NCBI RefSeq assembly: GCF_022012305.1
Contig: NZ_JAKLTM010000006.1
Coordinates: 62,001-126,000 of the forward strand
DNA length: 64,000 bases
Direction of reading: 5' to 3'
From: Ramlibacter paludis
GTDB taxonomy: Bacteria > Pseudomonadota > Gammaproteobacteria > Burkholderiales > Burkholderiaceae_C
The notes beneath the pieces were generated by a model. That model saw only the letters and a list, made by a program, of their open reading frames with translations. It did no database searches and was not told the DNA's origin. Position 1 is the first letter of the stretch. Each line of letters opens with the position of its first letter. Positions 1-64,000 of this stretch are shown here, in pieces. A program made the position numbers and the translations under genes.

Positions 1-70
1 GCATGGGACCTTGGTCCACTGGGACCGCCGCCGGCAAGACGCAAGCATCGGCCATTTCCGGAGGATGCCG

Positions 71-1285
71 ATGCCGCCTGCAAGGAGATCCGCAGCTGCC
101 CTGCTGCTGGCTGCGCTCGCCATGCATGCGCGGGCCGACGACGGCTACCGATTGCCGGGCGGCTTCGAGCCCATCCTGCACCTGCGCACCTACTACTTCG
201 ACCAGGAGACCACGAGCGGCGTTCCCAGCACCGCCTGGGCGCTGGGCGGCTGGGCCGGCCTGCGCAGCCCCTGGTGGGGCGACCTGCTGCAGCTGGAAAT
301 CATCGGCTACACGTCGCAGAAGCTGTACGGCCCCGAGGGCAAGGGCGGCACGCGCCTGCTCACCGCCGACCAGGGGTCCATCACGGTGCTGGGCGAGGCG
401 AATGCCTCCCTCAAGTTCGCCGGCCAGGTCTTCAGCGCCTGGCGGCAGCAGATCGACCGGCCCTTCATCAATCCCAACGACAGCCGCATGATCCCGCACA
501 CCTTCGAGGCCTACCTGCTCTCGGGGGCCGCGGGGCCGGCGCGCTACACCGGTGGCTACGTCACGAAGGTCAAGCTGCGCGACACCGACGACTTCGCCTG
601 GATGTCCGGCGTGGCCGGCGGCGCGGGTCCGCATCGCGGCGTCGCCCTGGCCGGCCTCGACTACAAGTTCGGCCAGGGCGGCCTGCTGCGGCTGGACGAA
701 CAGTATTCCGTCGACGTCTTCAACTCCTTCTACGCCGACATCCGCTACCCGCTGGAACTGGCGGACCGGACCACGCTGGTGCTCGGCGCCCAGGGCTATC
801 CGCAGAGGGCCGTGGGCGAGCGCCAGATCGGCTCCTTCACCACCTGGGGCTACGGCCTGCAGGCGGCGCTGGCGCACGGGCCGTTCGGCGCGCAACTCCA
901 TTGGACGCAGACCGGCAAGGGGCGCGACACGCTCAACCCCTACGGCCAGCACCCTTCCTACCTGAACCTGATGCAGGTGGCCTTCAACACCGCGGGCGAA
1001 AGGGCCTGGGGGCTGGGCGGCGACATCGACTTCGGGCCGTTTGGCGCACCCGGCCTGAAGGCGTCGGCCATCCACGCCAGCGGCAGCAACCGCATCGACT
1101 TCACGAGCGGCGCTCCCCTGCCGGACCGCAGCGAAACGAACGTGCAGCTGGCCTACGCCTTCGCCAGGGGCAGCGCGCTGGCGGGCCTGACGGGCGCCCT
1201 GCGCTACTCCTGGCTGCGCCAGGACGGGGCCCCGCGGGCCGGCGAGCAACTGCGCCTCTATTTCAACTACGACGTCCGCTTCTGA
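71..1285 (+). CDS. OprD-family outer membrane porin
   Basis: This 404-residue protein begins with a Sec signal peptide (basic MPPARR, then an Ala/Leu-rich core ending ARA before DDGYRLPGG). The mature part has alternating aromatic and polar residues and an early segment of the type LRTYYFD...AWALGGWAGL, which I recognise from the OprD porin family (substrate-specific 18-strand outer-membrane channels for small acids or basic amino acids). It ends in a typical barrel terminus, LYFNYDVRF, with C-terminal Phe. I chose the ATG at 71 because GGAGG lies 6 bases upstream; an in-frame ATG at 65 is too close to that site and the upstream extension is not signal-like. The substrate cannot be told from sequence. 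It runs the same way as the two following genes. Confidence 0.85.
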   Translation: MPPARRSAAALLLAALAMHARADDGYRLPGGFEPILHLRTYYFDQETTSGVPSTAWALGGWAGLRSPWWGDLLQLEIIGYTSQKLYGPEGKGGTRLLTADQGSITVLGEANASLKFAGQVFSAWRQQIDRPFINPNDSRMIPHTFEAYLLSGAAGPARYTGGYVTKVKLRDTDDFAWMSGVAGGAGPHRGVALAGLDYKFGQGGLLRLDEQYSVDVFNSFYADIRYPLELADRTTLVLGAQGYPQRAVGERQIGSFTTWGYGLQAALAHGPFGAQLHWTQTGKGRDTLNPYGQHPSYLNLMQVAFNTAGERAWGLGGDIDFGPFGAPGLKASAIHASGSNRIDFTSGAPLPDRSETNVQLAYAFARGSALAGLTGALRYSWLRQDGAPRAGEQLRLYFNYDVRF

Positions 1286-1336
1286 CACCGTCATCGGTGG
1301 CTGGCGCTGCGCCGCGTTTGGGACTACCGTTGTGGC

Positions 1337-2113
1337 ATGGACCAGGACGACTGGATCACGGGCCGGGTGACGCTGCGCATTGGCGCGCAGCCCGTCGACC
1401 TGGAAATGACGGTTCCGGCGCAGCCGGTGCCGCTGCACCGCATGATCCCCATCTTCCAGCAGGTCACCAACCTCTTCGTCGAGGCCAGCACGGGCGTCGC
1501 CGCGAGCGATGGGCGTGCAGTCTCGTGCAAGGCGGGCTGCGGCGCGTGCTGCCGCCAGGCCGTGCCGATTTCCGAAGCCGAGGTGCAGCAGATTTCCGAA
1601 CTGGTCGAAGCGATGCCCGAGCCGCGCCGCAGCGAGATCCGCGCACGCTTCGCCGCCGGCGTGGCACGCATCCGGCCCACCGGCTGGTTCGAGGCGATGG
1701 ATGCCACCGTCACCGCACCGCCGCCCGAGCCGGCGGAAGCGGCGCGGCAGAAACTCACCGACCTCGCCTTGCAGTACTTCCACCTGGGCGTGCCCTGCCC
1801 CTTCCTGGAAGACGAGTCCTGCTCCATCCATCCCGACCGGCCCCTGGCCTGCCGCGAGTACCTGGTGTCCTCGCCGGCCGAACACTGCGCGGTGCTGGCC
1901 TCGGGGACCGTGCGCAAGATCGAGATGGCGCTCAAGCCCTCGCGCATGCTGCGGCGGATCAGCCGCATCGAACGCTTCGGCCCGGGCCGCTTCCTGCCGC
2001 TGATCCTGGCGCTGGAACTCGCGCAGGACCATCCGCGCGAGCTGCCGCAGAAGACCGGGCCGCAGTGGATGGCCGATTTCTTCGGCGAGCTCGGACGGAC
2101 CCAGCAGGACTAG
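1337..2113 (+). CDS. YkgJ-family cysteine-cluster protein
   Basis: This is a 258-residue soluble protein with the Cys cluster CKAGCGACC (C-x3-C-x2-CC) near residue 65, and further cysteines in CPFLEDESC, ACREY and EHC in the second half. This arrangement is the hallmark of the YkgJ/CxxCxxCC family, which is thought to bind a metal or iron-sulfur cluster. No precise reaction is established for the family. It lacks a signal peptide and membrane segments. It lies 51 bases after the porin gene and 100 bases before an MFS gene, so co-transcription is possible but not shown. Confidence 0.75.
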   Translation: MDQDDWITGRVTLRIGAQPVDLEMTVPAQPVPLHRMIPIFQQVTNLFVEASTGVAASDGRAVSCKAGCGACCRQAVPISEAEVQQISELVEAMPEPRRSEIRARFAAGVARIRPTGWFEAMDATVTAPPPEPAEAARQKLTDLALQYFHLGVPCPFLEDESCSIHPDRPLACREYLVSSPAEHCAVLASGTVRKIEMALKPSRMLRRISRIERFGPGRFLPLILALELAQDHPRELPQKTGPQWMADFFGELGRTQQD

Positions 2114-2213
2114 AATTTCCAGCCGGGGACAAGGGCAGACTCCCCGCACCCAGGCGCGCCAGCGCCCAAGTTCTGCTCCTGGTCACGGGCACACGCCCGG
2201 ATGGGAGCACCGC

Positions 2214-3422
2214 TTGCACACCACCGTCCACCGCCTGCTGCTGGCCAAGGGCCTGCGCGCCTTCGCCGACGGCTTCGTCAGCCTGCTGCTGCCCTTGCAC
2301 CTGCTGCAACTGGGCTTCACGCCCTTCCAGGTCGGCTGCATCGCCACCACCACCTTGCTCGGCTCGGGGCTGCTCACGCTGCTCGTGGGCGCGCACGCGG
2401 GCCGGCATGCCTGGCGCACGCTCCTGCTGGCCGCCTGCGCGCTGATGGCCGCCACCGGCCTCGCGCTGGCCTCGCTCACCGGCTTCTGGCCGCTGCTGCT
2501 GGTGGCCTTCTTCGGCACCATCAATCCCTCGGGCGGCGATGTGAGCGTGTTCCTGCCGCTGGAACATGCGGTGGTCACCAGCCGCGTCGCGCCGCGCGAG
2601 CGCACGGCGGGCTTCGCCCGCTACAGCCTGGTCGGGACGCTGTCCGGCGCGTTCGGCGCGCTGGCGGCCGGCGTGCCGGCGGTGGCTGCGCAAAGGCTGG
2701 GCATTCCCCTGGGTGACGCGGTGCCAGCGATGTTCGTCGCCTACGCGCTGGTCGCGGGGCTCGCTGCCCTCGTCTACCGCGGACTGCCGCGCGGGCAGGA
2801 GGGTCCGGCCACCAGTCAACGCTCCGTGTTGGGGCCGTCGCGCCGCAACGTGCTGCTGCTGGCCGGCCTCTTCAGCATCGATGCCTTCGCCGGCGGCTTC
2901 CTGGTGCAGTCGCTGCTGGCCCTGTGGCTGTTCCAGCGCTTCGGCATGTCGCTCGAAACGGCGGGCACGCTGTTCTTCTGGACCGGCACGCTGGCCGCGC
3001 TGTCCTACCTGGTGGCGGCGCGCATCGCGGACCGGATCGGCCTGGTGCGGACCATGGTGTTCACGCACCTGCCTTCCAGCATCTGCCTGCTGGTGCTGCC
3101 CTTCTGCAGCGACGTGACGTGGGTGATCGCGCTGCTGCTGGTGCGCGGGGCGCTGTCGCAGATGGACGTGCCGACCCGCAGCTCCTACGTGATGGCGATC
3201 GTCACGCCGCCGGAGCGTGCGGCGGCGGCCAGCGTCACCTCGGTGCCGCGCAGCCTGGCGGCGGCGCTGAGCCCCGCCATCGCCGGCTACCTGCTGGGTG
3301 CGTCCACCTTCGGCTGGCCGCTGCTGGCCGGGGGCGCGCTGAAGATCGCCTACGACCTGCTGCTGCTGGCCATGTTCCACCGCATCCGGCCGCCGGAGGA
3401 GCAGGCCCGGGCGCCTAGTTGA
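2214..3422 (+). CDS. MFS transporter
   Basis: This 402-residue protein consists of about 12 hydrophobic segments with a polar loop near residues 190-205 between two six-helix halves, as expected for the major facilitator superfamily. It is an inner-membrane secondary transporter of unknown substrate. The start is a TTG at 2214, with GGGAG about 6 bases upstream; no ATG gives a full first helix, and the protein reads LLLAKGLRAFADGF directly into helix one. Its last 8 bases overlap the end of the convergent SYLF gene. Confidence 0.8.
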   Translation: MHTTVHRLLLAKGLRAFADGFVSLLLPLHLLQLGFTPFQVGCIATTTLLGSGLLTLLVGAHAGRHAWRTLLLAACALMAATGLALASLTGFWPLLLVAFFGTINPSGGDVSVFLPLEHAVVTSRVAPRERTAGFARYSLVGTLSGAFGALAAGVPAVAAQRLGIPLGDAVPAMFVAYALVAGLAALVYRGLPRGQEGPATSQRSVLGPSRRNVLLLAGLFSIDAFAGGFLVQSLLALWLFQRFGMSLETAGTLFFWTGTLAALSYLVAARIADRIGLVRTMVFTHLPSSICLLVLPFCSDVTWVIALLLVRGALSQMDVPTRSSYVMAIVTPPERAAAASVTSVPRSLAAALSPAIAGYLLGASTFGWPLLAGGALKIAYDLLLLAMFHRIRPPEEQARAPS

Positions 3423-3975
3423 AGTCCTTGTCCTTCCAGGCCTTCAGGCCCGAAACCGCGCCGCCTGCCTGCAGGCCGGCCTTGGTCAGCGAGTACATGC
3501 GGCCGCCCTGGATGTTGCCCGCGCCGGCACCGACGTTGGCATTGGCGCTGCCGCCCGCGCCCACGCCGGCGGCAGCGCTGGCCGAGGCGTCCCAGCCCTT
3601 GTCGATGAAATCGGCCACCGCCTTCGGGCTGTCGAAGATGAACAGGTAGCGCGTGTTGGACGCGCCGAGCTGGAGGCCCGCGCTGGCTTGCGCGATGTTC
3701 ATGTAGGTGTCCTTGCCGGACTGGTTGTCGTGCGCGAAGCCGCGGCCACCGGCGCCGCCCAGCCCGAAGCTCAGGCCGAAGGTGGTGAACACCGCGTAGC
3801 CGGGCGCCTTGGCCACGGCGTCCTTCAGCTTGGGATCGGCCTTGTAGAAGTCCTGCAAGGCCTTCATGGCCTTGTCCTTCACTTCGGCCTGCTTGGCCGC
3901 GTTGTCCTGGGCGAAAGCCGGCGCTCCGGACGCGGCCAGCGCGGAGGCGAACAGGAAGAATTGGCGTCGTTGCAT
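3415..3975 (-). CDS. SYLF-domain (YSC84-like) lipid-binding protein, exported
   Basis: This 186-residue protein has an N-terminal signal sequence (MQRRQFFLFASALAASGAPAFA) and then a Ysc84/SYLF-type domain with the pattern APGYAVFTTFGLSFGLGGAGGRGF and a later SNTRYLFIFDSPKAVADFIDKGW. SYLF proteins bind membranes or phosphoinositides in eukaryotes; the bacterial exported versions have no firm role. I prefer the ATG at 3975, with GGGG 5 bases before it, over a GTG at 3981. The Gly/Ala/Asn-rich stretch near residues 145-160 is low complexity but in frame. Confidence 0.75.
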   Translation of the reverse strand: MQRRQFFLFASALAASGAPAFAQDNAAKQAEVKDKAMKALQDFYKADPKLKDAVAKAPGYAVFTTFGLSFGLGGAGGRGFAHDNQSGKDTYMNIAQASAGLQLGASNTRYLFIFDSPKAVADFIDKGWDASASAAAGVGAGGSANANVGAGAGNIQGGRMYSLTKAGLQAGGAVSGLKAWKDKDFN

Positions 3976-4058
3976 GGGCACCCCGGGCGTAGAGACAGGG
4001 GACGCATTATTCGGACGCGCCGCGCTTTGCCGCAGTTGGACCTAGGTCCCATGCAGGC

Positions 4059-4095
4059 AAAAAGCAAAAGCCCGCCCCCTTGCGGGAGCGGGCTT
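4059..4095 (-). terminator. rho-independent terminator of tRNA-Val
   Basis: On the minus strand a GC-rich stem (AAGCCCGC arm at 4088-4095 pairing with 4068-4075, plus inner G/C pairs) is followed by a T-rich tract at 4059-4069. It lies 13 bases past the CCA end of the tRNA. Confidence 0.8.
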
Positions 4096-4107
4096 CGTGC
4101 GCGGTTC

Positions 4108-4182
4108 TGGTGGGCCGTGGAGAGATCGAATCTCCGACATCCTCCACGTCAAAGAGGCGCTCTACCGCTGAGCTAACGGCCC
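4108..4182 (-). tRNA. tRNA-Val (anticodon GAC)
   Basis: I folded this by eye. The acceptor arm GGGCCGT pairs with ACGGCCC, followed by A73 and an encoded CCA. The D arm GCTC/GAGC, an anticodon stem CCTCT/GGAGG with loop TTGACGT (anticodon GAC), and a T arm GGAGA/TCTCC with loop TTCGATC are all present. The GAC anticodon reads valine codons GTC and GTT. It is a single-gene unit between the SYLF gene and the relA operon. Confidence 0.95.
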
Positions 4183-4231
4183 GTGTTCCTCGCGCCACCC
4201 CTTGCGGATGCGGTGCGCGTCACAGCCTCGG

Positions 4232-4262
4232 AGTATAGCAAAAACCTGGCGCCGCCCATCAA
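4232..4262 (-). promoter_or_regulatory. probable promoter of tRNA-Val
   Basis: Reading the minus strand, an extended -10 element TGCTATACT occupies 4240-4232. A TTGATG candidate -35 lies at 4262-4257, with a long spacing of 19 that the extended -10 could offset. It starts inside the last codons of the preceding hypothetical gene and would give a leader of roughly 40 bases. Confidence 0.5.
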
Positions 4263-4618
4263 AGCGGTCCCCAGGGCTTCTTCTTGCGCTGCGCGTGCGG
4301 CAGGCTCTCGCGCAAGGCCCGGGCCTGGGCGCGCGCCTGCCACAAGGCCTTCAGTTCGGCGGGCGACTCGCGCAGCCACAGCTGGTAGTTCGTCTTGCGG
4401 GCGGCGCCCGCCTGCAGGGCGACGGTCCAGGAGAACGGCGCCGCCTCGCGGTACGAGGCCGTGACCGGCGCGCCGGCGCGGATGCGGCGCGCCAGCGTGG
4501 CGCCCGAGCTTTCGTAGACGGCTGCGTCCGAGCCGTCGCGGCGCTCGGGGCGGCACTCCACCCGGGTGGCGAGCTCGCAGGCGAGCAGCAGCAGGTCGGT
4601 GGCCGAGGGTTCGCTCAT
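4259..4618 (-). CDS. hypothetical protein, last gene of the relA operon
   Basis: I do not recognise this 119-residue protein. It begins MSEPSATDLLLLACELATRVEC, has no clear membrane segment or signal peptide, and ends in a basic tail (HAQRKKKPWGPL). Its ATG overlaps the stop of the amidohydrolase gene as ATGA, so translation is probably coupled. The longer open frame upstream of 4618 is a shadow of the amidohydrolase gene. The segment SYREAAPFSWTVALQAGAARKTNYQLWLRE is the best-structured part. Confidence 0.65.
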   Translation of the reverse strand: MSEPSATDLLLLACELATRVECRPERRDGSDAAVYESSGATLARRIRAGAPVTASYREAAPFSWTVALQAGAARKTNYQLWLRESPAELKALWQARAQARALRESLPHAQRKKKPWGPL

Positions 4619-5772
4619 CGCACGACCTGGCCCGCTGCGATCACCAGTTGCCGCGCCGGACGGGCCACCACCGCTTCGGCGACATTCGCGGCCTGCACCA
4701 GCACCAGGTCGGCGCGGCAACCGGCCTTCAGCCCGTAATCCGCGAAACCGCAGACGCGGGCGCCGGCGTGCGTCACCGCATCGAACGCCAGGGCGATCTC
4801 GTCGTCGCGCCGCAGGTTGTTGCGCAGGCCGACCAGCATCGCGCGCTCCAGCATGTCGGGGCGGCCATACGGCGTCCAGGCGTCGCGGATGCCGTCGTTG
4901 CCGGCCGCCACGGCCACGCCGGCCGCCACGCATTCCTTCAGCGGCGGCACCGGGCGCGAAGCGGTGCCGGTGCTGATCACGGCGACCTGCAGCCGCGCCA
5001 TCCGCACCAGGAGCGCAGCACGCCGCGCAGCCACGACGTCGCCGAGGCAGAAGCAGTGGCTGATGGCCACCTTCCCCTGCATCCCGAGGGCTTGCGTGCG
5101 ATCGAGGATGGCGTCCAGCGTGCGCGCGCCCTCCTCGCCGGCCTCGTGCAGGTGGATGTCCAGCGGCTTGCCGTGCCGCAGCGCCAGCGCGAACAGCAGG
5201 TCCAGCGATGCTGCCGCATCGCCATCGATGGCCTGCGGATCCAGGCCACCCAATACGTCCGCGCCCAGCCGGAGGGACTCCTCCAGCAGTTCGAAGGTCC
5301 CGGGCCGCGCCAGCAGGCCGGACTGCGGAAAGGCCACGACCTGGATTTCCATCGGCCCACGCATCGCTTCGCGCGTTGCCAGCACCCCGTGCAGGTGCTT
5401 CAGGCCGGCCTCCGTATCGACGTCGACATGCGTGCGCAAGCGTGTCGTGCCCTGGGCCAGGAACTCGCGCGCCAGCCGCAGCGACTGCGCGCCTGCATCG
5501 TGGCCGCTCCCGGCGCGCCAGCGCCGCTCGTTGGCGATGCGGTCCTCCAGGCGCGGGCCGACTTCGTTCACGTACCAGGGCAGGCCCCAATGGGTCTTGT
5601 CCAGGTGCGTGTGCGACTCGACCAGGCCGGGCAGCAGCAAGGCGCCCTCGCCCTCGATCACTTCCGCCTCGCAGCGCAAGCCGGGGCCGATGGCCGCGAT
5701 GCGGCCGTCGCGCACGGCGACGTCGACCGCGCCCGCCCCCAGCGGCCGCACGTTGCGCAGCAGCAGGTCCAT
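4615..5772 (-). CDS. amidohydrolase, cytosine deaminase (CodA)-like
   Basis: This is a 385-residue metal-dependent hydrolase of the amidohydrolase superfamily. The metal-ligand motifs are visible in order: ESHTHLDKTHWG (HxH near residue 62), DIHLHEAGEEG (HxH plus downstream acids), ISHCFC, and the final GNDGIRDAW that carries the catalytic Asp. This motif set is closest to the CodA / N-isopropylammelide hydrolase group that deaminates or hydrolyses nitrogen heterocycles. The true substrate is not determined. The start ATG at 5772 shares one base with the relA stop (TGATG), so it is coupled to relA. Confidence 0.8.
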   Translation of the reverse strand: MDLLLRNVRPLGAGAVDVAVRDGRIAAIGPGLRCEAEVIEGEGALLLPGLVESHTHLDKTHWGLPWYVNEVGPRLEDRIANERRWRAGSGHDAGAQSLRLAREFLAQGTTRLRTHVDVDTEAGLKHLHGVLATREAMRGPMEIQVVAFPQSGLLARPGTFELLEESLRLGADVLGGLDPQAIDGDAAASLDLLFALALRHGKPLDIHLHEAGEEGARTLDAILDRTQALGMQGKVAISHCFCLGDVVAARRAALLVRMARLQVAVISTGTASRPVPPLKECVAAGVAVAAGNDGIRDAWTPYGRPDMLERAMLVGLRNNLRRDDEIALAFDAVTHAGARVCGFADYGLKAGCRADLVLVQAANVAEAVVARPARQLVIAAGQVVR

Positions 5773-7976
5773 CACCGCCGGCGCGCCGAGCGCACGCCGT
5801 TCACGTCGCGCACGATCCCCAGCACCTTGGCCAGCCGCTGCGAATCCGAGGTCTCCACCGTGAACGTCATCCAGGCCGTGCCCTTGACGGTCTGCGTCTG
5901 CACGCCGATCACGTTCATCTTCTCCTTGGCGAAGACTTCGGAGATGTCGCGCAGCAGGCCCTGCCGGTCGGCGGCTTCGATCGCCACGTCCACCGGATAC
6001 ACCGCGGCGTCGTCCTTGCGCGGTGCGCCCCACTCCACTTCGATGATCCGTTCCGGCGCGCGGGCGGACATCTCGCGGAAATTGGAGCAGTCGACGCGGT
6101 GGATGCTCACGCCCTTGCCGCGCGTGACGAAGCCGCTGATCGCGTCCGGCGGCGCCGGCTTGCAGCACTTGGCCAGCTGCGTCATGAGCGAATCCACGCC
6201 CACCACCAGCACGCCGCCCTTGCCTGAGCGCGACGGCGCCTTGGCCTTCTTCAGCACCAGGCCGTCGTCGTGCTGCTGCGCCTCGCGCTGCGGATGCAGC
6301 AGCACCTCGATGCTGCGCAGGGAGAACTCGTCCTTGCCGACCACGTAGAACAGGTCCTCGGCGGACTTGAACCCGAGCTGCGACGCCAGGTCGTCGAGCT
6401 TCATCGCCGTGCGGCCTTCGCGCTGCAGCAGCCTTTCCACCAAGTCGCGGCCGCGGGACTCGGTCTCGTGGCGCACCTGCTCGTTGAACCAGGCCCGCGC
6501 CTTGGCCCGCGCGCGGTGGCTGGCCAGGAAGCCGAGTTCGGGATTGAGCCAGTCGCGCGAGGGCCCGCCCTCCTTGGCCGCGACGATCTCCACGGTCTGG
6601 CCGTTGTGCAGCTGCGTGTTCAGCGGAACCATGACGCCGTCGACGCGCGCCCCGCGGCAACGGTGCCCGAGGCTGGTGTGCACGGTGTAGGCGAAGTCGA
6701 CCGGCGTCGCGCCCTGCGGCAGCTCGATGATCGATGCCTGCGGCGTCAGCACGTAGATGCGATCCTCGAACAGGCCTTCGGCGGAGCCGGCCAAGTCGCG
6801 CTCCCAGGCCAGCAGCTGGCGCAGCACCGCGATCTTGGTGTCGTAGTTGCCGCTGGCGGCCACGCCCGCATAACCCTTGTGGCCGGCCTCCTTGTAGGCC
6901 CAGTGCGCGGCGACGCCGTGCTCAGCGTGGTCGTGCATCGCCTGCGTGCGGATCTGGATCTCGATCGGGCGCCCGGCCTCGTCGCGCACGATGGTGTGCA
7001 GCGACTGGTAGCCGTTCGGCTTGGGCCGCGCGATGTAGTCGTCGAATTCCTCCAGGATCGGCGAGAAGCGCGAGTGCACCCAGGCCAGCGCCGCGTAGCA
7101 GTCGTTGACGTCGGGCACGATCACGCGCAGCGCGCGCACGTCGAGCACCTTCTCGAAGTTGAGCGACTTGCCGCGCATCTTCTTGACGATGCTGTAGATG
7201 TGCTTGGGGCGGCCCTGCACCTGCGCCCGTATGCCCTGCCGCTTGAGGTCGGCTTCGAGCTCCGTGCGCAGCTTCTGCACGTAGTCTTCGCGCTCGACCC
7301 GCTTCTCGTCCAGCCAGCCGGCGACGCGCTTGTAGGTCTCGGGTTCGAGGAAGCGGAAGGCCAGGTCTTCCATCTCCCACTTCACCTGCCAGATGCCCAG
7401 CCGGTTGGCCAGCGGCGCGAAGACGTGCAGCGCCTCGTAGGCCACGCCCGGCGCCACCGCCCGCTTGGTCGCCGCGTACCAGCGCAGCGTGCGCAGGCGC
7501 GAGGCCAGGCGCAGCATCACCACGCGCAGGTCGCGCGAGAAGGCCAGCAGCATCTTGCGCACGTTCTCGGTCTGCACGCGCGGGTCGTCGACCAGGTGCG
7601 CCGTGACCTCGGCGCCGCGCGCCTGCTGCTGCACGCGCACCAGCTTGTTGGTCTCGATCGCGAGCGCCGCATAGCTGTCGCCGAAGGCCTTGGCGATCAC
7701 CTCCTGCGGCTTGTTCAGGTGGTGCGAGGCATAGACCAAGTAGCTCGCGGCCTGCATGGCCTCGGAGCCGCCCATGGACTTGAGGATCTCGGCGACGGCG
7801 TCGGCATGCGCGAGCGTGTTCTCGCCGGTGTCCAGCGTCTCGCTGGCGATCAGCGGCTCGGCGAACGCGCGCGCGCGGGCGAGCGCATTGGCCTGGTGGG
7901 GCAGCGCCTGTTCGGCGGCGGCCACCAGCTCGGGGACGGCGGCAGCTTCAACCAGCTCCGCGGAATGGCTTTTCAT
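5772..7976 (-). CDS. relA: RelA-type (p)ppGpp synthetase
   Basis: This 734-residue protein has the full long-RSH layout. A degenerate HD hydrolase domain occupies about residues 30-190, the synthetase about 215-350 (GRPKHIYSIVKKM; EEFDDYIARPKPNGYQSLHT), TGS about 395-460, a zinc-finger region with CCKP, and a C-terminal ACT domain (about 655-730). The hydrolase HD pair is missing: where bifunctional enzymes have LHDxxED this reads VYASHHLNK. The synthetase carries the acidic EFDD motif typical of RelA rather than the RFKD of SpoT. It is therefore predicted to make (p)ppGpp at starved ribosomes without degrading it. The first 29 bases overlap the end of the upstream hydrolase gene; the next Met is too far in to be an alternative. 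Confidence 0.93.
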   Translation of the reverse strand: MKSHSAELVEAAAVPELVAAAEQALPHQANALARARAFAEPLIASETLDTGENTLAHADAVAEILKSMGGSEAMQAASYLVYASHHLNKPQEVIAKAFGDSYAALAIETNKLVRVQQQARGAEVTAHLVDDPRVQTENVRKMLLAFSRDLRVVMLRLASRLRTLRWYAATKRAVAPGVAYEALHVFAPLANRLGIWQVKWEMEDLAFRFLEPETYKRVAGWLDEKRVEREDYVQKLRTELEADLKRQGIRAQVQGRPKHIYSIVKKMRGKSLNFEKVLDVRALRVIVPDVNDCYAALAWVHSRFSPILEEFDDYIARPKPNGYQSLHTIVRDEAGRPIEIQIRTQAMHDHAEHGVAAHWAYKEAGHKGYAGVAASGNYDTKIAVLRQLLAWERDLAGSAEGLFEDRIYVLTPQASIIELPQGATPVDFAYTVHTSLGHRCRGARVDGVMVPLNTQLHNGQTVEIVAAKEGGPSRDWLNPELGFLASHRARAKARAWFNEQVRHETESRGRDLVERLLQREGRTAMKLDDLASQLGFKSAEDLFYVVGKDEFSLRSIEVLLHPQREAQQHDDGLVLKKAKAPSRSGKGGVLVVGVDSLMTQLAKCCKPAPPDAISGFVTRGKGVSIHRVDCSNFREMSARAPERIIEVEWGAPRKDDAAVYPVDVAIEAADRQGLLRDISEVFAKEKMNVIGVQTQTVKGTAWMTFTVETSDSQRLAKVLGIVRDVNGVRSARRR

Positions 7977-8889
7977 CGGCAGCGGTGTCGGGTAGCAGGA
8001 AGGAGGCGACCGCCTCCACCTGGGAAGGAGAGATCAGGGTCGGCGCATGGCCCACCCCTTCGAATTCGACGAGACGAGCGCGCGGTCCGCGGCGGCCCAT
8101 CTCCGCCGCGGTCTCGCGCGCCAGCAGGTCCGACTGCGCGCCGCGCAGCAGCAGCGTGTCGGCGCGGATCGCGTCATAGGCCTGCCACAGCGCGGCCTGG
8201 CCGGCGGCCGCCATCTTTTCGTCCAGCGCCCGGAATGGGACGGCGATGGCCGGGTCGTAATGCAGCGTGAAGCCGCCTTCGGGCAGCGGCTTCACCATGG
8301 CCTGCGACAGCGCCAGCCATTGCTCGGGCGTGTGCGGGCCGAAGCTGGAGGAGATCTGCCACATCGCATCGGCGGCCTGCTGCACCGACTCGAAGCGGCC
8401 GGTGTTGCCGAGATACGTGCCGATGCGCTGCAGCGAGGCCCACTGGATCGCCGGGCCGACGTCGTTCAGCACCAGCTTGCGGATGGGCGCGGGCAGCGGC
8501 AGGCCCGGCGTGCCGGCGACGCCCATGCCGATCAGGCCGCCCATGCTGGTGCCCACCCAGTCGAGCGTGCGAACCGGGGCCTGCGCGTTCAACTGCGCCA
8601 GCAGCGCCAGCATGTCGGCCACATAGGTCGGCACGCCGTAGCCCATGGGATCGGCCAGCCAGTCGCTGCGGCCGCGGCCGACGACGTCCGGGCAGGCGAT
8701 GCGCAGCGGCGTGCTGCTGCGCGCCAGCAGCCCCTGCGCGAGCGCATCGAAGTCGCGGCCCTGGCGCGAGAGGCCGTGGACGCAGACGACCACGTGCGGC
8801 GCGGCGGCGTCGCCCCACAGCCAGTAGGCCATGCGGTGCGTGCCGCCCGCGTCGGGGCAGGATACGTAATTCAGCGTAGGTGCGGTCAT
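7948..8889 (-). CDS. alpha/beta-fold hydrolase
   Basis: This 313-residue soluble enzyme has the alpha/beta-hydrolase signature. The HG of the oxyanion region is VCVHGLSRQGRDF, the nucleophile elbow is GTSMGG (Ser near residue 116), the acid is probably the Asp in RGAQSDLL, and the His is in GVGHAPTL near the C-terminus. The substrate is unknown; esterase or lactonase activity is plausible. It is the first gene of the relA chain, and its end overlaps the relA start by 29 bases. Confidence 0.8.
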   Translation of the reverse strand: MTAPTLNYVSCPDAGGTHRMAYWLWGDAAAPHVVVCVHGLSRQGRDFDALAQGLLARSSTPLRIACPDVVGRGRSDWLADPMGYGVPTYVADMLALLAQLNAQAPVRTLDWVGTSMGGLIGMGVAGTPGLPLPAPIRKLVLNDVGPAIQWASLQRIGTYLGNTGRFESVQQAADAMWQISSSFGPHTPEQWLALSQAMVKPLPEGGFTLHYDPAIAVPFRALDEKMAAAGQAALWQAYDAIRADTLLLRGAQSDLLARETAAEMGRRGPRARLVEFEGVGHAPTLISPSQVEAVASFLLPDTAADEKPFRGAG

Positions 8890-8963
8890 GGATGCGCGAT
8901 TGCCGGGATACTTTGATACTGCCGGCTTGGCCGCATCATCGTAATAGATCCCGGAGAAACTAC

Positions 8964-9734
8964 ATGCTGAAAGGCAAAACCGCCCTGGTCACGGGCTCCA
9001 CCAGCGGCATCGGGCTGGGCATCGCCAAGGCGCTCGCCGCGCAGGGCGCCAACATCGTGCTGAACGGCTTCGGCGACGTCGAGGGCCCGAAGGCCGAAGT
9101 CGCGGCGCTGGGCGTGAAGGTGGGCTATCACGGCGCCGACATGAGCAAGCCGGCCGAGATCGAGGCCATGATGCAGTACGCGGCCCAGACCTTCGGCCGC
9201 ACCGACATCCTGGTGAACAACGCCGGCATCCAGCACGTGGCGCCGGTGGAGGACTTCCCGCCGGAGAAGTGGGACGCGATCCTCGCCATCAACCTCTCGA
9301 GCGCCTTCCACGCGAGCCGCCTGGCCATTCCCGCGATGAAGTCGGCGGGCTGGGGCCGGATCATCAACGTGGCCTCGGTGCACGGCCTGGTTGCTTCGGC
9401 GCAGAAGTCGGCCTACGTCGCCGCCAAGCACGGCCTGGTCGGCCTGACCAAGGTGACCGCGCTGGAACTGGCGACCACGGGCGTGACCTGCAATGCGATC
9501 TGCCCCGGCTGGGTGCTGACGCCGCTGGTGCAGAAGCAGGTCGACGCCAAGGCGGCCGCGCTGGGCATCAGCAACGAGGAAGCCAAGAAGCAGCTGCTGG
9601 CCGAGAAGGAGCCTTCGCTGCAGTTCACCACGCCGGAGGAACTCGGCCAGCTGGCGGTGTTCTTCTGCTCCGACGCCGGCAAGAACGTGCGCGGCGTGGC
9701 GTGGAACATGGACGGCGGCTGGGCCGCCCAGTAG
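8964..9734 (+). CDS. bdhA: 3-hydroxybutyrate dehydrogenase
   Basis: This 256-residue short-chain dehydrogenase opens with the nucleotide-binding motif TGSTSGIGLGIA and has NNAG, the Ser in NVASVHG, and YVAAK as catalytic elements. The residues IQH, SVHG and the Lys before SAYVAAK match those that bind 3-hydroxybutyrate in characterised bacterial BDHs, and the overall sequence is close to that group. It oxidises (R)-3-hydroxybutyrate to acetoacetate with NAD, a step in polyhydroxybutyrate use. I chose the ATG at 8964, which has GGAG 7 bases upstream; the longer open frame is not coding-like. Confidence 0.9.
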   Translation: MLKGKTALVTGSTSGIGLGIAKALAAQGANIVLNGFGDVEGPKAEVAALGVKVGYHGADMSKPAEIEAMMQYAAQTFGRTDILVNNAGIQHVAPVEDFPPEKWDAILAINLSSAFHASRLAIPAMKSAGWGRIINVASVHGLVASAQKSAYVAAKHGLVGLTKVTALELATTGVTCNAICPGWVLTPLVQKQVDAKAAALGISNEEAKKQLLAEKEPSLQFTTPEELGQLAVFFCSDAGKNVRGVAWNMDGGWAAQ

Positions 9735-9759
9735 GCTGCGTCGTCGAAGCGACCCTGGC

Positions 9760-10578
9760 TCAGTCGCCCAGCTTCAATTCGTGGACGTGCGTCTCTTCGA
9801 AGCGCGCGTCCACCACGTCGTAATCCCAGCGTTCCACCCGCACCATCCGCTGGCCGCCTGCTGAAGGCGGCTCCCAGCGGATCACGTTGAGCGAGTTCGG
9901 CACCGCATGGCGCGTGCGCTGCGACACGGCGGTGCCGGCCTGCACGCAATACGTGCGCCGCGGCGTCGGCTGCTGCGGGCGCGCGGCCAGGTCGGCCACG
10001 TACGGCAGGTGGATGTGGCCACCCAGCACCAGGTCGGCGCCGGCGCGGGCCCAGGCCTGCAGGGCCATCTCGCCGCCGTGCAGCCGGTCCGGTTCGTCCT
10101 TCTCGCGCATCACGCAGGCCGGCTGGTGGGTCACCACGACCCGCAGCTGGTCCGCGCGCGCACCTTTCAGCCGCTGCACCACGCGCTCCACCTGTTCCTT
10201 GGACACCTCGCCGTCCTTGTGCCGCTTGGGCCGCGTCGTGTTGACGCCGACCACCAGCACGTCGCCGAACTCCAGCTCGGGCTCCAGGTCGTCGCCGAAG
10301 CACTTCTTGTAGTTGCCGTAGGGCGAGAGCAGGCGCGCCGCCGCGTTGTACAGCGGCAGGTCGTGGTTGCCCGGCAGCGTGAGCAGGCGCGGCACCCGCA
10401 GCGAGTCGCAGAACTTGCGCGCGGCGGCGAACTGCGAGCTGCGCGCGCGCTGCGTGATGTCGCCGCTCAGGATGACGGCGTCGGGCCGGTGCTCGCGCAC
10501 CAGTTTCTGGACGCCGGCCACCACCGCCGCGTCCTCGGTGCCGAAATGGGTGTCGGAAATATGCAGCAGGACCGTCAT
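9760..10578 (-). CDS. calcineurin-like metallophosphoesterase
   Basis: This 272-residue protein has the five metallophosphoesterase blocks: ISDTHFG at the N-terminus, LSGDITQ, LPGNHD, VVTHQP and LGGHIHLPY. These bind two metals and hydrolyse phosphodiesters. It has no signal peptide, so it probably acts in the cytoplasm, but the natural substrate is unknown. It converges on bdhA with 25 bases between the stops. Confidence 0.85.
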   Translation of the reverse strand: MTVLLHISDTHFGTEDAAVVAGVQKLVREHRPDAVILSGDITQRARSSQFAAARKFCDSLRVPRLLTLPGNHDLPLYNAAARLLSPYGNYKKCFGDDLEPELEFGDVLVVGVNTTRPKRHKDGEVSKEQVERVVQRLKGARADQLRVVVTHQPACVMREKDEPDRLHGGEMALQAWARAGADLVLGGHIHLPYVADLAARPQQPTPRRTYCVQAGTAVSQRTRHAVPNSLNVIRWEPPSAGGQRMVRVERWDYDVVDARFEETHVHELKLGD

Positions 10579-10632
10579 GGTCCGCGAGCATAGGGGCGGC
10601 GCGCGGCCGCGCTTGTCAGACCGGGCCCTGCT

Positions 10633-11334
10633 TCAGCGCAGCTGAACCGACCCGGATACGGTGACGACCACCGTGCTCTTGCCCGGCTCCACCGCCACCG
10701 CGCTCTCGCTGTCGGCGGCCTTGGCCTGCGCCGTCATCATCCGCGGGCGCGGCATGTAGCCCGGCTCGTTGGCGTTCACGGAGACCTCGCGCAAGGTGTA
10801 GCCCGAGAAACCGAAGCCCTTGGCGAGTTCGCCGGCCTTGGCCTTGAAGCGTTCGATGGCCTGGGTCTGGGCGTCGGTCTCGACCCGCGCGCGGGCCTCG
10901 CGGCTCAGGCCGAAGGCGATGCCGCCCAGCGTCATGGTCTGGATGCGGCCGGCCGCCTGGGTGATGCGCGGAAAGTCGCGGCCTTCCAGCACCAGTTCGG
11001 CGCTGCCGGTCCAGCCGCTGATCTTGCCGTCGCGGCCATGGCGCGGATAGAGCGCGAAGTTGCCGGTGCGCACGTCCATCTGGCCGGGCTGGGCCGTCTT
11101 GCGCGCCTCCGCCAGGGCCGCGTCCAGGGCGGCCTTCAGCTGCGCCTGCACCTGCACCGGGTCGGCGCCGTCGCGCGCCGTCGTGAGGTTCATCGTCAGC
11201 AGGTCCTGCTGCACTTCCACCGTGCCGGAGGCCTGCAGCTGCAGGACGTTCTGCGGGGGCGGCAGGGTCTGGGCGGACAGGCCGGCCGCGCCGGCGACCA
11301 GGGCGCAAGCCGCCAGCATCGCTTTCAATGTCAT
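10633..11334 (-). CDS. SIMPL-domain (DUF541) periplasmic protein
   Basis: This 233-residue protein has a signal peptide (MTLKAMLAACALVAGAAGLSAQ) followed by a SIMPL domain, recognised by LQLQASGTVEVQQDLLTMNLTT, a long alpha-helical middle (QTQAIERFKAKAGELAKGFGF) and a closing beta segment VVVTVSGSVQL. The family is periplasmic or outer-membrane associated and has been linked to oxidative stress in some bacteria; its mechanism is unclear. It is divergent from ompR across a 195-base region. Confidence 0.8.
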   Translation of the reverse strand: MTLKAMLAACALVAGAAGLSAQTLPPPQNVLQLQASGTVEVQQDLLTMNLTTARDGADPVQVQAQLKAALDAALAEARKTAQPGQMDVRTGNFALYPRHGRDGKISGWTGSAELVLEGRDFPRITQAAGRIQTMTLGGIAFGLSREARARVETDAQTQAIERFKAKAGELAKGFGFSGYTLREVSVNANEPGYMPRPRMMTAQAKAADSESAVAVEPGKSTVVVTVSGSVQLR

Positions 11335-11433
11335 GGGATTCGCATTCTCTTTTGTGGATTGGCACGCTGCTCAACGGCCCCGGAGGGCCTGCGGGAGACC
11401 CTAACCGTGTGAAGGCGGCCCCCGTGGGGCAAC

Positions 11434-11513
11434 ATTTGTAACACTGTGAAAAGCAAAGGCCGGATTCCGGGAATCCGGTTGCCGCGCTGTGCAGAATCGT
11501 CGCTGTTACAAAT
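11434..11513. promoter_or_regulatory. inverted repeats in the SIMPL/ompR divergent region
   Basis: A perfect 10-base inverted pair, ATTTGTAACA at 11434-11443 and TGTTACAAAT at 11504-11513, brackets a second dyad CCGGATTCC/GGAATCCGG at 11460-11478 with a one-base centre. The second half-site ends 16 bases before the ompR start. TGTTACA/TGTAACA words resemble OmpR-binding half-sites known from enteric bacteria, so autoregulation is a reasonable inference. Confidence 0.5.
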
Positions 11514-11529
11514 TGGATTCCGGAGAACC

Positions 11530-12261
11530 ATGACCCAAGCCGCAGCACGGACCGACAAGATCCTGGTCGTCGACGACGACGCACGCATCCGCGACTTGCT
11601 CCGCCGCTACCTCACGCAGGAAGGCTTCGAAGTCATCCTGGCCGAAGACGGCAAGGCGCTCAACCGCCTGATGCTGCGCGAAACGGCCGACCTGATCGTG
11701 CTCGACCTCATGATGCCCGGCGAGGACGGCCTGTCGATCTGCCGGCGCCTGCGCGCCGCCAACGACCGCACGCCCATCATCATGCTCACCGCCAAGGGCG
11801 AGGACGTGGACCGCATCGTCGGGCTGGAAGTCGGCGCCGACGACTACCTGGGCAAGCCCTTCAACCCGCGCGAGCTGCTGGCCCGCGTGCATGCCGTGCT
11901 GCGCCGCCGCCCGGCCCAGGAAGCCCCCGGCGCGCCCTCTTCCGACAACGAAGTGGTGTCCTTCGGCCCCTTCGCCTTCGACCTCGGCGCCCGCACGCTG
12001 CGCAAGAACGGCGAGGAACTGCCGCTGACCACCGGCGAATTCGCCATGCTCAAGGCCTTGGTGCGGCATCCGCGCCAGCCGCTGTCGCGCGAAAAACTGG
12101 CGCAGCTGGCCCGCGGCCGCGAGTTCGAACCCTTCGACCGCAGCCTCGACGTGCAGGTCTCGCGCCTTCGCAAGCTGATCGAAGCCGACCCGGCCTCGCC
12201 GCGCTACATCCAGACGGTGTGGGGCGTGGGCTACGTGTTCGTGCCGGACGGCGCGGGTTGA
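11530..12261 (+). CDS. ompR: OmpR-type response regulator
   Basis: This 243-residue protein has a receiver domain (residues 9-125; acidic pocket DDD near 15-17, phospho-acceptor D59 in IVLDLMMPG, switch Lys in LTAKGED) and an OmpR/PhoB winged-helix domain (about 145-240) ending YIQTVWGVGYVFVPDG. The sequence is close to OmpR itself, and the partner kinase envZ follows. The ATG at 11530 has GGAG 4 to 5 bases upstream. It should respond to envelope or osmotic conditions and regulate porins. Confidence 0.92.
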   Translation: MTQAAARTDKILVVDDDARIRDLLRRYLTQEGFEVILAEDGKALNRLMLRETADLIVLDLMMPGEDGLSICRRLRAANDRTPIIMLTAKGEDVDRIVGLEVGADDYLGKPFNPRELLARVHAVLRRRPAQEAPGAPSSDNEVVSFGPFAFDLGARTLRKNGEELPLTTGEFAMLKALVRHPRQPLSREKLAQLARGREFEPFDRSLDVQVSRLRKLIEADPASPRYIQTVWGVGYVFVPDGAG

Positions 12262-12282
12262 TGCGTTCGCGCTGCGCAGCGG

Positions 12283-12373
12283 ATGACAGAATGACTTCGC
12301 TGCGCTTCAATGACGAAATGACTGCTCCCTTGTCATTCCGTCATGTCCGGCGCAGCCGGCGTCATTTCGTCAT
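12283..12373. repeat. four copies of a 13-bp motif between ompR and envZ
   Basis: The consensus ATGACRRAATGAC occurs forward at 12283-12295 and 12310-12322, and reversed at 12332-12344 and 12361-12373. The second and fourth copies are perfect inverses, so the transcript can fold into a long hairpin just before the envZ start. The whole 118-base intergenic region is made of this element. Confidence 0.8.
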
Positions 12374-12379
12374 TCTTCA

Positions 12380-13837
12380 ATGATCCGCGCCTCCCAGAAC
12401 CACGTGGAACCCACCGGCCCCGCGCCGCTGGAGACCGCGCCAGCGCCCCTGGAAATGCGGCCCCGCGTGGGCCTCTCCCTGTTCTGGCGCACCTTCTTCC
12501 TGCTGTCGCTGCTGCTGGTGGGCTCCATCGTGGCCTGGCTGCAGACCTTCCGCGCGCTCGAATTCGAGCCGCGGGCGGTGCAGACGGCCCAGCAGATCGC
12601 CTCGCTGGTCAACTTGAGCCGCGCGGCGCTGGTGCATGCGGACCCGATCGCCCGGGTCTCGCTCATCAAGACCCTGGCCGACCAGGAAGGCGTACGCATC
12701 CTGCCGCGCGAACCGCGCGACAAGTACGCGCCGCTGGCCGGCAGCGCCATGGACCGCCGCATCATCGACGAGCTGGTGAGCCGCCTGGGCTCGGGCACCG
12801 TCATGGGCAGCAGCGTCAATGGCGAGGAAGGCCTGTGGATCGGCTTCAAGATCGACCGCGACGACTACTGGATGCTGCTGGACAAGGCCCGCTTCTCGCA
12901 GGTGGGCGGCAAGACCTGGCTGGTCTGGCTGATCACGGCGGCGGCGCTGTCGCTGGCGGGCGCCGCGGTGATCGCGCGCCTGATCAACCGGCCGCTCAAG
13001 CAGCTGTCGTTTGCCGCCAGCCGCGTGCGCGACGGCGACTTCGACGCCTCGCGTCTCGACGAGAAGGCCGTGACCTCCGAGATCCGGGAGGTGAACATCG
13101 GCTTCAACCGCATGGCGCAGCAGCTGGCCAAGATCGAGCAGGACCGCGCGGTGATGCTGGCCGGCATCTCGCATGACCTGCGCACGCCGCTCGCCCGCCT
13201 GCGGCTGGAGACCGAGATGAGCGTGGTCGACGCCGATGCGCGCGACCACATGGCCGCCGACATCGACCAGCTCGACGCCATCATCGACAAGTTCCTCGAC
13301 TACGCCCGCCCGGACCACGCCGAGCTGAAGCCGGTGGTGCTGAACGACGTGATCGAAGCCTGCATGTACGCGATCGAGGACCACGGCGACATCCGCGTCA
13401 ACCTCGACCTGCCGAAGAACGTGCAGGTGCTGGCGGACGAAGTCGAACTCGCGCGCGTCATCTCCAACCTGCTGGAGAACGCGCGGCGCTACGGCAAGAC
13501 ACCGGAAACCGGCATCGCGGTGGTCGACATCGCCGCCCGTGCGCGCAACGAATGGGTGCTGCTGAAGGTGCGCGACCACGGCATGGGCGTGTCGCCGGAG
13601 GCGCTGCCGAATCTCGTGAAGCCCTTCTTCCGCGGGGATGCTGCGCGTACCGCAGCCACCGGCGCGGGCCTGGGCCTGGCAATCGTCGACAAGACGGTGC
13701 AGCGCATGGGCGGGATCTTCGCGCTGGCGAACACCACCTCGGGCGGGCTGGCCGCGCACATCAAGCTGCAGCGGCCGCGCATGATGCCGCCGGTGCCCGG
13801 GGGCGGCGTGCCGGTGGTGAAGGAAGCGACGGTTTGA
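12380..13837 (+). CDS. envZ: EnvZ-type sensor histidine kinase
   Basis: This 485-residue inner-membrane kinase has TM1 at about residues 33-53, a periplasmic part of about 125 residues, TM2 at about 180-200 and a HAMP segment. The dimerisation/phosphotransfer box is ISHDLRTPLARL with H265. The HATPase domain has the N box LLENARRYG, G1 DHGMGVS and G2 GAGLGLAIVD. It phosphorylates the OmpR encoded upstream. The ATG at 12380 has no visible Shine-Dalgarno and sits directly after the 13-bp repeat cluster; an in-frame ATG at 12455 would still keep both membrane helices, so the start is uncertain. Confidence 0.9.
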   Translation: MIRASQNHVEPTGPAPLETAPAPLEMRPRVGLSLFWRTFFLLSLLLVGSIVAWLQTFRALEFEPRAVQTAQQIASLVNLSRAALVHADPIARVSLIKTLADQEGVRILPREPRDKYAPLAGSAMDRRIIDELVSRLGSGTVMGSSVNGEEGLWIGFKIDRDDYWMLLDKARFSQVGGKTWLVWLITAAALSLAGAAVIARLINRPLKQLSFAASRVRDGDFDASRLDEKAVTSEIREVNIGFNRMAQQLAKIEQDRAVMLAGISHDLRTPLARLRLETEMSVVDADARDHMAADIDQLDAIIDKFLDYARPDHAELKPVVLNDVIEACMYAIEDHGDIRVNLDLPKNVQVLADEVELARVISNLLENARRYGKTPETGIAVVDIAARARNEWVLLKVRDHGMGVSPEALPNLVKPFFRGDAARTAATGAGLGLAIVDKTVQRMGGIFALANTTSGGLAAHIKLQRPRMMPPVPGGGVPVVKEATV

Positions 13838-13843
13838 TGAACC

Positions 13844-13928
13844 TGTCATTGCGGGCTTGACCCGCAATCCATCACCGGTCGCCTGAACGACCGCTGGGGC
13901 TGGATCCCGGGTCAAGCCCGGGATGACA
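13844..13928. repeat. twin-hairpin intergenic repeat between envZ and ispF
   Basis: Two 8-bp perfect stems, ATTGCGGG/CCCGCAAT (13848-13868) and ATCCCGGG/CCCGGGAT (13904-13924), have 5-base loops CTTGA and TCAAG that are complementary. The outer bases TGTCAT...ATGACA also pair, so the element is one large imperfect palindrome. It fills the gap between two convergent genes and may act as a two-way terminator or be a dispersed repeat. Confidence 0.75.
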
Positions 13929-13943
13929 AGGCTGCGGGGACGC

Positions 13944-14420
13944 TCAAGCGTTGAGTAACACCACCGCCCTCGCCTCGATGCTCTGCCCCATACCCACGGG
14001 CCCCAGCTTCTCCGCCGTCTTCGCCTTCACGTTCACTTCCGCCGGCGCGAGGTCGAGCGCCTGCGCGATCCGCGTCCGCATCGCGTCGATGTGAGGCGCC
14101 AGCTTCGGCGCCTGGGCCACGATGGTGCTGTCCACGTTCATGATCTTCCAGCCGCCCTGGCGCACGCGCAGCGCGGCTTCGGTCAGCAGCACGATGGAGT
14201 CCGCGCCCTTGAAGCGTTCGTCGGTGTCCGGGAAATGCCGCCCGATGTCGCCCAGCCCCGCCGCGCCGAGCAAGGCATCGGTGATCGCATGGAGCAAGGC
14301 GTCGGCATCCGAATGCCCCAGCAGCCCGCGGTCGTAGGGAATCTCGACGCCGCCCAGCAACAGCTTGCGCCCCGGCACCAGGGCGTGCGTGTCCCAGCCT
14401 TCGCCGACGCGCAACTTCAT
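13944..14420 (-). CDS. ispF: 2-C-methyl-D-erythritol 2,4-cyclodiphosphate synthase
   Basis: This 158-residue protein has the IspF metal site in GWDTHAL (Asp and His) and [19 protein letters not shown], and the conserved [11 protein letters not shown] and KAKTAEKLG segments. It forms the cyclodiphosphate in the MEP route to isoprenoids. Its length is normal for the family. The ATG at 14420 overlaps the ispD stop as ATGA, indicating translational coupling. Confidence 0.95.
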
Positions 14421-15112
14421 CGGCGGCCGCGGAGGACCGCCTCCGCCATGGCGAAGTCCTCCGGATAGGTCACCTTGAAGTTCTGGCCGCCGGCTTCCAC
14501 CAGCAGCGGCTTCAGGCCCATGGACTCGATGGCGCTCGACTCGTCGGTCACCTTGTCGCCCGCGGCCTCCAGCGCCTGCCGCAGCATGCCCAGGCGGAAC
14601 ATCTGCGGCGTCTGCGCCTGCCACTTGTCGTCGCGGGCAATGGTGCCGGCCACGCGGCCGCCCTCGCCCAGCTTGAGCGTGTCGGCCAGCGGATGCGCCA
14701 GCAGGCCGCCGACCTCGTCGTTCAGGCAGGTGTCGATCAGGCGGTCGATGAGTTCCGGCGTGATGAGGCAGCGGGCCGCGTCGTGCACCAGCACCCAGTC
14801 GTTGTCGACCGCGCCGGCGCGGCGCAGCTCGCGCAGGCCGTTGCTGACGCTGGCCGCGCGCGTCGCGCCGCCACAGGGCACGACGAGCGCCGAGGTGGTG
14901 GGGTTGCGCTCGAAGAAGCCGTCACCGGGCGCGACGACCACCAGGGTGCGGGCGATGCGCTTGACGCCGGCAAACGCCGACAGCGTGTGCCACACCATGG
15001 GCTGGCCACCGACACGTTCGTACTGCTTGGGGCCGGCCGTGCCGGCCCGGCTGCCGTTGCCGGCACAGGGGATGAGCGCGAAGAAACGCGCTGGGGTAGC
15101 TGGCTGGTTCAT
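14417..15112 (-). CDS. ispD: 2-C-methyl-D-erythritol 4-phosphate cytidylyltransferase
   Basis: This 231-residue protein has the nucleotidyltransferase start [14 protein letters not shown] and then [19 protein letters not shown] and a C-terminal [11 protein letters not shown]. This set identifies IspD. It couples CTP to methylerythritol phosphate two steps before IspF in the MEP pathway. It is the first gene of the ispDF pair and is divergent from mfd over a 91-base region. Confidence 0.95.
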
Positions 15113-15140
15113 ATCCGTCCCGTCGAAATCATTCTATGCC

Positions 15141-15191
15141 TACAATGCTTGCACACCCCGCCTTGTTCAAGAGCGGGGTGTTTTGCATTTT
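15141..15191 (+). promoter_or_regulatory. mfd leader: TACAAT box followed at once by a terminator-like hairpin
   Basis: A TACAAT -10-like hexamer (15141-15146) is followed by a perfect 8-bp stem CACCCCGC (15154-15161) / GCGGGGTG (15173-15180), an 11-base loop and then TTTTGCATTTTCTTT. A transcript started here would meet an intrinsic terminator within its first 30 or so bases and before the mfd ATG at 15204. I could not find a convincing -35. Confidence 0.5.
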
Positions 15192-15203
15192 CTTTACGGC
15201 TTC

Positions 15204-18200
15204 ATGGATTTACCCAAGCTCACCCCCGGACGCCGGATGACCTTGCCGCGGCCCGCCGGCTCGGCCGACGCGTTGCTGCTCGCCCGCGTGGCCCAGCGCG
15301 AACACGCGGCGCAGCGGCTGACGGCCATCGTCACCGCCGACGCGAACGATGCGCAGCGCCTGCAGGAGGAACTGAAGTTCTTCGGCCCGGAGCTGCGCGT
15401 GGCGCTCTTTCCCGATTGGGAAACGCTGCCCTACGACACCTTCTCGCCGCACCAGGACCTGATCAGCGAGCGCCTGGCCACGCTGTGGGGCATCCTGCAG
15501 CGCGAAGCCGACGTGGTGCTGGTGCCGGCCAGCACGGCGCTCTATCGCGTCGCGCCGCCCAGCTTCCTGGCCGGCTACACCTTCCATTTCCAGCAGGGCC
15601 AGAAGCTCGACGAAGCGCGGCTGAAGGCGCAGCTCACGCTGGCGGGCTACAACCACGTGACCCAGGTCGTGAGCCCTGGCGAATACGCGGTGCGCGGCGG
15701 CCTGATCGACCTGTTCCCCATGGGATCGGCGGTGCCCTTCCGCGTCGACCTGTTCGACGACGAGGTCGATTCGATCCGCACCTTCGATCCCGATTCGCAG
15801 CGCAGCCTGTACCCGGTGCCCGAAGTGCGGCTGCTGCCGGGGCGCGAGTTCCCGATGGACGACGACGCCCGCGCGCGCTTTCGCAGCCGCTGGCGCGAAC
15901 TGCTGGAAGGCGACCCGACCAAGAGCCGCATCTACAAGGACATGGGCAACGGCGTCGCCACCGCCGGCATCGAGTACTACCTGCCTCTGTTCTTCGAAGA
16001 CACGGCGACGGTATTCGACTACCTGGGCGAAGCATCCACCGTGGTGCTGCACGGCGAACTGGAGCCCGCCTTCCAGCGCTTCTGGCAGGACACCAAGGAT
16101 CGCTATCGCCTCGTTCAAGGCGACCCCGAGCGGCCGGTGCTGCCGCCCGAGGCGTTGTTCCTGAGCGCGGAGCAGTTCTACACGCGCGCCAACGAACATG
16201 CGCAGCTGGCGCTCAAGGCGACCGGCTCGGCCACCGACTTCGCCGAATTCCAGCCGCTGCCGGACCTGTCGGTCGTGCGCGGGGCCGAGGATCCGCTCGC
16301 GCGATTCAAGCAGCACGCGGAGAAGACGCCGAACCAGGTGCTGGTGCTGGCCGAGAGCGCCGGCCGGCGCGAGAGCCTGCTCGACTTCCTGCGCGCCAGC
16401 CACCTCACCCTGCCCGCCTTCGACTCGCTGGCCGAGTTCATGGCCAGCGACGAGAAGCTGGGCATTGCCACCGCGGCACTCGCGAGCGGCTTCTCGTGGA
16501 CCGAGGAGGCCATCGACCTCGTCACCGAGACCGAGCTGTTCGCCAGCGCGCCGACCACGCGGCGGCGCAAGAAGCAGGAACAGGTCAGCGACGTCGATGC
16601 GCTGATCAAGGACCTTTCGGAGCTGAACGTCGGCGACCCGGTCGTCCACGCGCAGCACGGGATCGGCAGGTACCGCGGCCTCATGAGCATGGACGTGGGC
16701 CAGGGCAGCACCGAGTTCCTGCACCTGGAATACGCCGACAAGGCCACGCTCTACGTGCCGGTGAGCCAGCTGCACCAGATCAGCCGCTACACCGGCGTCG
16801 GCGCCGACGAAGCGCCGCTGCACCGCCTGGGCTCCGGCCAGTGGGAGAAAGCCAAGCGCAAGGCGGCCGAACAGGTGCGGGACACCGCCGCCGAACTGCT
16901 GAACCTCTACGCGCGCCGGGCCGCGCGCGCCGGCCATTCGTTCCGCTTCTCGGCGCAGGACTACGAGACATTCGCCAACGACTTCGGCTTCGACGAGACG
17001 CCGGACCAGAATGCGGCGATCCACGCGGTGATCCAGGACATGGTGTCGCCGCACCCGATGGACCGGCTGGTCTGCGGCGACGTCGGCTTCGGCAAGACCG
17101 AGGTCGCGTTGCGCGCGGCCTTCATCGCGGTCACCGGCGGCAAGCAGGTCGCCTTCCTCGCGCCGACCACGCTGCTGGCGGAACAGCACTACACGACGCT
17201 GGTCGACCGCTTCAGCAAGTGGCCGGTGAAGATCGCCGAGATGAGCCGCTTCCGCTCCACCAAGGAGATCAATGCCGCGATGAAGGGCCTGGAGGACGGC
17301 AGCGTCGACATCGTGGTCGGCACGCACAAGCTGCTCTCGCAGAAGACCAGGTTCAAGAACCTGGGCCTGCTGATCATCGACGAGGAGCACCGCTTCGGCG
17401 TGCGCCACAAGGAGGCCGTGAAGGCGATGCGCGCCGAGGTCGACGTGCTCACGCTCACCGCCACGCCGATCCCGCGCACGCTGGGCATGGCGCTGGAAGG
17501 CTTGCGCGACCTGTCGGTGATCGCCACCGCGCCGCAGCGGCGCCTGGCGATCAAGACCTTCGTGCGCAACGAGGGCAACGGCGTGATCCGCGAGGCGGTG
17601 CTGCGCGAGCTGAAGCGCGGCGGCCAGGTCTACTTTCTGCACAACGAGGTGGAGACCATCCAGAACCGGCGCGAGGCGCTGGAGCGCCTGCTGCCCGAAG
17701 CCCGCATCGCCGTCGCCCACGGCCAGATGCCGGAACGCGAGCTGGAACGCGTGATGCGCGACTTCATCGCGCAGAAGTACAACGTGCTGCTCTGCTCCAC
17801 CATCATCGAGACCGGCATCGACGTGCCGAGCGCGAACACCATCGTCATCGCGCGGGCCGACAAGTTCGGCCTCGCGCAGCTGCACCAGCTGCGCGGCCGG
17901 GTCGGCCGCAGCCACCACCAGGCCTATGCCTACCTCATGGTGCCGGACGTCGAGGGCCTGACCAAGCAGGCGGCGCAACGGCTCGATGCGATCCAGCAGA
18001 TGGAGGAGCTCGGCTCGGGCTTCTACCTCGCGATGCACGACCTGGAAATCCGCGGCGCCGGCGAGGTGCTGGGCGAGAACCAGAGCGGCAACATGCTGGA
18101 GGTCGGCTTCCAGCTGTACAACGAGATGCTGGCCGAGGCCGTCCGCTCACTCAAGAGCGGCAAGGAGCCGGACCTGCTGGCGCCGCTGTCGGTGGCGACG

Positions 18201-18647
18201 GACATCAACCTGCACGCGCCCGCTTTGCTGCCCGACGACTACTGCGGCGACGTGCACCTGCGCCTGTCCTTCTACAAGAAGCTGGCGACCGCGAAGAACG
18301 TGGACCAGATCGACCGGCTGCTGGAGGAGATCGTCGACCGCTTCGGCAAGCTGCCGCCGCAGGCGCAGACGCTGGTCGACGTGCACCGGCTGCGCGTGCT
18401 GGCGCGGCCCTACGGCGTGGTGAAGGTCGATGCGGCGCCGACGGTGATCCACATCACCTTCAAGCCCAACCCGCCGATCGAGCCGCTGGCCATCATCCAG
18501 CTGGTGCAGAAGAACAAGCACATCAAGCTGGCCGGCAACGACAAGCTGCGCATCGAGAAGTCGCTGGTGGAAGTGCGCGACCGGGCGCAGATGGTGCGGG
18601 ACGTGCTGAAGTCGCTGGGGCAACCGAAACTGACCGAGCCAGCGTAG
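15204..18647 (+). CDS. mfd: transcription-repair coupling factor Mfd
   Basis: This 1147-residue protein has the Mfd order: UvrB-homology region (ALFPDWETLPYDTFSPHQDL; residues about 1-330), a linker with a charged run TTRRRKKQEQ near 450, the RNA-polymerase-interacting domain beginning VGDPVVHAQHGIGRYRGL, helicase motifs (Walker A GDVGFGKTEVA, IIDEEHRFGV, TATPIPRTL, GRVGRS) and a C-terminal TRCF domain. It removes RNA polymerase stalled at lesions and recruits UvrA. The ATG at 15204 gives the family's normal length; the open frame extending further upstream is antisense to ispD. Confidence 0.97.
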   Translation: MDLPKLTPGRRMTLPRPAGSADALLLARVAQREHAAQRLTAIVTADANDAQRLQEELKFFGPELRVALFPDWETLPYDTFSPHQDLISERLATLWGILQREADVVLVPASTALYRVAPPSFLAGYTFHFQQGQKLDEARLKAQLTLAGYNHVTQVVSPGEYAVRGGLIDLFPMGSAVPFRVDLFDDEVDSIRTFDPDSQRSLYPVPEVRLLPGREFPMDDDARARFRSRWRELLEGDPTKSRIYKDMGNGVATAGIEYYLPLFFEDTATVFDYLGEASTVVLHGELEPAFQRFWQDTKDRYRLVQGDPERPVLPPEALFLSAEQFYTRANEHAQLALKATGSATDFAEFQPLPDLSVVRGAEDPLARFKQHAEKTPNQVLVLAESAGRRESLLDFLRASHLTLPAFDSLAEFMASDEKLGIATAALASGFSWTEEAIDLVTETELFASAPTTRRRKKQEQVSDVDALIKDLSELNVGDPVVHAQHGIGRYRGLMSMDVGQGSTEFLHLEYADKATLYVPVSQLHQISRYTGVGADEAPLHRLGSGQWEKAKRKAAEQVRDTAAELLNLYARRAARAGHSFRFSAQDYETFANDFGFDETPDQNAAIHAVIQDMVSPHPMDRLVCGDVGFGKTEVALRAAFIAVTGGKQVAFLAPTTLLAEQHYTTLVDRFSKWPVKIAEMSRFRSTKEINAAMKGLEDGSVDIVVGTHKLLSQKTRFKNLGLLIIDEEHRFGVRHKEAVKAMRAEVDVLTLTATPIPRTLGMALEGLRDLSVIATAPQRRLAIKTFVRNEGNGVIREAVLRELKRGGQVYFLHNEVETIQNRREALERLLPEARIAVAHGQMPERELERVMRDFIAQKYNVLLCSTIIETGIDVPSANTIVIARADKFGLAQLHQLRGRVGRSHHQAYAYLMVPDVEGLTKQAAQRLDAIQQMEELGSGFYLAMHDLEIRGAGEVLGENQSGNMLEVGFQLYNEMLAEAVRSLKSGKEPDLLAPLSVATDINLHAPALLPDDYCGDVHLRLSFYKKLATAKNVDQIDRLLEEIVDRFGKLPPQAQTLVDVHRLRVLARPYGVVKVDAAPTVIHITFKPNPPIEPLAIIQLVQKNKHIKLAGNDKLRIEKSLVEVRDRAQMVRDVLKSLGQPKLTEPA

Positions 18648-18683
18648 CGTGCCGGTCATTCCCGCGCGGGCGGGGACCCGGCG

Positions 18684-19457
18684 TCAGTCCTGCCGCGCCG
18701 CGAACTGCAGCAACTCGTGGTTCACCACGATGAAATGCCGCCGCGCCAGCAGCAGCACCTCGCGCCGGGCGAGCACGCCCAGCACCCGCCGCACCGTGTC
18801 GCTGGGCACGCCCAGGTAGGACGCGATGTCCGATGCCGACAGGTTCAGCTGCAGGATGCGCGGCGTGGCGCCCACCACCCGCGCCCGCTGCGCGGTGTCG
18901 GCGATGAAGGCCGTGATGCGCCGCACCGGCGACAGCGCCGCCAGGCCGGCCGCCTGGGCGCGCTCGCGCAGCAGGTCGCGGCTGGTCATGTCCCACAAGC
19001 GGCCGAGGCAGGCGTTGTCCGGCCGCACGGCGCCGTCGCTGAGCGCGGTCCGCATCACGCACAGCTCGGTGTCTTCCAGCGCGACGATCGGCAGGCCGAC
19101 CTCGCTGCTCGCCGCCACGGCCTCGCCGGGAAAGTGGAAGCAGCGCGCCTGGCCGCCGTCGGTGCCCAACGTGAGCGATTTGAGGGAGCCGCGGCGGACC
19201 ACGCAGACGCCGCCGCGCGGCAGCACGATCGCCTCGCCGGCGGGCAATAGCCGGCGGCCGGCCAGCACCGACAGCAGCTCGTGGGTGCCCGCCTGGGGCG
19301 CCACGGCGCCCAGGCAATGGGCCCGCACCGGGCAGGTCATGCAGAGGCTGGCATGTGCGGGCCGGTTGGCCGGCGAGTCCGCCGTCGCGGGCGCCACCCA
19401 GGCAAACGCGTTCCTTCCGGGCGCGGCGCTGCGCGCGCCCACGGCAATGGCATCCAT
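18684..19457 (-). CDS. Crp/Fnr-family regulator with FNR-type cysteine motif
   Basis: This 257-residue protein has an N-terminal Cys motif C39-x2-C42-x5-C48 and a further Cys at about residue 133 (LEDTELCVM) at the position of FNR Cys122, so all four ligands for an oxygen-sensitive [4Fe-4S] cluster appear present. A cyclic-nucleotide-fold sensor domain follows and then a helix-turn-helix LSASDIASYLGVPSDTVRRVL. The recognition helix has D-x2-R-R where E. coli FNR has E-x2-S-R, so the target site may differ from the FNR box. The ATG at 19457 has AAGGGGA upstream. It is a likely anaerobic regulator placed downstream of a NarL-type regulator gene. Confidence 0.85.
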   Translation of the reverse strand: MDAIAVGARSAAPGRNAFAWVAPATADSPANRPAHASLCMTCPVRAHCLGAVAPQAGTHELLSVLAGRRLLPAGEAIVLPRGGVCVVRRGSLKSLTLGTDGGQARCFHFPGEAVAASSEVGLPIVALEDTELCVMRTALSDGAVRPDNACLGRLWDMTSRDLLRERAQAAGLAALSPVRRITAFIADTAQRARVVGATPRILQLNLSASDIASYLGVPSDTVRRVLGVLARREVLLLARRHFIVVNHELLQFAARQD

Positions 19458-19601
19458 CCGAGTCCCCTTCCTGCACCCCCGCTCTGCGCACCGGCGCGGC
19501 GGGGTTCTTGCAACCATGGAACCCAATGATGGGCACGGCCGAGCAGCACCCCCTATGTACTTGTACCTAAGGTGCCTCCGTATTTGGGAGGATGGCCGGA
19601 G

Positions 19602-20243
19602 TCACGCGCGGCGCGATGCGAAGGCGATCAGCTCCGCGCCGGTGCGCAGCTTGAGCTTTTTCTTCATGTTGGCGCGGTGGATGTCGACCGTGCGGCTGCT
19701 CAATTGCAGCTGGTCGGCGATTTCCTTGGTCGTCTTGCCGCTGCGCAGCAGCTCCAGCACCTGCAGCTCGCGCGCGCTCAGGGACGACACGCCCTCCTCC
19801 GCCCGCGCCTTGGCACCGGTGTTGCGGCGCAGGTAGCGGTCGACCATGCGGGCGTTCAGCCGCGGGCTGGTCCAGGTGCCGCCATGCAGGATGGTCAGCA
19901 CGGCCGGCACCAGGTTGGCCTGCACGCTGCCCTTCATCAGGTAGCCGTTGGCGCCCAGGGCCAATGCCTGCTCGCCGTAGAGCATCTCGTCCTGCATGGT
20001 GACGACCAGCAGGCGGCGCGTCCCCTGCGCCTGCGCGAGCGCCCGTACCGTCTCCAGCCCGTGGGAATCGCCCAGGCCCATGTCGCTGATCACGAGCGCC
20101 GGGCATTGCCGGTGGATCTGCGCCAGCCCCGACTGCAGGTTGTCGGCCCAGCCCGCCAGGGTGAGGTCGGGACAACGGGACAACAGTGCCTCCAGTCCGA
20201 GACGGACGATGTCGTGGTCGTCGATGATGAGGACCGAGTGCAT
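19602..20243 (-). CDS. NarL/FixJ-type DNA-binding response regulator
   Basis: This 213-residue protein has a receiver domain (DD at 8-9, phospho-acceptor D54 in VISDMGLGD, Lys in YLMKGS) and a LuxR-type helix-turn-helix (residues about 148-210: LSARELQVLELLRSGKTTKE...TVDIHRANMKKKL). No kinase gene is adjacent, so its partner lies elsewhere. It is on the same strand as the FNR-like gene with 144 bases between. That gap contains TATGTAC-TT-GTACCTA, an imperfect dyad at about 19555-19570. Confidence 0.88.
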   Translation of the reverse strand: MHSVLIIDDHDIVRLGLEALLSRCPDLTLAGWADNLQSGLAQIHRQCPALVISDMGLGDSHGLETVRALAQAQGTRRLLVVTMQDEMLYGEQALALGANGYLMKGSVQANLVPAVLTILHGGTWTSPRLNARMVDRYLRRNTGAKARAEEGVSSLSARELQVLELLRSGKTTKEIADQLQLSSRTVDIHRANMKKKLKLRTGAELIAFASRRA

Positions 20244-20296
20244 GCCGCTGTCCTCTGGGCGTTAGTGGCATCTTAGGCCGATGCGACAATTCCGGC

Positions 20297-21022
20297 ATGC
20301 CTTCGCAAGAAATCTCCCCCGGCCTGGTGATCCAGGGCTTCAAGCCGCCGCTGAACCTGGCCGACTTCAAGCTGGCGGCGTTCGACATGGACTCCACGCT
20401 GATCAATCTCGAATGCGTGGACGAGATCGCCGACGCGGTGGGCCGCAAGGCGGAAGTGGCCGCCATCACCGAGGCCGCGATGCGCGGCGAGATCACGGAC
20501 TACAAGGAAAGCCTGCGCCGCCGGGTGGCGCTGCTGCGCGGGGTGACCGTGGCCGACATGGAGCAGGTCTACACCGAGCGGCTGCAGCTGAACCCGGGCG
20601 CCGAGGCGCTGGTGAAAGCCTGCCAAGCGGCAGGGCTGAAGACGCTGCTGGTGTCGGGCGGCTTCACCTTCTTCACCGACCGCATCCGCGACCGGCTGGG
20701 CATCGACTTCACGCGCTCCAACGTGCTGGAGGTCCGCTCCGGCGCCAACTGCGGCGAACTGACCGGGCGGATGGTCGACCAGGAATGGGGCGACATCTGC
20801 GACGGCGCGGAAAAGCGCAAGATGCTGCTGGAAACCTGCGCGCGGCTGGGCATTTCCGCGAAGGAGGCCATCGCGGTTGGCGATGGCGCCAACGACCTGC
20901 CGATGATGGGCGAGGCGGGCCTGTCCGTGGCGTACCACGCCAAGCCGACGGTGCGGGAGCAGGCGATGGTGGCGATCAACGCGGGTGGGCTGGATCGGCT
21001 GCTGGAAGTCGTGCGCCCCTGA
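20297..21022 (+). CDS. serB: phosphoserine phosphatase
   Basis: This 241-residue HAD enzyme has motif I FDMDSTLI (nucleophile D30), the cap segment ECVDEIADAVG, motif II LLVSGGFTFF and motif III GDGANDLPMM, which together are specific to SerB. It makes L-serine in the last step of the phosphorylated pathway. It lacks the N-terminal ACT-like region of the longer E. coli SerB, as many short bacterial forms do. Its last 47 bases overlap the convergent MFS gene. Confidence 0.95.
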   Translation: MPSQEISPGLVIQGFKPPLNLADFKLAAFDMDSTLINLECVDEIADAVGRKAEVAAITEAAMRGEITDYKESLRRRVALLRGVTVADMEQVYTERLQLNPGAEALVKACQAAGLKTLLVSGGFTFFTDRIRDRLGIDFTRSNVLEVRSGANCGELTGRMVDQEWGDICDGAEKRKMLLETCARLGISAKEAIAVGDGANDLPMMGEAGLSVAYHAKPTVREQAMVAINAGGLDRLLEVVRP

Positions 21023-22274
21023 GCTGGGGCCGCTGGGCGGACCCAGCCCTCGCCCGCCACAGCAGGAACGACACGATCCCCAGGTTCAGCAGGTTCCAGC
21101 CGATCCCGTTGAGGAACGCCGCCCGGTACGACCCCGTCCAGTCGAACACCGCTCCCGACAGCCAGCCGCCCAGCGCCATCCCGAACAGCGTCGCCATCAG
21201 CACGGTGCCGACCCGGGCGCCCGCCTCGCTCGGCGGGAAGTACTCGCGCACGATCAGCGCATAGGCCGGCACGATGCCGCCCTGGAACAGCCCGAACAGC
21301 GCCGACACCACGTAGAGCGACACCAGGGCGTCGGACGGCAGGAACATCAGGAGCGCCAGCCCCTGCAGCAGCGAGCCGAGCAGCAGCGTGCGCAGCCCGC
21401 CGATGCGGTCGGAGATCCAGCCCGAGACCAGCCGGCTCACCACGCCCATGGCCAGCATCAGCGACAGCATCTCGGCGCCGCGCGCCGCGCCGAAGCCGAG
21501 GTCGCCGCAGTAGGCGACGATGTGGACCTGCGGCATGGACATCGCCACGCAACAGGACACGCCCGCGACGCACAGCAGCGCCAGCAGCAGGTTCGGATGC
21601 AGGCCCAGCGGCCGCGCCGCCGCCGTGCCGGTGACCGTGGCGGTGCCCGCCGATGCGGCGGGGGCCACCACCGGCGCCTGCGGCGGCGGCCGCCTGCGCA
21701 GCACCAGGGCCAGCGGCAGCATGCTGGCGATGCAGAAGATGCCCAGCCCGATGTAGGTCGCGCGCCAGCCGTGGTCGGCGATGAAGTGCTGCAGCACCGG
21801 CGGCCACAGCGCGCCGGCGGTGTAGTTGCCGCTCATGCAGATGGCCAGTGCGATGCCGCGGCGGCGGTCGAACCATTGCGAGGTGTCGGCCACGAGCGGC
21901 GCGAAGGTGGCCGACGTGCCCAGCACGCCGACGAACAGTCCTTGCACGAGGCAGAACATTGCCAGGTTGGGCGCGAGGCCGGAGAAGATGAAGCCGGCGC
22001 CCAGGCCCACCGCCCCCAGCAACACCGGCGCCATCACGCCGAAGCGGTCCGCGAGCCGACCCATCGCGATCCCGCCGATGCCGAAGCCCACCATCGTCAA
22101 CGTGTAGGGCAGCGACGCATCGCCGCGCGCGACGCCGAAGTCCTGCTGGATGCGCGGCAACACCACCGTGATCGAATACATGCCGGAGCCGCCGATCGTC
22201 ATCAGCAGCAGCGAAACGGCCAGCCGCCACCAGGCATAAGGCGATTCAATGTCCTTGCGCGTCGCGGGCTCCAT
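20976..22274 (-). CDS. MFS transporter, monocarboxylate/oxalate-formate type
   Basis: This roughly 432-residue protein has 12 hydrophobic segments, the MFS loop motif GRLADRFG between TM2 and TM3, and a repeat-half equivalent GWISDRIGG. The general build (MTIGGSGMYSITVVLPRIQQDFG at TM1) resembles oxalate/formate and monocarboxylate antiporters. The substrate is unknown. The start is uncertain because no Shine-Dalgarno is clear; I chose the ATG that begins MEPATRK. The last 16 residues overlap the serB end and are low-information. Confidence 0.75.
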   Translation of the reverse strand: MEPATRKDIESPYAWWRLAVSLLLMTIGGSGMYSITVVLPRIQQDFGVARGDASLPYTLTMVGFGIGGIAMGRLADRFGVMAPVLLGAVGLGAGFIFSGLAPNLAMFCLVQGLFVGVLGTSATFAPLVADTSQWFDRRRGIALAICMSGNYTAGALWPPVLQHFIADHGWRATYIGLGIFCIASMLPLALVLRRRPPPQAPVVAPAASAGTATVTGTAAARPLGLHPNLLLALLCVAGVSCCVAMSMPQVHIVAYCGDLGFGAARGAEMLSLMLAMGVVSRLVSGWISDRIGGLRTLLLGSLLQGLALLMFLPSDALVSLYVVSALFGLFQGGIVPAYALIVREYFPPSEAGARVGTVLMATLFGMALGGWLSGAVFDWTGSYRAAFLNGIGWNLLNLGIVSFLLWRARAGSAQRPQLRGARLPAADPAHPR

Positions 22275-22395
22275 GCACCGATTGGAACCGATCACGGTGC
22301 TGGGGCTGGCGCACCACACCTAGGGCTTACCACGAGCGGGGGGATCACCCGCGTCCACTATGGTGGCGCGCACATTGACAAGAGGAGCAGTCGGA

Positions 22396-23526
22396 ATGGG
22401 TTGGAAGGTTTCGGTCGCGCGCACCGCGCTGGCAGTGGCGATGGCGGCGGCGGCACAGGGAGCGCTGGCGGCGCAGGTGGTGGTCGGCCAGGTCGGCCCC
22501 ATGAGCGGTCTGGAGGCCAGCCAGGGGCGGGCCTACGCGGCGGGCATGCAGCTGTATTTCAATGCGGTCAACCAGGGGGGCGGCGTCAACGGCCACACCT
22601 TCTCGCTCGTCAAGCGCGACGACAGCGGGCGTCCGGAAGACACCGTCTCGCTCACCAAGGCCATGCTGGCCGAGGACAGGCCGATGGTGCTGGCGGGCTA
22701 TTTCGGCAGCAAGAACGTGGCGGACCTGGTGGCGGCCGGCCTGCTGCAGAAGGACAAGATCGCGCTGGTCGGCTACCGCACCACCGAGATCCGCCCGGAG
22801 ACGCCGGGCCTGTACAGCGTGCGGGCCAACCTGCGCGACGAACTGGGCAAGCTCACCGAGCACCTGGCCACCATCGGCATCACCCGCCTGGGCCTGTTCT
22901 ACGAGAACGGGCCGGGCGCGGCAGCCCTGCTGGCTGCGGCTGACGAAGCGGCGGCCAAGGCCAAGGCCACCATCACGCAGAAGGTCGGCTACGAAGCCGG
23001 CACCGCGCGGGTCTCGCCCGCGGTCGACGCCTTCATGAAGACCCCGCCGCAGGCGATCCTGATGATCTCCAGCGGCGCCGCCGCCGCCGGCTTCATCGAG
23101 CAGTACCGCTCCAGCGGCGGCACCGCGCAGCTGTTCGCGCATTCGGGCGCCGACATCGAGCAGCTGGCCAAGCGCCTGTCCGAAGAGCAGATGCAGGGCG
23201 TGGCCATCGCCCAAGTCACGCCCAGCCCCTACAAGATCAGCACGAAGCTGGCCAAGGAGTTCGGCGACCTGGTGGCCAAGGCCGGCAACCTCGAGGTGCC
23301 GGTCAGCTACGCGATGATGGAAGGCTTCATTGCCGCCAAGGTGATCGTCGAGGGTGTGCGCCGCCAGGGCGCACGTGTGACGCGCGAAGGCATGGCACCG
23401 GCGCTGGACGCCATCGCCAGCTACGACCTGGGCGGCTACGTGGTGGGCTTCAAGCCCAACATGCACTCGGGCTCGCGCTTCGTCGAGCTGTCCATCATCA
23501 GCGGCGCCGGCAAGATCCGCCAATAA
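22396..23526 (+). CDS. ABC transporter substrate-binding protein (LivK/branched-chain type)
   Basis: This 376-residue periplasmic protein has a signal peptide (MGWKVSVARTALAVAMAAAAQGALA) and a type-I periplasmic binding fold starting QVVVGQVGPMSGLEASQGRAYAAGMQLYFNAVNQGGGVNG, the pattern of leucine/amide binding proteins. AGAGGAG lies 9 bases before the ATG at 22396. No permease or ATPase genes are next to it, so it is an orphan binding protein here. It is divergent from the MFS gene. Confidence 0.85.
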   Translation: MGWKVSVARTALAVAMAAAAQGALAAQVVVGQVGPMSGLEASQGRAYAAGMQLYFNAVNQGGGVNGHTFSLVKRDDSGRPEDTVSLTKAMLAEDRPMVLAGYFGSKNVADLVAAGLLQKDKIALVGYRTTEIRPETPGLYSVRANLRDELGKLTEHLATIGITRLGLFYENGPGAAALLAAADEAAAKAKATITQKVGYEAGTARVSPAVDAFMKTPPQAILMISSGAAAAGFIEQYRSSGGTAQLFAHSGADIEQLAKRLSEEQMQGVAIAQVTPSPYKISTKLAKEFGDLVAKAGNLEVPVSYAMMEGFIAAKVIVEGVRRQGARVTREGMAPALDAIASYDLGGYVVGFKPNMHSGSRFVELSIISGAGKIRQ

Positions 23527-23536
23527 GGCTGCGTCC

Positions 23537-23564
23537 TACGCCCCGCCGGGCCGGGCGGGGCGTA
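23537..23564. terminator. perfect 11-bp hairpin after the binding-protein gene
   Basis: TACGCCCCGCC (23537-23547) pairs perfectly with GGCGGGGCGTA (23554-23564) around a six-base loop, 11 bases after the stop. No T-run follows on either strand, so it may stabilise the transcript end rather than terminate. Confidence 0.45.
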
Positions 23565-23594
23565 AGCTCAGGCGATACCGAACACGGGACCGCC

Positions 23595-24227
23595 ATGGAA
23601 CGCAGCGCACCGCGCCATTTCTCGATGGTCAGGGAATTCCACCTGGCCGACTTCTTCACCCTGGGCAACGCCGCCTGCGGCGTCGGCTCCATCCTGCTGG
23701 CCATGCTGTTCATGGTCAGCGGCCACCGGGAGCATTTCCTCGCGGCCGCGGTGCTGGCGCCCATCGCCTTCATCCTCGACGTGCTGGATGGCCGCATCGC
23801 CCGGGCGCGCCACACGCATTCGGCGCTGGGGCGCGAACTCGATTCCCTGTCCGACGTGATTTCCTTCGGCATGGCGCCGGCGGCGCTCGGCTTCGCGGCC
23901 GGCCTGCAAGGCGGCTGGGACGCCGCGGCGCTGATCTACTTCGTCTGCTGCGGCGTGAGCCGGCTCGCGCGCTACAACGTCACCGCCGAAGCGCTGGCCG
24001 GCGACGACAGCTCGGGCAAGGTGAAGTACTTCGAGGGCACGCCCATCCCCACCAGCGTCGTCATCGTGGGTTTGCTTGCCTGGGCCTGCTGGGAAGGCCG
24101 CATCGAGGACAACCTCTGGGGCGGCCGCTTCGACCTGGGCCCGTGGGAACTGCACCCGCTGGCCTTGCTGTTCGTGCTTTCGGGCAGCCTGATGATCAGC
24201 AAGACGCTGCGGATTCCAAAGCTCTAG
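23595..24227 (+). CDS. pssA: CDP-diacylglycerol--serine O-phosphatidyltransferase
   Basis: This 210-residue membrane protein carries the CDP-alcohol phosphatidyltransferase signature D-x2-DGR-x-AR...G-x3-D-x3-D (FILDVLDGRIARARH, then GRELDSLSD). The segment FFTLGNAACG before it and about six membrane helices identify PssA. It makes phosphatidylserine, the precursor of phosphatidylethanolamine. Its stop shares CTAG with the stop of the convergent DUF5985 gene. Confidence 0.92.
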   Translation: MERSAPRHFSMVREFHLADFFTLGNAACGVGSILLAMLFMVSGHREHFLAAAVLAPIAFILDVLDGRIARARHTHSALGRELDSLSDVISFGMAPAALGFAAGLQGGWDAAALIYFVCCGVSRLARYNVTAEALAGDDSSGKVKYFEGTPIPTSVVIVGLLAWACWEGRIEDNLWGGRFDLGPWELHPLALLFVLSGSLMISKTLRIPKL

Positions 24228-24487
24228 TTCCGATCCGGCCGGTTCTTCTGCCAGATGGCCAGCAGGATCAGGCCGTAGGAAAGCAGGCGGAACAGATAGA
24301 CCAGCGGGCTGTCCTCGCTGGCGCCGGCCAGCAGGCCGAGCGCGACGCGGTCCGCCGCCTCGATCCAGAACGACAGCGCGAACCACAGGAAGAAGCGGTC
24401 GCGCGTGTGGCTCCAGAAGCGGAAGAAGAACAGTCCGGCCACCAGCCAGCCCATGGCGATGGCGCCCGTCACGATCTCGCGCAGCAT
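24224..24487 (-). CDS. small membrane protein, DUF5985-like (second of a pair)
   Basis: This 87-residue protein has two to three hydrophobic helices and the core FFFRFWSHTRDRFFLWFALSFW, which I associate with the DUF5985 family of unknown function. Its ATG shares one base with the stop of the preceding gene (TGATG), so it is translated by coupling. It is the last gene of a three-gene unit of regulator plus two membrane proteins. Confidence 0.65.
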   Translation of the reverse strand: MLREIVTGAIAMGWLVAGLFFFRFWSHTRDRFFLWFALSFWIEAADRVALGLLAGASEDSPLVYLFRLLSYGLILLAIWQKNRPDRN

Positions 24488-24747
24488 CAGTCCTCCTCCC
24501 AGACCAGGCCCACCAGGAGCAGGATCACCGCCGCCAGCGCCGCCGCCAGGCGCCAGTCGAACAGGTCGACCTCGGTCGGCAGCACCACCCGGTCCAGGAC
24601 CAGCAGCACGTTGTTGACACTGAGCGCGCCGAAGCACAGCGCGCTCCAGAACAGCAGCCGGGCGCCGCTCTTGCGCCAGCTGCGCCACAACAGCACCAGG
24701 CAGGCGACCGAAGTCAGCGCGCACAGCGTATAGATCAGCGCGGCCAT
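24487..24747 (-). CDS. small membrane protein, DUF5985-like (first of a pair)
   Basis: This 86-residue protein has three hydrophobic helices (residues about 2-18, 27-48, 60-80) and ends in acidic VWEED. The motif LLWRSWRKSGARLLFWSALCF parallels the core of its downstream partner, suggesting an old duplication. AAGGAG lies 7 bases before the ATG at 24747, which is only 4 bases after the stop of the regulator-like gene. Its function is unknown. Confidence 0.65.
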   Translation of the reverse strand: MAALIYTLCALTSVACLVLLWRSWRKSGARLLFWSALCFGALSVNNVLLVLDRVVLPTEVDLFDWRLAAALAAVILLLVGLVWEED

Positions 24748-24751
24748 CGCA

Positions 24752-25132
24752 TCACTCCTTGCGAAACCGGAATGCATCGGCAAAGCGTTGCGCGCGCTTG
24801 TCGATGCGGGAATGGATCAGGTCTGTGATGGCCACCAGGTCCGCGGCATAAGCCGCAGCCACGCGATCGAGCACGGCGGCGAGTTCGGGCAACGGCGCGT
24901 AGCGCACCCCCGCCCCTGCGGCCGCAGGCGCGGTGATGCCGGACTGCGCGAGCAGCGCCATCAGTTCGTGCGCCGTGCGCTCCGGCACGTAGAGACGTCG
25001 AGCCAGCAGCGCGCCGTCCCAGCCATGGGACGGTTCGCCGCGCAGCAGGAGGACCGCCTCGAGGAAGGGGACGGACGGAACGCTGGTGAGGATGAACCGG
25101 CGAACGTCTGCCGGCACTTCGCCTAGTTTCAT
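24752..25132 (-). CDS. hypothetical protein, possible winged-helix regulator
   Basis: This 126-residue soluble protein begins MKLGEVPADVRRFILTSVPSV. The middle (AVLLLRGEPSHGWDGALLARRLYVPERTAHELMALLAQSGI) reads like a winged-helix DNA-binding domain, and the rest is helical with a basic end. I cannot name the family with certainty. It heads the unit with the two DUF5985-like genes, and it is divergent from thpR. Confidence 0.6.
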   Translation of the reverse strand: MKLGEVPADVRRFILTSVPSVPFLEAVLLLRGEPSHGWDGALLARRLYVPERTAHELMALLAQSGITAPAAAGAGVRYAPLPELAAVLDRVAAAYAADLVAITDLIHSRIDKRAQRFADAFRFRKE

Positions 25133-25217
25133 TATGTTGGCGCAAATGTACTGAAAAACGGCCGGCGTCGATGCTCGACCATGACGTTTTTTCCGCACGC
25201 CGCCGCACAATCGTCGG

Positions 25218-25730
25218 ATGCGCGAAACGCCCGTGCCGCCCTGGCGCCTGTTCCTCGGCCTCTGGCCGTCGCCCGCCACGCGCGCGGCGATCGTGGAGCA
25301 TGCGCAGGCCTGGCACTGGCCAGACGCGGCGCGGCGCACGCTGGACGAGCGGTTGCACATCACGCTGCATTTCATCGGTGACGTGGATGCGGATCGCGTC
25401 CCCGCGTTGCGCGATGGCCTGCGGTGCGACTGGCCCGGCTGCACGCTGGAACTGGATCGCTGCGAAGTCTGGCCCGGGGGCATCGCGGTGCTCGAAGCCG
25501 GCACCGTGCCGCCGGCGCTGGCCGGCCTGCATGCATGCCTGGGTGACGCGCTGAAGCGCCTGGACCTCCCGGTGGAGACCCGGCGCTTTCGCCCGCACGT
25601 CACGCTGGCGCGCAAGGCGCAAAACGCCCGGCCACCGGCCTCCGCGGCTTTGCGCTGGGAGGCCGGGCCGGGCTATGGCTTGATGCGCTCGGTGGCCGGC
25701 AGTTACCTGCCGGTCCACCGGTTCGGCTAG
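25218..25730 (+). CDS. thpR: RNA 2',3'-cyclic phosphodiesterase (LigT/ThpR)
   Basis: This 170-residue 2H phosphoesterase has both HxTx motifs, HITLHF (near residue 47) and HVTLAR (near residue 130), and begins [16 protein letters not shown], the usual ThpR opening. It hydrolyses 2',3'-cyclic phosphate ends of RNA. The protein is of normal length for the family. It shares CTAG at its stop with the convergent DUF4382 gene. Confidence 0.88.
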
Positions 25731-26938
25731 TAGCCGAAGTTCACCGTCGCACTGCCGGCGCTGATGTCCGCCGGCTTCTCGATCATGCTGCGTCCGGGCG
25801 CCACCGCCTGCAGGCGGTACTTGCCGGCGACGGCCGTGTCGGGCGTGAAGGTCAGCCCGGTGCTGGCGTAAGGCGCCTTGACCGGCGCCGCGGCCGGCAG
25901 CTTGAAGGTGTAGGTACCGAGGTCGGCATCCACCGGCTTGGCCGCAAGCTGGATCACCGGCCCGCCGGTCAGCGACTGCAGCGCCGTGACCGTGGCGTCG
26001 GTGACGGCAGCCGTCGTGGTGCCGGAGCCGCTCGCCGTGGTGGCGGTGACGGTGCCCGTAACGGTGCCCATCGTCGACGTCGGCAGGACGATGGCCGTGG
26101 CCGTGCCGTTGATGCTGACCGAGCCCGTGGCCGTCGTCACCGGCACGCTGGTCACGACGCCGGTCGCGTGGCCGTCGGAGGTGATCACCAGCGTGTACGT
26201 GCCTTGCGGCATGAACGCCAGGTTGAACTTGCCGCTCGCATCCGGGGTGGTCGAACGCACGACCACGCCGTCCTGCTGCGCGCTCACCGAGGTGGCCGAG
26301 AGGGTCAGCGTCGTCGTCACGTAGCCCTGGATCGAACTGGCAAAGCGAGGCGTCACCGAGATCACCGGCTTCAGGTTGTAGTTGCCCGAGTTGCCGGCCT
26401 TCACCACCGACTTGCAGGCGTCGAAGTCCAGCACGAGGTCGGCCACCTTGCCGGCCTCGATCTCCACGTTGACCTTCAGCTTCAACCCGCTTTGCTGCGC
26501 GCTCGGCGTGCGCAGCGGCACCAGGGCGCCGCCGATCGGCTGCACCGCGTTGGCCAGCGGGTTGGCGCCGCCGTTTTCGGCGAGCACCAGCCGCAGCTGC
26601 GAGTAGTGGCCGGCGGGCAGCGGCGTGCTTCCCAGTTCTTCCAGCACGCCGTTGGTGAGGTTCAGCAGGTCCACGCGCTTGGGTGCCGGCAGCACCAGTT
26701 CCTGCCAGCCCATGTCGGCGTCGGCCGCCGCGTCGCTGGTGTGCACGCGGACCTTTTCCACGGTGACATAGACGTGTTCATAGCAGCTGGGCGCATCGGT
26801 CAGCGCCAGTTGCAGCGTGCCTTCCGGCGCGCTGGCGCTGCCTCCACCACCGCCGCATGCGGCCAGTCCGGCCGTCGCGGCAACTGCCGCCCATCCCGCC
26901 AGGCGGCGGATCGCGCTCCCACGCATCGACTTCTCCAT
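25727..26938 (-). CDS. DUF4382-type lipoprotein with Ig-like/CarboxypepD-type repeats
   Basis: This 403-residue exported protein has a signal peptide ending in a lipobox (GLAAC followed by five Gly). Residues about 40-190 match the DUF4382 pattern ([25 protein letters not shown]...[15 protein letters not shown]...[13 protein letters not shown]). The rest is beta-rich with carboxypeptidase-regulatory-like pieces ([25 protein letters not shown]) and a Thr/Ser/Val-rich section. Its function is unknown and it is probably surface or periplasmic. An ATG at 26926 is the alternative start, with GGAG 6 bases ahead of it. The 165 bases upstream hold no gene. Confidence 0.75.
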
Positions 26939-27103
26939 TTGCTGTCTCTCAGTGTTGTGGAGCCGCGATGGTGGGGCCGGGTCGTGCCGGCGGGTGTCCG
27001 TGCGTAACGGCAAGGGCGCTCGACAGCAGGGCCTGTTGCCGCTGGCCGCCGATTGTTGCGGATGGAGACAGGGACCTGCGGCGCGGCCGCCACAGGCGTG
27101 CGC

Positions 27104-27793
27104 TCAGCGCTGCGGGCTGGGCGGCGGAGCTTCGGTGTCCTCGAAGGGCCGGGTCTGCTCGAAGTCCGGACGGTCCTCGTTCTTCGCGGCGTCTGCGATC
27201 GCGGCGTCGCGGATCGCGAAAAGTGCCTGCAAGTCCTGCTGCATGTCCTCGTCGGAACGCGGCAGCTCCGCGACCATGGCGTCGTCGGTCGGCGCGAAGG
27301 CCCGCGGCTGGGCGGGCGGCACGAGCGGGACGCGACCCGACTGCGGCGGCGGCGCTCCGGCAAGCCTGACCGCGGGCGCGCCCTGGGAAGACGACACGCC
27401 GTGGCCTTCGAACTCCCAGCCGACGCTCACCAGCCAGTCGCGCGCGCGCGGCTCGAAGCGGGCCAGCTCGGACAGGAAGCTGTCCTGGAAGGCAAACACG
27501 TATCCCAGCAGCTGTTCGTGCGCCTGCCGCACGACGAAGTTCACGTGCAGGCCGGCGCGGCCGGAACGCGTGACCGTGGAGAGGATGCGGCACTCCAGCC
27601 AGTCCGACGGGATGCCGTGCTTGCGCATGACGTCGCGCGTGAGGACCTGGATCAGCTCGCGCCGCGGCGCGTTGCGCGAGGTTTCAGCCTCGTTGCTGGT
27701 ACTGACGCTTTCGTGGAACTGCGCGGATTCCGCCCCCGGCTCGGAGTCGCGGTTCGTTTCGTTCGTACCGAAGATGCGCTTCAACAGGCCCAT
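27104..27793 (-). CDS. hypothetical protein downstream of an FHA gene
   Basis: I do not recognise this 229-residue protein. It starts MGLLKRIFGTNETN with a Ser/Glu-rich disordered N-terminus to about residue 45, then a compact alpha/beta region (LIQVLTRDVMRKHGIPSDWLECRILS...LHVNFVVRQAHEQLLGYVFAFQDSFLSELARF) and a Pro-rich, acidic C-terminus. There is no membrane segment. It follows the FHA gene by 15 bases, so it is likely co-expressed and perhaps bound by the phosphopeptide-binding protein through its Ser/Thr-rich ends. Confidence 0.65.
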   Translation of the reverse strand: MGLLKRIFGTNETNRDSEPGAESAQFHESVSTSNEAETSRNAPRRELIQVLTRDVMRKHGIPSDWLECRILSTVTRSGRAGLHVNFVVRQAHEQLLGYVFAFQDSFLSELARFEPRARDWLVSVGWEFEGHGVSSSQGAPAVRLAGAPPPQSGRVPLVPPAQPRAFAPTDDAMVAELPRSDEDMQQDLQALFAIRDAAIADAAKNEDRPDFEQTRPFEDTEAPPPSPQR

Positions 27794-27808
27794 GCGAACG
27801 ATTGTGCT

Positions 27809-28438
27809 TCATTCCCTGAGCTGGAAGCGCATTTGCGTGCCCGCGAGGTCCAGGACGTCTTGGTCCGACAACAGCACGGCCCCGTCGCCCAAGGGCCGGC
27901 CGTTCAGGAGCGGCACGGTGTCCCCGGCCAGGTGGGTCACGAAGAAGCCGTTGCGCCGGTGCGCCACCGACACCACCGCAACCCCGGGGCGACCGAAGGT
28001 GGTGACCGCCTTGACGACCGGCACTTCCAGGCCCGCCGACGAGCCGGAGATCACCGCGAAGCTGGCCTGCAGCTGCGAAGGCATGATGCTGTCCGGCCCC
28101 GCCATGAAGGACTGGGTTTCGCCGAAGCCGCTGACGGGCGTCTCCGAGGCCTGCAGGTACTTGATGCGGTAGGGGCCGATGGCGATCACGTCGCCGTCGC
28201 TGAGCCGGGTGCGCTCGCGCACCATGTGGTCGTTGACGTAGGTGCCGTTGGTGCTGCCCAGGTCCTGCAGGAAGACGTCGGCCACGCCCACCAGGTCGAA
28301 GGCGCAGTGCTGGCCGCTCACCACCATGGTGTCCAGCACGATGTCGTTGCCTTCCTTGCGGCCCAGCGTGGTGCGGTCCTTGGTCAGGTAGACGTGCTTG
28401 ACTTCCACGCCCTTGACGCTGGCGATCAACTGCGGCAT
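27809..28438 (-). CDS. FHA-domain protein
   Basis: This 209-residue protein has a clear FHA domain at about residues 20-95: TTLGRKEGNDIVL, VSGQHCAF and LGSTNGTYVND hold the Arg, Ser-x2-His and Asn that bind phosphothreonine. A second, degenerate FHA-like fold covers about 125-205 (TTFGRPG, FFVTHLAG, LLNGRPLGDG) but lacks the S-x2-H. FHA proteins read Ser/Thr kinase outputs; a Ser/Thr kinase is encoded at 47.8-51 kb in this window. Confidence 0.85.
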   Translation of the reverse strand: MPQLIASVKGVEVKHVYLTKDRTTLGRKEGNDIVLDTMVVSGQHCAFDLVGVADVFLQDLGSTNGTYVNDHMVRERTRLSDGDVIAIGPYRIKYLQASETPVSGFGETQSFMAGPDSIMPSQLQASFAVISGSSAGLEVPVVKAVTTFGRPGVAVVSVAHRRNGFFVTHLAGDTVPLLNGRPLGDGAVLLSDQDVLDLAGTQMRFQLRE

Positions 28439-28502
28439 CGGAACCTCCCGTGCCGCGAAAGGCGGCGGCTCGCGGCCATGCTAGCGCCGCGCCGCGGCCC
28501 GT

Positions 28503-28952
28503 TCAAGTGCGGGAAACCAGCTGGAAGTTCAGCAGGCGCGTGGCCAGGTAGGTTTCGGCCAGGAAGCAAAGCAAGGCGGCCAGGAAGCTGCCCACGCCGG
28601 CCAGGAAGCTGCCGACCGCCCACCGGCTGATCTGCAGCCCGCCCGCTTCGCCCAGGAACAGCACGATGATGGTCAGGCCGATCAGGAAGGCGCAGGTGGT
28701 GAGCAGCGCGATGCAGGCGTTGGCCAGGCGGCCGCGGGCGCGCAGCTCCTGCAGCTCGCCGATGGAGCGCTGCAGCGCGTCGCCCTCGGCGTTGCGGGCG
28801 CGGTCTTCCACCAGCCGCGCGCGGTCGATGATGCGCGCCAGCCGGCCCGCTACGGCGCCTATCATTCCCGAGACCGCGGTGAGCAGGAACACCGGAGCCA
28901 CCGCCAGCTGGATGCCGTGGGTGATGGACATTGCGTCGAGTGGAAAGGCCAT
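28503..28952 (-). CDS. DUF2721 membrane protein
   Basis: This 149-residue protein has an N-terminal amphipathic/hydrophobic helix (ITHGIQLAVAPVFLLTAVSGMIGAVAGRLARIIDRAR) typical of DUF2721, a charged central helix, and two further membrane helices (about 75-105 and 113-140). The function is unknown. It sits upstream of the FHA gene on the same strand with a 64-base gap. Confidence 0.75.
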   Translation of the reverse strand: MAFPLDAMSITHGIQLAVAPVFLLTAVSGMIGAVAGRLARIIDRARLVEDRARNAEGDALQRSIGELQELRARGRLANACIALLTTCAFLIGLTIIVLFLGEAGGLQISRWAVGSFLAGVGSFLAALLCFLAETYLATRLLNFQLVSRT

Positions 28953-29027
28953 GGCCGCGATTATGGCGATTGACGCGCGGGCCCCGGCGGCCTACGCTGG
29001 GGCACTGTTCCGCGCAGGGAGGCTTCC

Positions 29028-29468
29028 ATGTTCAAGCACATCCTGCTGGCCACCGACGGCTCCGCCGCCTGCGACCAGGCCACTCGCACCGCCATCGCCC
29101 TGGCGCGCACCCATGGCGCGAAGCTCACGGCCGTGAACGTCGTCGACCCCTACCCTTACCTCGGCATCGGCCAGGCCAACCCCCTCGGATTCCAGGCCTA
29201 CATCGCGGCGGCCCACACGCATGCGGGCAGGGCCCTGGCGCGCGCCGCCGAACTGGCCGACGACGGCGGCACGCCGCTGGCGCTGGAGACGCGCATCGTC
29301 GAAGAGGCCACCGCGGCCCACGGCATCGCGCAGACCGCGCGCGACGAGAAGGCCGACCTGGTCGTGATCGGCTCGCACGGGCATGGCGCCTTGCGCAAGC
29401 TGGTGCTGGGCAGCGTCACCAGCCGCGTGCTGGCCGAAGCCACGATGCCTGTGCTGGTCGTTCGCTAG
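29028..29468 (+). CDS. universal stress protein (UspA family)
   Basis: This 146-residue protein starts FKHILLATDGSAACDQAT and ends with the ATP-binding pattern G-x2-G-x9-G-S/T (IGSHGHGALRKLVLGSVTSRVL), so it belongs to the ATP-binding Usp group. It is probably induced in stress or growth arrest. GGGAGG precedes the ATG. Its stop shares CTAG with the convergent gene. Confidence 0.88.
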   Translation: MFKHILLATDGSAACDQATRTAIALARTHGAKLTAVNVVDPYPYLGIGQANPLGFQAYIAAAHTHAGRALARAAELADDGGTPLALETRIVEEATAAHGIAQTARDEKADLVVIGSHGHGALRKLVLGSVTSRVLAEATMPVLVVR

Positions 29469-30367
29469 GCAATCACCGAGGCACCGGCGGCCTGCAAGCG
29501 GCCCAGCAGGTCTTGCCAGCGTTGCGTGTGCTCCGCATGGAGCTTGCTGCCGGCGGCCAGCACCGGCTGGAACTTCCAGCCGCGCACCTGCGCCGATTCG
29601 AACCAGGAGCGCGCCTGCTGGCGCGCGATCCACGCCGGCGTGCGCCAGTGGCCCCAGGGTTCGGCGGTGCGCGCCAGGTCCGGGCTGGCCTCGAGCGCGC
29701 CGGGCGCATACGTGAGCAGGCCATAGCGGCGCGGCGTCGACGGCTGCCGCGGACCGTCGTCGAAGGTCTCGAAGGTGGTGACATCTTCCAGCGCCGCGGG
29801 CAACAGCTCGCGCGCGACGAGGTGCTGGGCCGCCTCATCCGGCGTCTCGGCCTTCTGGTGCAGCACGGGACGCAATTCGAAGCCGGTGAGCCCGCTGGCG
29901 CGCAAGGCCTGCGCCAGGGTCGGGCCGATCACGTATTCGCCGGTCCACTGATCGACGTGCGTGATGGAGCCTTCGGCCACCGGCTTGCTCAGCCAGATCT
30001 TCTGCGGCAGGCGCACGGACCAGCGGCTGGCCGTCGGATGCAGCGTGTCCTGGTGGTAGGCGCTCATGGTGGCCTTGGAGTCGGCGCGGCTCTGGCCGAT
30101 GGTGCTGCGGCATAGCGCCTCGAAATGCGAACTGCCTTCCAGCTCCAGCGGCGTGCATTGCAGGTCGCGCAGGAAGGTCACCGGCTCGCCGTCGGCGAGT
30201 TCCAGCAGGCGGGGCAGCACCGGCCCGGCGGCGTCGAAGAAGCGGGGGAACAGGAAGCCGACCGCGGGATTGGGCTTGGCGCCCAGGGCTTTTGCCAGGG
30301 TGTCGTCGGCCGCCACGCGGTGCGCCAGGCCCGGACTGCACGGGCGCAGGGCAAGCAGGATTTTCAT
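29465..30367 (-). CDS. hypothetical protein, possibly SitI/Imm11-like
   Basis: I do not recognise this 300-residue soluble protein with confidence. The segment YVIGPTLAQALRASGLTGF near residue 160 resembles a motif seen in SitI/Imm11-type immunity proteins (a locus that is recognised, then a GLTG-F-x-PV segment), but no toxin gene lies next to it. Other features are a conserved-looking GFLFPRFF near 37 and a Trp-rich C-terminal part. The ATG at 30367 lacks a clear Shine-Dalgarno. Confidence 0.55.
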   Translation of the reverse strand: MKILLALRPCSPGLAHRVAADDTLAKALGAKPNPAVGFLFPRFFDAAGPVLPRLLELADGEPVTFLRDLQCTPLELEGSSHFEALCRSTIGQSRADSKATMSAYHQDTLHPTASRWSVRLPQKIWLSKPVAEGSITHVDQWTGEYVIGPTLAQALRASGLTGFELRPVLHQKAETPDEAAQHLVARELLPAALEDVTTFETFDDGPRQPSTPRRYGLLTYAPGALEASPDLARTAEPWGHWRTPAWIARQQARSWFESAQVRGWKFQPVLAAGSKLHAEHTQRWQDLLGRLQAAGASVIA

Positions 30368-30442
30368 GGCCGCAATGGTAGCTGCTCGGTCCATAGCCCC
30401 AGCCGGCAGCCGGTTGCGCGCACGTGCGAAACTGCGCGGCCC

Positions 30443-31687
30443 ATGCCCGCTCCCCCTGCTCCCGCGCGCCCGATCGCCATTGCGCTGGCCGGCCTGTTCG
30501 CCCTGGCGGTCGCCATGGGCATAGGCCGCTTCGCCTTCACGCCGCTGCTGCCGATCATGATGGCCGAAGGCAGCGTCACCCTGCCCGGCGCCAGCCTGCT
30601 GGCGAGCGCCAATTACTTCGGCTACCTCCTCGGCGCGGTGGCCTGCACCTTCCAGCCCTGGATCTGGGCGCGACTGGGCTGGGCCAGCCACGTCAACGGG
30701 CCGGCGCTCGTGCGCGTGGGCCTGGCCGCCACCGCGCTCCTGACCGCGGCGATGGCCTTCCACTGGCCTGCGGGCTGGGTGTTGTGGCGCTTTGCCGCCG
30801 GCCTCGCCAGTGCCGTCGTCTTCCTCTACACCTCGGGCTTCTGCCTGGAGCAGCTCGCACGCCGCGGCGTGCCGGACACGGGCGCGCTGATCTACGTGGG
30901 GCCCGGCCTGGGCATCGTCGCCAGCGGACTGGCCGCGAGCGCGATGGTGGCCTTGCACGCGCAGGCCGCGCTCGGGTGGCTGGTGTTCGGCGTGTTCGCG
31001 GCGGTGCTGAGCGCCGCCGTGTGGAAGGTCTTCGATGCGCGCGCCGCGGTGCCGGCTTCCGCACCGGCCACCGCGGCCAAGGGCGCCGGCACCGCGACGC
31101 CCGAAGCAGGCGGCATGGAGATGGCGCTGCTGTCCCTGGCCTACGGCATCGCCGGCATCGGCTACATCGTCACCGCCACCTTCCTGCCGGTGATCGCGCG
31201 CCTCGCCCTGCCCGGCTCGCACTGGCTGGACCTGTTCTGGCCGCTCTTCGGCCTCGGCGTCATCATCGGCGCGCTGGTCGCCTCGCGCCTGCGCGGCGGC
31301 GACTTGCGGCTGCGCCTCGCGGCCTGCTATGCCATCCAGGCCGCGGGCGTCGCGGCCAGCCTGGTGAGCCCGACGCTCGCGGGGTTTGCACTGGGCAGCC
31401 TGCTGCTGGGACTGCCGTTCACGGCGATCACGTTCTTCGCGATGCAGGAAGCGCGCCGCATCCGGCCGCGGCATGCGACCAGCCTGATGGGCCTGATGAC
31501 GGCGATGTGGGGACTGGGCCAGATCCTCGGCCCGCCGATGGCCGCGGCGCTGGTGGCGCACAGCCGCAGCACGGCGGAAGGCTTCGACCGCTCGCTGTGG
31601 ATAGCGACCGGCGCGCTGCTCGCCGGCATGGCGCTCTACGGGCTGCAGGCCTGGCTCTATCCGCAGCGGACTAGCGGCTCGCGGTGA
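30443..31687 (+). CDS. YbfB/YjiJ-family MFS transporter
   Basis: This 414-residue protein has 12 membrane helices. Its opening (LAGLFALAVAMGIGRFAFTPLLPIMM) is characteristic of the YbfB/YjiJ MFS group, whose substrates are not defined. A linker rich in Ala/Thr/Pro (about residues 200-220) separates the halves. I chose the ATG at 30443 because the upstream open frame is antisense to the neighbouring gene. It overlaps the convergent M23 gene by 17 bases. Confidence 0.82.
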   Translation: MPAPPAPARPIAIALAGLFALAVAMGIGRFAFTPLLPIMMAEGSVTLPGASLLASANYFGYLLGAVACTFQPWIWARLGWASHVNGPALVRVGLAATALLTAAMAFHWPAGWVLWRFAAGLASAVVFLYTSGFCLEQLARRGVPDTGALIYVGPGLGIVASGLAASAMVALHAQAALGWLVFGVFAAVLSAAVWKVFDARAAVPASAPATAAKGAGTATPEAGGMEMALLSLAYGIAGIGYIVTATFLPVIARLALPGSHWLDLFWPLFGLGVIIGALVASRLRGGDLRLRLAACYAIQAAGVAASLVSPTLAGFALGSLLLGLPFTAITFFAMQEARRIRPRHATSLMGLMTAMWGLGQILGPPMAAALVAHSRSTAEGFDRSLWIATGALLAGMALYGLQAWLYPQRTSGSR

Positions 31688-32378
31688 TCTCCGTCGCAGG
31701 CGCTGCGCGCCGCAGCGCCGGATAGGGATTGACCGGCTCCCCCTGCCACCACTTCTTGTCCGGCCCCAGCTTGAACACCGCGAAGTGCAGGTGCGGCGTC
31801 CCCGGGTCCGCGTTGCCCGTCGTGCCGACGTAGCCGACCAGGTCGCCGCGCTTCAACTCCATGCCTTCGCGCAGGCCGTCGGCATAGCGATCGAGGTGCG
31901 CGTAGTAGTAGGCCAGCCGCCCGGCCTCGTCGAAGTGGTAGACCGTGAGCCCGCCCGGCTTGCTGGTGAACAGCTTGGCGACGCGCCCGTTGTCGACGGC
32001 CACCACCGGCGTGCCGCGCGGCGCGAGGATGTCCATCGCCTCGTGCGCGCGTTGGCCGCGGCCCTGGTCGTAGGTGTCGGCCAGGCGCTCCGGCGCGATG
32101 CCCACCACCGGGACCAGCAAGGTGCGCTGCGCGAGCAGTTCGGCACCTTCGCGGTCGCCGGGGTTGCGGACGGTGGGCAGCGGCGCCTGGGTGATCGGCG
32201 GCGTTGCCGGCGCGGTTGCCGGCGGAACGGTCACGACTGGCGGCGGTGCAACCGCGACGCTGTCGCTCGCCGCATGCCGCGGCGGGATCACCGTCGTGCG
32301 CACCGGTTCGCGCTCGCAGCCCGCGAGCAGGCAGCCCGCGATCGCCGCCAGCACGGCGCAACGCAGGCCCGTGCTCAT
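31671..32378 (-). CDS. M23 peptidase lipoprotein (LytM type)
   Basis: This 235-residue lipoprotein has a signal with lipobox LLAGCE and a Pro/Val-rich linker. The C-terminal M23 domain has both metal motifs, HEAMDI (H-x3-D) and HLHF (H-x-H), so it should be an active zinc peptidoglycan endopeptidase. The YAHLDRY and GYVGTTGNADPGTPHLHFAV segments are typical. It is third in an operon with an L,D-transpeptidase; its ATG overlaps the previous stop as ATGA. Confidence 0.88.
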   Translation of the reverse strand: MSTGLRCAVLAAIAGCLLAGCEREPVRTTVIPPRHAASDSVAVAPPPVVTVPPATAPATPPITQAPLPTVRNPGDREGAELLAQRTLLVPVVGIAPERLADTYDQGRGQRAHEAMDILAPRGTPVVAVDNGRVAKLFTSKPGGLTVYHFDEAGRLAYYYAHLDRYADGLREGMELKRGDLVGYVGTTGNADPGTPHLHFAVFKLGPDKKWWQGEPVNPYPALRRAAPATEITASR

Positions 32379-32845
32379 TTCTTCGCCGCGGCCTTTTCCG
32401 CCTTGGCGGCCGGCGAGTTGGTCTCGAAGAAGCGCTGCAGCTCGGTGGGCGCGGCGCTCGTGGTGGCAGTGCTGGCGGCCGGCGTGGCGCCGGGGGCGCC
32501 GAGCGCGCTGGTGTCGGGTTGCGCAGGGACTTGTGCGGTCGCGTCCGGCTGGGCCGGCGCCTGTGCCGTCATGTCCGGCTGCGTGGGCGCTTGCGCCGTG
32601 GTATCGGGCACCGGCAGCGCAGCGGAAGCCGCGGCGTCCGGCGCCGGAGCGGCAGTGGTGTCCACCGGCGGCGGCGTCACCGCCGCCGTCTGCTGGCCGT
32701 CGAGGCGAGCGTTGTCCGGCAGCGAGGCCTGCGGCTGCTGCACCTTGGTGTTGTCTGCGCTGGAATGCACCTGCACGTCGCAAGCCTGCAGGCTCAGCGC
32801 CGCGGCGGCGGCCAACAGGCCGAGTCGCCAGTCGATCATTCTCAT
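32375..32845 (-). CDS. Pro/Thr/Ala-rich lipoprotein
   Basis: This 156-residue protein has a lipoprotein signal (LSLQAC) and then about 130 residues of low complexity, including near-repeats of the type [10 protein letters not shown] around residues 80-110, and a charged Ala/Lys tail ([11 protein letters not shown]). It looks like a flexible spacer or tether that might bind peptidoglycan or another envelope protein through its basic end. It overlaps both neighbours by ATGA. An ATG at 32839 is an alternative start. Confidence 0.7.
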
Positions 32846-33885
32846 GATTGCACCTCCACCTGGATTCCCTTGGCGACGACGGTCGAGAGACGCACGACGT
32901 CCCAATTGGTCAGGCGCACGCAGCCGTTGGTTTCCACCCGCGCCATCTGCGAAGGCTCGGAAGTGCCGTGGATGCCCCAGTGCTCCTTGGTCAGCGCCAT
33001 CCACATCACGCCCACGGGGCTGTTCGGGCCGGGCGGCAAGCGCAGTTTCTGGTCCGCCTTCGCGTTGCGCAGCAAGGCCGGGTCGTAGTGGAAGTCCGGA
33101 AACTTCGCCTGGCTCGTGATGCTCAGCATGCCGATCGGCAACGGATCCTGCGAGCTGCCGATGCTGACCGGCATGGCGCCCATCACCTTGTTGTCGGCGC
33201 CCAGCAGGTACAGCATCTTGGCCGTCTTGCCGATGCGCAGCGAGGCGACCTTGCCGGGCAGCGTGGCGGCGCGGCCCACGTCGGCGACGACGATGGACTG
33301 CCCCACCTGCATGCTGCGTCCCTTGTTCAACGCGGCCAGCAGCTTGGGGCTCATGTGGAAGCGTTCACCGAGCGCCTCCTGCATGTCCTGGTAGCCGAGC
33401 TCGGTCAATTGCGACTGGGCCACCGGGTCGTCCTTGGGGATCGCCGCGTACGGCCCGTTGATGTCCTTGTCGGTCAGCGTATAGGTGGCAAAGGCCGGAG
33501 ACTGCGCCTGCGACAGCGCCGACCAGGTTGCTTCGTCGATCTTGCCGGTGGCCGGCAGGCCACGCGCTTCCTGGAAGGCCTGCACGGCGTGCTGCATGTT
33601 GCGCGCGAAGTGGCCGTCGATCTCGCCCGGCGAGAACCACGCGCGATCGAGCAGGATCTGCGCGCGCACGACGGCCGGACCTTTGGCGCCTTCGGCCAGC
33701 GGCGGCATCGCGCCGTCGGCATTCAGTTTGGTGGCGTGCTCGGTGGCGTCGGCGGGAAAGCCGGGCGCGACGACCGCGGCGGCCTCCGCCTTCCTGGCGG
33801 GCGCCTTCGCCTGCACCAGCGGTGCGGCGAACGCGAGGGGGATGGCCAGCGCAAGGAGCGCCAGCGTGTTCTTGTTGCGGGGCAT
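32842..33885 (-). CDS. L,D-transpeptidase (YkuD family) with peptidoglycan-binding domain
   Basis: This 347-residue exported protein has a signal peptide ending VQAKA, a PG_binding_1-type segment ([46 protein letters not shown]), a LysM-like middle, and a YkuD catalytic domain with HGTSEP and TNGCVRL at the C-terminus. The nucleophile Cys and the His are present, while the usual Ser before GC is Thr. It makes 3-3 crosslinks in peptidoglycan or attaches proteins to it. It heads the operon with the lipoprotein and M23 genes. Confidence 0.87.
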
Positions 33886-33987
33886 CGATGGCTCCTCAGT
33901 GCGATGCCCTACCGTAGCCTCGTCGGTCGACTGCGCTTGTAGTCGCCGGTTGACGCAGGCGGTCGGCGGCCGCCTGCCCGTGCTGGC

Positions 33988-34677
33988 TCAGCCGCCGGTC
34001 TCGCGGACTACGTCCGCCTGGAAATCGGCGCCTCCCAGGGCGCTGCCGGTCGACGCGTCCTGCAGCCAATGCGGGTAGGTCTTGCGGAAGTCTTCCAGCA
34101 CGCTCGCCAGCGGAATGTCCGTGAAGCTGCCGCGCTCGCGCAGGTACTCCATGTGCCGGTTGCCCGCCCGGTCGAACGGGTGGTAGATCGAATCGTGCAG
34201 GCCGTCGAACTCCAAAGGCAGCAGGCCGAAGCGCTCGCACAGTTCCACGTTGAAGGCCGGCGTGGCCTTGCGCCAGGCGCCTTCGAGCCAGAGCTCGGTG
34301 TAGCCGTGCCAGACGAAGACATCGGTGGTCATCGTGCTGCGCATGCGCTCGGTGGACAGGTGGTTGCGCACGTCGGCGAAACCCAGGCGCGCCGGGATGC
34401 CGGCGGCGCGCGCGGCGGCGGCGAGCAAGGCCGCCTTGGTGACGCACCAGCCGTAGCCGAGGGCCAGCACCGCGCTGGCACGCATGCCGGCCGGGCTCAG
34501 GTCCACACGGTAAGGGTCGTAGCGGAAGCCGTCGCGCACGGCGTAGTACAGCGCCACGGCGCGTTCGACCGGCGTCTCACCTCGCGCATGGCGCTCGGCG
34601 AAAGCCAGCACGGCGGGATGGTCGCTGTCGACGAGCGCGGTGGCGGCCAGGCAATCCTGCGGCGAAAGCTCGTCCAT
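33988..34677 (-). CDS. transglutaminase-like domain protein
   Basis: This 229-residue protein has a transglutaminase-core fold: the Cys is in LGYGWCVTKAALLAAAARAAGIPARLGF and the His in FVWHGYTELWLEG. The usual catalytic DPT is replaced by ATP in KATPAFN, so the third residue of the triad is not obvious. It could be a protease, an amide hydrolase or an inactive form. It is the last gene of an operon with GST, SDR and hydratase genes, 3 bases after the hydratase stop. Confidence 0.75.
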   Translation of the reverse strand: MDELSPQDCLAATALVDSDHPAVLAFAERHARGETPVERAVALYYAVRDGFRYDPYRVDLSPAGMRASAVLALGYGWCVTKAALLAAAARAAGIPARLGFADVRNHLSTERMRSTMTTDVFVWHGYTELWLEGAWRKATPAFNVELCERFGLLPLEFDGLHDSIYHPFDRAGNRHMEYLRERGSFTDIPLASVLEDFRKTYPHWLQDASTGSALGGADFQADVVRETGG

Positions 34678-34680
34678 GGC

Positions 34681-35466
34681 TCAGCGGAAGCGAACGGTCA
34701 GCGGCGACAGGGCGCCCTCGAAGTCGGCGCGCCAGGTTTCGCCGGCACGCACCGGCCAGGCGTCGGTCCATGTACCGGTGGTGACGACATCACCCGGCTG
34801 CAGGTCGGTGGCGCCCGGGCAATCGCGCAGGGCTTGCAGGAAGTGCAGCAGCGCATGCAGCGGGCCGTCGAGCACGTTGGCGCCGCGGCCCTCGTCGATC
34901 CTTTCCTCGCCGCGCCGCAGGGTGATGCGGGCCGATGCCAGTTGCTGCTCGAAGCTTGCGGCATCCGCCGGCAAGGTGTCGGCGGCCCGGCGCGTTCCGA
35001 CCAGCAGCCGCGCGTGCAGGCCGCTGTCGGCCACGGTGTCGGCGGCCGTGAACTTCCAGTCCGGCATGTGGGACTGCACGATCTCGAAACCCGGTGCGAC
35101 CCATTCGAGGCAGGCACGCAGGTCGGCCAGCGTGGCGCGCGCGGGCGGCGTGGCGCGCAGGCCGAACACGCACTCGGGCTCCAGCCGGGGCTGAGCGGTG
35201 CCGGCGAGGTCGATTTCCCCCTCGCCTTCGCAGAAGGCCAGCGTGGTGTCCCACACCGTTCCCCAGATCGGCGCATAGACGCCGTAGCGCGGCCAGATGG
35301 TGCGGTTGGTGAAGCCGATCTTGTAGCCGCGCGGCACCTCGCCGCGGTTGATGCGCAGCTGGCGCACCGACAGGGCGCGCTCGTAGGCTTCGTTCACGGG
35401 CAGGCCGCAGCCCGTGCTCCAGAGTGTCGCGTCGTCGTAGTGGCGCAGCAGTTCTTCGGGGGTCAT
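34681..35466 (-). CDS. 2-keto-4-pentenoate hydratase / fumarylacetoacetase-family protein
   Basis: This 261-residue protein matches the MhpD/2-oxopent-4-enoate hydratase type. It has GYKIGFTNRTIW, a metal-ligand segment LEPECVFGL, VAPGFEIVQSHM and the C-terminal GDVVTTGTWTDAWPVRAGETW. Members hydrate 2-hydroxypentadienoates in aromatic ring-cleavage routes, or decarboxylate related oxo acids. It sits between an SDR gene and a transglutaminase-like gene, so the substrate may differ from the classic meta-cleavage intermediates. Confidence 0.8.
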   Translation of the reverse strand: MTPEELLRHYDDATLWSTGCGLPVNEAYERALSVRQLRINRGEVPRGYKIGFTNRTIWPRYGVYAPIWGTVWDTTLAFCEGEGEIDLAGTAQPRLEPECVFGLRATPPARATLADLRACLEWVAPGFEIVQSHMPDWKFTAADTVADSGLHARLLVGTRRAADTLPADAASFEQQLASARITLRRGEERIDEGRGANVLDGPLHALLHFLQALRDCPGATDLQPGDVVTTGTWTDAWPVRAGETWRADFEGALSPLTVRFR

Positions 35467-35475
35467 GCCCGAAGG

Positions 35476-36264
35476 TTACCGCGCGCCGGGAATCTGCGGC
35501 GGCCGGCCGCCCAGGTGCATGCCGGCGTCCAGGTGGAGCAGCTCGCCGGTGGTCGTGCGGGCGCCGTCGACCAGCCACACGATCGCCTCGGCCACGTCCT
35601 CCGGCGTCGCCGGGCGGCCGAGAGGGGCGGCTTTCTCGTAGTTGTCCTTCAGCTTGTCGAAGCCTTCCTGCCCGATGCCGTCGACGAACCAGCGGCTGGT
35701 GATCATGCCGGGGCAGACCGCATTCACCCGCACTTCGGGCGCCAGCGTGCGTGCCAGGTGCAAGGTCATCGCATTCATCGCACCCTTCGAGGCAATGTAG
35801 GGCACCGACGAGCCGATGCCGAGCGAGCCCGCGATCGAGGATACGTTGACGATGCAGCCGCGCGCGGCCTTCAATGCCGCCACGCAGGCGCGCACCATCT
35901 GGAAGCTGCCGATGGCGTTCACCGCGTAGATGCGCTGGAAGGCTTCGACGTCCAGCGCGTCCCAGGAAGCTTGCGCGCCGAAGATCGAGATGCCGGCGTT
36001 GTTGACGAGCGCATCGATGCGGCCCCAGCGCTGCAGGGTCGCCGCCGCCAGCGCGCGGCAATCCGCATCCTGCGCGACGTCACCGCGCAGCAGCAGCGTT
36101 TCGGCACCGGCCGCGCGGCAGGCCGCTTCGGCCGCCTGCGCCTCGGCTTCGCTGCGCGAGTAGTTGATGACGACGTTCCAGCCGCGCTGCGCCAACTGCA
36201 GCGCCGCGGCCGCGCCCACGCCGGTGGCGGAGCCGGTGACGAGGGCGACCTTGCGATCGCTCAC
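35476..36264 (-). CDS. short-chain dehydrogenase/reductase
   Basis: This 262-residue SDR has the cofactor motif TGSATGVGAAAA, NNAG, Ser in IVNVSSIAG and YIASK as the catalytic Tyr and Lys. The NYSRSE after beta-2 suggests NADP preference as in FabG-like enzymes. It starts with GTG, and this overlaps the GST stop as GTGA. The substrate is unknown; its neighbours suggest a carbonyl or alcohol intermediate in a small degradation pathway. Confidence 0.85.
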   Translation of the reverse strand: MSDRKVALVTGSATGVGAAAALQLAQRGWNVVINYSRSEAEAQAAEAACRAAGAETLLLRGDVAQDADCRALAAATLQRWGRIDALVNNAGISIFGAQASWDALDVEAFQRIYAVNAIGSFQMVRACVAALKAARGCIVNVSSIAGSLGIGSSVPYIASKGAMNAMTLHLARTLAPEVRVNAVCPGMITSRWFVDGIGQEGFDKLKDNYEKAAPLGRPATPEDVAEAIVWLVDGARTTTGELLHLDAGMHLGGRPPQIPGAR

Positions 36265-36917
36265 GATGCCTTCACCTGCGCGGCCTTGCGGTCGGCGACG
36301 ATCCGCTGGGCACTGGGGCGCTCGCCGATGAACTTCACGTAAGGCTTGTAGTCGACGCCGGCGGCCAGCAGCAGGTCTTCGCCGTAGATGGCCTTGGTGG
36401 CCATGCCCACCAGCGGCAGGTTCGCGAACGCGGCGCAGTCCGCCATGGTGAAGGTCTCACCGGCGGCATAAGGCGCCATCTTCAGCAGGCGCTTGAGGCC
36501 CGCGATGCGTTGTTCGATCTCGCGCCGGATGCGCGCGGCGTTCGCCTCGGACAGCGCCGGCGCGCCGAAGAAAGCCGCGCCATAGAGCTGGCGCGTTGCC
36601 ATCTCCAGGTGCCAGTCGAGGAAGGTGACGAGCTCGCGCACCTTGGCCGCGGCAAAGGGATCGGCCGGCAGCAGGGCCGGTTGCGGGGCGACGGCTTCCA
36701 GGTAGTCCAGGATCACCTGGCTCTCGCACAGGCAGCCCTGCGGCGTGGTGAGGAAGGGGATCTTCCCGAGCGGTGACGCCGAGAGGACGCCTTCGCCCTT
36801 GTCCTTGAGGTCGACCTTCTGTTCCTCGAAGGGCAGGCCCTTTTCCAGCAAGGCCATCTTGGCCTTGTTGTAGTAGTTGCTGATCAGAGATCCGTGGAGG
36901 GTGAGCGTGCTGGCCAT
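36261..36917 (-). CDS. glutathione S-transferase
   Basis: This 218-residue protein has a thioredoxin-fold N-domain (LTLHGSLISNYYNKAKMALLEKGLPFEE, PLGKIPFLTTPQG, ESQVILDYLE) and an all-helical C-domain ending in a typical FTMADCAAFANLP. I chose the ATG that begins MASTLTLHG at 36917; the longer open frame is not coding-like. It heads the GST-SDR-hydratase-transglutaminase operon and probably acts in detoxification or isomerisation of an intermediate. Confidence 0.86.
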   Translation of the reverse strand: MASTLTLHGSLISNYYNKAKMALLEKGLPFEEQKVDLKDKGEGVLSASPLGKIPFLTTPQGCLCESQVILDYLEAVAPQPALLPADPFAAAKVRELVTFLDWHLEMATRQLYGAAFFGAPALSEANAARIRREIEQRIAGLKRLLKMAPYAAGETFTMADCAAFANLPLVGMATKAIYGEDLLLAAGVDYKPYVKFIGERPSAQRIVADRKAAQVKAS

Positions 36918-36995
36918 GCGCCATTCTGGCGCGGCCTCCCGGGCGCCGGCATGCTCCATTCCCCTGAGGCGGCGTCGCGCAGGCGACGCCCGCCC

Positions 36996-39900
36996 TCAGT
37001 TCAAGGGGCGCATGTAGATGCGGCGGAAGGCCGGGGAGCCGCTCGAGGTCTCGTTGATCTTGACGCTCTGCGTGCTGCGGTCCGACAGGCGCAGGATCGC
37101 GCGCACGCCGTCCCCGGTGATCACGATCAGCGGGCGGCTGGACAACGCATCCCCGATCGAATAGAGCGCCGGGTAGTACACGGTGCCGCCATAGGTGCGC
37201 GCAACGGCGCCGCCGTTCGCGGAGGACAGCTGCAGCAGCGTACTGGTGCCGCCGGGGTTGCAGACGACGTTGGTCGGCTTGTTCACGACCACGCTCAGCG
37301 TGCCGCCCGCGGACAGCGCCGCGCGCGTGGTGACCCGTCCCAGCGAGCCGAGGTCCAGGTAGAAGCCGCGCTTGGTGGCGGTCATGGCGTTGTGCGTAAC
37401 CGTCTGCGATCCGTCCGCCGCCGTCGTGAGCGACTGGCACAGGTAGTCCGTCGTGCCGCCGTCGGCCGGGCACGCGGCACCGTTGCTGCCGCGGATGTTG
37501 GGCAGGGTCGGCGCCGCCACGCTGGTGTCGTCGATGATGCCGTAGAAGCTTTCCACCTGCGACGCCAGCGTGTTGGGCGTGGAGCTGCCCGGCACGTCGT
37601 CGATCGAGAAGTACTGCCCGGTGCCGACGTAGACGAACTGCCGGTTCGTGCTGCCGGTCACCGGCGCCACGGTCACGGCGGCCGTGACCGGCTGCGCGCT
37701 GCCGTCGGGCGCGGTCAGCTGCGCGATTCGCACCGGCGAGGCGAGATCCGGGGCCGTCAAGTCGAAGCGCCACACGTTGCCCTGCAGGTCGCCGGAGTAC
37801 ACGAATCGCACGTCGGCGGACGGCGCCAGGTCCTGCGACTTGGACAGGTGGGTCAGCCCCAGGCTCGCGCTGGCGCTGCCGAAGCCGCTGGGCGTCACGA
37901 AGGTCTTCATGACCGCGCCGGTGGACGCTTCCAGCACCCAGACGTAGCCGCGGCCGTCGCCGCCTATGCCGTTGCTGCTGCCGTCGTTGGCAAGGCCGGA
38001 CGAGACGACCACGCGCCAGCCGTCGGCCGTCTTCACCACCAGCGGGGTACCGAAGGAGTAGCCCATGTTCGTCGGCTTGAACTCCCACAGGACCTTGGCG
38101 GTCGCCTCGGCATCAGTTGCGGCCGTGCCGCTGGTGATGTCCAGCGCGTAGTAGCCGGCCCCGCCCTTGCCGAGGCCGCCGACCAGGATCTTGCCGACGG
38201 TGCCCGCGCCCGTGCCGGACATGTCGGCCACGGCGGGCGTGGCATCGACCAGGTAGACGTGGTCGTAGCCGGTCGACGCGCGGTCGGCCAGGCGGCTGTG
38301 CACCAGGCGCGGGACATAGGCCCACAGCTCCTTGCCGCGCGTGGCCACGCTGGCATCGATGCGCCCGTCGAAGGCATGCAGCATGCCGTCGTTGGAAGCC
38401 TGGTACACGATGCTGCCGGCCGTGTAGCTCACCGCGACCGGTTCGGCATTGATGATGTCCCCCAGCACGTAGGAGCGCTGGCGGAAGGTGCTGCCCTCGC
38501 CGCTGCGGTCGCCGCGCGTGTAGTTGATCACCGCGTCGCTGGGCGACGTGCCGGCGCCCCGGAAGTTGCCGCCGTTGGCGGTCGAGAACACCAGGCCGGC
38601 GCCGGTGCCGGTCGTGCCGCTGAAAGTGACGATCCGCCGCGTGGTGGGGTCCTGGGCCGCCAGCTTGTCGCGCGCCGACCATTGGACCGGGCCGTTGCGC
38701 AGGCCCGTGATCTGGTCCAGCGAATAGGCCTCGAGGTCGCCGTACCAGTTGCCGGAGGTGTAGCTGGAGGCGTAGCCGATGGTGCCGGAGGTGATCTGCG
38801 CGCTCGTGACGGCGACGGCGGCGGCGGCCGCGTCGATCGCCAGGGCATCGGAGATCACGTTCTGGAAGGCCTCGAGCAGCGTGGGCGCGTCGGTTGCCGC
38901 CAGGAAACGGCCCCCGCCCTGCCGTCCCGTGTTGATCAGCAGCGGGTCGTTCTGCACCGCCGGATCCGCGAAGCCGATCATGTAGGTGCTGATGTTGTTC
39001 TTGCCGCGCTTGGCGCCGGAGGCGGGAACCAGGTCGGGCCGCAGGTCGGTGTCGAACAGCAGCTTGGCCACGTCGTCCATGTAGTCCGAGCCGTTGGACT
39101 CGTAGGAGCGGCCGGTGGCGGCGTTCTTGCGGTCGTAGGGCAGGACGGAGCCGGTGGCGTCCTTGCACTGCGCCGCGTTGGCGCCGGTGCAGTCCTTGTC
39201 GTAGTCGCGCACGTAGGTGTTGTTGTCGAACACCCGGTCGTTCTGCGGCCGGCCGTCGGTCATCGCGAAGATCGACGTGCGCTGGCACCAGTACTGGATC
39301 GGCTTCTGCGCCGCGGTCGCGCTGGTCGAATTGCAGGACACCGGCGAGCCGGCCACGCAGGAGTTGCGCGCCGGGTTGGCGTCGGCGCCGGACATGCGCA
39401 GGAGCGTGTCGATGGCGACGCCGGTGTCGTTGGCGGTGCTGACGTTGCCGTTGTAGCCGGTGGCCATGTAGCGGCCGATGTCGGCCAGGGTCGCGGCCAG
39501 CGGCGTCGCGCCGGAGGGCGTCAGCGTGTCGATCTGGGTCTTGATCGCGCTGCGCGAGGTCGTGTCGAGGTCGCGCACCGACAGCTTCAGCAGGCCGCCG
39601 AGCGGGCTCGCGTTGTAGGTGCTCAGGCCCACGCGCACGGCGGCGCGGGCGCCGGACACGGTGGGGATAGGCAGCGAATCGATCGCGGACTTGGCCGAAC
39701 GCCGCGCGATCTCGATGCGCGTTTCCACCGCGCCGGTGCTCACCAGCTTGCGGTCCGTCCAGCCGCTCTGCGCGCCCCCGTAATTGCCGAAATACCAGTT
39801 CAGGAAATGGCCGGTGTAGTCGGAATCCAGGTAGCCGCTCGGGCTCTTGGTGGTGGTGCCCGTATCGGCGAGCAGGCGCGCGCCATAAGTGGCGGTGTTG

Positions 39901-40262
39901 TTGAAGCAGCGCGTGGTCTGGGTGCCCGATGTAGCGGTCGTGTGCCGGTAGGTCGTGCCGCCGTAGACGATCTTGGGGACGCCGCCGACGATGTTCAGGT
40001 CCACCGAGGTGCCGGCGGGAATCAGGCTGCCGCTCGCGCAGCTCGCCAGGTAGGTGGCCGTCGCCGAATACGGCGCCGCCGGCACGATGTTGCTCATCGA
40101 CCCCGAGTTGTCGATCATGAACATGAAGTTCGGCGGCACGTTGTTCTGCACGGCCGGCGGGATGTCGTCGATCTTCTGCGCGAGCGCGGCGCCGCCGGCA
40201 AGCGCCAGCACGGCCAGCGCCGCCCGCGCCAGCCCCGGGAAGTGGCAAAGGAATGCAGTCAT
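36996..40262 (-). CDS. pilY1: type IV pilus assembly/tip protein PilY1
   Basis: This 1088-residue exported protein has a signal peptide (LALAGGAALA) and a von Willebrand A-like domain with the metal site MIDNSGSMS near residue 50. The C-terminal PilC/PilY1 beta-propeller includes LGDIINAEPVAVSY, YQASNDGMLHAFD, ELWAYVPR and YDHVYLVDATPAVADMSG. PilY1 sits at the pilus tip, helps surface sensing and adhesion, and counters retraction. The D-x3-D-type loop GGDGRGYVWV lies in the propeller. It is last in the minor-pilin operon and follows pilX by 16 bases. Confidence 0.92.
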   Translation of the reverse strand: MTAFLCHFPGLARAALAVLALAGGAALAQKIDDIPPAVQNNVPPNFMFMIDNSGSMSNIVPAAPYSATATYLASCASGSLIPAGTSVDLNIVGGVPKIVYGGTTYRHTTATSGTQTTRCFNNTATYGARLLADTGTTTKSPSGYLDSDYTGHFLNWYFGNYGGAQSGWTDRKLVSTGAVETRIEIARRSAKSAIDSLPIPTVSGARAAVRVGLSTYNASPLGGLLKLSVRDLDTTSRSAIKTQIDTLTPSGATPLAATLADIGRYMATGYNGNVSTANDTGVAIDTLLRMSGADANPARNSCVAGSPVSCNSTSATAAQKPIQYWCQRTSIFAMTDGRPQNDRVFDNNTYVRDYDKDCTGANAAQCKDATGSVLPYDRKNAATGRSYESNGSDYMDDVAKLLFDTDLRPDLVPASGAKRGKNNISTYMIGFADPAVQNDPLLINTGRQGGGRFLAATDAPTLLEAFQNVISDALAIDAAAAAVAVTSAQITSGTIGYASSYTSGNWYGDLEAYSLDQITGLRNGPVQWSARDKLAAQDPTTRRIVTFSGTTGTGAGLVFSTANGGNFRGAGTSPSDAVINYTRGDRSGEGSTFRQRSYVLGDIINAEPVAVSYTAGSIVYQASNDGMLHAFDGRIDASVATRGKELWAYVPRLVHSRLADRASTGYDHVYLVDATPAVADMSGTGAGTVGKILVGGLGKGGAGYYALDITSGTAATDAEATAKVLWEFKPTNMGYSFGTPLVVKTADGWRVVVSSGLANDGSSNGIGGDGRGYVWVLEASTGAVMKTFVTPSGFGSASASLGLTHLSKSQDLAPSADVRFVYSGDLQGNVWRFDLTAPDLASPVRIAQLTAPDGSAQPVTAAVTVAPVTGSTNRQFVYVGTGQYFSIDDVPGSSTPNTLASQVESFYGIIDDTSVAAPTLPNIRGSNGAACPADGGTTDYLCQSLTTAADGSQTVTHNAMTATKRGFYLDLGSLGRVTTRAALSAGGTLSVVVNKPTNVVCNPGGTSTLLQLSSANGGAVARTYGGTVYYPALYSIGDALSSRPLIVITGDGVRAILRLSDRSTQSVKINETSSGSPAFRRIYMRPLN

Positions 40263-40278
40263 CGTCCGTCCCTGTTCT

Positions 40279-40854
40279 TCACGTCGTGGCCGGGCCGCTG
40301 ACCATGGCCTCGAACCAGTTCTCGGTGCCCCGCGGTCCGCGCACCCGCACCAGCACGCGGTAGCGCAGCGAGATGGTGGTGGGGGAAATGGAAGAGGCGC
40401 GCGGCTCGTATTCGCACTGGGCGCGGATCTGGGTGACCACGGTGAGGTCGGGGCTGCTCAGGCAGCGCCGCTCCACCACGTACTGCACGCGGTAGCCGCC
40501 GTTGTCCGCGGCGCAATCCGCGAGGACGGCGCCCTTTTCGTCGGTGCAACTCACCGTCGTCCAGTCGATGGCCGTCGGCACGCCGAGGGCGTTGACCGCG
40601 CCGATGGTGGCGAGGTAGCGCGATGACCCGGTGTTGCCGGTGCCGCCCGCGATGCGGTTGGCGATCTCGCTCATCGCGTTTTCCAGCGCGCGGTCCGAGG
40701 CCTGCACCGCGGTCTGGCGGAAGGCGAAGTTGCCGGCCATCACGTTGCCGTTGCGCACGGCCCGCATCACCCCCATGCCGGCCAGCAGCGTGATCACCAG
40801 TGCCAGCAGCACCGCGATCAGGACCATGCCTTCCTGGCGTCGTGCTCGCTTCAT
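40279..40854 (-). CDS. pilX: minor pilin PilX
   Basis: This 191-residue protein starts MKRARRQEGMVLIAVLLALVITLLAGMGVMRAV, a PilX-type prepilin N-terminus in which cleavage after Gly9 would leave Met-1 and no Glu at +5. It has four cysteines in the C-terminal half. It primes pilus assembly with PilV, PilW and PilY1. Its ATG shares one base with the pilW stop. Confidence 0.86.
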   Translation of the reverse strand: MKRARRQEGMVLIAVLLALVITLLAGMGVMRAVRNGNVMAGNFAFRQTAVQASDRALENAMSEIANRIAGGTGNTGSSRYLATIGAVNALGVPTAIDWTTVSCTDEKGAVLADCAADNGGYRVQYVVERRCLSSPDLTVVTQIRAQCEYEPRASSISPTTISLRYRVLVRVRGPRGTENWFEAMVSGPATT

Positions 40855-42053
40855 CAGTCGCTCCAGATCACCGCGCGCAGCGGCAGGACGGCCGCGTGCA
40901 CGCGGTAGCGGTAGTTCTGCCAGCTGCGGCCGCTGGGTACGGGAACCGTCGACAGGTCGATCACCGGGGCCGACGCATCCTGGAACGAGCAGGGACCGGT
41001 GTTCGCGACCGCGGCTCCGTTGGTGCAGGCCGCCGTGACGGCCCCGCCATCCGCCTCGCGCGAGCGCGCCACCAGCACCACGCGCACGGCCTTGATCCGC
41101 GCGATGTCGGCGGCGGCCGGCGTGCCGGCCCAGGCCCCGGTGGCCTCCACCCAGCTGGTGACCACGTCGCTGGCGGCCGTGCTGCTCACGCCGTATTGCG
41201 CGTGCATCAGGACGATGTCGGTGGCGAGGGCCTCCACGCCGCTGCCGAAGGCCAGGGGCGAGCTGGTGCAGGCCGGCAGGCTGGGCGTGGCAAAGGCGTT
41301 GTAGCGCACGAGCGCACTGCACTGCACCGCGAAAGCGTCCTGGCGGAAGCCGCTGGCGGCGGTGCCGACGCGGCTCACCACCGCGGGCCCGGTGGTGGTG
41401 CCGGTGGCGTCGAAGCCGTAGGTGGGGCGCGTGGTGTACACGGCCGGGCCGGGATTGAGCCCGGCGTTGGGCGTGCGCACCAGCAGCTTGCAGGCCGTGG
41501 CGTTGCCGCCGCAGGCCGCCGTGTCGGTCGGGGCCTGGGTGATGGAGAACAGGGTGCAGGGCTGGCCCGTTCCCGGCGCGCCGATCACGCCGATCTCGCC
41601 GTTCGCGAAGTCGCCGCCGCGGCTCACCTGGATGCTGGCGCCCGACACGTCCATCATGACTGGCGCCCCGGACAGCGGCTTGCTGCTGCTCGCGCCGCCG
41701 GTGAAGACGATGCGGTCCGACACGCCTGCGCCGCCGCCGTCGACGATGCGGACCGGCATGAAGCGCGCCCCGTCGGAGATGACGGTGGTGCCGTTGTACG
41801 CGTTCCAGGTCGGGCAGAGCGTCTGGCCGTTGCCGTAGAAGCCGGCGCCCGCGCTGCGCGCCGCCTGGTCGATGAGCGACAGGCTGATCTGCGCGCTGCT
41901 TTGCGCCGAGACGTTCCCGGTCAGGATGGAGAACTGGCGGCCGCTGCTGACGACGGCACTGGTGACGGCCAGCGCCACGATCAGGCCGACCGCGCTGGCG
42001 ACCAGGACTTCGACGAGCGAGAAGCCGCCCTGGAGCTTGTGATGCTTGCTCAT
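40854..42053 (-). CDS. pilW: minor pilin PilW
   Basis: This 399-residue protein has the type IV prepilin signal QGG-FSLVEVLVASAVGLIVALAVTSAVV, with Glu at +5 of the mature form, and a large C-terminal globular part with several cysteines. The ATG at 42053 overlaps the pilV stop as ATGA; an ATG two codons earlier at 42059 is possible. It belongs to the same coupled operon. Confidence 0.86.
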   Translation of the reverse strand: MSKHHKLQGGFSLVEVLVASAVGLIVALAVTSAVVSSGRQFSILTGNVSAQSSAQISLSLIDQAARSAGAGFYGNGQTLCPTWNAYNGTTVISDGARFMPVRIVDGGGAGVSDRIVFTGGASSSKPLSGAPVMMDVSGASIQVSRGGDFANGEIGVIGAPGTGQPCTLFSITQAPTDTAACGGNATACKLLVRTPNAGLNPGPAVYTTRPTYGFDATGTTTGPAVVSRVGTAASGFRQDAFAVQCSALVRYNAFATPSLPACTSSPLAFGSGVEALATDIVLMHAQYGVSSTAASDVVTSWVEATGAWAGTPAAADIARIKAVRVVLVARSREADGGAVTAACTNGAAVANTGPCSFQDASAPVIDLSTVPVPSGRSWQNYRYRVHAAVLPLRAVIWSD

Positions 42054-42511
42054 GGCCATTGCACCCGGTTGTAGACCTCCAGCGTGTGCGGCAGGTCGTC
42101 CTCGCCGTTCTTCCAGCACAGGCGGATGGTGACGTCGGCGTTGTTGGTGCCGCCCACGATGACCTGCTGCTCGCTGGCATTCACGCGCGGGAAGGCCGCG
42201 GTCACCTGCGACATCCAGTCCAGCAACGTTGCGTTCGTCGAGGCGGTGCCGGTCGGCGCACAGGCGGACGTTCCACCCGCCATGTGGTTGAACTCGGTCG
42301 CCGTGGCGGGATTGGAGATCAGCAGGCGGGCGAGCAGCTGGTCGGCGAGGAAGGTTGCCTCGGCGCGCTGGCGCGCATCCGTGGACATCTTGACCGCGGT
42401 GGCCTGCAGGCGAACCAGCCCGAGCACGCCGAAGGAAAAGACGACGATGGCGACCAGCACCTCGACCAGCGAGAAGCCGCGCTGCGCTTTGGAGTGTGTG
42501 ACGGCGTTCAT
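42050..42511 (-). CDS. pilV: minor pilin PilV
   Basis: This 153-residue protein has the prepilin signal QRG-FSLVEVLVAIVVFSFGVLGLVRLQATAV, typical of PilV, with Glu at +5. It overlaps fimT at its start by one base (TGATG) and pilW at its end. It is needed with PilW, PilX and FimT for pilus assembly. Confidence 0.87.
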   Translation of the reverse strand: MNAVTHSKAQRGFSLVEVLVAIVVFSFGVLGLVRLQATAVKMSTDARQRAEATFLADQLLARLLISNPATATEFNHMAGGTSACAPTGTASTNATLLDWMSQVTAAFPRVNASEQQVIVGGTNNADVTIRLCWKNGEDDLPHTLEVYNRVQWP

Positions 42512-43023
42512 CAGCAGCGCCTCGGATCGTTGGCGGCGCTCACCCCCGGATCGCACATGCGGATCAGCCCGCCCCCGAAGACGTTGACGCGCCGCGTCGT
42601 GTCGTTGCCGCCCAGGCTGACGATATTCACCTGCGACAGCTGCGTGCCGGTGGTCGAGAGCACGCCCGTGGCGAGGAAGGTGGCGGTGAGCGCGGAGTTC
42701 GCGGCCGACATGCTCATGGTCTTCCAGTCGGAGCTGGAGAAGCCCTGCAGCGAGCTGCCGTCCGAAGCCTGCGTGACGTCCCAGCCGGTGAAGTCGCTGC
42801 GCAGGACGAAGTTCACCGCGGTATTGCGCCGCACGGCTTCGGCGCGGGCGAAGTTCAGGCCGTCCACGATGCTCTGCGCCGCGTTCTGCACCTTGCGCGT
42901 GGAAACCATCGAGGACACGCCCGGCGCGGCCAGCGCCATGCCCACGGCCACGATCGCGATGACCACCAGCAGTTCGATGAGGGTGAAGCCGCGGGCGCGG
43001 CGGCTGGCGGGGCGGCGGTTCAA
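42511..43023 (-). CDS. fimT: FimT/GspH-type minor pseudopilin
   Basis: This 170-residue protein has the prepilin signal ARG-FTLIELLVVIAIVAVGMALAAPGVSS and a GspH/FimT C-terminal region. The likely start is a TTG at 43023 forming TTGA with the pilE stop, with GGAGG four bases ahead; a GTG three bases upstream is too close to that site. The long open frame that appears to extend upstream is the antisense or alternate frame of pilE. FimT is linked to DNA uptake or pilus priming. Confidence 0.85.
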   Translation of the reverse strand: MNRRPASRRARGFTLIELLVVIAIVAVGMALAAPGVSSMVSTRKVQNAAQSIVDGLNFARAEAVRRNTAVNFVLRSDFTGWDVTQASDGSSLQGFSSSDWKTMSMSAANSALTATFLATGVLSTTGTQLSQVNIVSLGGNDTTRRVNVFGGGLIRMCDPGVSAANDPRRC

Positions 43024-43463
43024 CACGCCTCCCCCTTCTTCATGACCCAGCAGGCGTAGCTGACGTCGGCGCCGTCGAACCGGGTGGTCTTGTGGCGATC
43101 CGACTGGTCCACGGTGTAGACGTAGCCGCCCAGGCCGGCCGCATCCTGGCCCGTGGCCGTGATGAGGAAGGACTGCGAATCGCTCGTGGAGCCCCACGCG
43201 CAGGTGATGGTGAAGCCTTGCGAGGAAGGCATCGCTACGCCGCAGCCGGTGGCGCCGTAGTTGCGGTTGTCCTGGTAGTACTGCTCCAGCCGCACCCGCA
43301 CGGCGCTCACCTCGCCCAGGGCCGCGGCGATCTTGCCACGCCGCACGTGCGCGGTATAGGACGGAAAGGCGACGGCCGCCAGGAGGGCGACGATCACGAT
43401 CCCGATGAGCAACTCGAGCAGCGTGAATCCGCTGCTCACCCCCAACGACCTGGTTGTTTTCAT
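43020..43463 (-). CDS. pilE: PilE-like type IV pilin
   Basis: This 147-residue prepilin begins MKTTRSLGVSSG-FTLLELLIGIVIVALLAAVAFPSY with Glu at +5, followed by a PilE-type domain ending in a Cys pair (YACWVMKKGEAC). It is smaller than a major pilin and could be a minor PilE/ComP-type subunit. It heads the operon pilE-fimT-pilV-pilW-pilX-pilY1. The 186 bases upstream are comparatively AT-rich and contain no clear sigma-54 or sigma-70 promoter that I can identify. Confidence 0.87.
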   Translation of the reverse strand: MKTTRSLGVSSGFTLLELLIGIVIVALLAAVAFPSYTAHVRRGKIAAALGEVSAVRVRLEQYYQDNRNYGATGCGVAMPSSQGFTITCAWGSTSDSQSFLITATGQDAAGLGGYVYTVDQSDRHKTTRFDGADVSYACWVMKKGEAC

Positions 43464-43649
43464 CTCTCCGCATCCTCCCGACGGCGAGCCGTTGTTCGGC
43501 CGTCCATCGACATCACGGACCGCCTTTTTAAGCCGGAAGGATTACGAGAGCTTAAGAATTTTTACCAGTGTTGCGTAAATGCAGCATGAAAAGCGTGAAA
43601 TCGTTAGCAGAGGGCCGGCGATTTCCAGGCGTAGCCGCCAAAGGCCGCT

Positions 43650-44617
43650 TCATTCGATCTTCGCGCCGGACTCCTTGACCACCTTGGCCCATTTCGCAGT
43701 TTCGGCCTGGATGGTGGTGGCCAGCGCCTCGGGCGTGCCGGGATTCGGCTCGAGCCCCAGCTTGGCAAGCTTTTCCTTCACGTCCGGCATCGCCAGCACC
43801 TTGAGCGTCTCGGCGTTGATGCGCATCTGCACCTCGCGCGGGATGCCGGGCGAACCGAGCAGCGCGAACCAGGAAGTGGCTTCGAAGCCGGGCAGGCCCG
43901 ATTCGGCGATGGTGGGAATGGAAGGCGCGGCCGGCGAGCGCTGCGCACTCGTCACCGCGATCGCCTTCAGCTTGCCCTCCTGCACCAGCGGCAGCGCCGA
44001 GGGCATGTTGTCGAAGATCATCTGGATGCGCCGCCCAGCAGGTCGGGGATGGCTTCGGCGCGGCCCTTGTACGGCACGTGCTGCATCTTCACGCCGGCCA
44101 GCGTGTTGAACAGTTCGCCGGAGAGGTGGATGGAGGTGCCGCTGCCCGAGGAGCCGAAGAACAGCGGCTGCTTCCTGGCCAGCTCGATCAGTTCCTTGAC
44201 GTTGTTGGCCGGCACGTCCTTGTTCACCACCAGCAGGTTGGGCGTGGCGGCCAGGAAGCTGATCGGCGTGAAGTCGCGGATGTTGTTGTACGGCATCTTC
44301 TCGTACAGCGACGCGTTGATCGCGTGCGTGCCGACCGTGCCGACCACCAGCGTGTAGCCGTCACCCGGCGCCTTCGCAACGATGTCGGCGCCGATGTTGC
44401 CGCCGGCGCCCGGCTTGTTGTCCACCGTCACCGCCTGGCCGAGCGCGGCCCACTTCTCCGCCAGCACGCGCGCCAGCGTGTCCGGCGCGCCGCCGGGCGG
44501 GAAAGTGACCACGATGCGGACCGGCCGCGCCGGCCACGCCTGCGCCTGCGCCTGCGCGGCGGTGAAGGGGATGGCGGCCAGCAGTGCCGCGGCCAGGAAA
44601 AGGGGGATTCGACGCAT
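43650..44617 (-). pseudogene. Bug/TctC-family tripartite tricarboxylate transporter binding protein, frameshifted
   Basis: The two open frames 44617-44018 and 44021-43650 together give one Bug-family periplasmic binding protein of about 320 residues, with signal peptide, PARPVRIVVTFPPGGAPDTLAR, and the C-terminal LEPNPGTPEALA. Frame one runs AIPDLLGG and then reads ASR-stop, while frame two resumes at MIFDNMPSALPL. Adding one C near 44030-44031 would restore GGRIQMIFDN, the usual family sequence. This is a single-base deletion or a sequencing error. It starts at 44617 with GGAG 9 bases upstream. Confidence 0.9.
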
Positions 44618-44706
44618 GGTGCTTGTCTCCGGTGGCATGCAAACATTCTGCGGGGCCCGGGGCGCCGCTGGAATGCTCCATTCCCCGATGCCCTATGCTG
44701 GCGGCC

Positions 44707-45315
44707 ATGCAGCCGCCGCCCTTACCCGCCCCCGAAGAAATCGCGCTGCTGGAGCCGTTCGAGCGCATCGGCCTCGACCGCATCGAACTGGTCGCCAGCG
44801 TGAGCCAGGCCGAGGCCGCCGCCGAGCTCCTGCTGGCCGAACCGGTCTGGGGATTCGACACCGAATCCAAGCCCACCTTCCAGGCCGGCGAGGCCTCGGA
44901 CGGGCCGCACACGGTGCAGCTGGCCGTGCTCGACCGCGCCTACGTGTTCCAGCTGCACGAGCCCGGCTGCCGCGCGGTGGCCGGCGAACTGCTGGCCCGG
45001 GGCGGCATCGTCAAGGCCGGCTTCGGCCTGCACGACGACAAGCGCCGCATCACCCACAAGCTCGGCGTCGAGCCGCAGGACGTGCTGGACCTGGACACGG
45101 TCTTCCGCTCGCAGGGCTACCGCCGGCAGATGGGGGTGAAGGCCGCGGTCGCGGTGCTGTTCAACCGGCGGCTGTTGAAGTCCAAGCGGGCGGCAACCTC
45201 GAACTGGGCGAGCCGCCAGTTGACGCCGGCGCAGGTGCTCTACGCCGCCAACGATGCTTGGGCGGCGCTGCGCGTGTATCACGCGCTGGGCGGCGTCACT
45301 GGATCATCCGCATGA
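44707..45315 (+). CDS. DEDDy-type 3'-5' exonuclease
   Basis: This roughly 202-residue protein has the exonuclease motifs: WGFDTESKPTF (D and E of Exo I), KAGFGLHDDKR (Exo II) and YAANDAWAALRVY (Exo III with Tyr-x3-Asp). This makes it an RNase D/WRN-like nuclease. ATGs at 44695 and 44707 are both possible starts. It is divergent from the frameshifted Bug gene and overlaps the convergent PBP gene by 20 bases. Confidence 0.85.
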   Translation: MQPPPLPAPEEIALLEPFERIGLDRIELVASVSQAEAAAELLLAEPVWGFDTESKPTFQAGEASDGPHTVQLAVLDRAYVFQLHEPGCRAVAGELLARGGIVKAGFGLHDDKRRITHKLGVEPQDVLDLDTVFRSQGYRRQMGVKAAVAVLFNRRLLKSKRAATSNWASRQLTPAQVLYAANDAWAALRVYHALGGVTGSSA

Positions 45316-47326
45316 TCCGCGAGAACAGGTCGTTCACCACCTGCTGAACCGGGTCGGGCGCGGGCTGTTCGCGCGGCTTCGGCCGCGGCCGCGGAATGTC
45401 GAACTCGGCGCGCGAATCGATGGCACGCACGCGCAGGGCCTGCCCGAAGAAATCGCCCACCATCGGCAGCGCGCTCCGCGCGCCCGGTCCCCAGGCGTCG
45501 CCCAGCGTGAGGCGGCTGTCGTCGAAACCGACCCAGGCGCCCGCCACCAGCTGCGGATGCATCAGGATGAACCAGCCGTCGGTGTTGTCCTGGGTGGTAC
45601 CGGTCTTGCCCGCGACGTCGGCCTGGATGCCGTAGCGGCTGCGGATGGCGGCGCCCGTGCCTTCATCCACGACCCCGCGCATCACGTTCACCAGCTTCAG
45701 GGCCTGTCCGCGCTGCATCACCTGCTGCGGCTTGGGAATCACGAAGGTCGCCAGCAGGTGCCCCTTGCGGTCTTCGACCGCGGTCACCAGCTGCGGCTCG
45801 CCGAGGTAACGCCCGTTGTTGGCGAGCGAACCATAGGCCGACACCATCTCGCGCAGCGTGACGGGACTGGTGCCAAGGGCCAGCGAAGGCACGGCTTCGA
45901 GCTTGCTGTCGCGCACGCCCAGCGAGTACGCCAGCTCCGCGACCCGCGCGGCGCCGACCTTCTGCACGACCTGCGCCGTGATGCTGTTGCGCGAGTGGAC
46001 CAGGCCGTCGCGCAGCGTCATCGGCTGGTTGGTGGGCGGCGTGGCATCGCGCGGGCTCCAGACCGAGCCGCGGTCGCGGATCTCCACCTGCTGGTCGATG
46101 AAGGTGTCGTCGGGGCTCATGCCGCGCTCGAAGGCCACGCCGTAGACGAAGGGCTTGAAGGTGGAGCCCGGCTGGCGCCGCGCCTGGTTGACGTGGTCGA
46201 ACTGCGCCTGCGTGAAGTCGGCGCTGCCGACCCAGGCACGCACCTGCGCGCTGCGCGGATCCAGCGCGAGGAAGCCGGCCTGCACCAGCGCGCGCTCCTG
46301 CCCGCGCGGGCGCGCGCGGTCGGCGGCGTCCTGCAGCGTGCGCACCTGGCGCGCCACGGCCTGGTTGGCGGCGCGCTGCAGCCGCGCGTCGATGGTCGTG
46401 CGGACCACCAGGCCGTCGGCATAGATGTCGTAGTCGGCGCGGTCGGCCCAGGCGATCAGCCACTTGCGCAGGTGCTGCGCAAGGTGCGGCGCGATCCCGA
46501 TCGGCTCCTGCTGGCGCTCGAAGTCCACGCGCAGCGGCCGCGCCGCCAGCGCCTGGCCGCGGTCGGGCGCCAGCTTGCCGCGCTTCACCATCTGCGCCAG
46601 CACGGTGTTGCGCCGGTCGCGCGCGCGCTCCGGATTGAGCACCGGGTTGTAGTAGCTGGTGCCCTTGAGCATGCCGATCAGCGTGGCGCTTTCCAGCACG
46701 TCGAGCTTGTCGGCCGACTTGTCGAAATAGGTGCGCGCGGCCATCTCGATGCCGAAGGCGTTGTAGAGGAAGGGCACCGTGTTGAGGTAGACCTCCAGGA
46801 TCTCCTGCTTGGAGTAGATCGCCTCGATCTTCAGCGCGGTGATGGCTTCCTTCACCTTGCGCGTGATGCTGGCCGAACGGCCGATCTCCTCGGGAAAGAG
46901 GTTGCGCGCGAGCTGCTGCGTGATGGTCGAGCCGCCCTGGCGGTTGCCGCGCAGCGTGTTCCAGGCCGCCCCCAGCGTGCGCCGCAGGTCGAGGCCATGG
47001 TGTTCGTAGAAACGGTTGTCCTCGGTGGCGATCAGCGCGTCGATCGCCGACTTGGAGATGCGTTCGAGCGGGACCCACTGGCGGTTCAGGCGGCGGAACT
47101 CCGCCAGCACCACGCCGTCGGCGGACATCACCACCGTGGGCACCTCGGACTTGGCCTTGCGCAGGTCCGCGATGCTGGGCGTGAAGGGGATCAGCACCAG
47201 CACGTAGGCGAGCAGCAGCGCCGGCAGGACGAAGGCGGAACGGACGGGATGGCGGCGCACCAGGGCCACCAGCTGCCGCCAGCGATCGGCGGCCCAGGCA
47301 CGGGCCTGCGCGAGGGCGGGAGTCAT
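45296..47326 (-). CDS. class A penicillin-binding protein (transglycosylase/transpeptidase)
   Basis: This 676-residue protein has a single N-terminal membrane helix (about residues 30-50), a GT51 glycosyltransferase domain (EDNRFYEHHGLDLRRT, GGSTITQQLARNLF) and a transpeptidase domain with SxxK in QPGSTFKPF, SxN in HSRNSITAQ and KTG in VAGKTGTTQDNTDGWF. It polymerises and crosslinks peptidoglycan in the periplasm. It ends in a Pro-rich tail. It is shorter than E. coli PBP1a and lacks its OB-fold insertion. Confidence 0.92.
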   Translation of the reverse strand: MTPALAQARAWAADRWRQLVALVRRHPVRSAFVLPALLLAYVLVLIPFTPSIADLRKAKSEVPTVVMSADGVVLAEFRRLNRQWVPLERISKSAIDALIATEDNRFYEHHGLDLRRTLGAAWNTLRGNRQGGSTITQQLARNLFPEEIGRSASITRKVKEAITALKIEAIYSKQEILEVYLNTVPFLYNAFGIEMAARTYFDKSADKLDVLESATLIGMLKGTSYYNPVLNPERARDRRNTVLAQMVKRGKLAPDRGQALAARPLRVDFERQQEPIGIAPHLAQHLRKWLIAWADRADYDIYADGLVVRTTIDARLQRAANQAVARQVRTLQDAADRARPRGQERALVQAGFLALDPRSAQVRAWVGSADFTQAQFDHVNQARRQPGSTFKPFVYGVAFERGMSPDDTFIDQQVEIRDRGSVWSPRDATPPTNQPMTLRDGLVHSRNSITAQVVQKVGAARVAELAYSLGVRDSKLEAVPSLALGTSPVTLREMVSAYGSLANNGRYLGEPQLVTAVEDRKGHLLATFVIPKPQQVMQRGQALKLVNVMRGVVDEGTGAAIRSRYGIQADVAGKTGTTQDNTDGWFILMHPQLVAGAWVGFDDSRLTLGDAWGPGARSALPMVGDFFGQALRVRAIDSRAEFDIPRPRPKPREQPAPDPVQQVVNDLFSRIMRMIQ

Positions 47327-47387
47327 GCCGTGCAATCTAGTGAGGCCGGCGGCTCAGCCGTGTAGGACGCGGGCTTGAGCAGGCCAA

Positions 47388-47756
47388 TCATCCGCCCGCC
47401 CGCTTGACCTTCCACCCGCGCTGCTGCAGCAGGGCCACGACCTTGTCGACGTGGTCGCCCTGCACTTCCACCGTGCCGTCCTTCACCGTGCCGCCGCTGC
47501 CGCAGGAGGCCTTCAGGTCCTGTCCGAGCTTGAGCAGGCCCGCTGCATCGACCGGGGCGCCGCGCACGATGGTGACCGCCTTGCCGCCGCGGCCCTTGGT
47601 TTCGCGCTGCACGCGCACGATGCCGTCGGCCGAGGCGATGGGCGCGGCGGCGGCGCTGCGGCAGCTGCACTGGGCGACGGGACGGCGGCAGACGGGGCAC
47701 ATGCGGCCGGCCTCGGTCGAATAGACCAGGCCGCCGGCGGCGGAGCGGTTTTTCAT
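47388..47756 (-). CDS. yciH: SUI1/YciH-family translation factor
   Basis: This 122-residue protein has an N-terminal Cys-rich zinc-ribbon-like segment (CPVCRRPVAQCSC) followed by a SUI1 domain (VRVQRETKGRGGKAVTIVRG...LKASCGSGGTVKDGTVEVQGDHVDKVVALLQQRGW). YciH resembles eIF1 and is linked to initiation fidelity. It lies 62 bases upstream of the PBP gene on the same strand. The start ATG at 47756 is preferred over one at 47765. Confidence 0.88.
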   Translation of the reverse strand: MKNRSAAGGLVYSTEAGRMCPVCRRPVAQCSCRSAAAAPIASADGIVRVQRETKGRGGKAVTIVRGAPVDAAGLLKLGQDLKASCGSGGTVKDGTVEVQGDHVDKVVALLQQRGWKVKRAGG

Positions 47757-47801
47757 GGGCTGCATTGTCGCGGGTCGCGCGACGACCCCGCCAAATGCGC
47801 G

Positions 47802-50800
47802 TCAGCGCAGCCGCACCGCCTCCGGCATGTTCTCGCCCAGCTGCGTGGCCTTGTTGCGCCAGGCATTGGCTTCGGAGCTGTCCTTGCCGACGCTGCCCTC
47901 GCCCTTGGTGTAGATCTCGTACAGGCGGCGCGCGGCGGGCCCGCTGCCGGCGTTGGCAGCCTGGCGATAGGCGCTGACGGCGGCGGCCATGTTGCCGCTC
48001 TGCTCGGCCGACCGCGCCTGGGCCAGCAAGGCAGACGCGCTCGGACGCTCGGCGGGCGGCGGTGCGGGTGCCGGCGTGGGGGCCGGCGCGGGAGCCGGCG
48101 TCGGCGCGGGGGTTGGTGCGGGCGTGGGCGCCGGTGTGGGGGCCGGCGTGGGCGCCGCAGCCGGTGGCGGCGGCGCGGGCGTCGGTGCCGGCGCGGTGGC
48201 CGGCGGCGGCGCCGTCGGTCCCGCCTTCGGGGCCGGGGTAGGCGCCGGCGTCGGTGCGGGACGCGGCGTCGGGGCCGGCGTCGGCGCAGGCGTGGGAGCC
48301 GGCGCCGGGGCGGCGGGACGCGCCGGTGCGGGAGCGGGCGTCGGCGCGATGCTCGCCGGCGGCGGGGCAACGGGCGCCTGCGCCGGCGGCCGCGGCGCGG
48401 GCGTCGGCGTGGTCAGCTTGGCCTGCTGCTCGTCGGCCGGCTGGGTGGCCTCGGTTTTCGCGGACTCGGTCTTGCCCGAACCCATCATCATCTTCACGCC
48501 GACCCCGATCGCACCCAGTGCGACGACGCCGGCGATGGCGACCGGCACCATCTTCGACTTGGGCTTGGCGGCCGGCTCGTCTTCGTCGTCGACGCGGCGG
48601 GCCACCGGCGCGGCCGGCACGGCCGGGGGTGCCGGCGGACGCAGCTTCGCCTCGGCCTCGGCGCGCTCGCGTTCGCGGCGGCGCGCCTCCTCGGCCTCCT
48701 TCTTCGCGTCGTCGATCGCCTTCTGCTTGGCGTCGGCGGCTTCCTTCAGGCGCGCGGCCTCGAGGGCACGCTGCTGCGCCAGGCGCTTGTCTTCCTCGCG
48801 CCGCCGCGCCTCGACGGCCTCCTTCTGCCGCTGCTCTTCGACCTTGCGGTTCTCGGCCGCCTGGCGCTCGGCTTCGAGCCGCTTCGCCTCTTCCTGCTTC
48901 TTCGCTTCCGCCGCCTGCTGGCGCGCCTTGGCTTCCCGCTCCTGCGCTTCGCGCTTCGCGGCTTCCTCGGCCTGGCGCTTCGCTTCGGCGTCGCGCTTTT
49001 CCTTCTCGATGCGGAAGGCCTCGGCCTCGGCGGCCAGGCGCTTCGTCTCTTCCTGCTTCCTGGCTTCCTCGGCCGCCTTGCGGCGCGCTTCGGCTTCGCG
49101 CTGCTCCTGCTCGATGCGCTTGGCCTCCGCCTCGGCGGCCACGCGGCGCGCTTCTTCCTGCCGCTTCGCCTCCGCCTCCGCGGCCGCGCGGCGCGCGTCT
49201 TCCTGGCGCTTGGCCTCCTCGGCCTGCCGCCTGGCTTCGGCTTCGCGCTGCGCTTCCTCGATGCGCCTGGCCTCCGCTTCGGCGGCGATGCGGCGCGCTT
49301 CTTCCTGCCGCTTCGCCTCTTCCGCCGCCTGCCGCTGGGCCTCCTCGGCCGCCTGGCGCTGCGCTTCCGCTTCGCGCTGCTCGGCCTCGATGCGGCGCGC
49401 TTCCTGTTCGGCCTCCGCGCGCTTGGCGTCCTCGAGCCGGCGCCTTTCCTCGGCGGCCTGGCGCTTGGCAGCCGCCTCGCGTTGCATTTCCTCGTCTTCC
49501 TTGCGGCGCGCCTCGGCCAGGCGCGCCGCCTCGGCCTGGCGTGCGGCTTCGGCCTGCCGCGCCGCTTCCGCCTGTCGCGCCGCCTCCGCGGTGGCACGGG
49601 CCTGGGCATCGCTCAGGTCGGCGGGCCGCGCGCTGGTGTCGGACTGGCGCGCGACGACGGCGCCCGCCTTGGCCTCCTCGATCACCTTCAGTGCCGCCGG
49701 CGAAATGACCGCGGGCGCCGAGGCAGTCACCACGGCGCCGGTGTTGCTCAGGCCCAGGCCGCTGGCCGACGACGGACCGCCCGGCAGCGAGGGCATCTGC
49801 GAAGGCAGGCGCGTCTCTTCGTCGGCGCCTACGGTGCCTTGCCCGGTCCCCTGCCCCGTGCCGGTGCCGGTACCGGTGCCCTTGTTGCTGGCATCCGGGT
49901 CCCAGCCCAGCTTGCGCAGGCGGCGCTGCGCCAGCGCGGCGAACTTGCCGTTGGGGAAGCTCTCGACGAAGGTGACGAAGTCATGGACGTCGTCGGAGTC
50001 CTTGATGTCCTTCCAGTACTCGAGCTCCAGCTCGAGGTTGATGGACGAGGCCTGGCTCGCGGCCGTCTCCGGCGGCTTGGGGGCGACGGTCGGCGGCGGC
50101 GCCGTGGACGACACCGAGGGCGGCCCGGCGCCGGTGGCGCCTACGCGCTGTCCCGCGGACTTCAGGGCCAGGGCGAACTCGCGCGCCGAGGAGAAGCGCT
50201 CGTCGCGGTTCTTCGCCAGCGCCTTGGCCACCACGGCGTCCATCGCGCGCGGCAGCTTGGGGTTGTGGTACGAAGGCGGCGGCGGCAGCGTGTTGACGAT
50301 CTGGTGGATCACCGCGAACGGGTTGTCGCCGTCGAACGGCCGCACGCCGGTGAGCAGTTCGTACAGCACCACGCCGGCGGCGAACAGGTCGGAGCGCGCG
50401 TCGACGCGCTGGCCCTGCGCCTGCTCCGGCGACATGTAGCGCGGCGTGCCGATGCCGGCGGCGCCCACCTGGGTGCGGTTCGCCGCGTCGGGGTCCTGGA
50501 TGCGCGCCACGCCGAAGTCCATCAGCTTGACGCGGCCCTTCTCGATCAGCATGTTCCCCGGCTTGACGTCGCGGTGCACGATGTTGTTTTCGTGCGCGTG
50601 GTCCAGCGCGGCCAGCAGGTCGAGGATCATCGACACCACCATCGCCGTCGAGAAGTGCTCGCCCTGGTCGAGGTGGTGCTTGAGGTCGTCCCCGTCGATG
50701 AACTGCATGACCAGGTACGCGACTTCCTCGTCGCGCCCGAAGTCGAAGATCGGGACGATGTTGGGGTGCAGCAGGCGCGCGGCGGCCAGCGCCTCCGTGC

Positions 50801-50972
50801 GGAAACGGAACTCGTATTCCTCGGCGGCCTTGGGGTCCAGCTTCTCGACGATGATCGTCTTGATCGCCACGTGCCGCTGCAGCACGGGGTCGTGGCCTTC
50901 GTAAACCAGACCCATCGCGCCCTTGCCCAGGGTGCGGATGATCTCGTAGCGGCCTAGCTTTTTACCGGTCAC
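47802..50972 (-). CDS. transmembrane Ser/Thr protein kinase with long coiled-coil
   Basis: This roughly 1056-residue protein has a Hanks kinase domain at about residues 8-270 (G-loop LGKGAMGLVYEG, VAIK, HRDVKPGN, LMDFGVA, MSPEQ). A Gly-Thr-Gln repeat linker follows, then about 350 residues of Ala/Glu/Arg/Gln-rich helix predicted as coiled coil, and one TM helix (VPVAIAGVVALGAIGVGV). A Pro-Ala-Thr repeat of about 110 residues precedes a Sel1/TPR-like end. The N-terminus up to the TM is cytoplasmic by this layout, and the Pro-rich tail would be periplasmic. I prefer GTG at 50972 (VTGKKLGRYEII); the open frame runs to a TTG at 51023. Neither has a clear Shine-Dalgarno. It lies directly downstream of the giant adhesin. 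Confidence 0.9.
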   Translation of the reverse strand: MTGKKLGRYEIIRTLGKGAMGLVYEGHDPVLQRHVAIKTIIVEKLDPKAAEEYEFRFRTEALAAARLLHPNIVPIFDFGRDEEVAYLVMQFIDGDDLKHHLDQGEHFSTAMVVSMILDLLAALDHAHENNIVHRDVKPGNMLIEKGRVKLMDFGVARIQDPDAANRTQVGAAGIGTPRYMSPEQAQGQRVDARSDLFAAGVVLYELLTGVRPFDGDNPFAVIHQIVNTLPPPPSYHNPKLPRAMDAVVAKALAKNRDERFSSAREFALALKSAGQRVGATGAGPPSVSSTAPPPTVAPKPPETAASQASSINLELELEYWKDIKDSDDVHDFVTFVESFPNGKFAALAQRRLRKLGWDPDASNKGTGTGTGTGQGTGQGTVGADEETRLPSQMPSLPGGPSSASGLGLSNTGAVVTASAPAVISPAALKVIEEAKAGAVVARQSDTSARPADLSDAQARATAEAARQAEAARQAEAARQAEAARLAEARRKEDEEMQREAAAKRQAAEERRRLEDAKRAEAEQEARRIEAEQREAEAQRQAAEEAQRQAAEEAKRQEEARRIAAEAEARRIEEAQREAEARRQAEEAKRQEDARRAAAEAEAKRQEEARRVAAEAEAKRIEQEQREAEARRKAAEEARKQEETKRLAAEAEAFRIEKEKRDAEAKRQAEEAAKREAQEREAKARQQAAEAKKQEEAKRLEAERQAAENRKVEEQRQKEAVEARRREEDKRLAQQRALEAARLKEAADAKQKAIDDAKKEAEEARRRERERAEAEAKLRPPAPPAVPAAPVARRVDDEDEPAAKPKSKMVPVAIAGVVALGAIGVGVKMMMGSGKTESAKTEATQPADEQQAKLTTPTPAPRPPAQAPVAPPPASIAPTPAPAPARPAAPAPAPTPAPTPAPTPRPAPTPAPTPAPKAGPTAPPPATAPAPTPAPPPPAAAPTPAPTPAPTPAPTPAPTPAPAPAPTPAPAPPPAERPSASALLAQARSAEQSGNMAAAVSAYRQAANAGSGPAARRLYEIYTKGEGSVGKDSSEANAWRNKATQLGENMPEAVRLR

Positions 50973-51125
50973 AGGGTGGTGATGCGTGGACTGCGCGCCG
51001 CCACAGTTTAAGGTCTGGCGCAAGGCCGCACCATGCGGGCGGCCAAATAAGTCACGCAGGCGTCTGCGACGCCTCCGTGGAAACCCCCGCCGGCGCAGGG
51101 CCGGACGGGGTGGTGGGTGCCGGCC

Positions 51126-54100
51126 TTACTGGCAGTTCGGCTCGTTGCGGCGCTGTTCGTCCAGGCAACGCGGCTCGCGGATCAGGAGGCTCGGGAAGCT
51201 CAGGGGCGCCACCACCGCATCGAGCGGCAGGTTGCCGAACATCACCAGGTTCTCCAGGCCGAGCAGGCCGGCGTCGGCGCGCTGCTGCATGCGCAGGAAG
51301 CGCGCGATCTCGGAATAGATCGACGACACCGCGCTCACGCTGAAGCCCAGCACGCGGGCGGTGACGACGTCCGTGCCCACGTTGCCGGCGATCCAGTAGT
51401 TCTTGGACACCGGGTTGACGCCCGTGATCACGATCGACGGCGTCTGCGGGTGGATGTACATCGGGTCGTCCGGCGTGTTCAGGCTGCCGTCCGGCGAGAT
51501 GGTCACGTCGATCTTCTCGGTGGCGATCACGCCCGGCGAGCCGTTGGTGATGGCGATGTCGGAGTCCTCGAACTTGATCGTCGGGGACACGACCGTCAGC
51601 AGGCGCACCGGCGACAGCTGCGGCGTGTTGATCACCAGGTTGGCCGGCGACTGCAGCGTGACCGAGGCGGTGGGCGCCACCTGCATCTTCGCCACGGTCA
51701 GCGTGCTGGCGCTGGTGTCGAGCAGGTTCACGGTGGTGGAGTTGCCCGCCACCGAGACGCTGCCGGCGAAGTCGCCGCGCACGTCGAGGTTGCCGTCCAG
51801 CGAGAAGGTGGTGTTGTTGCCGATGCTGCTGCCGGTGTTGGTGGCCGAGATGCCGCCCGGGCCGGCGGTGAGGGTCGCATTGGCCGCCGTCACCAGTGCA
51901 TCGTTGTACACCTGCCCCGCCGAGCCGGTCGTCGTCAGCGTGCCGCCGTTCACCACCGTGCGGCCGCCCGCGTCGGTGGTCAGGCTGGCCAGGTTCACCG
52001 CGCCGCCGAAGGTGGTGTCGGCGCCGCTGTTGGCCGTGACCGCCACGTTGCCGGTCAGCGTGCTGCCGAAGGTGATCGGGCCGCTGCCTGCGTTGAACGT
52101 CGTGTTGCCGCCCAGGGTGACCGCATCGCCGTAGTTCTGGCCGGCCGCGCCGCTGGTGGTCACCGAGCCGCCGTTGATGGCGGTGGTGCCGCCGCCGCCG
52201 GTGGCCAGGCTGGCCAGCGCCGTGGTGTTGCCGACCGCACCGGTGAAGGTGGTCGCACCCGCGGTGTTGACCGTCAGCGCCTGCGTGCCGTTGACCGTGT
52301 TGGCGAAGGTGATCGCGCCGCCGCCGGTGCTGGTCGCCGTGACCGGGCCGGTCAGGTTGACCAGCTCGTTGTAGGTCTGGGCGCCGCTGGTCGTGACGTT
52401 GGCGCCGAGGTTGACCGTGCCGTCGGCGTTGGTCGTCACGGAGGCCACGTTGACCGCGCCGTTGAAGGACGTCGCCGTGTTGCCCGTGCTGTTCACCGTC
52501 AGCGCCTGGGCGCCGCCGATGGTGCTGCCGAAGGTCACGCCGGCGCCGGTCAGCGTCGTGGCTGCGCCCAGGGTCACCGCGTCGCCGTAGTTCTGCGCGC
52601 CGGTGGTGGTGACGGTGCCGCCGTTGATCACGGTGCTGCCGTCGGCGTTGGTCGTGACCGAGGCCACGTTCACCGCGCCGTTGAAGGTGGTCGCCGTGCC
52701 GCCGGTGCTGTTGACCGTCAGCGCGTTCGCGCCGCCTACCGTGCCGTTGAAGGTCACGCCCGCGCCGGTCAGCGTGGTCGCCGCGCCCAGGGTGACCGGG
52801 TCGCCATAGGCCTGCGCGCCCGTCGTGGCCACGGAGCCGCCGTTGATCACCGTGCTGCCGTCGGCGTTGGTCGCCAGGGAGCCGATGCTGACCGCGCCGT
52901 TGAAGGTGGTCGCCGTGCCGCCGGTGGTGTTGACCGTCAGCGCCTGCGCGCCGCCGACCGTGCTGCCGAAGGTCACGCCCGCACCGGTGGCCGTCACCGC
53001 GGCGGCGAGGGTCACGGCGTCGCCGTAGTTCTGCGCGCCGGTGGTGGTGACGTTGCCGCCCAGGCTGGTGGTGCCGCCGGCATTGGTCGTCAGCGAACTC
53101 AGCGCCGTGGTGTTGCCGACCGCGCCGCCGAAGGTGGTGGCGCCGCTGGTGTTGGCGGTGAGGCTGACGGCGCCGTTGACCGTGTTGCCGAAGGTGATGG
53201 CGCCGGCTCCGGCGTTCAACGTCGTATTGGCGCCGAGCGTCACGGCATCGCCGTACACCTGGCCGGCCGCGCCGGTCGTGGTCACCGAGCCGCCGTTGAT
53301 GGCCGTGGTGCCGCCGGCATTGGTGGCCACCGAAGTCAGCGCCGTCGTGTTGCCGACTGCGCCGGCGAAGGTGGTCGCGCCGCCGGTGTTCACGGTGAGC
53401 GCGCGCGCGCCGTTGACCGTGTTGGCGAAGGTGATGGCGCCGTTGCCCGTGCTGGTGGCCGTCACGTCGGCCGCCAGCGTCACGGCATCGCCGTAGCTCT
53501 GCGCGCCGGTGGTGGTGACGTTGCCGCCCAGGCTGGTGGTGCCGCCCGCATCGGTGGCCAGCGAGGCCAGCGCCACGCCGGAGCCGACGGTGCTGCCGAA
53601 GCTCGTCGTGCCGGCCGTGTTGACCGTCAGGGCCTGCGCGCCTGCGGTCGTGCCGTTGACGGCGCCGGTGATGCCGATGGCGCCGCTGCCGGTGCTGGTC
53701 AGCGTCGTATTCGCCGCCAGCGTCACGGTGTTGCCGTAGCTCTGGGCCCCCGCGGTCCTCACGTTGCCGGTGAGCGTGGTCGCCCCGGACACGCTGAGGA
53801 ACTCGAGCGGCGTCGCGGCGCCGACCGTGCTGCCGAAGCGGGCCGGGCCGGTGATGGTCAGCGACTCGGCACCGGCCGTCGTGCCTTCGACGGTTCCGGT
53901 GAAATCGGCCCCGGCGCCAGTCAGCGCAACGTCCGTGCTCAGGACCACGTTGTCCCCGTAGGTCTGGAAGCCGGTCGTCGTGATGCTGGCGTTGATGTCG
54001 GTGGTGCCGCCGCCGTTGGTGGTCAGGCTGGCCAGCGGCGTGGTGCCGCCCACCGTGCCCAGGAAGCTGGTGAGGCCGCCGGTGGTGACCGTCAGCGCTT

Positions 54101-57100
54101 GCGCGCCGTCGACCGTGTTGTTGAACGCGATCGCGCCGTTGCTGGTGCTGGTCGCCATCACCGGGCCGGTCAGCGTGACCGCCTCGCCCCAGGTCTGGCC
54201 GGCCACCGTGGTGACGTTGCCGCCCAGCACGGTGCTGCCGCCGGCGTTGGTGGCGATGCTGGTGAGCGGCGTCGTGCCGCCGACCGTGCCGAAGGTCGTC
54301 ACGCCGGTGGTATTGGCGGCCAGCGAGAAGGCGCCGTCGAGCGTGCCGCCGAAGGTGATCGCGCCCGCGCCGGCGTTCAGCGTCGTGTTCGCACCCAGGG
54401 TGACGTTGTCGCTGTAGACCTGGCCGGCCGCGCCGGTGGTGGTGACCGAGCCGCCGTTGATGGCGGTGGTGCCGCCGCCGTTGGTGGCCAGGCTCGTCAG
54501 CGCGGTGGTGTTGCCGACCGCGCCGGTGAAGGTGGTCGGGCCCGCGGTGGTCACGGTCAGCGCCTGCGCGCCGTTGACCATGCTGCCGAAGGTGATCGCG
54601 CCGCCGCCGGTGCTGGCCGCCGTGACCGGGCCGGTCAGGTTGACCGCGTCGCCGTAGGTCTGGGCGCCGCTGGTGGTGACGTTGGCGCCCAGGTTGGTGA
54701 CGCCGTCTGCGTTGGTGGCCAGGGACGCGATGTTGACCGCGCCGTTGAACGTGGTCGCCGTGCCGCCGGTGCTGTTGACCGTCAGCGCCTGCGCGCCGCC
54801 GACCGTGCTGGCGAAGGTGACGCCTGCGCCGGTCAGCGTGGTCGCCGCACCCAGCGTCACCGCGTCGCCGTAGTTCTGTGCGCCGCTGGTGGTGACGGTG
54901 CCGCCGTTGATGACCGTCGTGCCGTCGGCATTGGTCGTGACCGAGGCCACGTTGACCGCGCCGTTGAAGGTCGTCGCCGTGTTGCCGGTGCTGTTGACCG
55001 TCAGCGCCTGTGCGCCGCCGACCGTGCTGCCGAAGGTGACGCCGGCACCGGTGAAGGTGGTCGCCCCGCCCAGCGTGACCGCATCGCCGTAGTTCTGCGC
55101 ACTGGTCGTGGTCACCGAGCCGCCGTTGACGACGGTGGTGCCGTCGGCGTTGGTGGTCAGCGAGCCGACGTTGACCACGTTGTTGAAGGTGGTCGCCGTG
55201 CCGCCCGTGGTGTTCACGGTCAGTGCTTGCGGGCCGCTGACGGTGCCGTTGAAGGTGACGCCCGCGCCGGTCAGCGTGGTGGCCGCGCCGAGCGTGACCG
55301 GGTCGCCGTAGGTCTGCGCGCCCGTGGTCGTGACGCTGCCGCCGTTGATGACGGTGCTGCCGTCGGCGTTGGTGGCGAGCGAGGCGATGTTGACTGCGCC
55401 GTTGAACGTCGTCGCGGTGCCGCCGGTGGTGTTGACGGTCAGTGCCTGCGCACCGCCGACGGTGCTGCCGAAGGTGACGCCGGCGCCCGTCAGCGTGGTG
55501 GCCGCACCCAGCGTGACGGCATCGCCGTAGTTCTGCGCGCCGGTCGTGGTGACGGTGCCGCCGTTGATCACGGTGCTGCCGTCGGCGTTGGTCGTGACCG
55601 AGGCCACGTTGACGGCGCCGTTGAAGGTCGTCGCCGTGTTGCCGGTGCTGTTGACCGTCAGCGCCTGCGCGCCGCCGACCGTGCTGCCGAAGGTGACGCC
55701 GGCACCGGTGAAGGTGGTGGCCCCGCCCAGCGTGACGGCATCGCCGTAGTTCTGCGCGCCGCTGGTGGTGACCGAGCCGCCGTTGACGACGGTGGTGCCG
55801 TCCGCATTGGTCGTCAGCGAGCCGATGTTGACCACGTTGTTGAAGGTGGTCGCCGTGCCGCCCGTGGTGTTCACGGTCAGGGCTTGCGGGCCGGTGACCG
55901 CGCCGTTGAAGGTGACGCCAGCCCCCGTCAGCGTGGTGGCCGCACCGAGCGTGACGGGGTCCCCGTAGGTCTGCGCGCCCGTGGTGGTGACGCTGCCTCC
56001 GTTGATGACGGTGCTGCCGTCTGCATTGGTCGTGACCGACGCCACGTTGACCGCGCCGTTGAAGGTGGTCGCCGTGCCGCCGGTCGTGTTGACCGTCAGC
56101 GCCTGCGCGCCGCCGACCGTGCTGCCGAAGGTGACGCCGGCGCCCGTGAAGGTGGTGGCCGCGCCCAGCGTGACCGCGTCCCCGTAGTTCTGAGCGCCGC
56201 TGGTGGTGACCGCGCCGCCGTTGACTGCGGTGGTTCCGCCTCCGTTGGTGACCAGGCTGGTGAGCGGCGTCGTGTTGCCCACGGCGCCGGTGAAGGTGGT
56301 CAGGCCCGCGGTGGTCACGGTCAGCGCCTGCGCGCCGTTGACCGTGCTGCCGAAGGTGATCGCGCCGCCGCCGGTGCTGGTCGCAGTCACGGGGGCGGTC
56401 AGGTTGACCGCATCGCCGTAGGCCTGCGCGCCGCTGGTGGTGACGTTGGCGCCGAGGTTGGTGACGCCGTCGGCGTTGGTGGCCAGGGACGCGATGTTGA
56501 CCGCGCCGTTGAACGTGGTCGCCGTGCCGCCGGTGGTATTGACGGTCAGTGCCTGCGCACCGCCGACGGTACTGGCGAAGGTCACGCCGGCGCCGGTCAG
56601 CGTGGTCGCCGCACCCAGCGTGACCGCGTCGCCGTAGTTCTGTGCGCCGCTGGTGGTGACCGTGCCGCCGTTGATGACCGTCGTCCCGTCGGCGTTGGTC
56701 GTGACCGAGGCCACGTTGACAGCGCCGTTGAAGGTCGTCGCCGTGTTGCCGGTGCTGTTGACCGTCAGTGCCTGCGCGCCGCCGACCGTGCTGCCGAAGG
56801 TGACACCGGCGCCCGTCAGTGTCGTCGCCGCACCCAGCGTCACCGCGTCACCGTAGTTCTGTGCGCCACTGGTGGTGACCGTGCCGCCGTTGATGACGGT
56901 GGTGCCGTCGGCGTTGGTCGTCAGCGAGCCGATGTTGACCGCGCCGTTGAACGTGGTTGCCGTGGCGCCAGTGGTGTTGACCGTCAGCGCCTGCGGTCCG
57001 CTCACCGTGTTGCCGAAGGTCACGCCCGCGCCGGTGGCCGTCACGGCAGCTGCCAGCGTCACCGCATCGGCGTAGTTCTGCGCGCCGGTGGTCGTCACGT

Positions 57101-60100
57101 TGCCAGCCAGGCTGGTTGTGCCGCCGCCGTTGGTGGTCAGCGTGGCGAGCGGCGTGGTGGCGCCGACAGTGCTGCCGAAGGTGGTCAGCCCGCCGGTGGT
57201 GACCGTGAGGTCTTCCACGCCGGCCGTCGTGCCGTCGACCGTGCCGGTGAAGGTGATGGCGCCGTTGGCCGTGCTGGTGAGCACGGAGTCGGCTGCCAGG
57301 ACCGTCGCACCGCCGTAGGTCTGGCCGCCGGCGGTGGTGACGTTGCCCGTGATCGTCGTGCCGCCGCTGGTGCTGACGAATTCCAGCGGCGTGGTGGCGC
57401 CGACGGCGCCGCCGAATGTGGTGCTGCCTGCAACCGTGGTCAGCGACTCGGTGCCGGCCGTGGTGCCGTCGACCGTGCCGCCGAAGCTCACTGCGCTACC
57501 GGTCAGCGTGACGTCGGTGGTCAGGACCACGTTGTCCGTGTAGGTCTGCGCGCCGGTGGTGGTGACGCTGGCATTCAGGTCCGTGATGCCGCCGCCGTTG
57601 GTGGTCAGGCTGGTCAGCGGCGTGGTGCCGCCGACCGTGCCGGCGATCGTCGTCAGGCCGGAAGTGGTGACCACCAGCGCCTGTGCGCCGTCGACGGTGC
57701 CGGTGGCGGCGAAGTTGATCGCCCCGCCCCCGGTGCTCTGCACGGTCACGTCGTTGGTCAGCGTCACGGCGCCGGTGTAGTCCTGCTGGCCGCTCGTGGT
57801 GACGTTGCCGCCCAGGCTTGCCGCGTTGGTGGCCAGCGAAGCCGCGCTGATGTTGGTGCCGTTGGACGTGGTCAGGCTGTTGAAGCCCGTGGCCGCGCCG
57901 GCCACCGTGACCCCGCCGGTGGCGGTGAGCGAAAGGTTGTTGGCGTTGCCGCTGAGCGTGCTGGAGTAGCTCACCGCGCCGCTGCCGGCATTGACCGCGA
58001 CCGGACCGGTCAGGGTCACGGCGCCGACGTAGCTGACGTTGTCGTTGCTCGTCGTCACGTCGCCCGTGGTGTTGATGCCGCCCGCCCCCGTGAGCGTGAC
58101 GGCGTCGCCGGCGGTGATATCGCCTGCCGCGGCGATGTTCAGCGCGCCGGCGTTGGTGGCGATCGCAACCTGGCCGGTGCCGGAATTGACGGCCGCCGTG
58201 ACGTTGAGCGCGCCCGCGTTGGTGAAGCCGAAATTGCCGTTGGTGGTCACCGCACCGAGGTTGGTGACGCTGTTCGCGTTGGTCAGCGCCACCGAACTCC
58301 CGCCGTTGACGGTGACGGTGCCGGCGCTGAGCGTCGTGCCGGCGTTCTGCGTGACCGCGCCGGAGAGGTTGTCGGTCCCGGCCCCGCCGATGACGACGGT
58401 GCCGGTCGCCCCGGTGGAGACGTCGCCGAGCACGGCCGTGGTCGCGTCGATGATCCGCACCGCGGTCGCAGAGTTGCTGGTCGTGGTGATCGAGCCGGCC
58501 AGGTTGATCGCGCCGTCGTTGCCGTCGATGGTCACGTCGCCTGTGCCGCCGTCGATGCCCGTGCCGACTTGTTGCGTGACCCCGGTGCCCGCCAGTGTGA
58601 CTCCCGTCCCGGACACGTTGCTGTTCACCGAAAGCGCGCCGGTCGTGGTAACCGACACCGGGCCCGTGCCGCCCGTGACCGCGCCGGTGATCGACAGCCC
58701 GCCGGCATCGGTCATCGTGAAGCCGCCGCTGGTGGTGAAGCCGTTGAGCAGGGAAGCATCACCCGTGATCGTCGCGGTGGTGCCGGCGAAGCCCGTCAAG
58801 GTGGTCGTGGCGACGTCCGCGGTGATGCTGCCGGAGGCCGTCACCAGGTTCACGGCAGCGCCGGACAAGGTGCCGGCCGTGCGCGTGATGGTGTCGTCCG
58901 CGTTCAGGTTGGCGGTTCCGGTGCCGGCTGCCACGTTGGCACCGATCGCGATGTCGCTGCCCGCGCCGGTGGCCGAAAGCGCCACGCCGTTGGCCCCGCT
59001 GACGGAGTTGTTCACCGCCAGGGTGCCGCCGCTCGTTGCGATGCTGACCGAGCCGGTGGTGTCCTGGACGCCGCCGCTGATCACCAGGCCGCCGCCCGCA
59101 TCGCTGAACTGGAAGCCACCGCTGCTGACGGTCGGGCCCAGGTTGGTGACGGTGTTGGCGTTGGTCAGGTTCACGGTGCTGCCGGCCGCAACCGTCAGGG
59201 TGCCGGTGTTGATCACCGTGCCGCCGCTTTGCTGCACCCCGCCGTTCAGGCTGTCCACGCCCGCCGTCCCGAGCCGCGTCGTGCCGGTGGCGCCCGTGGT
59301 GATGTTGCCGAGCGTGGCAAGGGCGTTCGCGTCCAGGATCTGGACCGCCGTGGCACTGTTGCTGGTGGTGACGATGGAGCCGGCGAGGTTGAAGCCGCCG
59401 TCGTTGGCGTCCAGCAGGACGTCGCCCGAGCCGCCATTGATGGTCGTGCCGGCGGACTGGGTCACGCCGGTGCCGGCCAGGCTGACGCCGACGCCGCTCA
59501 CGTTGTTGCCCACGCTCAGCGCGCCGCTGGTGGTGAGGGACACCGGGCCGGCGCTGTCCGCCACCACGCCGGAGACCGTCAGGCCGCCGACATCGTTGAG
59601 GGTGAAGCCGCCCGCGCTGGTGACGTTGCCCAGGACCGTGATCGCGTTCGCGTTGGGCAGCGACACCGTGCTGCCGCCGTTGACTTGCAGCGTGCCGGCG
59701 CTGATGGTGGTCGTGCCGTTCTGCGTGACCGCGCCGGAGAGGTTGTCCCCCAGGGCCCCGCCCAGCGTGACGACGCCCAGCGCACCGGTCGTGATGTTCC
59801 CCAGCGCCGCGGTCGTGGAGTCGATGATGCGGACCGCGGTGACGCTGTTGCTGGTGGTGGTCAGGGCACCGGCGAGGTTGATGGCGCCGTCGTTGCCGTC
59901 CACCAGGATGTCGCCTGCTCCGGCGTTGACGGTGCTGCCCGCGGCTTGCGTGACGCCCGGGCCGATGAGGCTCACCCCGGTGCCGGTGACGTTGTTGGCT
60001 CCCAGCACCAGCGGGCCGCCGGCGGTGGTGATGGACACCGCGCCCGTGCCGCCCGAGACGGCGCCGGTCAGGGTCAGGCCGCCGGTGCTGTCGTTCAGCG

Positions 60101-63100
60101 CGAAGCCGTTGGAACTGAAGGAGCCGAGGTTGGTGATGGTGTTGCCGTTGGGCGAGAGCAAGACCGAGCCGGCGGCCGAGCCGGTCAGCGTGTTGGCGTT
60201 GATGATGCCGCCCTGCGTGATGTTGCCGGCGGAGGTCAGCGTCAGCGTGCCGGCACCGGCATCCACGTTCTGCCCCATGTTGATGTCGCCCGACGTGTTG
60301 GTGGTCAGGTTGACGCCGAGGCCCGTCACGGGGGCGCTGATGCTCAGGTTGCCGCCCGCCGTGGCGATGGTGACCGAGCCCGGCGCGGAAACGCCCGTCC
60401 CGCTCACCACCAGGCCGCCGGCCGTGTCGGTGAAGCTGAAATTGCCGGTGGTCGCGCCGGAGCTGGCCAGGGTGTTCACCGTGTTGGCGGCCGTGGACAG
60501 CGCCACGTCGGTGCCGTTGACGGTCAACGTGCCGGCCGCGACCACGCCGGCAGCCGACTGGCTGACGGTTCCAGCGGCGCTCAGCACCGTTGCGCCGGAG
60601 GTGTTACCCACGTTGGCGTTCACCACGATGTTGCCGCCGGCCGTGGAAGTCAGCGTCGTGGAACCCGTGCCGGAGGCGTTTACCGCGCCCGAAACCGTGA
60701 TGGTGCCGCCTGCCGTGACGTCGTAGGCGGCGCCGCCGGCCGCGCCGTTGACGACGCCGCCGACGGTGTTGAGCGTCACCGCGTCGGATTCGTTGACGAA
60801 GACGTCGCCGGTGGTGCGCGTGCGCGCGGCCAGCGTAGTGGCCTGGGTGTTGATTCGCGCGCCGGTGGCGCCGACGCCGGTCAGGCCATCGAGCACCACG
60901 GTCGGCGCGGCGACCGTGCCGCTGCCGCTGATGGCGCCAGCGCCGTCGACGTCACCGAAACCGGCCGTCAAGGAAGCCGTGCCCGCCGTGGAGGTCACCA
61001 GGGACCCGGCGCCCAGGACGATGTTGTCGCCGGCTTGCAGAATGACATCGCCGCCGGTGGACTGCACCGTGACGCCCGGATTGACCGTGAGGTCGTCGCC
61101 GGAGCCGGCGCTCTCGCCGGCGGTCACGGTAATGGTGCCCGCCGAAGTCATGTTCACGGCGATGGTGACCGGGCTGCTGGCGCTGAGGGTGACCGCACCA
61201 CTGCCGCCGCTCGAGGCGCTCAGGCCGTCGAGCGACGCGACGGTCAGCGCGCCGCTGTTGGCGATGTTGACGCCGCTTCCTCCGGTGTTGCTGAAGGCCA
61301 GGTTGCTGACAGCCGTCTCCACCGGGTCCGCACTGGAGCCGATGCCTCCCGCGGAGCGGATGGCCAGGTTGGCCACGGTCAGGTCCGCGCCGACCGCATT
61401 GTTGTCGATCACGGCGGCGCCCGTGCGCAGCGACAACAGGCTGGCGCCCGCCGGGGAAATCGCCGCATTCACGAAGATGTTGCCGCTGGTTGCGGAGCCG
61501 ATGTTCAGCGTGCCGCCGGTGGCGCTGACCCGGTCGATCTCGGCGTCGGTGAGGCTCAGTTCGCCCGCCACCTCGGTGCCCAGGCTGATCGCGCGGCCAC
61601 CCGTGCGGTTCTGGAGAGAGACCGTCGGGCCGGACACCGTGCCATTCAACTGCATGTTGTCCGCGCTGACGGTGACGGCGCCGGCCGTGGTCGAGATGCT
61701 GGCGCCGCCGTTGACGGTGAAGCTGTCGGCGGCCACCGTGACGCCGTTGTTGGCCGTGGTCGCGCCATTGACGGTGATCGCGCCCGGCGAGGTGAGGTTC
61801 ACCGAGTCGAAGCTGCCGCTCAGGTTGCTCGCCGCGGCCTGGACCGTATAGGTGTTGACGCCCGTGATGGCGCCGGTGCTGACCGTGCCCGTGGTGCCGG
61901 CATCGATGGTCAGGTTGTTCCCGTTGCCGGTGATCGCACCGGTCGTCACGTTGGCGCCCGTCGAAGCGCCACCGGTCGTATCGAGCGTGACATTGCCGGC
62001 CAGGTTGACGCTGTCGTTGAACGTCTGCGCACCGGTCGTGACGACTGTGCTCTTCAGGGTCGTGGAGCCGACCGCGTCCGTCGTGACCGAGCCAAGGGGA
62101 ATGCTGTTGCCGACGGCACCGAAGAAGCGCGTCGCGCCCGCCGTGTTGATGACCAGGTTTTCCGTGGCCGCCGTGCCGTTGACGCTCTGGTTGAAGTCGA
62201 TGTTGCCGCCGCTCACGCTGGTGAGCGTGCGGCTGGCCCCGACCGTCACGGCTCCGCTGTAGATCTGGCCGGCGTCGGTCGTCACGTTGCCGTTGATGGA
62301 GGTCGGGCCATTGGCCAGCAAGGCCTCCAGGGCCGTCGTGCTGCCGGCCGCCGCGTTCAGCACCAGGTTCGTGCCGGCGGCGCTGATCAGCGCCTGGCCC
62401 CCCGCGGTGACGCCGTCGACCAACCCATTGAACGTGACGGTCGTGCCCGTGAAAGTGATGTCGTCCTTCAGCGTCACTGCGCCGGTGTAGGTCTGGGTGC
62501 CGCTGGTCGTCACGTTGCCGCCCAGGCTGGCCGAGCTCACGCTGAGGCTCGTTGCGTTCAGCGTGGTGCCGTTGGTCGTGTTCAGGTTGTTGACGCCGGA
62601 AACGGTCCCCGCCGTAGCCCCGCTCGGCGCGGTCACGAGGAGGTTGTTCCCGTTCCCCGTCACGTTGCCGGCTGTCACGGTGGTGCCCGCCGTCAAGCTG
62701 ACGGGTGCGCCCAGGCTCAACGGCCCGGTCAGGCTCACGCTCCCGTTGCTGGCCGTGACGTTGCCATTCAGGGTAAGGGTGCCGCCGCCGGTGGCGGCCA
62801 GTGCGACGCTTTCGTTGGTGGAAGTCGCCGAGCCGATGGTCAGCGGGCCGCCGTTCTGGGTCGTGATGCTCAGCGTGCCGGGCGCCGTGAAAGCCCCGAG
62901 GAACAGGCCGCCGCCCGTGTCGACGATCGTGAAGTCGTTGGTGGTGCCGGCGCCGAAGTTCGGGCTCAGCGAGCCGCTGAAGTCCGACCCGGTCACGTTG
63001 TAGTTGCCGCCAATCGTCAGTGCGCCCGTGGTCACCAGCCCGTTGACGGAGCTCAGCGTGACGTTGTTCGCGGTGAGCGAGCCCGTGGTGAGGGAAGTGG

Positions 63101-64000
63101 GCGCAGTGATCGAGAGGTCGTTGGCGCCGCCGGTGATGTTGCCGCTGTTGAACGTGGTGCCGGCGCTCAGCGTGGAATTGCCGGTCAGCGTGATGCCGCC
63201 GGTGTAGTTTTGTGCGCCCGTCGAGGTCACGTTGCCGCCCAGGCTGGCGGAGCTCGCGGAGACGCTGGTCGCGTTGAGGTTGGTGCCGACGGCGGTCGTC
63301 AGCACGTTGACGCCGCTCACCACGCCCGCGGTCGCGCCGCCAGGCGCGCTCAGGTCCATGGTGTTGCCGTTGCCCGTGACGTTGCCGAGGGAAACCGTAT
63401 TGCTCGCCGTCAGCTGGGTGGCGCCGCCCAGGCTGATGGCGCCGGTGACGCCGATGCTGCCGCCGGTGACGGTCGAAGAGAAGGTATGCGGCGTCGAGCT
63501 GCCGTTGTTGGTGATGACGATGCCCGCCGTCCCGGAGTTCAGCGGAGCGTTCAAGGTGACGGCCCCGACGCCGCTTGCCGGCGCGGCCCCCGGATCGTTG
63601 GCCGAGAGGGTGATCGAGCCGTTGGTGGTGCTGACGCTGGCGTTGACGGCGATGTTGTTGCCGGCTTGCGCAGTGATGCCCGCACCGTTGACCGTCATCG
63701 CGATCGGGTTGTTGACCGTGATGTTGTTCTTGGCCTGCAGCGTGACCGTGCTCGGCGCCGAGTTGATGGTGGCCGAAGCGATGGTGACGTCGGATGCTGG
63801 CGTGTCCGAGAACTGGTCGACGTCACCCAGCGCGGCACCACCGACGTTGGACACGATGATGTTCAGGGGATCGAGCAGCCAGTTGCCTGTCGCGCCATGC
63901 GCTGCAGAAGTATTGACCGTGGTGGACTCGGCGACGACCAAATTCTCCTTGCCCGAGGTCTCCACCTTGCCGCCGTTGCCGCCGTTCGCGCCGCCCCTTG
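51126..64000 (-). CDS. giant filamentous-haemagglutinin-like repeat adhesin (N-terminus beyond window)
   Basis: The frame is open from the window edge to the stop at 51126-51128, about 4290 residues, and its true start lies beyond 64000. Near the edge it reads GGNGGKVETSGKENL...GNWLLDPLNIIV, the typical FhaB/HMW haemagglutinin-repeat region. The rest is Gly/Thr/Val/Asn-rich beta-solenoid made of two repeat families, and then a unique C-terminal domain. There is no autotransporter barrel, so two-partner secretion is likely. The last residues are CLDEQRRNEPNCQ: two Cys with ten residues between, in a protein otherwise free of Cys by my reading. In HMW1 such a pair tethers the adhesin to the outer membrane. 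Confidence 0.88.
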   Translation of the reverse strand, partial: RGGANGGNGGKVETSGKENLVVAESTTVNTSAAHGATGNWLLDPLNIIVSNVGGAALGDVDQFSDTPASDVTIASATINSAPSTVTLQAKNNITVNNPIAMTVNGAGITAQAGNNIAVNASVSTTNGSITLSANDPGAAPASGVGAVTLNAPLNSGTAGIVITNNGSSTPHTFSSTVTGGSIGVTGAISLGGATQLTASNTVSLGNVTGNGNTMDLSAPGGATAGVVSGVNVLTTAVGTNLNATSVSASSASLGGNVTSTGAQNYTGGITLTGNSTLSAGTTFNSGNITGGANDLSITAPTSLTTGSLTANNVTLSSVNGLVTTGALTIGGNYNVTGSDFSGSLSPNFGAGTTNDFTIVDTGGGLFLGAFTAPGTLSITTQNGGPLTIGSATSTNESVALAATGGGTLTLNGNVTASNGSVSLTGPLSLGAPVSLTAGTTVTAGNVTGNGNNLLVTAPSGATAGTVSGVNNLNTTNGTTLNATSLSVSSASLGGNVTTSGTQTYTGAVTLKDDITFTGTTVTFNGLVDGVTAGGQALISAAGTNLVLNAAAGSTTALEALLANGPTSINGNVTTDAGQIYSGAVTVGASRTLTSVSGGNIDFNQSVNGTAATENLVINTAGATRFFGAVGNSIPLGSVTTDAVGSTTLKSTVVTTGAQTFNDSVNLAGNVTLDTTGGASTGANVTTGAITGNGNNLTIDAGTTGTVSTGAITGVNTYTVQAAASNLSGSFDSVNLTSPGAITVNGATTANNGVTVAADSFTVNGGASISTTAGAVTVSADNMQLNGTVSGPTVSLQNRTGGRAISLGTEVAGELSLTDAEIDRVSATGGTLNIGSATSGNIFVNAAISPAGASLLSLRTGAAVIDNNAVGADLTVANLAIRSAGGIGSSADPVETAVSNLAFSNTGGSGVNIANSGALTVASLDGLSASSGGSGAVTLSASSPVTIAVNMTSAGTITVTAGESAGSGDDLTVNPGVTVQSTGGDVILQAGDNIVLGAGSLVTSTAGTASLTAGFGDVDGAGAISGSGTVAAPTVVLDGLTGVGATGARINTQATTLAARTRTTGDVFVNESDAVTLNTVGGVVNGAAGGAAYDVTAGGTITVSGAVNASGTGSTTLTSTAGGNIVVNANVGNTSGATVLSAAGTVSQSAAGVVAAGTLTVNGTDVALSTAANTVNTLASSGATTGNFSFTDTAGGLVVSGTGVSAPGSVTIATAGGNLSISAPVTGLGVNLTTNTSGDINMGQNVDAGAGTLTLTSAGNITQGGIINANTLTGSAAGSVLLSPNGNTITNLGSFSSNGFALNDSTGGLTLTGAVSGGTGAVSITTAGGPLVLGANNVTGTGVSLIGPGVTQAAGSTVNAGAGDILVDGNDGAINLAGALTTTSNSVTAVRIIDSTTAALGNITTGALGVVTLGGALGDNLSGAVTQNGTTTISAGTLQVNGGSTVSLPNANAITVLGNVTSAGGFTLNDVGGLTVSGVVADSAGPVSLTTSGALSVGNNVSGVGVSLAGTGVTQSAGTTINGGSGDVLLDANDGGFNLAGSIVTTSNSATAVQILDANALATLGNITTGATGTTRLGTAGVDSLNGGVQQSGGTVINTGTLTVAAGSTVNLTNANTVTNLGPTVSSGGFQFSDAGGGLVISGGVQDTTGSVSIATSGGTLAVNNSVSGANGVALSATGAGSDIAIGANVAAGTGTANLNADDTITRTAGTLSGAAVNLVTASGSITADVATTTLTGFAGTTATITGDASLLNGFTTSGGFTMTDAGGLSITGAVTGGTGPVSVTTTGALSVNSNVSGTGVTLAGTGVTQQVGTGIDGGTGDVTIDGNDGAINLAGSITTTSNSATAVRIIDATTAVLGDVSTGATGTVVIGGAGTDNLSGAVTQNAGTTLSAGTVTVNGGSSVALTNANSVTNLGAVTTNGNFGFTNAGALNVTAAVNSGTGQVAIATNAGALNIAAAGDITAGDAVTLTGAGGINTTGDVTTSNDNVSYVGAVTLTGPVAVNAGSGAVSYSSTLSGNANNLSLTATGGVTVAGAATGFNSLTTSNGTNISAASLATNAASLGGNVTTSGQQDYTGAVTLTNDVTVQSTGGGAINFAATGTVDGAQALVVTTSGLTTIAGTVGGTTPLTSLTTNGGGITDLNASVTTTGAQTYTDNVVLTTDVTLTGSAVSFGGTVDGTTAGTESLTTVAGSTTFGGAVGATTPLEFVSTSGGTTITGNVTTAGGQTYGGATVLAADSVLTSTANGAITFTGTVDGTTAGVEDLTVTTGGLTTFGSTVGATTPLATLTTNGGGTTSLAGNVTTTGAQNYADAVTLAAAVTATGAGVTFGNTVSGPQALTVNTTGATATTFNGAVNIGSLTTNADGTTVINGGTVTTSGAQNYGDAVTLGAATTLTGAGVTFGSTVGGAQALTVNSTGNTATTFNGAVNVASVTTNADGTTVINGGTVTTSGAQNYGDAVTLGAATTLTGAGVTFASTVGGAQALTVNTTGGTATTFNGAVNIASLATNADGVTNLGANVTTSGAQAYGDAVNLTAPVTATSTGGGAITFGSTVNGAQALTVTTAGLTTFTGAVGNTTPLTSLVTNGGGTTAVNGGAVTTSGAQNYGDAVTLGAATTFTGAGVTFGSTVGGAQALTVNTTGGTATTFNGAVNVASVTTNADGSTVINGGSVTTTGAQTYGDPVTLGAATTLTGAGVTFNGAVTGPQALTVNTTGGTATTFNNVVNIGSLTTNADGTTVVNGGSVTTSGAQNYGDAVTLGGATTFTGAGVTFGSTVGGAQALTVNSTGNTATTFNGAVNVASVTTNADGSTVINGGTVTTTGAQNYGDAVTLGAATTLTGAGVTFGSTVGGAQALTVNTTGGTATTFNGAVNIASLATNADGSTVINGGSVTTTGAQTYGDPVTLGAATTLTGAGVTFNGTVSGPQALTVNTTGGTATTFNNVVNVGSLTTNADGTTVVNGGSVTTTSAQNYGDAVTLGGATTFTGAGVTFGSTVGGAQALTVNSTGNTATTFNGAVNVASVTTNADGTTVINGGTVTTSGAQNYGDAVTLGAATTLTGAGVTFASTVGGAQALTVNSTGGTATTFNGAVNIASLATNADGVTNLGANVTTSGAQTYGDAVNLTGPVTAASTGGGAITFGSMVNGAQALTVTTAGPTTFTGAVGNTTALTSLATNGGGTTAINGGSVTTTGAAGQVYSDNVTLGANTTLNAGAGAITFGGTLDGAFSLAANTTGVTTFGTVGGTTPLTSIATNAGGSTVLGGNVTTVAGQTWGEAVTLTGPVMATSTSNGAIAFNNTVDGAQALTVTTGGLTSFLGTVGGTTPLASLTTNGGGTTDINASITTTGFQTYGDNVVLSTDVALTGAGADFTGTVEGTTAGAESLTITGPARFGSTVGAATPLEFLSVSGATTLTGNVRTAGAQSYGNTVTLAANTTLTSTGSGAIGITGAVNGTTAGAQALTVNTAGTTSFGSTVGSGVALASLATDAGGTTSLGGNVTTTGAQSYGDAVTLAADVTATSTGNGAITFANTVNGARALTVNTGGATTFAGAVGNTTALTSVATNAGGTTAINGGSVTTTGAAGQVYGDAVTLGANTTLNAGAGAITFGNTVNGAVSLTANTSGATTFGGAVGNTTALSSLTTNAGGTTSLGGNVTTTGAQNYGDAVTLAAAVTATGAGVTFGSTVGGAQALTVNTTGGTATTFNGAVSIGSLATNADGSTVINGGSVATTGAQAYGDPVTLGAATTLTGAGVTFNGTVGGANALTVNSTGGTATTFNGAVNVASVTTNADGSTVINGGTVTTTGAQNYGDAVTLGAATTLTGAGVTFGSTIGGAQALTVNSTGNTATSFNGAVNVASVTTNADGTVNLGANVTTSGAQTYNELVNLTGPVTATSTGGGAITFANTVNGTQALTVNTAGATTFTGAVGNTTALASLATGGGGTTAINGGSVTTSGAAGQNYGDAVTLGGNTTFNAGSGPITFGSTLTGNVAVTANSGADTTFGGAVNLASLTTDAGGRTVVNGGTLTTTGSAGQVYNDALVTAANATLTAGPGGISATNTGSSIGNNTTFSLDGNLDVRGDFAGSVSVAGNSTTVNLLDTSASTLTVAKMQVAPTASVTLQSPANLVINTPQLSPVRLLTVVSPTIKFEDSDIAITNGSPGVIATEKIDVTISPDGSLNTPDDPMYIHPQTPSIVITGVNPVSKNYWIAGNVGTDVVTARVLGFSVSAVSSIYSEIARFLRMQQRADAGLLGLENLVMFGNLPLDAVVAPLSFPSLLIREPRCLDEQRRNEPNCQ
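52000..57800 (-). repeat. 72-74-residue tandem beta repeats in the adhesin
   Basis: About two dozen copies of a module of 216-222 bases each encode a pattern like TTSGAQNYGDAVTLGA...GVTFGSTVGGAQALTVN...FNGAVNVASVTTNADG. Copy boundaries are visible as regular recurrences of the GAQ-Y-GDAV segment. Copies differ by only a few residues, which suggests recent gain by unequal exchange. Confidence 0.9.
54889..56202 (-). repeat. two tandem copies of a 657-bp higher-order repeat
   Basis: Positions 54889-55545 and 55546-56202 are nearly identical blocks, each made of three 72-74-residue modules in the same order. Parts of this pattern recur with an offset of about 1764 bases (54673 and 56437; 54889 and 56653), showing nested duplications. 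Confidence 0.8.
58170..60000 (-). repeat. second adhesin repeat family, about 160 residues per unit
   Basis: Three related units carry the pattern GVTQ-x(n)-GDV-DGNDGAINLAGS-TTSNSATAV-ILD...GVD-LSG-V-Q-G. The GVTQ positions are near 59.95, 59.46 and 58.57 kb. The third copy is separated from the second by an extra, unrelated stretch of about 400 bases. These are more diverged than the 219-bp family. Confidence 0.7.

Follow-up and report, generated by a model that had tools for sequence, protein, structure and literature searches.

The question raised by this locus is how a giant adhesin that has no barrel domain of its own may be kept on the cell that secretes it. The window, i.e. the whole 64,000-nucleotide stretch of DNA that was analysed (G000:C18:62001-126000, where G000 is the genome it comes from), was described in a first-pass annotation as encoding the end of a two-partner-secreted adhesin in which two terminal Cys might form an HMW1-like disulfide anchor, in a Burkholderiales organism. 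The host was placed correctly, the genus being Ramlibacter, and the proposed anchor gains support as far as sequence goes, as the pair is kept in relatives; from it, we infer a disulfide and retention of the adhesin. Related TpsAs that end in one Cys point to a second, separate arrangement, which is treated further below.

The adhesin gene and its secretion partner

The tpsA gene begins beyond the window, extending to about G000:C18:127207. Its stop-to-stop frame is 4,745 aa long, and the protein counted from the inferred start Met (MNTQSAAK...), which was placed by means of a long signal-peptide-like segment, has about 4,693 aa. A TPS domain is found at its N-terminus (PF05860, E 1.7e-33, 117 bits against a cut-off of 33.5; TIGR01901, 3.1e-21); it should be noted that the match came from the N-terminal piece, and that Pfam gave none on the 4,701-aa frame. 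As had been anticipated from the sequence, a TpsB gene lies upstream beyond the window, 58 bases from the inferred tpsA start. It encodes 570 aa with a ShlB barrel (9.3e-27) and POTRA_2 (2.5e-14), and its one Cys is inside the signal-peptide region as judged by eye. The simple gene caller used here missed some genes, including this TpsB. The assignment to the two-partner type thus holds by both the TPS domain and the adjoining TpsB.

Table 1. Coordinates of the features discussed. Plain numbers are window positions; the others are given by locus (L) or by genome and contig.
Feature	Position	Strand	Remarks
C-terminal 4,290 aa of the TpsA adhesin gene	51126..64000	-	open frame; TPS domain N-terminal, beyond the window
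First Cys of the pair (residue -13)	51165..51167	-	invariant in the alignment of six C-termini
Second Cys of the pair (residue -2)	51132..51134	-	invariant in the alignment of six C-termini
Conserved C-terminal domain, ~225 aa	51129..51803	-	common to five same-genus relatives; matches no Pfam or NCBIfam family
Ser/Thr protein kinase gene adjoining tpsA on the downstream side	47802..51023	-	Pkinase 8.9e-50
Antisense open frame, 4,294 codons	51117-63998	+	
TpsB gene upstream of tpsA	L005:15267-16979		outside the window
Kinase-like proteins with Cys-pair end	L189:11786-14860; L190:12446-15364; L191:4704-6863 (-)		
Caspase-like gene (by eye)	L192:15005-16384		behind the Cys-pair TpsA of G325
Orphan lone-Cys TpsAs of G000	L007:4095-7130 (-), L008:4066-12351 (+)		contigs C16, C17
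Hub operon of G000: FecR-like protein with lone penultimate Cys, then TpsB	L200:8277-11331 (G000:C1, about 896276-899330)		likewise L209-L247

The terminal C-x10-C pair, which had been noted as the only Cys seen in more than 4,000 residues, proves to be the only one in the full protein: TpsA has exactly two Cys, at positions -13 and -2 from the C-terminus, both of them within the window, and three further Cys codons of the frame precede the inferred start Met. The C-terminal end reads ...REPRCLDEQRRNEPNCQ*, and the tail of the same minus-strand frame is RCLDEQRRNEPNCQ. The chance that two randomly placed Cys would both fall within the last 13 residues is P ~7e-6, although conservation of the pair in all five relatives (see below) is the stronger argument. 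In agreement with the reported lack of a barrel domain, the last 457 residues match no Pfam family, barrel or other, so that no autotransporter-type anchor was found there; NCBIfam gave no match to the C-terminus either. A single-sequence AlphaFold prediction of the C-terminus is uninformative, with a mean pLDDT of 49 and values of 24-44 (blocks of ten) over the last 141 residues. The long open frame antisense to the adhesin gene (Table 1) is probably a by-product of high G+C content and repeats.

Conservation of the cysteine pair

A profile of the C-terminal 225 aa matches 6 of 60 Ramlibacter genomes, G000 included. Beyond the genus, the domain was not found in 299 genomes of the family by a single-sequence search, G000 alone matched when the profile was run over 399 genomes of the order, and a two-sequence alignment of the C-termini retrieved no relatives from the named genomes scanned. 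The family is therefore narrow within these samples. Identity to the window domain is 78% in G339 and 31-39% in the other four relatives, and the Cys pair is present in all six aligned C-termini. It takes the form C-x10-C at -13/-2 in G000, G339 and G313, and C-x9-C at -12/-2 in G272 and G301; in G307 it is C-x9-C at -17/-7, which shows that the spacing from the end can vary. Among 26 invariant columns are the C, E, Q and C of the tail motif C-x2-EQ-x(5,6)-C. A seventh Cys-pair TpsA, of another type, emerged from the tail survey described below (G325, -11/-2). Exactly two Cys, both terminal, are likewise found in the four other full-length TpsAs with a plausible start, namely: G272 (2,763 aa), G301 (2,977 aa), G307 (2,260 aa) and G325 (~3,870 aa).

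TpsB is encoded directly upstream of the Cys-pair TpsA in five of five cases, and none of the four TpsB partners that were read has a Cys after the signal-peptide region, which was judged by eye. On the downstream side, with neighbours assigned by sequence likeness, a kinase gene follows tpsA in G000, G272, G301, G307 and G339, and is not found in that place in G313. The Ser/Thr kinase-like proteins behind the Cys-pair TpsAs of G272, G301 and G307 themselves end in a Cys pair (e.g. PCALKAGTSC), and this tail is absent from the window's own kinase. Behind the Cys-pair TpsA of G325 lies a gene that looks caspase-like by eye.

A putative cysteine hook

A TPS domain, a TpsB partner and two Cys near the C-terminus are features that the window adhesin shares with HMW1/HMW2 and HxuA of Haemophilus influenzae. 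In HMW1, the pair is formed by Cys1518 and Cys1528 of 1536 residues; the window adhesin is about three times as long, and its pair at -13/-2 is nearer to the end than those of HMW1 and HxuA, which sit further in. It also differs from both in the neighbour seen at its gene, i.e. the Ser/Thr kinase gene, and with a C-terminus outside Pfam and NCBIfam the likeness is one of anatomy, not of shown homology of the anchor. The C-terminal disulfide loop of HMW1 and HxuA is held to lock TpsA in TpsB (PMC5422565; PMC4873976). One of these sources defines the HMW subfamily of TpsA by a C-terminal disulfide, and describes HxuA (Cys 855 and 861 of 884) as more released when both Cys are replaced (PMC4873976). 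CdrA of Pseudomonas aeruginosa, another giant TpsA, is described as probably held in CdrB by a C-terminal cysteine hook and as cut by LapG (PMC7616799, PMC4694147, PMC11898600).

We consider it likely that the window adhesin is a type Vb TpsA with such a C-terminal cysteine hook, tethered in TpsB by a disulfide loop. Through its TPS domain the protein would engage the product of the adjoining upstream tpsB gene; its long repetitive body would then pass outward N-terminus first, with the last stretch staying in the periplasm or the pore. The two terminal Cys would then close a small disulfide loop (C-x10-C, CLDEQRRNEPNC), predicted to form in the periplasm and too bulky for the TpsB barrel, and the adhesin would remain tethered. 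Since the four TpsBs that were read have no Cys after the signal-peptide region, an intramolecular loop of the HMW1/HxuA/CdrA type appears to be the simplest reading, and it is likely that the conserved pair ties the giant adhesin to the cell. DsbA-like proteins give six matches in G000.

Nothing in the sequence proves retention, and release is the fate of some TpsA proteins such as ShlA, which is described as having no C-terminal Cys (PMC13192263). That the window adhesin is released, with the pair merely stabilising its C-terminal domain, is nevertheless unlikely, as both Cys are invariant at the C-terminus while the identity of the domain falls to 31-39% in four of the five relatives. It is also rather improbable that the two Cys, instead of closing a loop, join the adhesin covalently to a different protein or to another copy of TpsA. 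Disulfides between the C-termini of separate chains are plausible in G000, because this genome encodes TpsAs with one terminal Cys and TpsAs of that kind are genetically linked to a FecR-like protein with a terminal Cys (see below); furthermore, the downstream kinases of G272, G301 and G307 end in a Cys pair like the TpsAs they follow. However, the Cys of the Cys-pair TpsA are even in number and its TpsB has none after the signal-peptide region, the one FecR partner that G000 was found to encode lies on a different contig, and the window kinase is without the Cys tail.

The CdrA precedent, in turn, would combine the hook with c-di-GMP-controlled cleavage by periplasmic LapG. CdrA and the window adhesin would be alike in having a terminal hook, but the LapG-type peptidase PF06035 has no match in G000 at E values up to 0.01, in a search that was positive in one of 14 control genomes, and CdrA-type release is for this reason very improbable. 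The tethering disulfide loop, our preferred reading, would by itself extend a known strategy, and would carry it to a new giant-adhesin family of an environmental Burkholderiales genus.

Terminal cysteines among the TpsAs of Ramlibacter

TPS domains were matched 141 times, in 55 of the 60 Ramlibacter genomes. C-terminal regions were surveyed for the 114 matches that lie in genomes other than G000 and in open frames of 600 aa or more (23 shorter ones were dropped), and 95 of these regions reach a stop whereas 19 run off the contig. Among the 95 tails, which include a few that look frameshifted, the last 40 residues contain one Cys in 56, none in 33, two in 4 and more than two in 2. A lone Cys lies within the last 8 residues of 54 tails, and 45 of these have no other Cys in the fetched region (up to ~420 aa). 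Counting the last 10 residues, 60 of the 95 tails have a Cys, compared with the 3.1 that the remainder of these regions would predict. The consensus of 28 chosen lone-Cys tails is approximately VxTFxxLxxxExxxQ...DIVVTDxxCxP, where the Cys is invariant by selection. G000 itself encodes two orphan TpsAs with a single near-terminal Cys (..VDCRTE and ..DTQCKP). The lone-Cys arrangement is commoner than the Cys pair in Ramlibacter and, matched by a terminal Cys on a genetically linked FecR-like protein (see below), it is also seen in other families of the same class.

The kinds of tail differ in their genetic context. With G000 counted, 51 of the 56 TpsAs with a lone Cys are not accompanied by a ShlB-type TpsB within operon distance, whereas TpsAs without a terminal Cys have TpsB on either side in 26 of 34 cases (Fisher 5e-11, relatedness being ignored and broken contigs being able to hide neighbours); 42 further TpsAs in this count had unknown tails. 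In at least two of the five lone-Cys exceptions (G305 and G314), the TpsA and TpsB genes flank a FecR-like gene in one cluster.

A FecR-like protein with a terminal cysteine

At the seven hub loci that were read, a TpsB gene stands away from any TpsA and adjoins putA-like and ubiE-like genes (named by eye). It is preceded by the gene of an exported FecR-domain protein of about 455 aa, with PF04773 in two stretches; the order is given by gene calls at six loci and by a profile match at the seventh (G353). In five aligned FecR proteins, each of the two FecR repeats has one close pair of Cys, and a lone Cys is the penultimate residue. A scan of named genomes yielded 41 such loci, including Ramlibacter, Caenimonas, Rhodoferax, Polaromonas and Variovorax. 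Two broken loci (L248 and L249) were set aside, and the penultimate Cys is present in all 39 intact proteins, Cys being otherwise nearly absent from the last 120 residues. If Cys more than ~430 residues from the end, i.e. in the signal-peptide region, are left out, 38 of 39 proteins have an odd count of Cys, and the single even count includes an N-terminal Cys just inside this cut.

The TpsBs beside FecR have Cys only in the signal-peptide region or before it in 38 of 39 cases (by eye), the exception being the broken L248. A disulfide between TpsA and TpsB is disfavoured by this count, although not for every system: the mature part does contain Cys in some TpsBs of different types, and a G347 TpsB next to a lone-Cys TpsA (L176) has two.

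The retention_LapA model NF033682 matches all 11 FecR-like proteins scanned. Four are above its curated cut-off of 50 bits (50.9, 55.9, 55.2 and 54.7) and seven below (25.0-49.8), and the best stretches cover 53-66 of the 145 model positions, less than half. An AlphaFold model of FecR built from 39 sequences has a pLDDT of 86.4 and a pTM of 0.81, with the terminal Cys in a low-confidence tail. Its best Foldseek matches are FecR-type anti-sigma regulators (E 1.5e-5 to 3.8e-4). The match to the cell-surface anchoring domain PDB 5IX9 is weaker, short but close (rmsd 1.2 over 62 columns, TM 0.75 by target, Foldseek E 0.011; E 0.017 with the FecR sequence profile). To see a plug in the predicted fold is a fair reading, although FecR domains also serve in signalling. 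A likeness to the retention module of type I secreted LapA-type adhesins would consist in the NF033682 match and the 5IX9 alignment; unlike that module, the FecR-like protein is exported separately, has two FecR stretches and a terminal Cys, and is encoded beside a two-partner system.

Genetic linkage of the two lone cysteines

A TpsA-like frame ends just upstream of fecR at 10 of 40 loci, and in all ten it has a Cys third from the end. In a second FecR set, partly overlapping the genes of the 41-locus scan, 34 of 39 loci were read (the remainder being two partial genes and three Ramlibacter loci that had been covered before). The FecR Cys is 2-4 residues from the end in all 34, and the 12 upstream TpsA-like frames all have a Cys within their last four residues; two other upstream frames are one TpsB and one unrelated. 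Wider regions were then taken for 15 loci, of which 14 belong to other families of the class. Ten TpsA-like tails could be read here, from 8 genomes and 7 families, and in each of them a Cys stands 2-4 residues from the end; among the remainder, one tail is masked, one runs off and three regions have no TpsA. The single exception among the distant relatives read is L317 (G895:C2), where the FecR homologue is part of a fused frame of 1,212 residues that has no Cys at its end. Several of the FecR-adjoining TpsAs in these regions have further Cys, mostly as close pairs, and L308 and L310 have another Cys without a near neighbour, so that Cys parity is not perfect among TpsAs beside FecR.

The two features also occur together across genomes. 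FecR was found in 52 of the 60 Ramlibacter genomes, and lone-Cys TpsAs in 35 of these 52 vs. none of the 8 without FecR (Fisher 4e-4). Restricted to genomes with readable tails, the figures are 35 of 47 vs. 0 of 3 (P 0.02), the other 12 FecR genomes having no lone-Cys TpsA among those tails. In the 299 genomes of the family, FecR is present in 32 and the lone-Cys tail profile matches 8, all within the 32 (hypergeometric 7e-9, relatedness ignored). The other 24 FecR genomes have no tail match, with a profile that is insensitive and misses G097 despite its lone-Cys tails. In G110, FecR and a lone-Cys TpsA are encoded side by side.

A possible anchor encoded in trans

These results suggest a model to which we give an even chance, in which the lone-Cys TpsA is disulfide-bonded in the periplasm to a stand-alone FecR plug, and one hub FecR-TpsB pair serves scattered TpsAs. 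In this model, a separate exported protein with two domains resembling FecR and the retention module ends in one lone near-terminal Cys. This Cys and the terminal Cys of TpsA would form an intermolecular disulfide in the periplasm, and a folded, stand-alone plug, in place of a loop, would stop TpsA from leaving through TpsB. In Ramlibacter, the one hub pair would serve several scattered TpsA genes; outside Ramlibacter, TpsA and FecR, often with TpsB, are encoded in one cluster. Of 39 TpsBs beside FecR, 38 are free of Cys beyond the signal-peptide region; the Cys that have no obvious partner within TpsA, FecR and TpsB are therefore mostly the two at the termini, and a TpsA-FecR disulfide would for this reason be the simplest single model. 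Separate homodimers, or bonding to another partner, would be the alternatives for the lone-Cys class.

No description of a FecR link to two-partner secretion was found in the open-licence literature that was searched, and the arrangement is apparently undescribed; the lone Cys together with FecR is the part that would be new. If the model is true, FecR would be a third partner in two-partner secretion, and retention would be coupled to the periplasmic redox state. A disulfide link would give two-partner secretion a covalent, redox-sensitive and modular anchor encoded in trans, and would suggest why many Ramlibacter TpsA genes have no adjoining TpsB.

Finally, several lone-Cys TpsAs (among them L151, L116 and L132) have a long Pro-rich linker (TPAP / PSPS), which looks suited to bridging the pore or the periplasm, in front of a short, charged segment at the C-terminus.
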